Assembly: GCA_022616515.1 (NCBI GenBank)
Contig: JAKEEQ010000213.1
Span: 1-43,997, forward strand
Source of the DNA: Chloroflexota bacterium
Lineage (GTDB): Bacteria; Chloroflexota; Anaerolineae; Aggregatilineales; J027
Reading direction: 5' to 3'
DNA length: 43,997 bases
The notes under the pieces were generated by a model. The model saw only the letters and a list, made by a program, of their open reading frames with translations, had not been told where the DNA came from and did no database searches. The translations under genes were made by a program, and so were the position numbers. Numbering within the stretch: the first letter of the stretch is position 1; each line of letters starts with the position of its first letter. This document shows, piece by piece, positions 1 to 43,997 of this stretch.

Positions 1-1454
1 CGATGCAATCCGGGGCTGTCCGGCGGATAGGCCGGTTTGAAGCCTTCGCTGCCCATCAACCAGATTTCAACGAGACTGTTAACCCCGGTCAGGCGGCGCG
101 TATCGCTGGCGATGCTCTCCAGAATCCCGGCAAGCTGCAACTGTTTGCCGGAGGCATTCACGGCGCTTTCCAGCAGCATTTCGGTCCATTCGCGGCGGCG
201 AGTTTCCAGATACAGGTTCAGCGCCAGCACCGCCGGGGCAGGCAGCAGCAACGCCAGCGCCGGGTCCAGCAGATTGAGGGTATGGATGTGGGAATCGTTG
301 TAGATCGCAGGCGCGATTCCGTTCGCATATAGAATCGCCAGCAGCACCCAGCCAATTGTCAGGACGGGAGCCATAACCGCAATCCCCCGCCAGCGAAACT
401 GCGCATACAGCAGCGATGACAGTATTGCGAAGGCCGCGATTAAAACCCCCTGTGAGGTGGAATCCTGGGGCAGGATGAATTTTTCTTGCAGCAGGCTCTC
501 GATGATATTGGCATGAATGGCGACCCCCGCCATCGAATTTTCTTCAAAGCCGGATGGAATGGGGTAATTATCATTGATGCCGGTGGCATTCATCACGCCC
601 AGCAGCACAATTTTGTCGTTGAGTGCTGCCGCATCCACCTTCCGTGCCAGCACATCAGCAAAGGAATACACCGCGAATGAGTCGTCCGATTCCGGCCTGC
701 CGAAATAATTAACCATCAGCCGTCCCTGATCGTCCAGCGGCACGTCCAGTCCCGCCAGTTGCAGCACTCCGCGTCGATAATCCACCACCGGGTCCATTGT
801 CTCGCGCGAGATGCGATGGTAGGCCAGATAGGTGACGGCACTCAATGACAACTCGACTGCTGCATCATCGGTCAGGCTGCTCGTGCCGCGCATCGGCTGC
901 CAGCGAATCGCTCCGTCATTGTCAGGCAGGACATTCACAAATCCAGTGTTGGACGTAGATTGGGCAAATTGTGGTTCGGGGCGCACCCAGTAATCAAAAC
1001 GCACGATGTCATTCGGAGCTTCAACGCTGCGCGGCTCACCGGAGATGGGCATAACAATCCGGGTGCGGGCGCGGTTAGCGGGGCAGCGGGCATTCAGCAT
1101 CGCCTCGGTCAGCGCTTGATCGGCGGCTTCATCCTGGCTGGGGTCGGCAAACAGGATGTCGAACACGACCACTCGCACACAATTCTCCGCCATGATATTC
1201 ACGAAATCGGCATACAGGGTGCGGGGCCATTCCGCAAAACGCCCATAGGTATCCAGCGATTGGTTGTCGATGGCAACAATCACCACCGTATCGCCCGTGT
1301 CGCGCTCGACATAATAGGTGTCGTTCAATCGGGCGCGAACGGTGCTAAAAGAGCCGGTGCTCCATATCGCCAGCAATACAGCCGCGATCACCGCGCCGAT
1401 GAGGAATCCGGCACTCAGTCGTCGCCACGATGAAAATTCGATGCGCTGCTGCAT
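1..1454 (-). CDS. CHASE2-domain membrane receptor (3' end cut by window edge)
   Basis: Read on the minus strand from the ATG at 1454, two bases after the stop of the upstream FecR/SH3b gene, so the two are probably one operon. The frame stays open to the window edge (484 codons). A membrane anchor lies near residues 14-31. The CHASE2 sensor domain spans about 35-310, with hallmarks such as VVIVAIDNQSLDTYGRF, the FDILFADPS turn and KIVLLGV. Three further membrane helices follow at about 333-410, then a short charged linker and the start of what looks like a GAF domain (about 430 onward). CHASE2 is an extracytoplasmic sensing domain; the output module (kinase, cyclase or other) is off the edge and cannot be named. 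Confident on CHASE2, less so on GAF. Confidence 0.85.
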   Translation of the reverse strand, partial: MQQRIEFSSWRRLSAGFLIGAVIAAVLLAIWSTGSFSTVRARLNDTYYVERDTGDTVVIVAIDNQSLDTYGRFAEWPRTLYADFVNIMAENCVRVVVFDILFADPSQDEAADQALTEAMLNARCPANRARTRIVMPISGEPRSVEAPNDIVRFDYWVRPEPQFAQSTSNTGFVNVLPDNDGAIRWQPMRGTSSLTDDAAVELSLSAVTYLAYHRISRETMDPVVDYRRGVLQLAGLDVPLDDQGRLMVNYFGRPESDDSFAVYSFADVLARKVDAAALNDKIVLLGVMNATGINDNYPIPSGFEENSMAGVAIHANIIESLLQEKFILPQDSTSQGVLIAAFAILSSLLYAQFRWRGIAVMAPVLTIGWVLLAILYANGIAPAIYNDSHIHTLNLLDPALALLLPAPAVLALNLYLETRRREWTEMLLESAVNASGKQLQLAGILESIASDTRRLTGVNSLVEIWLMGSEGFKPAYPPDSPGLH

Positions 1455-1456
1455 AA

Positions 1457-2737
1457 CTAGTCCGTAGGTTCTTCCGTTGCATCGGGCGTCGCGGTTACGT
1501 CATCGTCCGATTCTTCTTCCGGGACTTCTTCGGTCGCCTCAACCTCATCGCCATTTTCTTCGCTATCATCCGCTTCTTCAGCCTCATCCTCATCCGCCTC
1601 TTCTTCGGTGAGAAGTGAATCGACCGGGATAATGTCCAGTTCTTCGGCACTGAAATCAATCGTCATGAGATCAGCCGAAACCCAGCCGACCAGCCCATTA
1701 CCCAAATAGACCTGATACCAGACGTTGTCCGCCGTGCGCCCAATGATAACCAGATTAGTGCCAGACGTTACGGTGTCTAACTGGCGGAACTCACGGCCCG
1801 GCCCCAGCCGGATATTGGCGGTGGGCACGACCACCACGCCGCCCCGTCGATTCTGCACGAGGTCATAACGTTCCGGGTCTTCGCGGTGGGTGTTTTCGAA
1901 GGGGCGCAAGCCGGGACATTCTTCATCAATGGTCACATCGGAAATGGATGACGAAATCCAGCCAAAATTGCCGCCGAAACGGATGCGATACCAGCCATCT
2001 GTCGTTTCACCGAAGAAACGGTCGATGCGCTGGCCCTCGACATTGCCCACGCGCGGGGCTTCGAGTGTAGGACCCTGCCGCACGTTAAGCACCACATCGC
2101 CCTGCGGCACGACCTCGACCGGGCAGCCATCCAACTGCGAATCGAGGAGCATGAAATCTCCGGCGGGTACAATTTCACTCAGCATGGCATCGACTGGCGA
2201 ACGAATGCCCTGCCCGGTTGTCAATTCCACTTCTTCGTCCCCGGCGTTGACGATGACCTTGCCGCTGTCTACCAGCACCGCCGAGCGCCCGTCACTTTCC
2301 ACCCGCACCCGCGACTCGCTGATGTCGGCTTGCAGCGCCATACCGGGCATAATGAGCTGGTAGACGCCCGACACTTCAAGGGTTTGCGACATGAAGCCTT
2401 CGGTCATCTCGACTTCCAGTTCGACCTCATCCTCGCCGGTGCGCTCGAAGGTGACAATGCGGATGGTGGAACCCGGTGAAATCGTTAAATTTGCATCCAC
2501 AAAAATAAAATCTATTGAGGCTTCACCGCTGGCTGTGGTGCGAATTTCATCACCCACGCCCACGATGGATTCTTTCTGCACCCGCACCCATGCCGATGTG
2601 TTGGCCCGTTTAATTTCAACGCCGACTCTATCCACCAACAATGTAGCCGCCAGTTCGTCCTGACTTATGACCTGCTGGCTGGCGGCAAGTGCGATCATGA
2701 CGGTAAATAGAACCAGCACCATCCGCAGTTTCTTCAT
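1457..2737 (-). CDS. secreted FecR-domain protein with two SH3b domains and acidic tail
   Basis: The start is placed at the ATG encoding MKKLRMVLVLF, which has GGGAGAAGAGG just upstream; a longer frame to 2800 would put 21 unlikely residues before the signal peptide. The order is signal peptide (about 1-25, probable cleavage before QDEL), FecR-type beta domain (about 35-170), SH3b domain 1 (about 203-265, with LNVRQGP and GWISSS), SH3b domain 2 (about 297-355, with IRLGPG and GWVSADL) and a strongly Glu/Asp-rich tail (about 375-426). FecR domains occur in surface signalling and SH3b domains often bind cell-wall peptides or other proteins. It lies two bases before the CHASE2 gene, so an exported sensor pair is a reasonable inference. 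The exact ligand is unknown. Confidence 0.85.
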   Translation of the reverse strand: MKKLRMVLVLFTVMIALAASQQVISQDELAATLLVDRVGVEIKRANTSAWVRVQKESIVGVGDEIRTTASGEASIDFIFVDANLTISPGSTIRIVTFERTGEDEVELEVEMTEGFMSQTLEVSGVYQLIMPGMALQADISESRVRVESDGRSAVLVDSGKVIVNAGDEEVELTTGQGIRSPVDAMLSEIVPAGDFMLLDSQLDGCPVEVVPQGDVVLNVRQGPTLEAPRVGNVEGQRIDRFFGETTDGWYRIRFGGNFGWISSSISDVTIDEECPGLRPFENTHREDPERYDLVQNRRGGVVVVPTANIRLGPGREFRQLDTVTSGTNLVIIGRTADNVWYQVYLGNGLVGWVSADLMTIDFSAEELDIIPVDSLLTEEEADEDEAEEADDSEENGDEVEATEEVPEEESDDDVTATPDATEEPTD

Positions 2738-2791
2738 ATGGCCTCTTCTCCCTGTGCACCCCAAATAAAAATTATTGGCGGAACTCACAGC

Positions 2792-2857
2792 GGACGCCAT
2801 ATATGGCGTCCCTACGGGGACTCGTAGGTTTTCGCAGGGACGGGATATATCCCGTCC
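2792..2857. repeat. BIME-like element, palindrome types i + ii
   Basis: This element holds two perfect 20-bp palindromes. GGACGCCATATATGGCGTCC (2792-2811) is followed by CTAC, and GGACGGGATATATCCCGTCC lies at 2838-2857. The same pair, with one base change, recurs at 37874-37940. It lies between two same-strand FecR/SH3b genes. Confidence 0.9.
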
Positions 2858-2904
2858 GCTTCTTTTCGTCGTCTCCGAACCGTAAATCGGTACGTCCCTG
2901 TCCC

Positions 2905-3759
2905 CTATTCCTCAACATAATTCACCGGGAATTGGCGCAGGAGCGGGCATTCATCCGCCAGCCCAACCGCATCGGCAGCAATCCAGCCATAACTGCCATC
3001 GTCAAGCTGGATGCGATACCACGTATTCCCAATGATCGTCCCGTAAACGGTCTCAATATCGGATGGCGGAATCGTCGCGATCACGTCGTTGCTCGTTGCC
3101 GGACCAGAGCGCACATTCAACTGCACGTCAAGTTGAATCGAACTCGTCGCCACACAGCCATCGAGCGCCGTATCAAGTGCCTCAAAACTGTCCGCCGATA
3201 CGACATCACTCAACTCACCATCTACCGCCCGCACACCAAACCCGCCGTCAACAGGCGTATCTGACGCATTGACCTGTCCGTCAAACGTCAGCAGCGATGA
3301 CCGCCCATCCTCTTCAACACGCACCGCAAAATCTGTGCCTCGTACCGTCATGTTGACGCCGGGCGTAATTACCCGGTAGGACGAATCCTGATCGAGAATG
3401 CGTTCCACCTGTTGAATGGTAATACCAGCGAGGATTTCCAGCGTGATGGTGAATGCTTCTTCTTCAACCCGGAAGTCGGCGATGATGACCTCCGTTTCTG
3501 GTTGCAGTTCGGTGCTGGTCCCGTCTGCAAAGAAGGTGATAATGGCCTCACCTTCCTCGTCGGTGCGAATCATGTCGCCCTGTGCCAGCAGTGTTTCAAA
3601 CGTCACCGGAATCCAGACATCAGTATCCACCCGCTTGACGTCGACACTGGCATTAATCACCTCTAACGACGCCACCAGAAGTTCTTCCTGAGCATGTGTT
3701 GGGGCGAATGGAGCCAAAAAACTAACTATCAGTAACAAGATGAGTACTCGTCGCATCAT
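2905..3759 (-). CDS. secreted FecR-domain protein with one SH3b domain
   Basis: A 284-aa protein with signal peptide 1-23 (MRRVLILLLIVSFLAPF, probable cleavage THA|QEE), a FecR-like domain at about 30-160 (VKRVDTDVWIPV, GDMIRTDEEGEAIITF, MTVRGTDFAVRVEEDG) and one SH3b domain at about 205-270 (LNVRSGPATSNDVI, YRIQLDDGSYGWIAADAV). It is a shorter paralogue of the 426-aa protein immediately downstream, lacking the second SH3b and the acidic tail. A sigma70-like promoter is visible upstream and the rpsT terminator isolates it from rpsT. The 167-nt gap to the next gene holds a paired palindrome that may limit read-through. Predicted to act outside the membrane; ligand unknown. Confidence 0.85.
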   Translation of the reverse strand: MMRRVLILLLIVSFLAPFAPTHAQEELLVASLEVINASVDVKRVDTDVWIPVTFETLLAQGDMIRTDEEGEAIITFFADGTSTELQPETEVIIADFRVEEEAFTITLEILAGITIQQVERILDQDSSYRVITPGVNMTVRGTDFAVRVEEDGRSSLLTFDGQVNASDTPVDGGFGVRAVDGELSDVVSADSFEALDTALDGCVATSSIQLDVQLNVRSGPATSNDVIATIPPSDIETVYGTIIGNTWYRIQLDDGSYGWIAADAVGLADECPLLRQFPVNYVEE

Positions 3760-3791
3760 CCAGCCTATCCCAAATTTTTTTAAGTGTCCCT

Positions 3792-3821
3792 ATGATACTG
3801 TGAACTAAATAGAAATTACAA
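3792..3821 (-). promoter_or_regulatory. candidate sigma70-type promoter for the 284-aa FecR/SH3b gene
   Basis: On the minus strand, TTGTAA (3816-3821) and TATCAT (3792-3797) are separated by 18 bases. That gives 4/6 and 5/6 matches to the consensus, about 33 bases upstream of the start codon and just after the rpsT terminator. Confidence 0.4.
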
Positions 3822-3866
3822 ACGAGGTATTTATTCGCGTTTAAAAGGTTGTAAAAAGGTATAGAC

Positions 3867-3894
3867 AAAAAAACACCCTGCGGGGTGCAGGGTG
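3867..3894 (-). terminator. Rho-independent terminator after rpsT
   Basis: On the minus strand a perfect 8-bp stem CACCCTGC/GCAGGGTG with loop ACCCC is followed directly by seven T. It begins six bases after the rpsT stop codon. Confidence 0.93.
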
Positions 3895-3899
3895 CGGTG

Positions 3900-4169
3900 C
3901 TATTCAGCCAGCAGTTCGTTGAGCCGTTTCATGAGGCGGCTCTTGCGGCGAGCAGCATTGTTCTTGTGGATAATGCCCTTGTCGGCTGACTTGTCGAGCA
4001 TAGAGATGGCTTCGCGGACCTGGGCGATAGCTTCTTCTTTGTTGCCAGCCACAATCTGATCCTGAGCCTTCTTCAGTTCAGTACGAGTTCTTGAGCGATA
4101 AACGCGATTACGCTGGTGTTTGCGCTCGTTGGTGCGAATGCGCTTGATAGCGGATTTATGATTAGCCAA
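3900..4169 (-). CDS. rpsT: 30S ribosomal protein S20
   Basis: An 89-aa protein starting MANHKSAIKRIRTNERKHQR and ending in the conserved NNAARRKSRLMKRLNEL region, the expected length and sequence for S20, which binds 16S rRNA in the small subunit body. The start codon is TTG at 4169-4167: the genomic bases at the conserved initiator Met position read TTGGCTAATCAT, and GGAG lies about 8 bases upstream. No ATG fits the family N-terminus. It sits 71 bases downstream of a PIG-L gene on the same strand and is closed by a strong terminator. In E. coli rpsT also uses UUG, which is tied to autogenous control. Confidence 0.97.
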   Translation of the reverse strand: MANHKSAIKRIRTNERKHQRNRVYRSRTRTELKKAQDQIVAGNKEEAIAQVREAISMLDKSADKGIIHKNNAARRKSRLMKRLNELLAE

Positions 4170-4240
4170 CGGAAATTCTCCGGTAAATTCTTTATGTTCC
4201 TGACATGACGCATAATCCTACCAGATACGCCGCTGCCTGT

Positions 4241-5044
4241 CTAGGTGATGCCCGCAAACAAATCATCTTCCGGTTCGCGCCCGCCATTGACAAGGCTGTA
4301 GACTCGCATATAGTGCTGCATCCTGCACAACGCCACTGCATTCTCGCTCAAACGTGCCAGAAAGCCGTCATCAGCCGGTATCTGGGTCTGGTGACATTTA
4401 ACGGCTTTCATGACATCTTCAGCATAATCGCTGCCATCAATGCGCGTCGTGACCGCCCAGTCAGGCCAGATAACGGCGCGACGTTCAACTCCATCCACCA
4501 TCATTACAATGTCGTCAAACACTGACAGGTACACATCCACCAACTCCTGTGTGACGATATGATAGTAGAGTTTGGAAACGCGATGGGGTGGATGAGGAAT
4601 AGGGAAACTGGTATCGGCGGCTGCCACTAACGCCGCACTGGTGAACTGTGAAATGGCGATGTGGTCAGGATGTCCATAGGCACCGTCAGGCGCAAATGTT
4701 AAGACCACCTGCGGCCTGACCTGTCGAACGTAGGCTGCAATTCTGGCAATGGCTTCCGGTGGATCAGCCTGATCAAGATCACCGTCGATATAATCCAGCA
4801 AGCAAATATCGCCGATATTGAGGCATTCCGCCGCCGTCCGCAGCTCCTTTTCGCGAATCTGACCCAGCGCGTCCATGCCCGGATTGTCTGACGGGTCGCG
4901 ATGCCAGCCGCGTTCGCCGCGCGTCGCCGTAATCAGATACGTCTCGACACCTTCAGCGGCATATTTCGCCAGCGTCGCGCCAAAACCGAGCGTTTCATCG
5001 TCGGGATGGGCCAGAATACACATCAAGCGTAGCGGTTCAGCCAT
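4241..5044 (-). CDS. PIG-L family (LmbE-like) de-N-acetylase
   Basis: A 267-aa protein with the PIG-L/LmbE zinc site AHPDDE at residues 12-17, a downstream HPDH motif (in AYGHPDHIAIS, about 130) and TATRGERGW near 40. The family removes acetyl groups from GlcNAc-type substrates, as in GPI, mycothiol, bacillithiol or lincomycin pathways. This subgroup, with the PSDNPGMDALGQIREKEL segment, resembles the stand-alone MshB/BshB-like enzymes, but the substrate cannot be read from sequence. Its ATG overlaps the end of the upstream kinase/NB-ARC gene by 8 bases, so the two are probably translationally coupled. Confidence 0.9.
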   Translation of the reverse strand: MAEPLRLMCILAHPDDETLGFGATLAKYAAEGVETYLITATRGERGWHRDPSDNPGMDALGQIREKELRTAAECLNIGDICLLDYIDGDLDQADPPEAIARIAAYVRQVRPQVVLTFAPDGAYGHPDHIAISQFTSAALVAAADTSFPIPHPPHRVSKLYYHIVTQELVDVYLSVFDDIVMMVDGVERRAVIWPDWAVTTRIDGSDYAEDVMKAVKCHQTQIPADDGFLARLSENAVALCRMQHYMRVYSLVNGGREPEDDLFAGIT

Positions 5045-8000
5045 GAGATTCCTCCACGAGCAGATCGTTTACGATAGTCTCCAGCACGAGGTTCTTGCCG
5101 CGTGCAAATGCGGGATTCTTACTGTCACCATGCTGTTCGAGCAGCGTTTTCACCTCATCTTTTGTTTCCTGATTGCTGAGGGGATGGTGGAAAATCAGGC
5201 CCAGCAGTTCGTGACCGCGTTCGGTCTGGTTGCTGTGCAAGAACAAATCGCCAAAGCCCACCAGTGTTGAGAGGATAAGCGGGGTCAAGTGCATCGCCAC
5301 GACCAATTCAAGCGCCCGGCGATGGTTTTCACGTGCTGCCCGGTAATCGCCGAGGGCTGTCATCGTCAGGCCCAGCCCGGTTAACGCGGTGGCAAGCCCG
5401 CCTCTATCGCCAAGATCTTTGTAGATGGCGATGCTTTCCTCAAATTGAGATTTGGCTTGAGCGGCATCACCTTCCAACAGTGCCACCCGTCCCAGATGTT
5501 TGAGCGAGACTGCCGTACCTTCCGGGTCTTTGAAAATCTCCTTGCGGATAGAGTAACTTGTCTGGTAGTGATGCCTCGCTTCGGCATAATCTCCCATCAC
5601 GCGGGCGATATGCCCCAGATCAATGCGGATATACGCCTCAAACCAGATTTGTTCAACTTTCCGCGCCAGCGACAGGGCCTGCTCGCTGTAGTGTTTGGCT
5701 GCTTGATAATCTCCTTTGCCAAAGGCGGCACTGGTCAGCACATAGTATGAGACTATTGCACTCATTTCATCACCCCGCGACTGATGGAAATGCAGAGCGT
5801 CGCTTGCAATTCGAATAGCCGTCTCATAATCACCCATCAGCGAATAAGTTAAACTCAGTGGGGTCATCGGGTCTTCATGTCCGACCGGGGGCTGGGCGAT
5901 TCGCATGAGATCGGTGCCCCGTTCCAGTGCAGTTTTTGCTTTCGCGATGTCACCCAGCCGAATCGACAGCCACCCGACGGCCATCAGCAGTTCGATGATC
6001 AGGCTGGCCTCTTCCTCAGTCGGCTCACCTGTATCAACCGCTTGCAGTGCCGCTTCGCTTGCTTCCAGACCTTCCCGGAACAGACTGCGAACTTGCCCGA
6101 CGCTGTGCAAAGCGACCATCAGTTTATTGAGTAGACTAATATCACGATGCGCGACTGCCCAACGCCACGTTGCACGCAGATTATCCATATCGGTTTCAAT
6201 CAATCGTATGGCTTCCTGATCAGCCATGCTGGTGAAATCGACAAACAATTTGCCAAAAAAGTCGGCATAATACCCGGCGTGAGCAGCGTACACATCCTCC
6301 CGCTGTCCCGACGCTTGCAGGCTTTCGTCGGCATACTGGCGGATGAGTTCGTGAATTTGATAGCGCCCGGTCATATCGCGTGACAGCAGGGACTTATTGA
6401 CCAGCGATGTCAGGGTACGCAGCGATGTTCCGGTGACAGCGATGGCTGCATCGCGGGTAAATCCACCCCGAAACACTGACAGTTTACTGAGCAGGTCGCG
6501 CTCATTCTCATTGAGCAGTGCCCATGAATATTCAAAAACGGCCCGGATGCTGCGGTGACGCTCCGGGGCATCGCGCATTTCGGTTTCCAGAAAGTCGACA
6601 TTTTGCTGGATTTCCGCCGCGATTTCATCCAACCGCAGCGTATCGACCCACCCGGCGGCCAGTTCAATGCCCAGCGGCATACCCATCACCAGACGGCAAA
6701 TGCGGGCCAGATACGGCACATCATCTTGTGCCAGCTCAAAATCGGGCTGGATACGGTGGGCGCTCTGCAAAAAGAGCTTGACACCACTGTAGTCCATGAC
6801 ATTTTCCGGCGTTTCCCACTCCGGGAATTCCATGCCGCCGATGGTGAAAATCGTCTCACCGCGCAAGTTCAGCCGCTCACGAGAAGTCACAATGATTTTG
6901 ATGTCCGGGGCGGTTTGCAAAATATCGGCCACCAGTGTCGCCGCGTCAATCACATGCTCGAAATTATCCAGCACCAGCAGCATCGACTTTTCGCGGAGGT
7001 AATCCAGTAACTGCTGGTCGGGCATGTCGGCGCTGTAAAACGAAAATTGCAGTGAGTCGGCAATGGTGGTGACGACCAACTCGGCGGCGGTAATCGGGGC
7101 CAGCGGCACGAAATATACGCCATTGGTAAACTTGTTGTGGCGTGTACCGTTCTGTCCGGTGAAATGCCGCGCTGTTTCGAGTGCAAGGCGTGTTTTGCCG
7201 ATGCCGCCCATACCCAGAATCGTTATCAGGCGGATATTCGGGTCGAGCAGGAAATTGTCCAGCGCTTCCAGTTCGCTCTCGCGACCGATGAAGGGCGTTA
7301 CCTGAGCGGGCAGGTTATGTTTGGTGGGCGGCGCGACCGCCGTCAGGTCTGTGGCGAAGCGTTTCAGGTGATTCGACTGTGGCTGGATAAAGGTTGCCCC
7401 GGAATCAGAAGTTCGCCCCAACAGAATCGACTCCAACTCTGCGCCGACAATTCGCACCGATGGGATGCGGGCCTGCGGATTCTTTTCCAACATCCGGTAA
7501 ACAAGATCCACCAGCGCGATGGGCACATCGGGACGCAGGCTTTCGAGATCAGGCACGGAAGCGGTCAGGATGCGGGTGATAGTCGCGGTCAGGGTTTCGC
7601 CCTCAAAGGGACGCTCACCCGATAACATCTCGAACAACATCACACCAAAGGCCCAGATGTCCGCCTGTGGGCCAACCGTGCCGCCGCCCAACACCTCCGG
7701 CGCTAAATAATCCACCGTGCCCACCAGTGCATTGGTCTCGGTGATGCGTTCTTTTTGGGCGATGTGGGCGATGCCGAAATCGGTCAGGCGCGGTGTGCCA
7801 TCCTCCGCCAGCAGCACATTGCCCGGTTTCAGGTCGCGGTGGATAATGTTCAGATGATGGGCACGGGTCAGCGCATCGGCGATTTCGATTGCCAGCTTGA
7901 CGACACGCTCAACAGGTAAGGATTCATGGTCCAACAGCACACCTAAATCACCGCCGGGCAGATATTCCAGCACCAGATAATGATTGCCATGTTCCTCAAC

Positions 8001-8222
8001 GGCATCCAGCATTTTGACGATATTAGGGTGATTGAGGTCGCGCAGGGCAGCCCCTTCGCGTTTGAAGCGTTCGATGAGGTCGGCGCGGGCTATTTCGGGC
8101 TTGAGGTGTTTAATGGCGACCTGTTCATGGGTCCGTGTATCAAGGCCGCAGTAGACGGTGCCCATCCCGCCGGACCCAATTTCATTTTCAATCTGGTATC
8201 GATTGGTTATCAAGGTGGTCAT
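5037..8222 (-). CDS. Ser/Thr protein kinase - NB-ARC - TPR protein (STAND family), intact copy
   Basis: A 1061-aa protein. The kinase domain (about 9-270) has glycine loop GSGGMGTV (16-23), catalytic AIK Lys38, the HRDLKPGN catalytic loop, DFG and an APE-like LAPEVL. A linker leads to an NB-ARC NTPase with P-loop GMGGIGKTR (about 340), kinase-2 LLVLDNFEHV and the GMPLGIELAA motif, then a winged-helix region (KLSVFRGGFTR). The last about 450 residues are TPR-like helical repeats. Such proteins are signalling switches that oligomerise on ligand binding. The ATG overlaps the upstream TPR reading frame as ATGA (8219-8222), and GGAGAG precedes it. It is a close paralogue of the broken gene just upstream, pointing to tandem duplication. 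Target and trigger are unknown. Confidence 0.92.
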   Translation of the reverse strand: MTTLITNRYQIENEIGSGGMGTVYCGLDTRTHEQVAIKHLKPEIARADLIERFKREGAALRDLNHPNIVKMLDAVEEHGNHYLVLEYLPGGDLGVLLDHESLPVERVVKLAIEIADALTRAHHLNIIHRDLKPGNVLLAEDGTPRLTDFGIAHIAQKERITETNALVGTVDYLAPEVLGGGTVGPQADIWAFGVMLFEMLSGERPFEGETLTATITRILTASVPDLESLRPDVPIALVDLVYRMLEKNPQARIPSVRIVGAELESILLGRTSDSGATFIQPQSNHLKRFATDLTAVAPPTKHNLPAQVTPFIGRESELEALDNFLLDPNIRLITILGMGGIGKTRLALETARHFTGQNGTRHNKFTNGVYFVPLAPITAAELVVTTIADSLQFSFYSADMPDQQLLDYLREKSMLLVLDNFEHVIDAATLVADILQTAPDIKIIVTSRERLNLRGETIFTIGGMEFPEWETPENVMDYSGVKLFLQSAHRIQPDFELAQDDVPYLARICRLVMGMPLGIELAAGWVDTLRLDEIAAEIQQNVDFLETEMRDAPERHRSIRAVFEYSWALLNENERDLLSKLSVFRGGFTRDAAIAVTGTSLRTLTSLVNKSLLSRDMTGRYQIHELIRQYADESLQASGQREDVYAAHAGYYADFFGKLFVDFTSMADQEAIRLIETDMDNLRATWRWAVAHRDISLLNKLMVALHSVGQVRSLFREGLEASEAALQAVDTGEPTEEEASLIIELLMAVGWLSIRLGDIAKAKTALERGTDLMRIAQPPVGHEDPMTPLSLTYSLMGDYETAIRIASDALHFHQSRGDEMSAIVSYYVLTSAAFGKGDYQAAKHYSEQALSLARKVEQIWFEAYIRIDLGHIARVMGDYAEARHHYQTSYSIRKEIFKDPEGTAVSLKHLGRVALLEGDAAQAKSQFEESIAIYKDLGDRGGLATALTGLGLTMTALGDYRAARENHRRALELVVAMHLTPLILSTLVGFGDLFLHSNQTERGHELLGLIFHHPLSNQETKDEVKTLLEQHGDSKNPAFARGKNLVLETIVNDLLVEESHG

Positions 8223-9877
8223 GCCTCATTCTCTCCAAACTCAGCTTGTAATACCCCAAAAACGTCATCTAATTTCAGATTTTTTCCACGTTCTGTGGCG
8301 GCTGCATATAGTACCTCTCCGAGTTCGGCTTTAAGTGATTCACGAAAATCGCTCAACACCTGCCATTTATGGATCAGATGGCTCCGATTGTCTGCATGTG
8401 TGAAACACAACTCCAAATATTCTACGGCACGGATCTTTTGCCCTTTTGCTGCCAGTACCATTGCATACATTGGAATGATGAGCATCATAAAATGAGCATC
8501 ATTCATAAACACCAGATCCCAGACCCTTCGCAGATGAAATTCTAACTGTTCATAATTTGCAACAGAACCAAAGTACAGACAATAGGCGATAAAGCCGTTG
8601 ATTTTGAACTCAAATGTACTCTCCATTTTTTCATCGGTAGGCAGGGCTGTGCGAATAAGTTCTATGCATTTATCGTAGTCTTGATCGCGTACACATATGA
8701 TTATTGCCTTCGCCAGCAGATTCAGTGTTAGCAAGGTGTCATGATTAATATCATATGCCAACTCAAAACTCTGCTCGATGGAAACATTGGCATTCTCTAA
8801 TTCACCTCTTGTGATAAACAAGGCCGCCCGCATGGCCGTAGTAGAGGCCATCGTAAGGCGATCATTGGCTTGTCGTGCGACTTCATAGGCATCCTTCAGA
8901 CGTTCCAACGCTTTTTCCGGGTGATACTGTGCAGTACTCATGACATAACCTGCAATCGCATCACTGAGACCTAACACATCGCCCACTTCTTGCCGCAGCG
9001 CAATGCTCTGTTGTGAATAGCGTTCGCGGGTACGTACCTCTCTCAAACGTGTATAGCACCATCCGATGTCATCCAACACGCGTGCCTCGTAGAAGCGATC
9101 TCCAATCCGGCGAAAAGATTGCAAACTGTCTTCTAGTATTGCTAAACCACGTCGTATTACATCCGGTTCGTTGGATGTGTGATGACCAATTTGAAGGCCA
9201 AGTTCCCGCTGGCAGAAGGCGATTTCTGGCATATTGCCAGATTGCTGAGCGATAGCGAGACTGCGTTCCATAATCTCTATACGCTGGTGAGGGTCAAATG
9301 TTGGAGGGAAGCGCAGCCCCACCCGCCCGGCAATCGAAGGGGCATTTGTACGGGAAACAGGCCATTGCTCACGTGCCCGCTGGAATAACTCAACCCCTCC
9401 TTCTAACCACGACTGAAGTGTCAGGTACAGGTAAAGACTGTCTATCATTTTATCGACTAGATTATCATGTCGCTGCGCCACTGCCCAATCCCATGCCGTA
9501 CGACAGTTACTATATTCAGTCTCAATGGCATTGACCGCCTGCACCTGACCTTTTCCCTTAAGATAGGGGACCTGTTGGGCTAATAATTCCGCATAGTAAG
9601 CAGCATGGGCATCACTGGCGGCATCCTTTTCACCTGATGCGTCAAGATGCTGGGCAATGTACTGGCGCAGCAATTCGTGAATAGTAAAACGTCCTGTGTC
9701 TGGATTGCGCTGGAGGAGTGAGTTATTCATCAGGTTCATCAACGTGCGCAGATTAGCCCCGGCAACTTCTACTGCCGCTTCACGGGTGAAGCCACCCCTG
9801 AACACCGATAGCTTCATAAAAACCTGCTGCTCGGCTTGACCCAGCATCCGGGCCGTCTTTGACCCAGCATCTGCCAC
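8219..9877 (-). CDS. C-terminal (TPR) part of a frameshifted kinase/NB-ARC/TPR gene
   Basis: A 552-codon frame carrying the winged-helix segment (MKLSVFRGGFTREAAVEV, about residue 20) and a long TPR-like helical array matching the second half of the intact paralogue at 5037-8222. Its apparent start is a GTG at 9877 inside sequence that homology shows to be internal, and the first about 20 residues come from a 23-nt insertion read out of register. It is therefore best seen as the detached 3' half of the gene starting at 11553, not as an independent gene, unless internal initiation occurs. It ends in an ATGA overlap with the intact kinase gene. Confidence 0.75.
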   Translation of the reverse strand: MADAGSKTARMLGQAEQQVFMKLSVFRGGFTREAAVEVAGANLRTLMNLMNNSLLQRNPDTGRFTIHELLRQYIAQHLDASGEKDAASDAHAAYYAELLAQQVPYLKGKGQVQAVNAIETEYSNCRTAWDWAVAQRHDNLVDKMIDSLYLYLTLQSWLEGGVELFQRAREQWPVSRTNAPSIAGRVGLRFPPTFDPHQRIEIMERSLAIAQQSGNMPEIAFCQRELGLQIGHHTSNEPDVIRRGLAILEDSLQSFRRIGDRFYEARVLDDIGWCYTRLREVRTRERYSQQSIALRQEVGDVLGLSDAIAGYVMSTAQYHPEKALERLKDAYEVARQANDRLTMASTTAMRAALFITRGELENANVSIEQSFELAYDINHDTLLTLNLLAKAIIICVRDQDYDKCIELIRTALPTDEKMESTFEFKINGFIAYCLYFGSVANYEQLEFHLRRVWDLVFMNDAHFMMLIIPMYAMVLAAKGQKIRAVEYLELCFTHADNRSHLIHKWQVLSDFRESLKAELGEVLYAAATERGKNLKLDDVFGVLQAEFGENEA

Positions 9878-11553
9878 GACTGGTCAAAGACGGCCCGGAT
9901 GCTGTGCTGGCGTTCCGGGACCTCTCCCCCGGTGCTTTGCAGAAAGTCGATGCTCTGCTCGATTTCCGCCGCGATTTCTTGTGGAGTGAGCATGGTCAGC
10001 CACGCGCCTGCCAGCACAATTCCCAGCGGCATCCCCTCCACTAGGCCACAGATTCGCGCCACATAATCCAGATTGTCTTCAGTGAGTTCAAAACCGGGGC
10101 GAGCACGCTGCGCACTGTTCATAAACAGTTTCACAGCGGCGTACTCAAGCGCATCTTCCGGTGTCTCCCAATCCGGGAAATCCATGCCGGACAGGTGGAA
10201 CACCGTTTCGCCCGGTTGGGTAAGGCGCTGGCGCGATGTTGCTAGAATTTTGACGTTCGGTGCCGCGTGCAATATATCTATCACTAAGCCCGCACCGTCG
10301 AGCAGATGCTCGAAATTGTCCATCACCAGTAGCAAATCTTTGTTGGCTAGAAAATTGAGTAGTTGAGCTTTTTGTTCCCGTCCATCGGCCTGAAACTTAT
10401 AGTCAGTTGCATCAGCGATGGCAGACACAATGGAGCCAGCATCCGAGATGGGAGCCAGTTCAACAACAAATGCACTGTTGGCAAACAGGGTAGGTTGGGA
10501 GTCGTCCATATATTGTCTGGCAGCTTCCAGAGCCAATCGCGTTTTGCCCATGCCGCCCGGCGCGACAATTGTCAGCAGACGGATGGCTGGATCACGTATC
10601 AGTTTTGTAAGCTCGCCTAATTCAACTTCACGTCCCACAAACGGTGTGGTCTGTACCGGGAGATTGTGGCGACGGCGGTGAATGATGGTGGTATCCACCG
10701 CTGTGTCAGGGTCAAAACGGGTGGCAACAGGGATATAATCCCGCCCATGCAGGATGTCTTCCAATTCCAGACCAACCTGACGCACGCTGCGTACCCGGCT
10801 TTGCAGGTCACGGGCCAGCATTCGATAGACCAGATCAACCAGCGCGACGGGCGTATCAGGTCGCAGTTTTTCAAGGTCTGGAATGGGTGCCGTCATAATG
10901 GCGGTAATGGTGGCGGTCAGGGTTTCGCCCTCAAAGGGACGCTCACCCGATAACATCTCAAACAGCATCACACCAAAGGCCCAGATGTCCGCCTGCGGGC
11001 CAACTGTGCCGCCGCTTAACACTTCAGGGGCAAGATAATCCACTGTTCCAACGATAACATCAGTGTCAGTAATGCGATTTTTACTGGCGATGTGGGCGAT
11101 GCCGAAATCGGTCAGGCGTGGCGTGCCATCCTCCGCCAGCAGCACGTTGCCCGGCTTCAGGTCGCGGTGGATGATATTCAGATGATGGGCACGGGTCAGG
11201 GCATCAGCGATTTCGATGGCGAGTTTTATGACACGCTCAACAGGTAATGATTCATGGTCAAGCACCGCGCCCAAATCACCGCCGGATAGATACTCTAGAA
11301 TAAGGTAATGATTGCCTTTTTCCTCAACGGCATCCAGCATCTTGACGATGTTGGGATGATTCAGGTTCCGCAGCGCAGCCCCTTCGCGTTTGAAGCGTTC
11401 GATGAGGTCAGCACGGGCCATCTCCGGCTTGAGATGTTTAATGGCGACCTGTTCATGGGTCCGTGTATCAAGGCCGCAGTAGACGGTGCCCATGCCGCCG
11501 GAGCCGATTTCGGCCTCAATCTGGTAGTGTCCAGCAATTTTGTTGCCAATCAT
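9814..11553 (-). CDS. N-terminal (kinase + NB-ARC) part of a frameshifted kinase/NB-ARC/TPR gene
   Basis: The start is taken at the ATG encoding MIGNKIAGHYQIEAEIGSGG, with GGAG 9 bases upstream; a TTG at 11580 would add nine residues. The kinase domain has GSGGMGTV, AIKHLK, HRDLKPGN and DFG, and the NB-ARC P-loop is APGGMGKTR with LLLVMDNFEHLL. Homology to the intact paralogue runs through RSIRAVFDQSWQMLGQ. The frame then enters the inserted 23 nt, and the protein ends after a foreign tail (RRPGCWVKPSSRFL). The product would keep kinase and NTPase but lose the winged-helix continuation and all TPRs, so it might be unregulated or inert. Removing the 23 nt restores a continuous frame to 8219. 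Confidence 0.8.
   Translation of the reverse strand: MIGNKIAGHYQIEAEIGSGGMGTVYCGLDTRTHEQVAIKHLKPEMARADLIERFKREGAALRNLNHPNIVKMLDAVEEKGNHYLILEYLSGGDLGAVLDHESLPVERVIKLAIEIADALTRAHHLNIIHRDLKPGNVLLAEDGTPRLTDFGIAHIASKNRITDTDVIVGTVDYLAPEVLSGGTVGPQADIWAFGVMLFEMLSGERPFEGETLTATITAIMTAPIPDLEKLRPDTPVALVDLVYRMLARDLQSRVRSVRQVGLELEDILHGRDYIPVATRFDPDTAVDTTIIHRRRHNLPVQTTPFVGREVELGELTKLIRDPAIRLLTIVAPGGMGKTRLALEAARQYMDDSQPTLFANSAFVVELAPISDAGSIVSAIADATDYKFQADGREQKAQLLNFLANKDLLLVMDNFEHLLDGAGLVIDILHAAPNVKILATSRQRLTQPGETVFHLSGMDFPDWETPEDALEYAAVKLFMNSAQRARPGFELTEDNLDYVARICGLVEGMPLGIVLAGAWLTMLTPQEIAAEIEQSIDFLQSTGGEVPERQHSIRAVFDQSWQMLGQRRPGCWVKPSSRFL
9842..9904. repeat. 23-bp perfect inverted repeat at the kinase frameshift
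   Basis: The arms 9842-9864 and 9882-9904 are perfect reverse complements separated by 17 bases. On the coding (minus) strand the direct repeat GATGCTGGGTCAA also occurs twice around the insertion. The arm at 9882-9904 is the conserved coding sequence (SIRAVFD); the arm at 9842-9864 is the acquired one. Confidence 0.95.
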
Positions 11554-11891
11554 ATGAAACGCTCCATCATCTACGCTCAAGACGATGCATAAATTTCGCA
11601 GGTGGCGGGAAGTTGACGGACGTGGCGGGTAAACCCTTACCTCGCCCTGAACGGTTTCGGATGTTTTTCTCTCAGGACGCCCCGTTGGGCGTCCCTACGA
11701 AAAAACCGTGATCCGAATGTAGGGACGTGCAACGGCACGTCCTGGAACCTCAGACCGGGAGAGGGTTAATGTGCCCCGTAATGCCTACAAAATCCGTGTC
11801 GCCACCACGTGATTTTAATAATATAGTTTCTTCGACAGGAAGATTGTCGTATAGCTGACAGAGATTCTAGCACAGAACGAAAAATCGCGTA
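11554..11891. other. intergenic gap with one BIME-like element
   Basis: A 338-base gap upstream of the broken kinase gene. Apart from the paired palindrome at 11675-11742 I see no gene, no convincing promoter and no terminator. Confidence 0.6.
11675..11742. repeat. BIME-like element, palindrome types iii + iv
   Basis: GGACGCCCCGTTGGGCGTCC (11675-11694) is followed by CTACG. A spacer then leads to GTAG and GGACGTGCAACGGCACGTCC (11723-11742). Related pairs occur at 15692-15756 and 23589-23654. Confidence 0.9.
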
Positions 11892-12785
11892 CTAGACCTC
11901 AAACGCCACATCCCAGATGACGCGCCCGCCAATCCGCTGACCCGATTCGACCGCCTCGAAATAATCTGGCAGCGGACCGGGCTGCAATTCCATCGCCATT
12001 CCCGCCTCCCATGTTCGCGCGTCGGGACTCAGTTCGAGGGCACGGGCGGTGCTGGAATAGGGGTGCAGGGGCAGGTCAATGGTGGCGTTATCGGCAGCCA
12101 GCGTATTAATCATCGCCTGCGCCGTATCCCCATCTATTGCCAGAAATTGTTTGACGTCTCGCCTATGCCGTGAATAGCCCACAATCTGATCATCACGCAG
12201 GTAGACTCGCGCCTCAATGGTCGAATTAGGACTGAGCCACCACAGCAAGTTATCCTCCGGCACGATTGCGAAATCCACGCCGTTTTCCTCGTGCCGCCAC
12301 AGTGTCATGAGGGCTGGCAAATCAGCGGGCGTGGGTGTGCGAAAGGGAAGTGTTGCGTCACCCGATTTTGCGACAGACACGCTGCTGGCTCCGTAGGCGT
12401 GAGTCTGGTAACCGAAACGCGGATAATAGGTGGGATGACCGAGCAAGAAAGCAACGACACAGCCTTTTTCCCGCGCGATACGGTGGCCTTCCTCAATCAA
12501 CGCGCCGCCGATGCCCTGCCCCTGATAGACCGGATCAACCGCAATCGGGGCCAGATTCACGGCAGAGACATCTTCACCCATCAAACGGATAACGGTGGGG
12601 TTAAACAGGGCATTTCCAACCGCCACGCCATCTATTTCGGCAACAAAGGACAGGTCGGGGTCGAAGCGGGGGTACTGGCGTTTGAGGGCGACAATGGCGG
12701 GTTCGCTGGCACGATTATCAAAGGCCGTATTATTGATCGTGGCGATACGGGCGTAATCGGTGGGTTTTTCGGGCCGGATGTTCAA
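11892..12785 (-). CDS. GNAT N-acetyltransferase (COG3153-like) with C-terminal domain
   Basis: The preferred start is a TTG at 12785 giving MNIRPEKPTDYARI, the usual GNAT opening, with AAGGA about 10 bases upstream; a TTG at 12803 would add six residues and has no clear ribosome site. The acetyl-CoA loop is PVYQGQGIGGALIEEG (about 85-100), followed by FLLGHPTYYPRFGYQ, typical of the COG3153 type. The C-terminal half (about 150-297) resembles a second, degenerate GNAT-like domain. The substrate is unknown. It stands alone between two repeat-rich gaps. Confidence 0.85.
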   Translation of the reverse strand: MNIRPEKPTDYARIATINNTAFDNRASEPAIVALKRQYPRFDPDLSFVAEIDGVAVGNALFNPTVIRLMGEDVSAVNLAPIAVDPVYQGQGIGGALIEEGHRIAREKGCVVAFLLGHPTYYPRFGYQTHAYGASSVSVAKSGDATLPFRTPTPADLPALMTLWRHEENGVDFAIVPEDNLLWWLSPNSTIEARVYLRDDQIVGYSRHRRDVKQFLAIDGDTAQAMINTLAADNATIDLPLHPYSSTARALELSPDARTWEAGMAMELQPGPLPDYFEAVESGQRIGGRVIWDVAFEV

Positions 12786-12857
12786 AATAGGATGTTCCTT
12801 CAACTGTGAAATAGATTTCGGTATTTGAATTTTTTCTCCCGTGCCTAACCCTCCCTT

Positions 12858-12896
12858 CCCCTCTGTCCTTCGGACATCTCCCCATAAATGGGGAGA
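12858..12896. repeat. hairpin repeat family B, 39-bp unit
   Basis: The unit runs CCCCTCTGTCCTTCGGACAT then CTCCCCATAAATGGGGAGA: a small GTCC-TTC-GGAC hairpin next to a CTCCCC/GGGGAG hairpin. The identical 39 bases occur in inverse orientation at 36467-36505. Confidence 0.9.
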
Positions 12897-12910
12897 AGGG
12901 ACTTATAGCG

Positions 12911-12938
12911 CCAAGCATCAGTCTCCTCCATTTATGGT
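12911..12938. repeat. hairpin repeat family C (CTCC...GGTTGGCGGAGG)
   Basis: CTCCTCCATTTATGGTTGGC followed by GGAGG forms an imperfect hairpin. Related sequences lie at 18316-18341 (CTCCCCCGTTTGCGGTTGGC) and 25007-25033. Confidence 0.6.
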
Positions 12939-13072
12939 TGGCGGAGGTACAGTTTTGTGATGCGCTGGCTCAGGAACCCACCCCCGCCCTGCGGAGGGAC
13001 AACACTTACCCATATCAACGGTTCGCTAAAACGCCAATAGAAAGACGACCATTTCGCATCAACGGGCCAGAA

Positions 13073-13112
13073 AGTCCCTCTCCGCAGAGGCGGGGAGGGA
13101 TTTAGGGAGGGG
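13073..13112. repeat. hairpin repeat family D (CCCTCTCCGCAGAGGCGGGGAGGG)
   Basis: AGTCCCTCTCCGC...GGGGAGGG is followed by ATTTAGGGAGGGG. A close inverse copy is at 36265-36309 (CCTCTCCCTAAATCCCTCTC, then a CGCAGGGCG loop and GAGAGGGACT). Confidence 0.75.
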
Positions 13113-13285
13113 TGTGAAACGGCTTCAGAATGCGGCTTCATTCAAAAAGTATCCACCCTTCAATCAAGTTTTCATTTCACATAAGCCATTGGACATATAT
13201 TGTATCGCACAACACATGGGAAATCTGAGGGAATTGGTTTAATATTCGGGCTGTTGTATCAGGGTATTTAGAAATCAAAAATCTT

Positions 13286-15463
13286 ATGTTTAACGCGGGC
13301 TGGCGCACCAGATTATTTGTGTTCATTTTGATGACCTTTGTCCTCCTGAGATTATATTCAGCGCAGACATCACCATTTGAAGGCCCGGATGAAAAAGAGC
13401 ATTTCGGCTATGCCAATCTGCTCCGCGAAGAATCACGCCTGCCAGATCCAGAATCGGACCTCGATACCATCGTTCAGCAGGAAGCCGCCCAGCCGCCGCT
13501 GTATTATGTGGTTGTCGGAGGACTGACTAAACTCGCAGGCAAACCAACTGTGGGCGACCGTCCCGACATCGTCAGCAATCCCTGGCACGGGTATGTTGCC
13601 CCGGTGACCAGCACGGATAACCGCAATGCCCACCTGATGGACCCCGACCTGAACGTGCTAACTCCCGAACAGCTCAACACGGTTGAAATTCTTGGCTGGA
13701 TGCGCGGCTTTACGCTGCTGTTTGCCCTCATTTTCGTGCTGGCGGCATATTGGGCGGGGTGGGAATATTTTGGTGGGAACCATGTCTGGGCGATGTTTAC
13801 CGCGCTGGCGGTTACGCTGTCACCGCTCAATCTGCGAACATTTTCCATCGTGACCAACGACGCGGCGATTGTCGCCTTCGGTACGCTGATCATTGCGGCG
13901 GCGCTGTCATTGTATCGCCAGTGGTCATCGCCACGAGCGGCGGTGATTGCCGGGATTGCGGCTGGGCTGGCAGCACTTTGTAAAGCCAGCGGACTCGCGT
14001 TCTGGGGGATACCACTGCTGGCATTGGGCATCGCATGGCTGCAACAGCGCCCGCCGCTAAAGACCATCATCCGGCAAGGCTTTATTGTCATCGGCACAGC
14101 GGCGTTCATCAGCGGCTGGTGGTATATCCGGGCGTGGGTGCTGTACGATGACCCGCTGGGGACCAATCCGCACCTGCAAATGCCGTGGGCTTTTGCCGAA
14201 CCGCAGCCAATCGCCGATGTGCTCGACCGCTTGCCAATCATCCGCCTGACGTTGTGGGCCAATTTCGGCGTAGGGGAAATTCGGCCCGGCTGGTGGGGAT
14301 ATATTTTGCCAGTGGTGGCAATCGTTATTGGCGTCATCGGGTGGCGCGGGCAGCGGCTTGACGGGCAAACGCTGCTGCTGTTGGTGGTGGTGCTGATTGG
14401 AGGGGCGGCATTGCTGCGCTGGATGCAGTTGTTCAATGCGATTACGGCGCGGCTTTTTCTGCCGTTTTATCCGGCGCTGGTGCTGCTGGTCATCCGAGGG
14501 ATTTCGAGCTTTCCACGAACACGTTATTGGCTGGCGGCGGGATTTGGTGGGCTGGCTTTACTCATTATCCCGCTGACGCTGTATCCCGTATTCAGCCATC
14601 CAGTATTTATCGAGACACCGATTGCAGGCATTCAGGGGCCACAGGTGTATTTTGCACGGGCGCAGTTTGAAGGCTATTGGGTGGACGACGACCGGATTCA
14701 CTCCGGTAATTCAAAACGCTTCCGCCTGTGCTGGAGTGCGCCTTCTGATCGTGAAAACCTCGCAGTGCCATATGCGTTTGCCCTGCACGTCCTGACGCCG
14801 GATGAGGAGACCATTGTTGGCAGGCGCGACTCATATCCCGGCATGGGCAAGTATACGCTGTGGGAGCAGGGTCGCGCCTTCTGTGATGAGTTTGCCCTCG
14901 ACATCACGGAGCCAATTGAGGCCGCAACCACCTACCCTATCAAGTTGAGCCTGTTTGATCCGGTGACAGGCGGGGTTATACAAGCGACCGACATCAACGG
15001 CACCGAGGTGGGAACGCCGACCATTGGCTATTTACGCGCCCCGGCCCCGCGTGTGTCGGAAGATGAACTGCAACAGGCGGCGTATCGCTTCGGGGATATT
15101 CATTTGCTTGGTTTCAACTATCAAATTGTGGGCAACTTACTCACCATTGACTTTACATGGGGCACGGGGAGCGCCCCGCCGGATGACCTGAAGCTGTTTG
15201 TACATGTGATAGACAGCGACGAAGAGATTGCCGCGCAGTCCGATGTCGTGCCCGGTACGCCGCGTTATCCGGTGTTTGCATGGGGAGCGCGGGAAAAAAT
15301 CGAGACGCAGTCTATGGTGGATTTATCAGGACTGGAACCGGGAGAATACCGGCTGATGATCGGGTTTTATGACCCGTCTGTGCGCCTGCCAGCATTGAGG
15401 GCAGATGGGACACGGCTGGAAGACGATGCGGTTGAGTTGGCCGTCATAACAATTGACAAATAA
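13286..15463 (+). CDS. GT-C-type multi-pass membrane glycosyltransferase-like protein 1
   Basis: A 725-aa protein. After an N-terminal helix comes a loop with acidic motif SPFEGPDEKEHFGYANLLR (about 29-47) and QQEAAQPPLYYVVVGGL, as in DUF2142/PMT-type GT-C enzymes where the first-loop acidic residues bind the lipid-phosphate sugar donor. About 10 more membrane helices run to about residue 440. The last about 270 residues are beta-rich and probably outside the membrane, with two similar domains ending in sentences like LSGLEPGEYRLMIGFYDPS. It is a paralogue of the protein at 15869. Likely role: transfer of a sugar from a polyprenyl carrier to an envelope polymer or protein. The acceptor is unknown and catalysis is inferred from fold only. 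Confidence 0.8.
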   Translation: MFNAGWRTRLFVFILMTFVLLRLYSAQTSPFEGPDEKEHFGYANLLREESRLPDPESDLDTIVQQEAAQPPLYYVVVGGLTKLAGKPTVGDRPDIVSNPWHGYVAPVTSTDNRNAHLMDPDLNVLTPEQLNTVEILGWMRGFTLLFALIFVLAAYWAGWEYFGGNHVWAMFTALAVTLSPLNLRTFSIVTNDAAIVAFGTLIIAAALSLYRQWSSPRAAVIAGIAAGLAALCKASGLAFWGIPLLALGIAWLQQRPPLKTIIRQGFIVIGTAAFISGWWYIRAWVLYDDPLGTNPHLQMPWAFAEPQPIADVLDRLPIIRLTLWANFGVGEIRPGWWGYILPVVAIVIGVIGWRGQRLDGQTLLLLVVVLIGGAALLRWMQLFNAITARLFLPFYPALVLLVIRGISSFPRTRYWLAAGFGGLALLIIPLTLYPVFSHPVFIETPIAGIQGPQVYFARAQFEGYWVDDDRIHSGNSKRFRLCWSAPSDRENLAVPYAFALHVLTPDEETIVGRRDSYPGMGKYTLWEQGRAFCDEFALDITEPIEAATTYPIKLSLFDPVTGGVIQATDINGTEVGTPTIGYLRAPAPRVSEDELQQAAYRFGDIHLLGFNYQIVGNLLTIDFTWGTGSAPPDDLKLFVHVIDSDEEIAAQSDVVPGTPRYPVFAWGAREKIETQSMVDLSGLEPGEYRLMIGFYDPSVRLPALRADGTRLEDDAVELAVITIDK

Positions 15464-15868
15464 AGTGGTTGCGTCCAATTCGCGACCGACGCCCTGTTGT
15501 ACATACGTTTGATTCATGTGGTTTCCAGCTTATTGTGTATCACATTCCCTCAATAGCTTTACGTCGTGCAGCCCGCTAGACGGAGCCTGCCTGTCATGCT
15601 ACACTTCTGCCCGATAATATATTGTAGGCACTATGTGAAATGACGACGTGAACCCCAACATGGTTGAGGGGCGGACGACTGCACGCATAAAGGACGTGCC
15701 GTTGCACGTCCCTACCAAATCGCAACGGTGGCGTAGGGACGCCCCGTTGGGCGTCCGCTGGATAATGCGGACTCGACCGTAAATGGGCCGTGAGGCTTCA
15801 TGGCTCACGGAAGAGTCGGTGCTGAAATCTATTTCGCATAGAACATATTACTTTCGGGAGAACCCTTT
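15464..15868. other. 405-base gap between GT-C genes
   Basis: The gap contains the paired palindrome at 15692-15756. No gene or RNA is recognised. The end carries the GGGAG ribosome site (15856-15860) of the next gene. Confidence 0.6.
15692..15756. repeat. BIME-like element, palindrome types iv + iii
   Basis: GGACGTGCCGTTGCACGTCC (15692-15711) is followed by CTAC. GTAG then precedes GGACGCCCCGTTGGGCGTCC (15737-15756). The order is reversed relative to the element at 11675. Confidence 0.9.
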
Positions 15869-18112
15869 TTGATTCAACTTCCGCCCTATCCACTGGCAGT
15901 CCAGCGACGACGACAGGTCCTGCTGGTGGTGTTTATCGGACTGGCGGTGCTCTACATGCTGGTCACACCTGCCTGGGAAGCCTCCGATGAGCTGTGGCAT
16001 TGGGGTATGGTTGAGTATGTTGCCCAAGCAGGTGAACTCCCCGTTCAGCAACCCGGTATCGAGACGCCCTACCAGCAAGAAGGCAGCCAGCCACCCCTTT
16101 ATTATTTGCTGGTTGCCGCACTGGTATCCCCGCTTGAGCTTCACGAAGCCACCCCGGAAATCAACCCGCACGCCAAAACCGGCATTGGGCTGGCAACCGA
16201 TAACCAGAATTTGACCCTGCATGATACGCACGACTTTCCGTGGGAAGGAGCGGTGCTGGCAACAATGCTAGGCCGTCTATTCAGCATATTGCTGGCAAGT
16301 GGCACGGTCTGGTTGAGTTTTGCGGTGGCGATTCTCGTTGTGCCACAGCAGCCCAACACCGCCCTGCTGGCGATGGCCTTCACCGCCCTCAACCCCATGT
16401 TCATCTTCATCAGTGCCAGCGTCAATAACGATAATCTCGTGATACTGCTGGGAACGCTTCTGTTGGCAATGATCTTGAGCCTGTGGCGATATGGCTGGTC
16501 ATGGACGCGCATCGGCGGGATTGCGGTGATGTTGGGGCTGGCGGGATTGACCAAACTCAGCGGATTGACCTTTGCGCCGCTGGCGGGGCTGGTGATTCTA
16601 CTGGTGTACCGCCGCGAGAAGCGCCCATTCAATGACCTCATCATCGCGACAGGCATTTGTGCGGCAGGGGTTATCGCAATTGCGGGCTGGTGGTATCTGC
16701 GCAATGTTGACCTCTACAGCGACATCACCGGGTTAAATACGATGGTCGAGATTGCCGGACCACGCCCTGACGACTTCGGCCTGTCGGAATTATGGCAGGA
16801 GCGCGAGGGCTTCTTTTATGCCCATTGGGGCTGGTTTGGCGGGCTGACGATAGCCGCTCCCACGCCATATTTTCAGGTGATCGAGGTCTTGATTGTGGTC
16901 TGCCTGATTGGACTGGCAGGGTATATTTATCGCCGAAGTCAGGAATCGACCAGCACCTTAGTCCCTATCGTGTTCCTGCTGCTGCAATTTGCCATCATCT
17001 TTTTTGGCGTGGTGCGCTGGTCGCTGCAAACGCCCGCCAGTCAGGGGCGGTTGCTGTTTCCGGCAATCGCCGCCATCAGTGCGCTGCTGGCAATCGGCTG
17101 GTCGCAGGCAGCACAAATCCTACCTCGTGCTCAACTTTTTCAAGGTATTCCGGCGATTTATCTGGGATTAGCTGCCGTTATCCTGCCAATCACCGAGATC
17201 ATCCCGGCTTATCGCCCGCCGGAAACGGTCGAGGAGCTGCCCGCGAATATTTTGACCACCGATGCACAGTGGGGGCCAATCCAACTGCTGGCATATGATG
17301 TAGAATCAACACTGCTCCCAGAAAGTGGAGGCAGCATTGACGTTACGCTCTACTGGCGGCCCACCGCCCAAACCGGCACGCCACTCAGTTTTTTCTTGCA
17401 GGTTTTCGCACCGCGGGATGACCTCGATGGCGAGCCAATGGTCGTGGGCAAGCTGGATAGTTATCCGGGGCGTGGACTGCGCCGCACCAATCAATGGGAA
17501 CCGGGAGAAATTTACGCCGAGACGTATACTATTGAATTGGATGAAATAGCGGGTGATGCGGTTCCATTCCAGCCGCGTATTCGAGTCGGATGGCGGGATA
17601 ACGCGACCAACACCGACATCGCCGCGCAAACACTTGACGGGGGACCAATCGAGTCAGTTATCATCCGCGCTGGGACGGTCGCCGCGTTATGCGAAAATCC
17701 GCCGGACAATATAAACATCAACTGGAGCGATCTGGTCAGGCTGCGCGACTACACATTATCCGGGACAACGTTTGCGCCGGGGGAGGCCATCATCCTATCG
17801 GCATTGTGGCATGTCACCGGGACCACGCCGGATGATTATGCGGTGTTTGTGCAGCTTGTGCCAGCCGATGATCTGACAAATGTCGTCGCCAATGGGGATG
17901 CAGAGCCGCGCCGCTCGTGGTATCCTACCAGTTCATGGGTGGCGGATACATGTTTCGAAGATCGTTATACGATGCCGCTGCCCGAAGCGTTGAGTCCGGG
18001 TGAATATGCGATTTTAGTAGGCTATTATATTCCGGTGACAGGCCATCGCATCCCGGTCGCGTCCACCGATTTTTACCGTTTAGACGAGATGATTACCATT
18101 ACGAGCGATTGA
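15869..18112 (+). CDS. GT-C-type multi-pass membrane glycosyltransferase-like protein 2
   Basis: The start is TTG at 15869, with GGGAG 8 bases upstream; the next in-frame starts would remove the N-terminal helix. The 747-aa protein has first-loop acidic motif ASDELWHWGMVEYV (about 40-53), QEGSQPPLYYLLVAALVS, and an NDN motif in NPMFIFISASVNNDNLVIL that also appears as TND in paralogue 1. Membrane helices run to about residue 445. Two beta-rich C-terminal modules follow (VTLYWRPTAQTGTPLSFFLQ; ILSALWHVTGTTPDDYAVFV). This matches the architecture of the gene before it, so tandem duplication is likely. Probable envelope glycosyltransferase using a polyprenyl-linked sugar; substrate unknown. Confidence 0.8.
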   Translation: MIQLPPYPLAVQRRRQVLLVVFIGLAVLYMLVTPAWEASDELWHWGMVEYVAQAGELPVQQPGIETPYQQEGSQPPLYYLLVAALVSPLELHEATPEINPHAKTGIGLATDNQNLTLHDTHDFPWEGAVLATMLGRLFSILLASGTVWLSFAVAILVVPQQPNTALLAMAFTALNPMFIFISASVNNDNLVILLGTLLLAMILSLWRYGWSWTRIGGIAVMLGLAGLTKLSGLTFAPLAGLVILLVYRREKRPFNDLIIATGICAAGVIAIAGWWYLRNVDLYSDITGLNTMVEIAGPRPDDFGLSELWQEREGFFYAHWGWFGGLTIAAPTPYFQVIEVLIVVCLIGLAGYIYRRSQESTSTLVPIVFLLLQFAIIFFGVVRWSLQTPASQGRLLFPAIAAISALLAIGWSQAAQILPRAQLFQGIPAIYLGLAAVILPITEIIPAYRPPETVEELPANILTTDAQWGPIQLLAYDVESTLLPESGGSIDVTLYWRPTAQTGTPLSFFLQVFAPRDDLDGEPMVVGKLDSYPGRGLRRTNQWEPGEIYAETYTIELDEIAGDAVPFQPRIRVGWRDNATNTDIAAQTLDGGPIESVIIRAGTVAALCENPPDNININWSDLVRLRDYTLSGTTFAPGEAIILSALWHVTGTTPDDYAVFVQLVPADDLTNVVANGDAEPRRSWYPTSSWVADTCFEDRYTMPLPEALSPGEYAILVGYYIPVTGHRIPVASTDFYRLDEMITITSD

Positions 18113-18167
18113 TAGTTGTAAAAGGTTTTGACTGATGAGACGAAAATCACCTCCCATCCCCTCTAGC

Positions 18168-18188
18168 GGACACGGCAGTGCCGTGTCC
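18168..18188. repeat. single palindrome, type v
   Basis: GGACACGGCA and TGCCGTGTCC are separated by one base and followed by CTACG. This is the same unit as the right half of 18340-18406. Confidence 0.85.
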
Positions 18189-18195
18189 CTACGCG

Positions 18196-18287
18196 CGACA
18201 TCTCTCCATAAATGGGGAGAGAATGCGAGTCGCCACCCCCAAAGTTTCCCCCATGAATGGGGGAAATGTCCGAAGGACAAAGGGGGA
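18196..18287. repeat. two family B hairpins in tandem
   Basis: CTCTCCATAAATGGGGAG is followed about 30 bases later by TTTCCCCCATGAATGGGGGA and AATGTCCGAAGGACAAAGGG. The second unit carries the GTCC-GAA-GGAC side hairpin of the family. Confidence 0.8.
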
Positions 18288-18339
18288 AACAGGCGACTCC
18301 GTGCTGTGTTGACCATCTCCCCCGTTTGCGGTTGGCGGC

Positions 18340-18406
18340 GGATGCCCCGTTGGGCGTCCCTACGAACGATCCCGATTCACCGTAGGGACACGGCAGTGCC
18401 GTGTCC
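18340..18406. repeat. BIME-like element, palindrome types iii + v
   Basis: GGATGCCCCGTTGGGCGTCC (18340-18359) is followed by CTACG. GTAG then precedes the type v palindrome (18386-18406). It shows that half-elements recombine in different pairings. Confidence 0.9.
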
Positions 18407-18434
18407 GCCCGCCTTGCAACTATCGAGCAATTAA

Positions 18435-20573
18435 ATGTCCAGACCCCGTTTACTTATTTTCCTGCTGGCAGGCGTCCTGATTGCCGTGTTGACAGCCGCC
18501 TTCTGGGATTATACGCAGGATGATGTTTTTATTACGTATGTTTACAGCCGCAATCTGGTGGAGGGCGAAGGGTTTGTGTTCAATCCCGGTCAGCGGGTGC
18601 AGGGAACCACCACGCCGCTGCATACGCTGGTGATGGCGGGTGTTTATCTGGTGACGGATGATTTGTTACACGCCGGGAATCTGCTGAGTGCAGTGTTTTT
18701 GCTGGGCGCGATTGGCCTCATGCTCGACCTGACACGCCGCCACCTGTCCATCTACGCGGCGGGGGCATTTGCGCTGGTGATGGCGTCATCCCCGCTGGTG
18801 TATGTCAGCTTCGGTATGGAAACGCTCACCTACTGTTTCATACTGGCGCTGGCCTTCTGGTTATGGGCGCGGGAGCAGCGGTTGTGGGCGATGGTGGCGG
18901 TGGCGGCATTGACATGGGTGCGGGCGGATGGTGTGATGCTAGCGGGAACCTTCGGGCTGCTGGCGTTATGGACCCGGTTTGCCGCGCCGAAACAGTGGCC
19001 GTGGCGATTGGCGGCGCTATACGTGGCGGGAATCGCGCCGTGGTTCATGTTCGCCACGCTCTATTTTGGCAGCCCATTTCCGCAGACACTCGATGCCAAA
19101 CAGGAAATCCTGAACGGCATTCGATTCATCAACGACGGCCTCAACTGGTGGGAGATTTTCTACTTTGAAACCAACCCGCTGGCGGTGATTGCCTTTCCGC
19201 TGGTGGCGGCGGGAGTATGGGTTGTGTGGCAGCGACCGACACTCAGGCCGCTGGCGCTGTGGGCAGGATTATATACTGCCGGGTATACGGTGCTGAATGT
19301 GACGGCCTTCTGGTATTACACACCGCTGTTTATGGTGCTCGTCTTGTTAGCGGCGGCGGGCGGTGAATGGTTCGGGCGGGGTCTCATCAGTCTCAATGTG
19401 CCGCGCCACTATGTGCGAGCGGGTGGCGCGATATTGGCGCTGCTGGTCACCGGATTCGCCGTTGAGCGTGCTTTTGATTTTGCCGAACCGCCGGGCCGTA
19501 TCAACACCTACAAGGTCGCCGGGCAGTGGATTAACGCCAACACGCGGGCCGATGAGCAGTTGATGGTCGGAGATCTGGGCATCGTGGGCTATTATGCGCG
19601 ACGACATACGCTGGACACGCCGGGCCTCATCACGCCGCAGCTTGCCTATGTCAATCTCGATCCTTATGCGGTAGCCGCCTACAAACCTGATCTGGTCTTC
19701 ACCACGCAGTTTTTTAGCTGGAAACGCTTCATCGATCACGGCTGGTTTCGCTCCCTGTATCAACCCATCGCGGCCTTCAGCACCCCCGGCGATGATTTCA
19801 GCCCGATGCCGCTTTATCGCCGCCGCTTTCCGATTGATGCACCCGACAGCGTTGTACAGGGCATGTACCTCGGCGTGAGCTGCCGTCATGACCTGCACAC
19901 GGGCGATTCATTGCCCGAAATGACATCCGTCCGCCTGCTGGATGAACAGGGCGAGATTATCCGCCAGCAGGAGCAGCAGTTTTTATTTGACCAGTATCCG
20001 GTCAGGGTGGCGGAAGAGGATGAGCAGGTGATTGAGATGGCCGTGCTGTCAATGGATGTGATCCCCGGTGACTATAGTTGGGAGGGCTGCGACGATGATA
20101 TTCATCGGGTGACGGTTATCCCTATCGAGACGGCGGATGGGTATCATGACGCGGGCGGCCTGCAATGGGGTGATTTTGTCGCGTTGAATGGTGTGTATTT
20201 CCCCAATGGCGACATTGTGTGGTCAGGTGGGGAATTGGAATTCCTGCTGCACTGGCAAGCTCTGGAACAAACCGAAGAGAGCTTCAGCGTGTTTGTGCAT
20301 CTGGTGGATGAGAGCGGGGACATTGCCGCGCAGGATGATGGCTATCCGCGCCTGAATACGATTTACAGCAGCGATTGGACGCCCGACACGCCCATTTTCG
20401 ACATCCGGCGCATCGTCATCCCACCGAACACACCCGCTGGCACGTATCATTTGCGCATTGGCTGGTACGATTGGCGTTCCGGGGAGCGATTCCTGACGGG
20501 CGAGGACGCGGATTTGTATACCGTGTCTGTCGAGATTACGGTGCGCTGGCCCGGTGGGTCGGGATTGCCGTGA
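18435..20573 (+). CDS. GT-C-type multi-pass membrane protein 3 (ArnT/PMT-like)
   Basis: A 712-aa protein. The N-terminal helix is followed by the acidic loop YTQDDVFITYVYSRNLVEGE (about 27-46) and GFVFNPGQRVQGTTTPLHTL, a pattern typical of bacterial GT-C proteins of the PMT/ArnT type (DDxxIxxxYxxNLxxGxGxxFNxG). About 10 helices run to about 340. A soluble region with GDLGIVGYYARR and DTPGLI follows, then beta-rich C-terminal modules resembling those of the two preceding proteins (FVHLVDESGDIAAQDD, PAGTYHLRIGWYD). It is more distant from the first two than they are from each other. Likely envelope glycosyltransferase; acceptor unknown. Confidence 0.8.
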   Translation: MSRPRLLIFLLAGVLIAVLTAAFWDYTQDDVFITYVYSRNLVEGEGFVFNPGQRVQGTTTPLHTLVMAGVYLVTDDLLHAGNLLSAVFLLGAIGLMLDLTRRHLSIYAAGAFALVMASSPLVYVSFGMETLTYCFILALAFWLWAREQRLWAMVAVAALTWVRADGVMLAGTFGLLALWTRFAAPKQWPWRLAALYVAGIAPWFMFATLYFGSPFPQTLDAKQEILNGIRFINDGLNWWEIFYFETNPLAVIAFPLVAAGVWVVWQRPTLRPLALWAGLYTAGYTVLNVTAFWYYTPLFMVLVLLAAAGGEWFGRGLISLNVPRHYVRAGGAILALLVTGFAVERAFDFAEPPGRINTYKVAGQWINANTRADEQLMVGDLGIVGYYARRHTLDTPGLITPQLAYVNLDPYAVAAYKPDLVFTTQFFSWKRFIDHGWFRSLYQPIAAFSTPGDDFSPMPLYRRRFPIDAPDSVVQGMYLGVSCRHDLHTGDSLPEMTSVRLLDEQGEIIRQQEQQFLFDQYPVRVAEEDEQVIEMAVLSMDVIPGDYSWEGCDDDIHRVTVIPIETADGYHDAGGLQWGDFVALNGVYFPNGDIVWSGGELEFLLHWQALEQTEESFSVFVHLVDESGDIAAQDDGYPRLNTIYSSDWTPDTPIFDIRRIVIPPNTPAGTYHLRIGWYDWRSGERFLTGEDADLYTVSVEITVRWPGGSGLP

Positions 20574-20601
20574 AGCCATTTCAACACCCCGGATTTTAAT
20601 C

Positions 20602-20826
20602 CAATACTGTTAAGATAAGGATTTTTTGTTGATTTTAGAGGCCATTAAAAAACTTGATGGTGCTGTTTTTAACCCCACCCCAGCCCACCCCAAGCTTGGG
20701 GTGGGAGCTAAGAATACGCTTTTTAAAAGGTCTCCCCCATGTTTGGGGAGATGTCGCGCGAGCGACAGAGGGGGTTATTCTAAGCACTTAGCAAACGGCC
20801 TTTCAAGTGCTAACTTAACAGTATTG
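20602..20826. mobile_element. MITE-like element with 13-bp perfect terminal inverted repeats
   Basis: CAATACTGTTAAG at 20602-20614 is exactly the reverse complement of 20814-20826. With the next bases the match is 15 of 16. The 225-base interior has no gene and carries a CCCCACCCCAAGC/GCTTGGGGTGGG-like hairpin and a family B hairpin (20731-20774). No clear target duplication is seen. Confidence 0.6.
20731..20774. repeat. family B hairpin with variant side stem
   Basis: CTCCCCCATGTTTGGGGAG is followed by ATGTCGCGCGAGCGACAGAG: the side hairpin is GTCG-CGCGAG-CGAC instead of GTCC-GAA-GGAC, a compensated stem change. Confidence 0.8.
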
Positions 20827-20917
20827 GGATAAATCCCCCGGCTAAGCAAACCAAAGTGCACTGATGCAACTTGCCGAATTAATTGGGTAACGTTTCAATT
20901 GACTTCGCATTGACCGT

Positions 20918-22259
20918 GGCGGACACAGCAGTGTGTCACACGACGTCAGGTTAGGACGCAACGGGTGACCCAGAGTTAGCCCGTTTTGCCAAATTCAAAT
21001 TTAAGATGCGTTCAGGGGTAATTTCTTGGCTGAGGTGGCGTTTGAGAAGCTGCCCCTGTTCATTTTCAATCACCCATTCCTGGGTCAGTGGATCAAAGTG
21101 GATCGTCACGGCGTGTCCGGCATAGGGGCGTCCAACTGAATAGGCGGTGCTGAATAAACTGATGCGTCCGACTTGGTCGACCCGGCGTGTCCAGATAATC
21201 CGGCTGATAAACTCATAAACACGGTTGATCTGTCACAAGTCAGCTTCTTGGCTGTGGGAGTAGGGACGGGGGTTATGGTAGAGAGCGGGGTAGGCGTGGC
21301 GGCGGCTTTGATCGTCAAGAGCGGGATAGCGTTCACGCTGCATGTGGATTGCCCAATCGAGTTGGCTTTGCAAGGCCGGTGGCTGGGGGGCTTTATGCGC
21401 CTCAACCCAGTGGGCTAGAACGCCATGATCGCGCTCGACAATCCCATTATCTGTACTCACACGCGGACGATTGAGCAGCACTTTGACCCCCAGACCCACT
21501 AACCACAGGGCAAGCGCCGAGGGAATGTCACGCTGCGTTGCCCACGGGCTGCCATTATCGACGCGGATCGCCCTGGATAGACCCCATTGCTCAAACCAGG
21601 TTCGCAATTGTATTCTCACTTCAGGCCCCGTGATCTGGTTGGCGCGGGCGTGGGGAAAAAACTTTCCCATCGAGGACCGCCCCGCTGGCTTCATCACTCA
21701 CCAGTAACCAACTCACCTGCTCGCCAGTCGCCAATTGAATGGCTTCTGGGCTGTCCATCTCCCAAATATTATGGGGCGCTGTGCCGCGCCCCCGTCGGGC
21801 TTGTCCTTCCCCTTTGGGCTTTTTCGGTGGCAGACCCGCTCGCCGAAACCACCGTTGCAAGGTGCGCAAATGCGGCACTTTTTCGTCCACCCATTGGTCA
21901 CGGATAATTTGACGGATTAATGGCGCACCCCATGTTGGATGGTTGCGCTTCAGCCACAGGGCGGCTCGATATACGCGCGGGCTGGCTTTCACCCCACGTT
22001 GACCACAGGTTTCATAGTTCGGCTCAATACGGCCTTCCCTTCGATACAGACCCCACACCTTACGCACACTTTCATACGGCATTGATAAGTCCTCAGCAAT
22101 ACGCTTCAGACGCTCCCCTTGTTGACGACGTTCCACTATTTGACGGCGCATGGCAACCGGTATAGGTTTCGGCATCCGCTTTTTCTACCTTTTTCGGCTT
22201 TGCTTTGTGTCGTATTATAGTCCTAACTCTACGTCGTGCGACACACTGCCGTGTCCGCC
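20918..22259 (-). mobile_element. degenerate insertion sequence with 40-bp inverted ends
   Basis: The ends 20918-20957 and 22220-22259 are inverted repeats matching at 35 of 40 positions, starting GGCGGACACRGCAGTG. They enclose a single decayed DDE transposase gene on the minus strand, 1342 bases in all. The outermost about 15 bases equal the start of the type v intergenic palindrome. Confidence 0.8.
20951..22175 (-). pseudogene. broken rve-type DDE transposase
   Basis: Three in-order pieces lie on the minus strand. The first (22175-21621) has a helix-turn-helix N-terminus (RIAEDLSMPYESVRKVWGLY) and the first catalytic Asp in NIWEMDSPEAI. The second (to 21233) has VDNGSPW and NGIVERDHGVL, supplying the second Asp and the Glu. 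The third is a beta-rich tail (SLFSTAYSVGRPYAGHAV) ending in TAA inside the IS end. A one-base frame change lies at the A/T run 21652-21668, and an in-frame TGA at 21233-21235 separates pieces two and three. TGA is a normal stop elsewhere in the window, so this is decay. It resembles IS481/IS3-like integrases; the exact family is not determined. Confidence 0.85.
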
Positions 22260-22356
22260 TCCCAACCATGTTTTGGGGAGATGTCGTGGGTTTATTTTCC
22301 ATTTCACATGTTGCGTATCATAGACAATGCATAAAATATATCCACTAGAAAAACAT

Positions 22357-22391
22357 AAAAAAAGCGTGACCGGCAACTGCCAGCCACGCTT
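22357..22391 (-). terminator. Rho-independent terminator after the four-SH3 gene
   Basis: On the minus strand AAGCGTG pairs with CACGCTT around an inner TGGCA/TGCCG stem, and the stem runs into a stretch of seven T. It begins about 20 bases after the stop codon. Confidence 0.88.
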
Positions 22392-22412
22392 GTAGGGTCG
22401 TGCTGCCGAGCT

Positions 22413-23411
22413 TTATTCGACTACCGGCAAACTTTCGACATCCATCTCTGGTGCAGTGATGTCAACCGTTAGCGTATTGACCCAACCTTCAGCACCCAGC
22501 GCTTCTTCGCGGCTGCCGTCACCATCAGTATCGATGAAGATTGGACCGGGATAGCGGATCTTCAAGAACTCACCATCTTCGCTGCGACCAAGCACCAACA
22601 CACTGGCATCGAATGGCAGATAGTTGAGAATGGTCGCATCAGCCGCCGGGGCATCGTAGAAGTTCACGGGACCCGTACTGAAGACACCGCGAGCCACAGC
22701 GCGTGGTGAGATACTGAAGTTGATGACGAACGCCCAACCGGTCGATCCGTCGTCGCCACGAACGAAAGCAAAGCGACCACTATCATCATAGGCCAGAACC
22801 TGACCGGTTGCACCGTCTTCGAGGGTTCCTACCGCATCAGCAGTAATGCTCGGCTCGGCGCGAAGTGCTACCGCCGAATTGGTGCTTGCCGTGGCCGGTG
22901 AAGCTGCCAGATCAGTCAGTTCAGCATCGGCTTCGGACAGCTCAAGATCAGCCACAAAGGCGTAACCAACATGATCACCATCGAATACCAGCGCCCAGCG
23001 TCCATCAATCTCCAGAACACCCACAACGGACCCGCTTGGCAGGGTAGCCAGCACGTCAGATGTGATTTCGGGTTCGGCACGAATAGCAAAATCGGAAGTG
23101 GTATTGGCAACGCCCTTCAGGAATACATGGGCAGGACCAATTTCCAGAGCGGAAGCAATCACATAGCCCCCGTCCACACGAACGAAAAGACCTGCTTCTT
23201 CGTAAATATCTACTACCGCGCCACCGTCCAGACGACCGACAATTTCTGAATTAATATCGGGTTCAGCATAAATACCGGTGCCGTCTTCCTGAATGACTGT
23301 TCCCTGAGCAATCGGAATTTCACCGTCGCCCTGAGCAAGTATATTTCCCACTGGCAATGCAACAGCTAAAACCATTACAGCCAGCAAAACTAATTTGATC
23401 ATACGTTTCAT
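22413..23411 (-). CDS. secreted protein with four SH3b-type repeats
   Basis: A 332-aa protein with a signal peptide at 1-26 (probable cleavage ILA|QGD). Four SH3b-like repeats follow at about 38-93, 99-157, 171-231 and 242-316. Each has an aromatic or aliphatic residue followed by RAEP, YAEP or YDAP and a Gly-Trp or Gly-Tyr near its end. The fourth repeat contains an acidic loop, DTDGDGSREE, that looks like a calcium-binding loop. AAGGAG sits 11 bases before the ATG. It is a single-gene transcription unit: a strong promoter with an overlapping inverted repeat lies upstream and a terminator downstream. Predicted to work outside the membrane, perhaps binding wall polymers; ligand unknown. Confidence 0.85.
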   Translation of the reverse strand: MKRMIKLVLLAVMVLAVALPVGNILAQGDGEIPIAQGTVIQEDGTGIYAEPDINSEIVGRLDGGAVVDIYEEAGLFVRVDGGYVIASALEIGPAHVFLKGVANTTSDFAIRAEPEITSDVLATLPSGSVVGVLEIDGRWALVFDGDHVGYAFVADLELSEADAELTDLAASPATASTNSAVALRAEPSITADAVGTLEDGATGQVLAYDDSGRFAFVRGDDGSTGWAFVINFSISPRAVARGVFSTGPVNFYDAPAADATILNYLPFDASVLVLGRSEDGEFLKIRYPGPIFIDTDGDGSREEALGAEGWVNTLTVDITAPEMDVESLPVVE

Positions 23412-23459
23412 TGTGTGAAAAGCTCCTTGTTCAACGTAGACCCCTCATTAAACATGGGA

Positions 23460-23487
23460 GATAGCAGGGCGTATTATACCTGCTATC
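23460..23487. promoter_or_regulatory. candidate operator: 9-bp perfect inverted repeat over the -10 box
   Basis: GATAGCAGG (23460-23468) and CCTGCTATC (23479-23487) are separated by ten bases containing the -10 box. The arm length and placement suit a dimeric repressor. No regulator for it is seen nearby. Confidence 0.5.
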
Positions 23488-23502
23488 CATTTGGAATACC
23501 AA
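23473..23502 (-). promoter_or_regulatory. sigma70-type promoter of the four-SH3 gene
   Basis: On the minus strand, TTGGTA (23497-23502), an 18-base spacer and a perfect TATAAT (23473-23478) lie about 60 bases upstream of the start codon. Confidence 0.7.
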
Positions 23503-23588
23503 CAAATTGTCCAGCGGGTTTAAAAGAAACTCATTCTGGCTTATAATAGAACATATGTTTTGAGGTTTGGAGACAGTTGTATACTTCA

Positions 23589-23654
23589 GGACGCCCCGTT
23601 GGGTGTCCCTACAAGAGATATAGAGTTTTTGTGGGGACATCCAACAGCACGTCC
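23589..23654. repeat. BIME-like element, degenerate types iii + iv
   Basis: GGACGCCCCGTTGGGTGTCC (23589-23608) is followed by CTAC. GGACATCCAACAGCACGTCC lies at 23635-23654. Both stems carry uncompensated changes. It ends 18 bases before the nurA ribosome site. Confidence 0.8.
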
Positions 23655-23684
23655 GGCATCCTCTCAAATAGCGAGGAGCAAATA

Positions 23685-24947
23685 ATGGCACTGGATTTCA
23701 CAAAAGTCGTTACACAGGTCAAGCACTTGGGGCGTACAATGGCCCGGCAGAACACTACGCTTGGGCAGCGGGTAGATGTTGCACAGGAGCAGTTTGATAA
23801 GCTGCCGGACAATCGTACCATCATGGACCGTGTGAAACTGGCTCGTATCAAGGACGCCGGGTATCGCGGCATCGCACCGCTGGATGGTAGCCGAGAACCA
23901 ATTAATGCCGTTTTCAGTCTGCCGCAAATCCCGGAGCGTGCCACCGTGATTGCTGCCGACGGCTCCCAGATATACCCGGACCAGCACAGTGCCGCCTTTT
24001 ATTTTCTCATCAATGTGGGCCTGTTCACCTACTATCATGGTGTGGAGCGACTCCCCGACCAATTCAGCGACCCGCAGCTATTTTTCCGCATGGAAGATAC
24101 CCATGATAACATCGGCAATCCGATCAAGAACGCCGTCGTCAATGCCCGCCGGACGGTCCGCGAGATGCAGTCGCTGGCCGGGGTGGTATGGGATCACCGG
24201 CCAGCGGATCACGCCGTTGTGGCGATGTATGATGGCCCGCTGTTGTTTTTCCTCGGCAAAGATGTGGTGGATGCCGGGACGCTGGAGCGCGAATATGACC
24301 GTTCGCTCATCCGCATTCATGACACCCACCACACGATGGAGGCCGAAGGGACAGGTGGCAGTACCAGTCTGATTGGCTATGTGGATCGCCCTACCAGCCG
24401 CTTCTTGATTGCCATGATGCACCTGCTGGAACTTGATGAACGAGCCGTCACCCGCCGCGCCCTTGAGACGATGGGCCAGTATGAGGGTCTTACCGATAGC
24501 TGGCTGTTCCGCAAAATCCTTGCACCCGCTCAGCGGTCGGCCCTGATGATCCAGCAAAGCCCGCAAAATAAGCGGTTCCGTAATGAAATCGGTGACAACT
24601 TCGAAATTGCGTTTTTCTATCTCAATGTTTCGAAATACGCGGATGATCCCTATATTGCCCGCATTGAAATGCCGATGTGGGTCGCCCATAATCCGTCGCT
24701 GGTGGATATGGTGCACGGGTTGGTTATTTCTCAGTGCAATATCATCGGCAACTACCCCTATGCCCTGACGCGGGCCGATGAACTGGCGGTCATTCGCGGC
24801 GCGGAGAAAAGTGCACTGGAAGACATTATCCGTACTGAACTACTCAAAAACAACCAGCCCTTTGATGAATCATCGAAGCTGGTCGGCAAACACCAGACGC
24901 GCACCGACCGCCGCCGTTTTGGTGATCCCGTCAAGCCAGCGTTTTAA
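23685..24947 (+). CDS. nurA: NurA-domain 5'-3' nuclease
   Basis: The start is the ATG encoding MALDFTKVVTQVKHLGR, with GAGGAG seven bases upstream; a longer frame from 23577 would translate the repeat. The 420-aa protein has the NurA metal site in VIAADGSQIYPD (about 87-98) and a second conserved Asp in AMYDGPLLFF (about 180), plus IARIEMPMWV near the end. NurA nucleases work with the HerA/FtsK-like helicase in resecting double-strand breaks. No herA lies in this window, so the partner must be elsewhere or absent. No operon partner is visible: the next gene is convergent. Confidence 0.85.
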   Translation: MALDFTKVVTQVKHLGRTMARQNTTLGQRVDVAQEQFDKLPDNRTIMDRVKLARIKDAGYRGIAPLDGSREPINAVFSLPQIPERATVIAADGSQIYPDQHSAAFYFLINVGLFTYYHGVERLPDQFSDPQLFFRMEDTHDNIGNPIKNAVVNARRTVREMQSLAGVVWDHRPADHAVVAMYDGPLLFFLGKDVVDAGTLEREYDRSLIRIHDTHHTMEAEGTGGSTSLIGYVDRPTSRFLIAMMHLLELDERAVTRRALETMGQYEGLTDSWLFRKILAPAQRSALMIQQSPQNKRFRNEIGDNFEIAFFYLNVSKYADDPYIARIEMPMWVAHNPSLVDMVHGLVISQCNIIGNYPYALTRADELAVIRGAEKSALEDIIRTELLKNNQPFDESSKLVGKHQTRTDRRRFGDPVKPAF

Positions 24948-25082
24948 AACATAGCGTGTTCCTGACCGATGCATTGTTGCAGGTGAGCGATTTGAAGCGA
25001 ATACGTCCCACCGTCCCCGTTTGCGATTGGTGGGATGACAGCAAGCGGGCGTCCAACGGGACTCGGCAACAACAACGGTTCA

Positions 25083-26204
25083 CTAACTAACCCTACTGCG
25101 GGAGTGCTTCTCAATGCGGCGTTTAAAAAAGCCTGCCCGCCACAATCCAGCCAGCAGGATAATCAACCCCACCCACCGCGAAAAATGTGCGCGGTCATGC
25201 GCCAGCGAAATATCCGCCCATGTCACGAAGGCACGTTCGGCAAACACGGGCTTAAGTTGCCCGGTGTGAACATTCAGGATATGCGAATAGCCGTCCAGAT
25301 TCAACAGAATCCACTGCTCATCCGGCGACCATGCGCGAAGCGTGCGGCACAGATTGACTGTCATTAAGCACTCCGAACTCAGGGACAGTGGCTCGGTGGT
25401 GATCTGTGCGTTTTTTCCGGTAGCGGTATCGAAAACAAATACATGGGAGTCACGCCCCGGCACTAAATATGCCACATCTTTACGGTCAGATGATGCCACC
25501 ATTTCCGCCACATCTACCTTAAGCAGCGGCGAACGTTCCTGCTCAGCACCAAAATAAATCCCCTGATCAAACAGGTACGGCTTATGACAGCAGTCTGCAA
25601 CCGACGTAAACGGCACATCCGGCTCAAAGATCATGTGCCCCAAATAAATATCAATAATATACGAGCCAAACTGTGACGCCGACCATATCTCAACGGTTCG
25701 ATTGTCGCGCCAGCGTCCCGCTGGGAATAATTCCATTGGCAGCGGCAGCCAGCGTGAGCGTCCGTTGATCACATTCAAAATCAGGACATAATTTCCGCCA
25801 AGCATCGCATCATGAATAATCCAGCCCACATGGCGACTGTCCGGGGACCACGTGCCGAAGTAATCGATGGAGTCATGAAGCTCAAAGTCGATGGTGTGGG
25901 TCAATGTGCCCGAAATCAAGTCAAGGACGTAAGCGCGGTCCGGGCGGGCGGTGTAGGTAATAAGCAGCCACTGCCCGTTTGGTGACGGGCGTTCGGTGAC
26001 AAACGATACCTCTTGCAGATCATCCCGTGATGATACCTGTCCAGCAAGAAAGGTTCTGCCTGTATTCACATTCTGCCGATAGATGGTGTTCCCGTGATGG
26101 ATGATGAGGTTCACACCGCCGGGGTCTTCGGGATAATGCCACCACAGCAGCAGCGACAGCATCAAGCCGCTTAATCCACCCAGTACGCACGCATATTTCC
26201 ACAT
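25083..26204 (-). CDS. membrane-anchored beta-propeller protein (tandem paralogue 3)
   Basis: The start is placed at the ATG in the TGATG overlap with the preceding gene, giving MWKYACVLGGLSGLMLSLL as an N-terminal anchor; a longer frame to 26261 would merely translate the previous gene's tail. The 373-aa protein has WD40/PD40-type blades such as SPNGQWLLITYTARPDRAYV, TWSPDSRHVGWI and AWSPDEQWILLNLDGY, and a C-terminal hydrophobic segment (RWVGLIILLAGLWRAGFF). Most of the chain should lie outside the membrane. It is related to the two upstream genes. Such propellers usually bind proteins or polysaccharides; no catalytic site is visible. Confidence 0.8.
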   Translation of the reverse strand: MWKYACVLGGLSGLMLSLLLWWHYPEDPGGVNLIIHHGNTIYRQNVNTGRTFLAGQVSSRDDLQEVSFVTERPSPNGQWLLITYTARPDRAYVLDLISGTLTHTIDFELHDSIDYFGTWSPDSRHVGWIIHDAMLGGNYVLILNVINGRSRWLPLPMELFPAGRWRDNRTVEIWSASQFGSYIIDIYLGHMIFEPDVPFTSVADCCHKPYLFDQGIYFGAEQERSPLLKVDVAEMVASSDRKDVAYLVPGRDSHVFVFDTATGKNAQITTEPLSLSSECLMTVNLCRTLRAWSPDEQWILLNLDGYSHILNVHTGQLKPVFAERAFVTWADISLAHDRAHFSRWVGLIILLAGLWRAGFFKRRIEKHSRSRVS

Positions 26205-26266
26205 CAGCGCACCGCCCGCCACATCCCAAGCATCAGGAATCCTGCGCTTGCTACCAGCCACAACGG
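26199..26266. repeat. 68-bp junction repeat, copy 1
   Basis: Matches 27284-27351 at 67 of 68 bases. It covers the end of one propeller gene and the start of the next, including the TGATG overlap. Confidence 0.92.
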
Positions 26267-27289
26267 AAAATGTTCCCTGTTGTACGGCAGAGAGATGTCC
26301 GTCCAGAAGATTGAATAAACGATTTCATTGAAGATGGTTTTGACCTGCCCGGACCTCAAATTGATGATTTGTACGCTGTCATCTATTCTCAAAACAAGCC
26401 ACTCCTTATCTGGCGACCACGGACCAAATATTGAGCAGAGTGCGTTTTCATTCAGGCATTCATTTCTCAGACGAAGCGGTGTTTCTGTGACTTGCCTACT
26501 TGTATCGGTGCCAATATCATAAACGAAAACGTGTGGTTCGCTTCCGGCTAGTTGTATGTAGGCGATTTGCTTTTCATCAGGCGAGAGCCTCGCGGCAATC
26601 ACATGTGAGTTTTCCTCAATAGAAGTTAGGCTCAACTCAATTGGATTGTTTAACGAACTACACTCATCGGGAAAAGTATAACATCCTTGACCAGTGAAAG
26701 AAGATACATATATTTGCCCGGTAGTTATATCAATAGCGTATATCTCACGTTGTGTGTCGCTCCACACTTCAACCATATGAGCATTTTGCCAACGTCCGGC
26801 AGTATAGCGACCACTGCGCAGAAGGTGTTTCCGCATCTCTCCCGTGACTGGATCTAGGACGAGAACAAAATGCTGATAGCGGAATTGATCTGTTGCTATC
26901 CAGCCTACATGGCGGCTGTCAGGCGACCACGTTCCAAAATAATCCATTTCATCGTGCAAGTGAAATTCAATATATTGGGTGACAGTGCCTGCCAACAGAT
27001 CAATCACATAAGCTTTGTCTGGAGCATCAAAATACCCAAACGTAGTGGCTGCCCATTGTCCATCTGGTGATATATTGATCGAGTACGAAACAAATCCACC
27101 TATATCTTCAACAGCCCATGGTTGAAGTAAGCGTGAATTGATACCCGTGTCCATATCGTATCGGTAGATCTGGCCGTAGTCCTCAATGATGATATGCAAG
27201 CCACCGGCATCTTCTGGAAAGCCCCACGTCACTAGGAACGAGATAATCAAACCGCCCAATCCGCCCAACACCCACACATATCTCCACAT
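26204..27289 (-). CDS. membrane-anchored beta-propeller protein (tandem paralogue 2)
   Basis: The start is the ATG in the TGATG overlap at 27289 (MWRYVWVLGGLGGLIISFL), an N-terminal membrane anchor. The 361-aa protein has propeller-type blades including SPDGQWAATTFGYFDAPDKA, TWSPDSRHVGWIATD, LSPDEKQIAYIQLAG and PWSPDKEWLVLRID, and a C-terminal helix, PLWLVASAGFLMLGMWRAVR, nearly identical to that of paralogue 1. Coupled translation with both neighbours is likely. It contains extra cysteines (QGCYTFPDEC) that could form a disulfide outside the cell. Function unknown beyond a probable binding or scaffold role at the cell surface. Confidence 0.8.
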   Translation of the reverse strand: MWRYVWVLGGLGGLIISFLVTWGFPEDAGGLHIIIEDYGQIYRYDMDTGINSRLLQPWAVEDIGGFVSYSINISPDGQWAATTFGYFDAPDKAYVIDLLAGTVTQYIEFHLHDEMDYFGTWSPDSRHVGWIATDQFRYQHFVLVLDPVTGEMRKHLLRSGRYTAGRWQNAHMVEVWSDTQREIYAIDITTGQIYVSSFTGQGCYTFPDECSSLNNPIELSLTSIEENSHVIAARLSPDEKQIAYIQLAGSEPHVFVYDIGTDTSRQVTETPLRLRNECLNENALCSIFGPWSPDKEWLVLRIDDSVQIINLRSGQVKTIFNEIVYSIFWTDISLPYNREHFPLWLVASAGFLMLGMWRAVR

Positions 27290-27351
27290 CAGCGCACCGC
27301 CCGCCACATCCCAAGCATCAAGAATCCTGCGCTTGCTACCAGCCACAACGG
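27284..27351. repeat. 68-bp junction repeat, copy 2
   Basis: Same as 26199-26266 with one mismatch. It encodes the last residues SAGFLMLGMWRAVR of the upstream gene and the first residues of the downstream gene. Confidence 0.92.
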
Positions 27352-28380
27352 GAAATGGCTTCTATCATTCGCAAAGGAAATGTCTGTCCAATCTGATGTC
27401 ACCCTACCGTCCAGCGCAACCGGGTATAGCTGGCCTGTCTTGGCATCAAGGATGTGTAACTCGCCGGTCATGTTGAGCAATATCCAGTGATCGTCGGGTG
27501 ACCATGCGCGGAGTGTCCGGCAAACATTGAACACATTCAGACACTCATCGGGTAGAGGTAACGTTGTACTGGTTATCTGCGTACTGTCGCCAGTGTTTCT
27601 AGTGTAAACAAACAGATGTGGCTGGTTTTGGATAAGTTGAAGATAGGCAATTTTTTCAAGATTCGGGGAGGCCAGTACCCCGACTGTATCAGTTTTCAGG
27701 ATAAACTCGCGCTGGTGATTGGTGTACAGATAAATGCTGTCATTATCATAACCAGCCTGTGCACAGCAGTTTCTTACGGAGGAATAGGATACATCCGGCA
27801 CAAACAGCATGTCGCCCGAATAAATATCGATCACATATGCCCCGGCCCTTGATGCCGACCAGATTTCAACCGTGCGATCATCGCGCCAGCGTCCTGCCGT
27901 AAAGTACCCTGACGGCAGCGGAAATTCGTGTTGCTGGCCGGTGATGACATTCAGCAAGAGTACATAATCGGCCCCATTTCCACGAGTATAGGTTACCCAT
28001 CCAATGTGACGGCTGTCTGGTGACCATGTGCCAAAGTAATCAATGCCGTCGTGCAGTTCGAATTCAAGGCGGTGGGAAAGGCGGTCGGAAATCACATCAA
28101 CCACAAAAGCGCGGTCGGGTCTACCCGTGTGGGTGATAAGCGCCCAATGTCCGTTGGGAGATGTGCGGACCGTCCTGAAGGTCGGCTGGGAGCCATCCTC
28201 CGCCAGCGGAAGCGGCAGCAGGTGGTGCAGTTCTGCCGACTCGACATCATAACGATAAATGCCGTCAGTATGTTCCACAATCAGATTTACTCGCCCCAGA
28301 TTTTGCGGATACTGCCGCCATACCAGCAGCGATATGAGTAACCCACCAAATCCACCCACCAGCCACACATATTTCCACAT
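27289..28380 (-). CDS. membrane-anchored beta-propeller protein (tandem paralogue 1)
   Basis: The start is the ATG in the TGATG overlap at 28380 (MWKYVWLVGGFGGLLISLLV), again an N-terminal anchor. The 363-aa protein has blades SPNGHWALITHTGRPDRAFV, TWSPDSRHIGWVTYTRG, IWSASRAGAYVIDIYSGDM and AWSPDDHWILLNMTGEL, and ends in a C-terminal membrane helix. It is closest to paralogue 3 over the whole length but shares its 3' end with paralogue 2. A cysteine pair (NCCAQAG) matches CCHK in paralogue 3. Predicted surface binding protein. Confidence 0.8.
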   Translation of the reverse strand: MWKYVWLVGGFGGLLISLLVWRQYPQNLGRVNLIVEHTDGIYRYDVESAELHHLLPLPLAEDGSQPTFRTVRTSPNGHWALITHTGRPDRAFVVDVISDRLSHRLEFELHDGIDYFGTWSPDSRHIGWVTYTRGNGADYVLLLNVITGQQHEFPLPSGYFTAGRWRDDRTVEIWSASRAGAYVIDIYSGDMLFVPDVSYSSVRNCCAQAGYDNDSIYLYTNHQREFILKTDTVGVLASPNLEKIAYLQLIQNQPHLFVYTRNTGDSTQITSTTLPLPDECLNVFNVCRTLRAWSPDDHWILLNMTGELHILDAKTGQLYPVALDGRVTSDWTDISFANDRSHFPLWLVASAGFLMLGMWRAVR

Positions 28381-29351
28381 CAGCGCACCATCCGCCGCAA
28401 CCCGACCACCATCGCCCCGGCCAGCACCACTACCAGCCATTCTCCTGCCCAGTGCTTATCCACAATGGGCGAGAAAACCGGATACATATCATTGGCGGGA
28501 CGATAGGTGAGGCGTTGGGTGTCGCTGCCATCGGGGCGCACACGGTAAATCTCAAAATTGTGGTCGCGGTTGGTGGCGTATACAATCCACGCGCCATCGC
28601 CTGACCAGCTTGGATTGAGCGAATATACATCCGAGAACGTCAGGTTCTGCAGGTTGCTCGTCGCTAAATCCAGCCGGAAAAGCTCGGACTTGGCCTCGCG
28701 ATAGCGAACATACACCAGCGATGTGCCATCCGGTGACAACGCGGGCTGGCTGTCGTTGTCACCGTTATCGGTGAGCTGCTGGATTGCGCTGCCATCGGAC
28801 CGCATCCGGTACAGATTCAAGTGCTCGTAGTTCACCGCCCCGGAAAAAACAATCCACTCCCCATCCGTGCTCCATTTCGGCGCATAGTTGGGGGCAAGAG
28901 CCGTGTTAATCAGGCTGGCCTCACCCGTCATACCCGCCCGGTACAACCGGCGAAGCTCGCCAGTGGTACGATTCGTAAACAGAATCTGGCTGCCATCCGG
29001 CGACCACTCCGGTGTGTCATAAGCGCCAATGTCACCCAGAAAGGGGCTGATTTCCCCCGTGCGTACCGTCAGGATTTGCAGCGTACGGTCATGGCTGCGG
29101 CGTCTGGCTTCTATACTCAACATAAGCCGGGAGGCATCGGGTGACCATGACAGCGCAAATTCACGGAGCGAGGTGTAGGTTAGTCGTTTCAGGTCGGTGC
29201 CATCGGTGCGCATACGCCATACGTCAGACTGCCCGTTGTCATGGCTGACAAAGGCAATCCAGGCCGATTCGGGGTCGGCTCGCCGCGCCACAACCAATGT
29301 ACTGACCAATATCAGGAGGGTGCTGGCAAACAGTAATCCGATTCGCTGCAT
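28380..29351 (-). CDS. TolB-like beta-propeller protein with terminal membrane anchors
   Basis: A 323-aa protein. The N-terminal signal or anchor (MQRIGLLFASTLLILVSTLV) is followed by four to five PD40/TolB-type blades with the repeating pattern (D/E)I(Y/W)RM(R/D)(T/P)DGS or DGT followed by Q or RLT and SPDGS or SPDAS (IAFVSHDNGQSDVWRMRTDG; YRMRSDGSAIQQLTDNGDND; YRVRPDGSDTQRLTYRP), and a C-terminal helix (WLVVVLAGAMVVGLRRMVR). It is the first gene of a four-gene set, divergent from the WD40/zinc-ribbon gene at 29427 with 75 bases between them. The stop overlaps the next start as TGATG. TolB-type propellers bind peptides; no partner is identified here. Confidence 0.85.
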   Translation of the reverse strand: MQRIGLLFASTLLILVSTLVVARRADPESAWIAFVSHDNGQSDVWRMRTDGTDLKRLTYTSLREFALSWSPDASRLMLSIEARRRSHDRTLQILTVRTGEISPFLGDIGAYDTPEWSPDGSQILFTNRTTGELRRLYRAGMTGEASLINTALAPNYAPKWSTDGEWIVFSGAVNYEHLNLYRMRSDGSAIQQLTDNGDNDSQPALSPDGTSLVYVRYREAKSELFRLDLATSNLQNLTFSDVYSLNPSWSGDGAWIVYATNRDHNFEIYRVRPDGSDTQRLTYRPANDMYPVFSPIVDKHWAGEWLVVVLAGAMVVGLRRMVR

Positions 29352-29363
29352 GGTGGTGTTCCG

Positions 29364-29392
29364 TTGCGCACTTTTCTTTAAAAGATTATATT
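29364..29392 (+). promoter_or_regulatory. candidate sigma70-type promoter of the WD40/zinc-ribbon gene
   Basis: TTGCGC (29364-29369), a 17-base spacer and TATATT (29387-29392) lie about 35 bases before the ATG at 29427. Confidence 0.5.
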
Positions 29393-29426
29393 GAAAAGCG
29401 TACGATTTTTCATTAAAGGAACGATT

Positions 29427-30812
29427 ATGAGCCAGAAGCCCATCCTCTTAAGCTGCCCTAACTGCGGGTCGAATATGAATTCATATATCAACGAATATGG
29501 TGACAAGCAAGCGAAGTGCCCGTCCTGCGGCACACGGATGGATTTGCCGGAAAGTGCTGCTCGCACCCAGCAGCAGACATCGTTTCAGCCAGATCATCTG
29601 AATCAACTTGTCAATGTCGCGCTGCAATCCGCCGCCCAACAACTGAGTACACCACAGGCCAAACAAGTAGCACGTCAGTCATCCAACAGTTGCTGCGGCT
29701 GTGGGGTTGTGATACTTATCTTCATTGCTATTTTCGGTTTTGTTGGCATTGGTGTCTTCAGTGCGATACCTAACACAGCCATTCAAGATATTGAGGACTT
29801 TTTCGGCATCGACTTTCTCAACAACGCGCGTGCCCTCAGCACATCGCAGCCGTTGTCTCACCGCCAGGAGGTGACAGCCGTCGCTTTCAGCCCGGATGGG
29901 CGTATTCTGGCGGTGGGTGGCGCTAGCAACATGCTAGAATTCTGGAATCCAGATACCCTTGAATCCATACGCTCGGTCAATCTTGGCAGCAACAACTTTG
30001 GCTTTAGCGAAGTCGGTGCGATGGCCTTCAGCCCGGATGGGCGTACGCTGGCGGTAGCCTCCGGAGGTGACCGCATTCAACTCGTTGAAGCAGAGAGTGG
30101 GCGCATTGTAGGTAACATCGAGCAAAGCATGTCAAGCGTTAGCCATATGGACTTTACCACTGATGGCAGCCGGTTGCTGTGGCTCGATTCGATTCGCAAC
30201 TTATATGTCGCCGATGTGGAGACACGCCGGGTTATCAACGAGTTTACGCTGCCGGGATACACCACAGACTTTGTGGTCAGCCCTGATGGCAGTTTTGTGG
30301 CAGCAGTCATGCAGTCAGAGGGTGTTCGTTTCTGGGACCCGGAAACAGGGGAACTGCTGCGTACCATCCGCGCCACCACTACTCAGACTCTGATTGCGAT
30401 TAACCCGGATGGTGACTTAATTGCCATTTCCAACAGCGACGAGGTTGAATTGTGGGATACGGAGACGTTGAAAAAAGTGGATACCCTCCGCACTGACTTT
30501 ACCGTTTTCTCAATCCAGTCTATCGAATTCAGCCCAACCGGGAAGTATGTGGCGGCGGGCAGCTTTTTTAGTAATGGGGCCATCTGGGACGTTGACTCCG
30601 GCGATACTGTCGTGACACTGGAGGACATTGAACAAATTGAGCGGATGGCATTCAGCGCCAATGGCGAAACGCTGGCAACCAGCGGCGGAGTTTATTTCCC
30701 GACTGTAGGGACCGGCGATGGCAATCTGGTTCGTCTGTGGGATGCCTTCGACGCTGATGAAGCCGATAGCGGACTGAGGGTTAAAGCGTTACCCTCACCG
30801 ACACCGCCATGA
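29427..30812 (+). CDS. zinc-ribbon, single-helix membrane protein with WD40 repeats
   Basis: The start is the ATG at MSQKPILLSCPNCG, preceded by AAAGGA; an upstream in-frame ATG at 29391 would add 12 residues. The 461-aa protein opens with a zinc ribbon (CPNCG ... CPSCG, about 10-33), a Gln-rich linker, a membrane helix (CCGCGVVILIFIAIFGFVGI, about 90-112) and then WD40-type repeats from about 150 to 445 (AFSPDGRILAVGG, LEFWNPDT, MAFSPDGRTLAVASGGDRIQ, EFSPTGKYVAAGS, LVRLWDAFD). The topology implies an inside zinc ribbon and an outside propeller. Its stop overlaps the next gene by four bases (ATGA). Function unknown; a membrane-spanning sensor or scaffold is an inference. Confidence 0.85.
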   Translation: MSQKPILLSCPNCGSNMNSYINEYGDKQAKCPSCGTRMDLPESAARTQQQTSFQPDHLNQLVNVALQSAAQQLSTPQAKQVARQSSNSCCGCGVVILIFIAIFGFVGIGVFSAIPNTAIQDIEDFFGIDFLNNARALSTSQPLSHRQEVTAVAFSPDGRILAVGGASNMLEFWNPDTLESIRSVNLGSNNFGFSEVGAMAFSPDGRTLAVASGGDRIQLVEAESGRIVGNIEQSMSSVSHMDFTTDGSRLLWLDSIRNLYVADVETRRVINEFTLPGYTTDFVVSPDGSFVAAVMQSEGVRFWDPETGELLRTIRATTTQTLIAINPDGDLIAISNSDEVELWDTETLKKVDTLRTDFTVFSIQSIEFSPTGKYVAAGSFFSNGAIWDVDSGDTVVTLEDIEQIERMAFSANGETLATSGGVYFPTVGTGDGNLVRLWDAFDADEADSGLRVKALPSPTPP

Positions 30813-31534
30813 TTCGCCAGCTAGAACAGATTAATTCACAGGCATGGCCCGCTGTACAAACCATCGACCATCACGGCTGGATTTTACAGCTAAGCGATGG
30901 TTACAGCCGCCGTGCCAACAGCATCCTTACCCATGACTCGTCAACCGGCGATGTCGAAGCCAGTATCCATTTCTGTGAGCGGGTTTATGGCGAGCATGGC
31001 TTGAAGACGCGCTTCCGCCTGACGGACGCCAGCCAGCCGCCAGAGCTGGAGGCAACACTGCTTGAGATGGGCTACACAAAAGAAACCCCCAGTCTGGTCA
31101 TGACGATGCCCGTGAAGGCGGTGGATGCGGAAATTGATGGCGAGTTTTCGTTTCAGGAAACGGTAGACCATGAGTGGTTGAGCGATTATTTTGCGATGAA
31201 TAACATTGACCGTCAACTTTTTGACAGCCACATGGCAATCCTCAACAAAATGAGCGGAAAAGTGTGCTTCGGGCGGGTCGCGGATGCTGCGCTGGGACTG
31301 GCGCATCAAACCGGGGGCTATGTGGGGTTTTATGATATAGTGGTTGATCCGCAGTACCGCTTACAGGGCTATGGTCGCCGCATCGTGAAGTCACTGCTGG
31401 CGTGGTGCAGCGGGCTGGATGTCGATACCATTCATCTCAGTGTCCAATCCGACAACACTCGCGCCATCAAACTCTATGAAAGTCTCGGCTTCCAGACGCG
31501 CTACGAATATTGTTACTATAGCAAAACCGTTTGA
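30809..31534 (+). CDS. GNAT family N-acetyltransferase
   Basis: A 241-aa protein whose ATG overlaps the upstream stop as ATGA, so translation is likely coupled. The C-terminal half is a clear GNAT domain: YDIVVDPQYRLQGYGRRIVK (about 175-194) gives strand 4 and the acetyl-CoA loop, followed by LSVQSDNTRAIKLYESLGF, the standard last motif. The N-terminal half (about 1-110) is a more diverged acyltransferase-like segment (HHGWILQLSDGYSRRANSIL), as in two-domain GNATs of this size. Substrate not predictable; a role in modifying the neighbouring membrane protein has no direct support. Confidence 0.88.
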   Translation: MIRQLEQINSQAWPAVQTIDHHGWILQLSDGYSRRANSILTHDSSTGDVEASIHFCERVYGEHGLKTRFRLTDASQPPELEATLLEMGYTKETPSLVMTMPVKAVDAEIDGEFSFQETVDHEWLSDYFAMNNIDRQLFDSHMAILNKMSGKVCFGRVADAALGLAHQTGGYVGFYDIVVDPQYRLQGYGRRIVKSLLAWCSGLDVDTIHLSVQSDNTRAIKLYESLGFQTRYEYCYYSKTV

Positions 31535-31540
31535 GGTGAA

Positions 31541-32602
31541 ATGTCGGCTAGCGTCAAAGTTGGTATGATCAGTCGAAACTATCGAAGTGCTCCCTTCCTT
31601 GAAGCCTGCCATCGTTTTGACAATCTTGAATTAATCGCTTGCGCTGATCATCGTGAGCCAGATGATCTGAAATTGCGTTGCCAGCAATTTGGTATTCCAG
31701 TGCTGACGGTGGAGGAACTGCTGGACATTCCTGAAATTGAGATTGTCATCAATGCAACTCACACCAAAGCACACTGTGCATTCGCGTTGGCGATAATTGC
31801 GGCGGGCAAAAATGTGTATAACCGCACACCTTTTGTAGCGGAACCGGGTGAAGGTCGTCGGGTTCTGGACTTTGCCCGCGAAAAGGACGTTATCGTTGGC
31901 AGTGAGCCGGATGCGTTTCTGAGTAATGGTGTGCAGGTATGTCGTAAGTTAATCAGCGAAGGCGTCATCGGGCAGCCTGTTTTTGTAAATGCATTTATGG
32001 TCCAACGTAATATTGACGGGCGACATCCTGACCAGGATTTTTACTACCCACATGCTGCCGGGGTAATGTACTTATTGGGACCGTACTGTTTGAGCACACT
32101 GGTCTATCTATTAGGGCCTGTGAGTCGGGTGGTAGGGTCGCAATGTATCCGACCATTGCAGAAATTCGATGAGCAACCAAATCAAATATTTCTTGAAGAT
32201 GTTCCAACGCATGTGGCTGGCTCGCTGGAATTTGCAAATGGCATTAACGGAACCATCATAACGGGGTTTGAAACTGGAACGCACTCCCATTCGGTTGTGG
32301 AGATTTATGGAACGGAAGGCGCGTTGAGATTGCCTGATCCAACAACCTTTGATGAAAATGTGCAGGTTAGAAAATTGGGAGAGAAGGACTGGACGCCTGT
32401 ACCGATCTCCTCCAGTGACTTGCCACAGTGTCGAGGAATTGGCCTGGCAGATATGGCTGAGGCTCTCAAGGACAATCGCCCTCATCTTGCCAGCGGCGAG
32501 TTAGCATTGCATGTCATTGACATCATATGGTCTATTCACCAGTCAGCCAAACTTGGCAAATCCCTCGCCGTAAAAAGTGCAGTTTCACCGGAAAGTGTCT
32601 GA
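31541..32602 (+). CDS. Gfo/Idh/MocA-family protein with altered active-site motifs
   Basis: A 353-aa protein with the two-domain layout of Gfo/Idh/MocA oxidoreductases: a Rossmann-like N-terminus with VINATHTKAHCAFALAIIAAG (about 68-88) and a beta-sheet C-terminal domain (about 125-345; EIYGTEGALRLPDPTTF is typical). The usual N-terminal GxGxxG is replaced by GMISRNY (8-14), and the normally invariant EKP motif reads NRTP (about 94-97), so the catalytic Lys is absent. Asp and His in DQDFYYPHAAGVMYLLG partly match the second active-site region. It starts seven bases after the GNAT gene and ends 13 bases from a convergent gene. NAD(P) binding and catalysis are uncertain. Confidence 0.8.
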   Translation: MSASVKVGMISRNYRSAPFLEACHRFDNLELIACADHREPDDLKLRCQQFGIPVLTVEELLDIPEIEIVINATHTKAHCAFALAIIAAGKNVYNRTPFVAEPGEGRRVLDFAREKDVIVGSEPDAFLSNGVQVCRKLISEGVIGQPVFVNAFMVQRNIDGRHPDQDFYYPHAAGVMYLLGPYCLSTLVYLLGPVSRVVGSQCIRPLQKFDEQPNQIFLEDVPTHVAGSLEFANGINGTIITGFETGTHSHSVVEIYGTEGALRLPDPTTFDENVQVRKLGEKDWTPVPISSSDLPQCRGIGLADMAEALKDNRPHLASGELALHVIDIIWSIHQSAKLGKSLAVKSAVSPESV

Positions 32603-32615
32603 GAAAGTTCGCCCC

Positions 32616-33107
32616 TCAAATGGCAAAATGAAAATAGATGATGTCGGTAGGTGTACGGGATTCAACAAAATTGCCACTCGTGCGTTTGTCAATGACAGCA
32701 CGCCAGAATGTTGCCGACGGCTTATTGTTGTGTGGCGTGGTGATTTGCCAGTCGCCCGGATAGCGGTCAAAGCACAAATTTGCCGCAAAAGCCCCGATGC
32801 CGCGACGACGAAATTTGCGCATGACAAAAAACTCAGAAATTGACATCAACTCAGCGTCAAACGTGCCAGATGCCACATCGGTTGTGCCCCGTGTGATCAG
32901 GGTAAAGCCCGCAATTGATTCGCCATAGCGAATGAAGTATGCGTCGCGTCGCTCTTCAATCCAATAGTTATCAAGATACATGTATTCATATCGACCATGA
33001 GCATTGACATCATCGCCTGTGAATTCGCTGAAATCGTAGAGATAAAGCTGCATGAGGTTTTGCAGCACCGATTTGTCTTCATATGGGATCATGTCCAAAG
33101 AAATCAT
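32616..33107 (-). CDS. GNAT family N-acetyltransferase, short
   Basis: A 163-aa protein beginning MISLDMIPYEDKSVLQNL. It carries the GNAT core: strand-rich EYMYLDNYWIEERRDAYFI, then SISEFFVMRKFRRRGIGAFA (about 105-124), where RKFRRRGIG is the acetyl-CoA loop. The segment YLYDFSEF near 22-29 is typical of a GNAT subgroup often annotated as predicted acetyltransferases of unknown substrate. It lies 46 bases downstream of hmuV on the same strand but without overlap, so operon membership is uncertain. A second in-frame ATG (MIPYED) is possible as start. Confidence 0.85.
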   Translation of the reverse strand: MISLDMIPYEDKSVLQNLMQLYLYDFSEFTGDDVNAHGRYEYMYLDNYWIEERRDAYFIRYGESIAGFTLITRGTTDVASGTFDAELMSISEFFVMRKFRRRGIGAFAANLCFDRYPGDWQITTPHNNKPSATFWRAVIDKRTSGNFVESRTPTDIIYFHFAI

Positions 33108-33153
33108 GATGTTTTTATCCAGTTCATCTCATTCCAAACCGTCAATCAGAATA

Positions 33154-33936
33154 TCACGAATCCTGTTTTTTGCTGAGGGGCAGCGGGACAATGAGGGGGC
33201 GGTCATAATGTGGGTGGGGCATCACGACGGTGGGCAGGTTGAAGGCTGCAAAGAGATTTTCTTCAGTGAGTACCGCCTGTGGTGTGCCGACATCCACCCA
33301 CGTACCATCACGCAAAATGCCGATGCGGTCAGCATAGATAGCGGCGAGATTGAGATCGTGGACGATGGCGATGATGGCTGCCCCCTCGCTGGCAAGGGAT
33401 TGGGCAATCATCATGATAAGCTGCTGGTGGCGCAAATCGAGGGTGCTGGTGGGTTCATCCAGCAGGAGCAGATCAGTTTGCTGGGCCAGAATGCGCGAAA
33501 AGGTGACCCGCGATTGTTCGCCGCTGGAGAGGGTTGCGAAAAAGCGGTCAGCTAGATAATCGGATTCGGTGCTTTTAAGGCTGGTTTCGACGACTTCACG
33601 ATCATGCGGGGTTTCGGCGCGTTTGATGTGGGGATGGCGACCGAGCATCACTACATCGTACACCGAAAAATCGAAGCTGACCGATTCGCGCTGGGCCATG
33701 ACCGCCCGCTTCAGGGCAAGCTGGCGGCGCGAATATTCTCCGAGCGGCTGCCCGTTCAGGGTAATCACGCCGCCGGAGGGTGTTAATTCTCCGCTGAAAA
33801 GGCGCAGCAGGGTGCTTTTGCCCGCACCATTGGGGCCAACCAGCGCGAAGACCTCGCCGCGTTCAACGGACAGACTAACATCATTAATGATGGTTTTGCC
33901 ATTGATGGTGTAGGAAAGGGAGGTTGCTTCCAGCAT
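33154..33936 (-). CDS. hmuV: heme ABC importer ATP-binding protein
   Basis: A 260-aa cytoplasmic ATPase with Walker A GPNGAGKST (34-42), Q-loop region VMAQRESVSFDFSVYDVV, the ABC signature as LSSGEQSRV (about 140), Walker B LLLLDEPTS and the H-loop IVHDLN. The segment VVMLGRHPHIKR matches HmuV-type importer ATPases. Its ATG overlaps the permease stop as TGATG, giving the order hmuT-hmuU-hmuV. The family energises uptake of heme or ferric siderophores. Hemin is the preferred assignment from resemblance, but siderophore or cobalamin cannot be excluded. Confidence 0.88.
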   Translation of the reverse strand: MLEATSLSYTINGKTIINDVSLSVERGEVFALVGPNGAGKSTLLRLFSGELTPSGGVITLNGQPLGEYSRRQLALKRAVMAQRESVSFDFSVYDVVMLGRHPHIKRAETPHDREVVETSLKSTESDYLADRFFATLSSGEQSRVTFSRILAQQTDLLLLDEPTSTLDLRHQQLIMMIAQSLASEGAAIIAIVHDLNLAAIYADRIGILRDGTWVDVGTPQAVLTEENLFAAFNLPTVVMPHPHYDRPLIVPLPLSKKQDS

Positions 33937-35024
33937 CAGACTCCTCGCCGCTGGTAAAGCCAGATTAAGAACAGGAAAAAAGGTCCGCCTATCAGGGTCG
34001 TGACCACCCCCAATGGGACTTCGGTGGTGGCGATAGTTCGCGCCAGAATGTCGGCTTCCAACAGAAATATCGCGCCGCCGAGCATGCTGGCAGGCAGCAG
34101 CAGGCGATGGTCCGGGCCAAACAGCAGGCGGATAAAATGGGGCACGACCAGTCCCACAAACCCAATAATGCCGACATAGGCCACGCCGATGCCCGTCATC
34201 AGGGCGCTGAGGATGATTGCCGCCAGTCGCAGCCGCTGAACGTCAATACCCAGATAACCTGCTTCTACCTCGCCTAACGCCATGACATTAAGCGGTCGCG
34301 CCATGAACAGCGAAAACAGTGCCCCGGTCAGGATGACAGCAGCGGTTAACTCAACCTCTTCCCATTTTACCGCGCCCAGACTGCCCAGCGACCAGAAAAT
34401 AATATCGCCGACTTTTTCCTGCCCGGCGCGAAAGGTCATCAGGCCCACATAGGCGGCGGAGATGGCGCTGAAGGCGACGCCAACTAACAGCATGGTGGTG
34501 GGATTGGTGCGGCGCTGGTAGTAGGCCAGTCGATACACCAGCAGCGTTCCCGCAATCGCCCCGGCAAATGAAAATCCCGCCACACCAAGATCATAACCGA
34601 GGATCGTAAAACTCAAGTCAAAGGTGATGGCGGACACCGCGCCAACGGCGGCCCCACTGGAAACGCCAATCAGGGAGGGTTCGGCTAAGGGATTGCGCAG
34701 GACGCCCTGCAACATACTCCCCGACAGTGCCAACCCGATTCCGACCAGCACCGCCATTGCTACACGGGGCAGGCGAATGGTAGTAATAAGGGCCGATAAA
34801 CGCCGCACATCGCGATTGTTGTAGTCGAGGTCGCTCTGATAACCGAGATGAAGATAGTCGCTGGAGGCATCGAGCGTAGCTTTGTAGGCAATGTCCGCCG
34901 GGACATCGACGGTGCCTGCCTGAATGCTGTTTATCACGGCCACCGCCAGCACAACAAATAATCCCGCGATGACGATGAGGCGGGTCGCGGGATGGCGGCG
35001 GATTTCCTGCCAGCGTTTAGTCAT
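33936..35024 (-). CDS. hmuU: FecCD-type ABC importer permease
   Basis: A 362-aa protein with about ten membrane helices. The FecCD-family hallmark GSMLQGVLRNPLAEPSLIGV (about 105-124) is present, as are the coupling segment near GYLGIDVQRLR and GLVVPHFIRLLFGPDHR. Charged loop residues after the first helix (SSDYLHLGYQSDLDYNNRD) are longer than in many homologues. The start overlaps the binding-protein stop by eight bases (ATGACTAA) and the stop overlaps hmuV by one base, so the three genes are tightly coupled. It forms the membrane channel of the importer, probably as a dimer. Confidence 0.9.
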   Translation of the reverse strand: MTKRWQEIRRHPATRLIVIAGLFVVLAVAVINSIQAGTVDVPADIAYKATLDASSDYLHLGYQSDLDYNNRDVRRLSALITTIRLPRVAMAVLVGIGLALSGSMLQGVLRNPLAEPSLIGVSSGAAVGAVSAITFDLSFTILGYDLGVAGFSFAGAIAGTLLVYRLAYYQRRTNPTTMLLVGVAFSAISAAYVGLMTFRAGQEKVGDIIFWSLGSLGAVKWEEVELTAAVILTGALFSLFMARPLNVMALGEVEAGYLGIDVQRLRLAAIILSALMTGIGVAYVGIIGFVGLVVPHFIRLLFGPDHRLLLPASMLGGAIFLLEADILARTIATTEVPLGVVTTLIGGPFFLFLIWLYQRRGV

Positions 35025-36204
35025 TGCTTAAATAGGCTTTCAACGCTTCGCCGCGTCCGGGCACGTGCAGGGCTGCCGCGATTTCGTCAATGTCGGTCGC
35101 GTTCTCAATGATGATGACCGCCGCATCGGTGTCAAGTGGCTCCGTCGTAACAATCAAATCCGTCGCGGCGATGTCCTGCGCATCATCATAAAGTTCGGCA
35201 TGGAAGCCCAGATTCTGGACGGTTGCCAGCAGCGTTTCATCGGTGACGAGGATGCGGGTTGGCGGTTCACCGGGCCATTCAACCTCCGACTCCCATGTCA
35301 TCTCAGGATGGAAGGCTTGTGCCAAAATCATGAGAGCTTCCCCGGTGCGGATCGACATGCCGAGCAGTAACTGGGTATCCATCACAATCACATTATCGTT
35401 TTCGACGGCGGGGGTATCACGCAGGCCCTGTTCATCGAGGATGGCGTCTAATCCGCCGGATGCTTCGACATTGCCTTCGGTCAGGACGAGGTAATCGGGG
35501 AAGGCAGCAAAAATAATCTCCGCGCTGAGCGGCGCATAACCTTCCACACCTGCATCAACCGCCGTGTTATGTCCACCCGCGCCGGTAATCATAAAATGAC
35601 CGGGTGTGCCCGCTCCAGCGGCGAGTTGCAGGCCGCGCCCACGCAGATAGGGGTGAAAGACGGCAGGTGGTTCGGCGGTGTTTGCCAGCGCAATCTCAAC
35701 CCATTTCATTTCGAGGGCGAGTTTATCGGCGAGTTCCTGCCCTTTTTCGCTAACACCCAATGCGGCAGACACCATCTTGATTTTCTGGAAAGGCAAATCA
35801 AGGCCGCCGGTGTCATTGTCGGGGATGATGACCACCGGAATGCCCACGCCGCGAATCTGGTCGAGCACATCATCGGGACCACAGATTTGCGTACAGAAAA
35901 AGATATCGGGGTCTTCGGCGATGACGGGTTCGGCGGTCAGGCGACGCCCAAAGCCAATGACGGGAAGGTCGTCCAGCAGGTAGGGTGGATAGGTAGAACT
36001 TGAATCGACGCCGACGAGGTTATCCTCAAAGCCGAGAGCGACGATGATTTCAGTGACATCGCCACTACCGGAGACAATCGCATCTATTGAGTTGATGGTG
36101 ACGTCATTACCTTCGGCATCAGTGATAGTGATGGGGAAGGGACCGCCCTGAGCGTGGATCATGCTGGTGAGTAGAAGTATGATGAGAAAAAATAGTCGCT
36201 TCAT
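35017..36204 (-). CDS. hmuT: heme/iron-complex ABC importer substrate-binding protein
   Basis: The start is the ATG at MKRLFFLIILLLTSMIHAQ, with AGGA seven bases upstream; a longer frame to 36465 would add 87 residues of repeat-derived sequence. The 395-aa protein has a signal peptide (cleavage IHA|QGG) and no lipobox cysteine, unusual for a Gram-positive-type binding protein. The periplasmic-binding fold is shown by EIIVALGFEDNLVGVDSSST, LPVIGFGRRLTAEPVIAEDP and GVGIPVVIIPDNDTG. The C-terminal about 90 residues are an extra segment beyond the usual HmuT length (about 300). A CTQICG motif could be a disulfide or ligand site. Ligand class inferred from its coupled permease and ATPase. Confidence 0.8.
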   Translation of the reverse strand: MKRLFFLIILLLTSMIHAQGGPFPITITDAEGNDVTINSIDAIVSGSGDVTEIIVALGFEDNLVGVDSSSTYPPYLLDDLPVIGFGRRLTAEPVIAEDPDIFFCTQICGPDDVLDQIRGVGIPVVIIPDNDTGGLDLPFQKIKMVSAALGVSEKGQELADKLALEMKWVEIALANTAEPPAVFHPYLRGRGLQLAAGAGTPGHFMITGAGGHNTAVDAGVEGYAPLSAEIIFAAFPDYLVLTEGNVEASGGLDAILDEQGLRDTPAVENDNVIVMDTQLLLGMSIRTGEALMILAQAFHPEMTWESEVEWPGEPPTRILVTDETLLATVQNLGFHAELYDDAQDIAATDLIVTTEPLDTDAAVIIIENATDIDEIAAALHVPGRGEALKAYLSND

Positions 36205-36264
36205 CGAAAATCCTGAATTCGTGATTCCGGGGGCGACATCGCCTGCCCCATGTGTTAACGTTTT

Positions 36265-36309
36265 CCCACCTCTCCCTAAATCCCTCTCCGCAGGGCGGAG
36301 AGGGACTTT
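36265..36309. repeat. hairpin repeat family D, inverse copy
   Basis: CCTCTCCCTAAATCCCTCTC is followed by CGCAGGGCG and GAGAGGGACT, the inverse of the unit at 13073-13112. Stem CCCTCTC/GAGAGGG. Confidence 0.75.
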
Positions 36310-36466
36310 GCAACCTGCTGAATATGCTATAGTTGCCGGGACGGTTACATTTTGGTGAACCGTCAGGACAACGCTCTGTTGCTCCTCCGCAGGGCGGGAG
36401 GTGGCTCGCAGAGCCGGAGGCGGTGGGTTTCTGAATCGCTTACCTGCAAAAGTGCCATTCCCCATT

Positions 36467-36505
36467 TCTCCCCATTTATGGGGAGATGTCCGAAGGACAG
36501 AGGGG
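36467..36505. repeat. hairpin repeat family B, exact inverse copy of 12858-12896
   Basis: Thirty-nine bases are identical to the reverse complement of 12858-12896, about 24 kb away. It sits just after the alpha-toroid gene's 3' end. Confidence 0.93.
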
Positions 36506-36528
36506 AAGGAGCGTTAGGGTTTGCTAAA

Positions 36529-37770
36529 TCATTCTTCCGCCAACGCCTGAACATCTTCCGGCAGTTTGCTCACTTCGTCGTCGGGCAGCAACGTTACGAC
36601 CGCTGGCGAAATGTTTTCCCACGTATCGGGTTCTTGTTCAGCCAGCCATAATAGCACATCTGCCGGTAGGAAGTCTTCAATGATGTAGCCCGTGTACTGG
36701 TATTCGGCGACCCAATTGATGATTTCGATACCGTAGAGTTCTTCATCAGTGAAGGGGTCAACGACGGTTACGAGGAAATCATCGGCAGTATCCAGTTCCT
36801 CCATCATAAAGCCTTCGGCAATGGGTGCCCACTGCGCGGCATCGAGTGTCGGGGCTTCACCTGCTGCCGTTTCGTCTTCTTCACTGTCTTCGCCATCTGC
36901 TTCTTCATCGTCGCCTTCGATCTCCTCGGTTTCGAGAATGCTGTTCAGGCTGAGGCCGCGGAATACCAGCGCACCAAGAGCAGTTGCTGATACAGGTAAT
37001 TCTTCGCCAAACGCACCGTCTTCGGTGACGTTTTGCATCATAAAACCAACGGCGGGTGCCCACTCGACCATCAAATCGGCCCCAACCGCGTTCAGACCAG
37101 TAAGAACGTAGGCCGTTAGCAAAGTCGAACTATCTCCTGCATTCTCAAAAGGCCAGCCACCATCTTCATTCTGAGTTTCGGTAAGATAATCAATGGCAGC
37201 ATTAATGGCTTCCTCGTTTTCTGTTAGAGCTAAGGCGTGTATGCAAGAGGCGGTAACAGCAGGTTCGGAATCGTCGCCAGCCTCTTTGCCAAAGCCGCCG
37301 TCTTCATTCTGGCGGTCCAGCAAAGCGGAGGTAACCAGACTTGGGACGGATGTCCCGGTGGCATTCAACGCAATGAGACCCAGACATAAACCCTCAACAT
37401 CCTGACCGCGATCACGGGCAAGACGCGAATTCAGGGAGGCGAAAATTGCACCATCAGCAAAAGTTTTTGCATCTTCACCAGCGGCGGCAATTGACAGGAC
37501 CATCAGTGATGCATCATAGATAGTAACATCGTCCTTGTTTTCGGCATAATAATCGGTGATCCAGGTTAGTGCATCGGCATCGGGTTCATCGAGCAGGCTC
37601 AGAGCGATATTGGACAGGATAGTATCAACAATGCCTTCGCCATAGGAGCCGTCATCATTCTTTTGAGATTTTACATAATCAAGCGCAGCAAGGGCGGGAT
37701 CACCCTGAGCGGAAACAATTGGGGTGGCGATTAGCAGGACGACAATCATCGTCAGTAAGACACGTCTCAT
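36529..37770 (-). CDS. secreted alpha/alpha-toroid protein (prenyltransferase/squalene-oxidase repeats)
   Basis: The start is the ATG at MRRVLLTMIVVLLIATPIVS, with GAGGAAA upstream; 14 extra residues to 37812 are unlikely. The 413-aa protein has a signal peptide (cleavage VSA|QGD) and toroid repeats with QNEDGGFG, QNEDGGWPF, SQKNDDGSYGEG and TEDGAFGEE, the QW-type motif of prenyltransferase/squalene cyclase folds. No DXDD-type catalytic motif is seen and export argues against terpene cyclisation. An acidic low-complexity stretch (EEIEGDDEEADGEDSEEDE) at about 285-305 splits the repeats from a C-terminal domain of about 100 residues. A surface protein using the toroid fold for binding is an inference. 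Confidence 0.8.
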   Translation of the reverse strand: MRRVLLTMIVVLLIATPIVSAQGDPALAALDYVKSQKNDDGSYGEGIVDTILSNIALSLLDEPDADALTWITDYYAENKDDVTIYDASLMVLSIAAAGEDAKTFADGAIFASLNSRLARDRGQDVEGLCLGLIALNATGTSVPSLVTSALLDRQNEDGGFGKEAGDDSEPAVTASCIHALALTENEEAINAAIDYLTETQNEDGGWPFENAGDSSTLLTAYVLTGLNAVGADLMVEWAPAVGFMMQNVTEDGAFGEELPVSATALGALVFRGLSLNSILETEEIEGDDEEADGEDSEEDETAAGEAPTLDAAQWAPIAEGFMMEELDTADDFLVTVVDPFTDEELYGIEIINWVAEYQYTGYIIEDFLPADVLLWLAEQEPDTWENISPAVVTLLPDDEVSKLPEDVQALAEE

Positions 37771-37873
37771 GGTAGCGGTTTCCTCATTTCCAGAATCTTC
37801 GGCTAAAATCATCTGTTGTACGCACCATGTGAGATGTTTTACCCCAATCCGCAGTTCGGATGTGTCGGGCAGC

Positions 37874-37940
37874 GGACGCCATGTATGGCGTCCCTACAGC
37901 CTCATTGAGGTTTTTCGTAGGGACGGGATATATCCCGTCC
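37874..37940. repeat. BIME-like element, palindrome types i + ii
   Basis: GGACGCCATGTATGGCGTCC (37874-37893) is followed by CTAC. GTAG then precedes GGACGGGATATATCCCGTCC (37921-37940). Nearly the same as the element at 2792-2857, with a different spacer. It lies between divergent genes. Confidence 0.9.
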
Positions 37941-38033
37941 GCTTTTATCCTGTTTTTTCTTTCACATGCTGCGTGACACTATAGTAACAATACTTCACAA
38001 CCTTAAACAGGAGATAAATTATCTCGGATTGTT

Positions 38034-39110
38034 ATGTATATCCTCTTGATTGAACCCTACGACACCGGCTCCCACGCGGTGTGGATGCGCGGCTACCAGC
38101 AGCACAGCCAGCATCGTGTCGATATTTTAAGCCTTGAAGGGCAATTCTGGCAGTGGCGATTGTTAGGCGGGGTGGTCACACTGGCGGAGCGATTTTTGGC
38201 TCTGGAAGAAAAGCCGGATGTGATTATCGCCTCGGATATGCTGGATGTCAGCACCTTTCGCGCCCTGACCAGAACGGACATACCCATTGCCCTCTATTTC
38301 CATGAAAACCAATTGACCTACCCGCGTGGTCCGCGCCAGAAACTGCGCAACCACTACGCCTTCATCAACTATGTGAGCGCACTGGCAGCCGATCATGTGT
38401 ATTTCAACAGCGAATATCACCAGAACGTTTTTTTGCAGGAACTCCCGCGCTTGCTTAATCATTTCCCCGACCATAAGAACCTGCATACGATTGACGAAAT
38501 CGCCAGAAAATCGAGTGTGCTGCTGGTGGGGATGGATTTGCAGCGCTACGATACCCATCGCCCTATCAGCAGTCGCAAAGGTTCGCCGCTCATCATGTGG
38601 AATCATCGCTGGGACTATGACAAAAACCCCGTGCCCTTTTTGAAGGCGCTGATCCGGTTGGCCGAAGAAGGTCTTGACTTTGAAGTGGTGCTGGCCGGGG
38701 AAAACGTCCGTCAGCAACCCACCGAATTTATCGAGGCGCGGGAGATATTGGGGGAACAGATTATCCATTACGGTTATGTCGAGTCGTTTGCGGACTATGC
38801 ACGGCTGTTGTGGGCGGCGGATGTCATCGTCAGTACGGCAAAGCAGGATTTTTTCGGCATCAGCATGGTGGAGGGCATTTACTGCGGCTGTTATCCACTG
38901 CTGGCGAATCGCCTGAATTATCCCTATCTCATCCCTGAAATGCACCGTCCCGCGCACCTCTTTGATAAAGATGCTGCCCTGACTTTCAAACTGCGGGAGT
39001 ATTTACAGCATCCTCGACCAGCCCCCTCTGATCTACATGAATTTGTTGTCCAATTCGATTGGCGGGTGCAGGCTGCCCACTACGATGCGACATTCCACAT
39101 GTTGATTTGA
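38034..39110 (+). CDS. DUF3524 glycosyltransferase (tRNA-queuosine alpha-mannosyltransferase family)
   Basis: A 358-aa protein. The N-terminal half is DUF3524: LLIEPYDTGSHAVWMRGY (4-21), ALYFHENQLTYP (about 86-97) and an FNSEYHQNVFL segment. The second half is a GT-B glycosyltransferase group 1 domain with MWNHRWDYDKNP (about 188-199), a HYGYVESFADYARLLWAADV region and the donor-site EX7E-like STAKQDFFGISMVEGIYCGC (about 266-285). The family includes the animal enzyme GTDC1/QTMAN, which mannosylates queuosine in tRNA-Asp. A bacterial role in tRNA or another glycosylation is inferred from this resemblance. No queuosine genes are adjacent. Confidence 0.85.
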   Translation: MYILLIEPYDTGSHAVWMRGYQQHSQHRVDILSLEGQFWQWRLLGGVVTLAERFLALEEKPDVIIASDMLDVSTFRALTRTDIPIALYFHENQLTYPRGPRQKLRNHYAFINYVSALAADHVYFNSEYHQNVFLQELPRLLNHFPDHKNLHTIDEIARKSSVLLVGMDLQRYDTHRPISSRKGSPLIMWNHRWDYDKNPVPFLKALIRLAEEGLDFEVVLAGENVRQQPTEFIEAREILGEQIIHYGYVESFADYARLLWAADVIVSTAKQDFFGISMVEGIYCGCYPLLANRLNYPYLIPEMHRPAHLFDKDAALTFKLREYLQHPRPAPSDLHEFVVQFDWRVQAAHYDATFHMLI

Positions 39111-39187
39111 TGCAAAAGCACACTAACGATGTATTCCCATGTGAATCATAATGGCAGAAACATTCGGTCTCACTGAGGGAATGTGCC

Positions 39188-39730
39188 ATGAGGATTTTAT
39201 TGACATACGCGACATCGCATGGTTCCACCGCCGAAATCGCTGAATTTATCGGTGATAAACTCGGCAAACGGGGCCACAATGTATCGGTTGAAGACGCGGC
39301 ACTGGTGATGAGCATTGACGGTTTTGATGCCTTTGTGATTGGCTCGGCGATTCATTCCGGCGAATGGCTGCCGGAGGGCATCGCCTTTGTCGAGGAATTT
39401 GGCGACGAAATCGACGATAAGCCCGTCTTTTGTTTTGTAACCTGCATCCGTGTTCTGGAAGACAAGGGCTACGATTGGGTGCTGAATAATTACATGCCGC
39501 CCTGGCTGCTCGAACGCCTCAATTTGCTGGACGTAACTGCCTTTGCCGGGAAACTGAAGTTTGATGATGTTAGCTGGGAAGAGGAATGGACGCTGGCCCT
39601 GAAATATGACGGCAGTCATCCCGCCATTGACTTCGATGGCGACTTTCGGCAGTGGGACAAGATCGAAGCGTGGGCAGACAGCATCGCCCGGCAGTTGAAA
39701 ACCCACAAAAAATCGAAAAAGGACGATTAG
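39188..39730 (+). CDS. flavodoxin-domain protein (HemG/protoporphyrinogen-oxidase-like)
   Basis: A 180-aa protein. The FMN phosphate loop is TYATSHGSTAEIAEFIGD (6-23); GSAIHSGEW (about 55-63) and a CFVTCIRVLEDKGYD segment follow, as in the flavodoxin_5/HemG-like family. Such proteins carry FMN and pass electrons; some oxidise protoporphyrinogen IX with menaquinone. The heme importer about 3 kb away gives only weak support for a heme role. It follows the DUF3524 gene by 77 bases on the same strand. Its stop overlaps the convergent DUF7309 gene's stop (TTAG, 39727-39730). Confidence 0.85.
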   Translation: MRILLTYATSHGSTAEIAEFIGDKLGKRGHNVSVEDAALVMSIDGFDAFVIGSAIHSGEWLPEGIAFVEEFGDEIDDKPVFCFVTCIRVLEDKGYDWVLNNYMPPWLLERLNLLDVTAFAGKLKFDDVSWEEEWTLALKYDGSHPAIDFDGDFRQWDKIEAWADSIARQLKTHKKSKKDD

Positions 39731-40761
39731 CCCCTTAATGAATTTTCCAGATCAAGACGCACAAAATCGAGTACGCGGAATGCAGATGTCATTTCCACCA
39801 CTAATCCCGCCGGGTCAGCAACCAAGCTAAGCAATTCTGCCAGCATAGGCGAGCGTACCAGAAGCTTAGCCGGGCGGTGACCAGTGCGGGCCAGTTGCCG
39901 CAGCACAATTTCAGGCACTGTACCCCACATGGCCTCAAGAGAGGGCAGGGGTTGGAGCAATTCCACACCGATGACCATTCCCGCCAGTGGTTCAACCAGC
40001 AGGACTGCATACGCAAAGTAGGGGCGGGTTCCCTCCTCACCAATCTGGGCAGGTATCATGAAACAATCGGTTTCAATCTGGTGCAACTGCCGGGGCATTT
40101 TTTTGACGGCATCCAGCAGTGTATGATCAACCTGTACTTCAATCAGGGCCGCTGGTGGGCGCTGTACTTTCATGATATGGTCTTCCCACCTCAGAACGTT
40201 GTTTTTACGACGCGGAACACGCACCAGATACTGTTCGATGTCTTCTATGCTGTCCATCAAAGCCGGATTTTCCTTATAACGCGGCGCGACATCCAGCAGT
40301 TGTTCGAGCGCGTAGGCCAGAAAACGTGCCTGTGGACCATCAATGTACCAGGGTGCCAGACCGGGCGCATACTGGCGAAAGGCAGGCCACGCGTGATGAC
40401 CACGAAATTTGTAGGCCAGTTCTTTGATTTTGGCATAGTCCTGTTTGTCGATGTCAAAGCGATTTTCAAATGACGCCATGAGTTGGGGCATGTTCATCAA
40501 ATCAGTGGGTTCTACATTCGGGTAAAAGTCTTGAAAATCCCAGAATTGATAAAGCCCCTGTGCGCCCAGATAGACTGTGACGGCGTAATGTTCGCCCGCC
40601 ATGCCCATCACACTCACAAAACCGAATTCCTTTGTTTCCGGATTCTGTACGCCGAACAGGTCAATTTCTTCCATCCACTGCCATGGGGCAAGTTCCCGCA
40701 CTTGAACGGATAGATCATACAGCCTTTGCCATTCCTCACGAGTTGGCGGCGGATTTTCCAT
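39727..40761 (-). CDS. DUF7309/DUF6930-type protein of unknown function
   Basis: The start is the ATG at MENPPPTREEWQRLYDL, with GGAG nine bases upstream; a GTG at 40776 is the alternative. The 344-aa cytoplasmic protein opens with RELAPWQWMEEIDLFGVQNP and GFVSVMGMAGEHYAVTVYLG, the pattern of the DUF7309 region. The second half (about 215-340) matches the DUF6930-like segment (YFAYAVLLVEPLAGMVIGVE; PAKLLVRSPMLAELLSLVA). I recognise no catalytic motif. It stands 81 bases downstream of the M1 peptidase on the same strand and converges on the flavodoxin gene. Confidence 0.8.
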   Translation of the reverse strand: MENPPPTREEWQRLYDLSVQVRELAPWQWMEEIDLFGVQNPETKEFGFVSVMGMAGEHYAVTVYLGAQGLYQFWDFQDFYPNVEPTDLMNMPQLMASFENRFDIDKQDYAKIKELAYKFRGHHAWPAFRQYAPGLAPWYIDGPQARFLAYALEQLLDVAPRYKENPALMDSIEDIEQYLVRVPRRKNNVLRWEDHIMKVQRPPAALIEVQVDHTLLDAVKKMPRQLHQIETDCFMIPAQIGEEGTRPYFAYAVLLVEPLAGMVIGVELLQPLPSLEAMWGTVPEIVLRQLARTGHRPAKLLVRSPMLAELLSLVADPAGLVVEMTSAFRVLDFVRLDLENSLRG

Positions 40762-40841
40762 GTCTATTATCTCCACGCTGAAGTCATGCTACCTATTTTG
40801 ACACATGCGTGGAGATTTACCAGTGCCTGCGAGAATTGTAC

Positions 40842-42230
40842 TTATTCCTCTGGAAATGGCGGCACGTCTCGCTTATAAAGCCATGTCTGGAACATCTCAT
40901 CAAGTTCCATACCGCTGACTTCCTCAGCTACGGCCATAAAGTCTTCGGTCGTGGCATTGCTATCATGGAAACGGTTGGTATAGGTGCGCAGGATGTTGAA
41001 AAACGCCTCATCGCCAACCTCAAGGCGCAGCGCATGCAGGGCCAGCGCTCCCCGAAAATAGACCGCAACGTTAAACAGATTGCCACCTACCGGCGGTTCA
41101 GCAACCGGGACAGTGGAAGACCCAAGATTTTCGTGAAAGTTGGCAAGCACCACGTCGGCAAATCCTTCACCGTTTTTATATTCCGCCCACAGCACCATCG
41201 CATACGAGGCGAAACCCTCATTGAGCCAGATGTGCTGCCAGTCGGCAGGGCTAACGCTGTCGCCAAACCATTGATGCGCCAGTTCATGGGCGATGGTAAG
41301 CTGCCCATTGAATCCATTTTCCAGCACATTTTCGCCAAACAGCGACATCGTTTGTGTTTCAAGAGCGAAGCCGAGATTGGTATCCGCCACCACCACCCCA
41401 TAGACCTCAAACGGATAAGGGCCAAAAATGCCGTTAAAATATTCGATCATTTCGGCAGTATCACTGAAATAATCTTCGGCCTGCGCCGCTGAGACGGCGG
41501 GAAAGTAGTTGCGGATGAGCAGCCCATTGGGGCCAGCTTCTTCAACCCGGATGAAGTCTGCAACATTTACGGTAGCCAGATAGGTTGCCATCGGGTCCGA
41601 TGCTTCAAAAATGTAGGTGGTTTCCGCGTCACCTTCAACCGTTTCAATGAGCATCCCATTAGCGGCGACCACATACGGATCATCCACCGTCACTTCAAAG
41701 GTAAAGGTAGCCTTATCCAGTGGATGATCGTTGGCGGGGAACCACGTCGCCGCCCCGGAGGGTTCACTGGCAACGTAAATGCCTGTGTCATACCGGTTCC
41801 AGCCGATAGCAATCGGGATCGCGCTGTCCTCAAAGCTGTTCGGTACGCCCTTATAGGTCACCACCACCGTAAATGCCTCATCCACACCCAGAGGTGCAGC
41901 CGGGGTGATCGTCATTTCGCTGCGGTTTCGCTCAAATTCCGCCACCTCACCGTTTACTGTTAATTCAACAACTTCCAGCCCACGAAAATCCAGATTGAAG
42001 GCGCTCAAATCTTGCGTGGCGTTGGCCTCAATGGTGGTCGTTGCATCAATCGCGCCGGTGTTCATATCCACATCAAGATCAATGGTGTAATGCTGCACAT
42101 CATAGCCCCCGTTGCCCAATCCCGGCAGGAAACTATCCCCCACACCGGGATCGCCGGGCTGCGGATCGCCCTGCGCCAGTACACCGCTGGCAACGGTCAT
42201 CATCAGGATGACCAGTATCAGTTTATGCAT
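40842..42230 (-). CDS. secreted M1-family metallopeptidase
   Basis: A 462-aa protein with signal peptide 1-19 (cleavage VLA|QGD). The N-terminal beta-saddle domain has GGYDVQHYTIDLDVD and the substrate-binding stretch ends near GAATWFPANDHPLDKATFT. The thermolysin-like catalytic site is HELAHQW (about 313-319) with the third zinc ligand in NEGFASY 18 residues on. It is half the usual M1 length because it lacks the C-terminal helical and beta domains, as in short bacterial M1 enzymes. It cleaves N-terminal residues from peptides, here most likely outside the membrane. It is divergent from the octaheme cytochrome gene. The usual GAMEN exopeptidase motif appears as FALETQTMS. Confidence 0.9.
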   Translation of the reverse strand: MHKLILVILMMTVASGVLAQGDPQPGDPGVGDSFLPGLGNGGYDVQHYTIDLDVDMNTGAIDATTTIEANATQDLSAFNLDFRGLEVVELTVNGEVAEFERNRSEMTITPAAPLGVDEAFTVVVTYKGVPNSFEDSAIPIAIGWNRYDTGIYVASEPSGAATWFPANDHPLDKATFTFEVTVDDPYVVAANGMLIETVEGDAETTYIFEASDPMATYLATVNVADFIRVEEAGPNGLLIRNYFPAVSAAQAEDYFSDTAEMIEYFNGIFGPYPFEVYGVVVADTNLGFALETQTMSLFGENVLENGFNGQLTIAHELAHQWFGDSVSPADWQHIWLNEGFASYAMVLWAEYKNGEGFADVVLANFHENLGSSTVPVAEPPVGGNLFNVAVYFRGALALHALRLEVGDEAFFNILRTYTNRFHDSNATTEDFMAVAEEVSGMELDEMFQTWLYKRDVPPFPEE

Positions 42231-42401
42231 CAGGAAATGGACTCCTTATTTATCTTAGTTCTACAGGAACTAACCCCGTCATAATGAAACGGTTCAACCA
42301 TTGTACCGTTTTTTATGGAATGCTCACCTCCACGATTTCTGGTACAATCGTTGACGCTACCTTCAACCTTAACTTATTGCATCATGGGTTTGGAGGAAAC
42401 G

Positions 42402-43754
42402 ATGCAAAAAATCTTACAGATGCGCTTACTGTTTATGGGGATTCTCATCACCGGGTTGATTTTGATCGGGGCCTCGGTGGCAGTAACGGCCTTCTCCGAA
42501 GAGGAGACGCCAGAAGAAGCCATTTCCGACCTCAGCCAGTCGGATGATGAGTGTGTGGTGTGTCACCAGGATCATACGCCCGGTATTGTCAATCAGTATG
42601 GGGCCAGTGATCATTTTGCCAATAATGTCTCCTGCGCGGACTGCCATGAAGTCGAGGAAGCCTATCCCGGCGCAACGCAGCACCCGGAGCAGGAGTTTTT
42701 CGTGCTGGCCCGGTCATCACCCGCCAAGTGTGAGACCTGCCACCGCCAGCAGGTGCAGGAATTTACCTTCAGCCGCCATGCGCTGCCCGCCTATGTCGCC
42801 TACGCGGGTTCGGATGTCCTGTCAGAAGATCATCTGGCACAGTATGAATCGATACCCGAAGGCGGATTCTTGCCGGGTGGGCGCGACCGCAATAGTTTGC
42901 ACGCGCTGGAAGGCCCTGACGTGACGCACTTTGCCTGCGAAACGTGCCACAATGTAGGCAAGCCCAATCCCGATAATTCCATTGGCGACTGCACGGCCTG
43001 CCATTTGCGCCACGAGTTCAATCTCGAACAGGCGCGAAAACCAGAGACATGCAATGCCTGTCATATCGGGCCAGATCATCCACAGTGGGAGATTTATCAG
43101 GAAAGCCCGCATGGCATCGCCTATGCCACACTCGGTCATAACTGGAACTGGGAAGCCCAACCCGGCACGCTCACGACCGAAGACTTCCCGGCTCCGACGT
43201 GCGCTATCTGCCATATGAGCGGCTTTGGCCTGTCGGCGACAACGCATGATGTTGGTGACCGCCTGACATGGTTTCTGGCGGCCAGCATTTCACAGCCGCG
43301 TCCGAATGCTGCCGAGAATCGTATCCGTATGCAGAACGTGTGCCGCACCTGCCACAGCAGCGACTTTATTGCACAGTTCTATACCGATGGCGACGCGATT
43401 GTTCAATCCATCAACGAGTGGGTTATTCTATCGGACCTGATGGTCCAACCGCTCAAGGACAACGGGTTACTGACCGCTCAGCCATTCGATGAACCGCTTG
43501 ACTACACCTACTTCGAGATCTGGCATCATTGGGGCCGCACTGCCAAATTCGGTGCGTGGATGCAGGGACCGGACTACACCCAGTGGCATGGGGCCTATGA
43601 AATTTTGCATGACCTGAGCGAACTGCGTGAACAGGTTGACGCGAAACTCGAAGCGGCGGATCTCGAACCGCTGGACCTGCCGGACGATTTCCCGTCCATT
43701 GAGTCTGCCCGTGAATACATCGCCCGGCAAGCTGAAGAGACGGATGCTGAATAA
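42402..43754 (+). CDS. octaheme c-type cytochrome of the hydroxylamine oxidoreductase (HAO) family
   Basis: The start is the ATG at MQKILQMRLLFMG, with GGAGG five bases upstream; a longer frame from 42315 is unlikely. The 450-aa protein has an N-terminal membrane segment (about 8-31) and eight CxxCH motifs beginning at about residues 51, 78, 110, 179, 197, 217, 267 and 314. HPQWEIYQESPHGIAY, MQNVCRTCHS and FEIWHHWGRTAKFGAWMQGP then DYTQWHGAYE are typical of HAO-type octaheme proteins. The family oxidises hydroxylamine or, in reductive members, reduces nitrite or hydroxylamine; the direction cannot be read here. It is coupled (TAATG) to a membrane protein gene that runs off the edge. Confidence 0.9.
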   Translation: MQKILQMRLLFMGILITGLILIGASVAVTAFSEEETPEEAISDLSQSDDECVVCHQDHTPGIVNQYGASDHFANNVSCADCHEVEEAYPGATQHPEQEFFVLARSSPAKCETCHRQQVQEFTFSRHALPAYVAYAGSDVLSEDHLAQYESIPEGGFLPGGRDRNSLHALEGPDVTHFACETCHNVGKPNPDNSIGDCTACHLRHEFNLEQARKPETCNACHIGPDHPQWEIYQESPHGIAYATLGHNWNWEAQPGTLTTEDFPAPTCAICHMSGFGLSATTHDVGDRLTWFLAASISQPRPNAAENRIRMQNVCRTCHSSDFIAQFYTDGDAIVQSINEWVILSDLMVQPLKDNGLLTAQPFDEPLDYTYFEIWHHWGRTAKFGAWMQGPDYTQWHGAYEILHDLSELREQVDAKLEAADLEPLDLPDDFPSIESAREYIARQAEETDAE

Positions 43755-43997
43755 TGGATAGACCACTCGAAGGAACACGAGTACCCGGCATCGGCACGTT
43801 CAAGTTGCCACTCAAACGTGACGACTTGATGCTCATTCTGGTCGCATTCAATATGGTGGCGATTGGCTTTGAGACTTATCTGGCCCATCTCATTAGTGGT
43901 GGGATCAAACCGGGCGAAGCTATCCCTGTTGGATTTGGCCCGGTGGCAGGTGTTATCATGGTGGTTGCGTTGTTCCTTCGAATACGTGGTAAAGCAC
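43754..43997 (+). CDS. membrane protein downstream of the octaheme cytochrome (partial)
   Basis: Starts at the ATG sharing one base with the cytochrome stop (TAATG) and stays open for 81 codons to the window edge. After a basic N-terminus (about 1-22) come a likely helix at about 25-47 (LMLILVAFNMVAIGFETYLA) and a second at about 60-76 (GFGPVAGVIMVVALFL). The position suggests a quinone or electron-transfer partner of the cytochrome, but no domain is recognised in the visible part. Confidence 0.75.
   Translation, partial: MDRPLEGTRVPGIGTFKLPLKRDDLMLILVAFNMVAIGFETYLAHLISGGIKPGEAIPVGFGPVAGVIMVVALFLRIRGKA

What the first reader, a model, noticed from the sequence alone, without database searches (positions are those of the whole stretch)
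9842..9904. Frameshift in a kinase/NB-ARC/TPR gene explained by a quasipalindrome-templated 23-nt insertion
On the coding strand, deleting AGACGGCCCG plus one copy of the direct repeat GATGCTGGGTCAA (23 nt) restores a frame that matches the intact neighbour (QMLGQ joined to AEQQVFMKLSVFRGG). The inserted segment makes a perfect 23-bp inverted repeat of the upstream conserved codons for SIRAVFD. That is the product expected when a nascent strand ending at GGTCAA folds back on TTGACC, copies the opposite strand, and returns to the original template at GATG. The event is readable base by base and splits a large signalling protein into kinase/NTPase and TPR halves.
Basis: partly seen in the sequence, partly recalled or inferred. 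Interest (0 to 1): 0.72.

Follow-up and report, generated by a model that had tools for sequence, protein, structure and literature searches.

The report
Gene split by fold-back copying error
A bacterial signalling gene carries a 23-base insertion that is a mirror copy of its own upstream bases, the readable trace of the copying machinery briefly folding back on itself; this kind of mutation has been known since the 1980s, so it is a clear example and not a new phenomenon.

Summary
On the coding (-) strand, a perfect 23-bp inverted repeat (9842-9864 / 9882-9904, 17-nt spacer) and a perfect 13-nt direct repeat (9836-9848 / 9859-9871) mark a 23-nt insertion. It shifts the frame of a Ser/Thr kinase-NTPase-TPR gene and leaves ORFs 9814-11580 and 8219-9877. 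The inverted repeat is far beyond chance: the next longest in the window has 12-bp arms, and the longest in 921 kb of the same assembly has 18-bp arms. Thirty-two homologous copies, including the intact neighbour, all align across the site without a gap, so the insertion is derived and private to this genome. A four-point template-switch model (6-nt entry homology, 17 nt copied, 7-nt return homology) reproduces the observed bases exactly. It belongs to the published class of events in which the return point lies behind the departure point. Without raw reads, a library-made molecule cannot be excluded. The mechanism has long been known, so interest is low.

The parts
9814..11580 (-). Upstream ORF: Ser/Thr protein kinase domain followed by AAA_16/NB-ARC-like NTPase, truncated by the frameshift; the last 14 residues are out of frame
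   Evidence: Pfam Pkinase 3.1e-57, AAA_16 7.5e-7 and NB-ARC 9.2e-5, the last two just below the gathering score; translation
8219..9877 (-). Downstream ORF: remainder of the gene with the TPR region; no stop or further shift in 552 codons
   Evidence: TPR_12 6.1e-7, at the edge of the cut-off; homologous over most of its length to intact proteins in 80 of 154 genomes of the order
9882..9904 (-). Source arm of the inverted repeat (original codons for SIRAVFD)
   Evidence: conserved QHSIRAVFD / HRSIRAVF motif in relatives
9842..9864 (-). Copied arm: GGTCAAAGACGGCCCGGATGCTG = 6-nt entry homology + 10 new nt + 7-nt return homology
9849..9858 (-). 10-nt core AGACGGCCCG that has no source other than the inverted copy
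9836..9848 (-). Direct repeat copy 2, GATGCTGGGTCAA (resumed copying of the original template)
9859..9871 (-). Direct repeat copy 1, GATGCTGGGTCAA (before the switch)
5037..8222 (-). Intact tandem paralogue of 1061 aa: kinase, NB-ARC, TPR

Best explanation
A single replication template-switch mutation, recent in this lineage, inserted 23 nt into a kinase/NTPase/TPR gene and broke its frame. Inferred steps, taking the coding strand as nascent: synthesis passed GATGCTG and reached GGTCAA. The 3' end left its template and paired with TTGACC, either upstream on the same strand or at the matching place on the other parental strand. It then copied 17 nt in reverse (AGACGGCCCGGATGCTG). Next it re-paired with the original template at GATGCTG, 13 nt behind the departure point, and carried on. 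This produces the inverted repeat and the direct repeat together. Shown: the sequence, its exact fit to the model, and its absence from relatives. Inferred: that it happened in the cell, which strand was nascent, and loss of function. The likely outcome is a pseudogene, or a truncated kinase-NTPase without its TPR sensor; intact paralogues remain in the genome.
For: Perfect 23/23 inverted repeat and 13/13 direct repeat at the shift. A four-point model run on the site without the insertion returns the observed sequence exactly, +23 nt. 30 distinct homologous loci, plus L038 (closest orthologue found, 45% aa) and the in-window neighbour, align with no gap across the site, so the insertion is derived. 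The 23-mer occurs nowhere else in the genome except as the native codons of paralogues with 2-3 mismatches, so it is not a mobile repeat and the local arm is the best source. The arm length has no equal in 0.96 Mb of the same assembly. The same event class ('point 4 precedes point 1', seen as one large insertion with a direct repeat and inverted repeats) is described in PMC7954356. Intramolecular template switching in bacteria is experimentally established in E. coli (PMC7202029).
Against: No raw reads were available, so the molecule could have been made during library preparation. The genome is an incomplete draft (564 contigs, 80.6% complete). No genome of the same genus was matched, so the pre-event sequence is inferred from relatives at about 56-68% DNA identity at the site. 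Sites with comparable short homologies are not rare (254 of 43,597 positions by a crude count), so the sequence context permits the event but does not predict it.
Confidence: 0.82

Rival explanations
1. Library or sequencing artefact: a fold-back molecule formed during DNA preparation or amplification was carried into the assembly, and the gene is intact in the organism.
For: Fold-back chimeras at short inverted repeats are documented in sequencing libraries (PMC10908179). Both flanking reading frames are otherwise undamaged over 588 and 552 codons, as expected if the gene is really intact. The IR arms and the direct repeat show no decay.
Against: The described artefacts are mostly soft-clipped chimeric reads at low allele frequency, whereas this product leaves and returns to the original strand. 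The 6- and 7-nt junction homologies are shorter than usual assembly k-mers (own knowledge), so the assembler could not create the joins; they must be in reads. No other fold-back of this length was seen in 921 kb of the same assembly. The site is 9.8 kb inside a 44-kb contig.
Confidence: 0.13
2. Break repair with fold-back synthesis (SD-MMEJ-like): a broken end snapped back, was extended, and was joined to the other end through GATGCTG.
For: It also yields an inverted copy with short homologies at both joins; the sequence alone cannot fully separate it from replication switching (inference).
Against: The 13-nt direct repeat requires both broken ends to carry the same 13 nt (a staggered break filled in), an extra assumption. 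Replication switching gives it simply by re-pairing behind the departure point.
Confidence: 0.04
3. Functional feature: a kept hairpin or programmed frameshift that makes two proteins or a regulated fusion.
For: The hairpin is very stable as RNA (-53.9 kcal/mol, z -10.1). The two ORFs overlap by 64 nt, and the upstream frame ends G TTT TTA TGA, where a -1 slip would enter the downstream frame (sequence).
Against: No relative has the hairpin, so there is no conservation. The hairpin lies upstream of the slip-like run, not downstream as in known -1 sites, and G TTT TTA is a poor heptamer. No Shine-Dalgarno-like sequence precedes the in-frame ATG of the insert.
Confidence: 0.01

Closest known systems
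Quasipalindrome-associated template-switch mutations of bacteria and phage T4 (Ripley 1982; Dutra and Lovett 2006, thyA hotspot; cited in PMC7202029)
   Same: Short reverse-complement copy of adjacent sequence, entry and return at short homologies, and a product that forms a perfect inverted repeat.
   Different: Those events mostly correct an existing near-perfect palindrome by a few bases. Here a new 23-bp hairpin and a 13-nt direct repeat were made from 6- and 7-nt homologies.
Short-range template-switch events of the four-point model, class with point 4 before point 1 (PMC7954356)
   Same: Order of switch points 3-2-4-1 (mirror 4-1-3-2). Appears as one insertion with direct and inverted repeats.
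   Different: Described there for great apes; here in a draft bacterial genome, inside a gene, and shifting the frame.
Multidomain bacterial Ser/Thr kinases with NB-ARC/AAA and TPR regions (kinase domain closest to the StkP/PknA/PknB type)
   Same: Domain order in the intact neighbour and in the two halves.
   Different: This copy is split by the insertion.

Membership tests
Short-range template-switch mutation (four-point model) | Inserted or changed bases are an exact reverse complement of nearby sequence | tested here: met
   23/23 complementary, 17-nt spacer; exact model fit
Short-range template-switch mutation (four-point model) | Derived state relative to related sequences | tested here: met
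   32 homologues without the insertion
Short-range template-switch mutation (four-point model) | Single event of two switches explains all differences | tested here: met
   One departure and one return give the whole +23 nt; the pre-event bases themselves are inferred
Short-range template-switch mutation (four-point model) | Present in the organism's DNA and not only in the library | not testable with these tools
   No reads are held; indirect evidence only
Classical quasipalindrome correction | Pre-event sequence is an imperfect palindrome that the event makes perfect | tested here: not met
   Without the insertion only 6- and 7-nt inverted matches exist, in an order that does not form one palindrome
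Mobile palindromic repeat (REP/MITE type) | Copies dispersed in the genome | tested here: not met
   Only the two arms, plus native codons of three paralogues with 2-3 mismatches

The most novel reading that the evidence does not exclude
The new hairpin and the overlapping frames are not just damage: a slip at G TTT TTA, or re-initiation, still makes some full-length or paired protein, so a template switch turned a one-piece signalling protein into a tunable two-piece one.
Probability: 0.02. Interest if true: 0.5.

Novelty: new member of a known kind. Interest (0 to 1): 0.2.

Why it matters
It is a clean natural example, in an uncultured bacterium, of a complex frameshift whose bases can all be assigned to a source. 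It shows that such indels, usually filed as random insertions or errors, can be recognised in draft genomes by a joint direct-plus-inverted-repeat signature. It does not change what is known about the mechanism.

Tried and rejected
Mobile repeat: rejected, no dispersed copies. Assembly-wide fold-back artefact: not seen in 921 kb of the same genome, with two other genomes scanned for comparison. A second, intact allele in the same assembly: none found. Close relatives in the genome collection: none by protein patterns of the downstream half or by a degenerate pattern of the junction's downstream flank, which fits both forms. Transfer from a paralogue instead of the local arm: paralogues have 2-3 mismatches and the local arm has none. 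No paper was found that surveys such events systematically in bacterial genomes, but the library holds only open-licence papers.

Full report
What is there. On the coding (-) strand around 9820-9910 the sequence reads CAGCATCCGGGCCGTCTTTGACC - AGTCGTGGCAGATGCTG - GGTCAAAGACGGCCCGGATGCTG - GGTCAAGCC. The repeat finder gives one perfect inverted repeat, 9842-9864 with 9882-9904 (23 nt, 17-nt spacer), and one perfect direct repeat of 13 nt, 9836-9848 and 9859-9871, spaced by 23. The upstream ORF (9814-11580) holds a kinase domain and an AAA/NB-ARC-like region. After QMLGQ it reads 14 foreign residues and stops. The downstream ORF (8219-9877) continues with AEQQVFMKLSVFRGG and a weak TPR region. 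The next gene, 5037-8222, is an intact 1061-aa protein of the same build.

Is it more than chance. In the whole window the next longest perfect inverted repeat with a spacer of up to 100 nt has 12-bp arms, and five Markov-shuffled windows reach at most 12. In 920,892 bases taken from 80 stretches of the same assembly only seven inverted repeats have arms of 14 or more, and the longest is 18. Two related genomes sampled in the same way gave arms of at most 15. The 23-bp arm is therefore the longest found in about 0.96 Mb of this genome.

Is it derived. Thirty distinct homologous loci from the same order, found with DNA and protein searches, align across the site with no gap at all. So do the closest orthologue found, G077:C117 / L038 (45% aa identity; read directly), and the in-window neighbour. 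None carries the insertion. In the listed matches of the order-wide search the family members otherwise sit in long open frames, usually above 700 codons; only one listed match has an internal stop. The insertion is thus private to this genome or population.

What made it. The site without the 23 nt contains TTGACC upstream of GGTCAA (6-nt inverted match) and CAGCATC upstream of GATGCTG (7-nt inverted match), with GATGCTG and GGTCAA directly adjacent. A script that stops synthesis after GGTCAA, pairs it with TTGACC, copies backwards until the product ends in GATGCTG, and resumes at GATGCTG gives the observed sequence exactly, 17 nt copied and 23 nt net gained. In the four-point notation the order of switch points is 3-2-4-1 on the coding strand (4-1-3-2 if the + strand was nascent). 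Events with point 4 before point 1 are described in PMC7954356 as appearing as one large insertion with direct and inverted repeats. In that framework an intra-strand switch needs point 2 before point 1. So if the coding strand was nascent, both fold-back on itself and switching to the other parental strand are possible; if the + strand was nascent, only the latter is. The bacterial mechanism itself is old: PMC7202029 summarises nascent-strand template switching at quasipalindromes from Ripley (1982) to the E. coli thyA hotspot.

Difference from the textbook case. The pre-event site was not a near-perfect palindrome awaiting correction. Short homologies of this kind are not rare: by a crude count 915 of 43,597 positions in the window have a 6-nt entry match within 66 nt, and 254 also have a 7-nt return match (the count includes some trivial overlaps). 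The event created a new hairpin, strong as DNA (-32.4 kcal/mol, z -11.1) and as RNA (-53.9 kcal/mol, z -10.1).

Could it be an artefact. No reads are held, so this stays open. Library fold-back chimeras are documented, but mainly as soft-clipped, low-frequency reads (PMC10908179). Against an artefact: the molecule leaves and returns to the original strand; the junction homologies are too short for an assembler to have joined by itself (own knowledge of assembly); and no comparable fold-back turned up in 921 kb of the same assembly. For an artefact: both flanking frames are otherwise undamaged, although a recent mutation would look the same. I put about 0.13 on it.

Consequence. Most likely a pseudogene or a truncated kinase-NTPase lacking its TPR region, with other paralogues left in the genome. 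A leaky rescue by a -1 slip at G TTT TTA TGA is conceivable but poorly supported.

Verdict. Observation confirmed and interpretation supported with refinements. It is a new example of a known mutational kind, with low general interest.

Noticed in passing
window 25083-28440 (-): Three tandem paralogous ORFs (380-392 aa, 40-50% identical to each other) without a Pfam match. Successive ORFs overlap by 58 nt in this listing, probably from upstream alternative starts.
   Followed up: partly
window 9814-9822 (-): The broken upstream frame ends G TTT TTA TGA; a -1 slip there would enter the downstream frame. Probably chance.
   Followed up: partly
L129 14617-14652 (G000:C557): Perfect 36-bp palindrome tttgtaaccatagttaca/tgtaactatggttacaaa near an ORF end, operator-like; the longest other inverted repeat found in the sampled genome.
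   Followed up: no
G077 sampled contigs (L154, L161, L163, L166, L168): Recurring spacer-free palindromes of the type gtaggg...ggca/tgcc...ccctac, which look like a dispersed palindromic repeat family in that relative.
   Followed up: no
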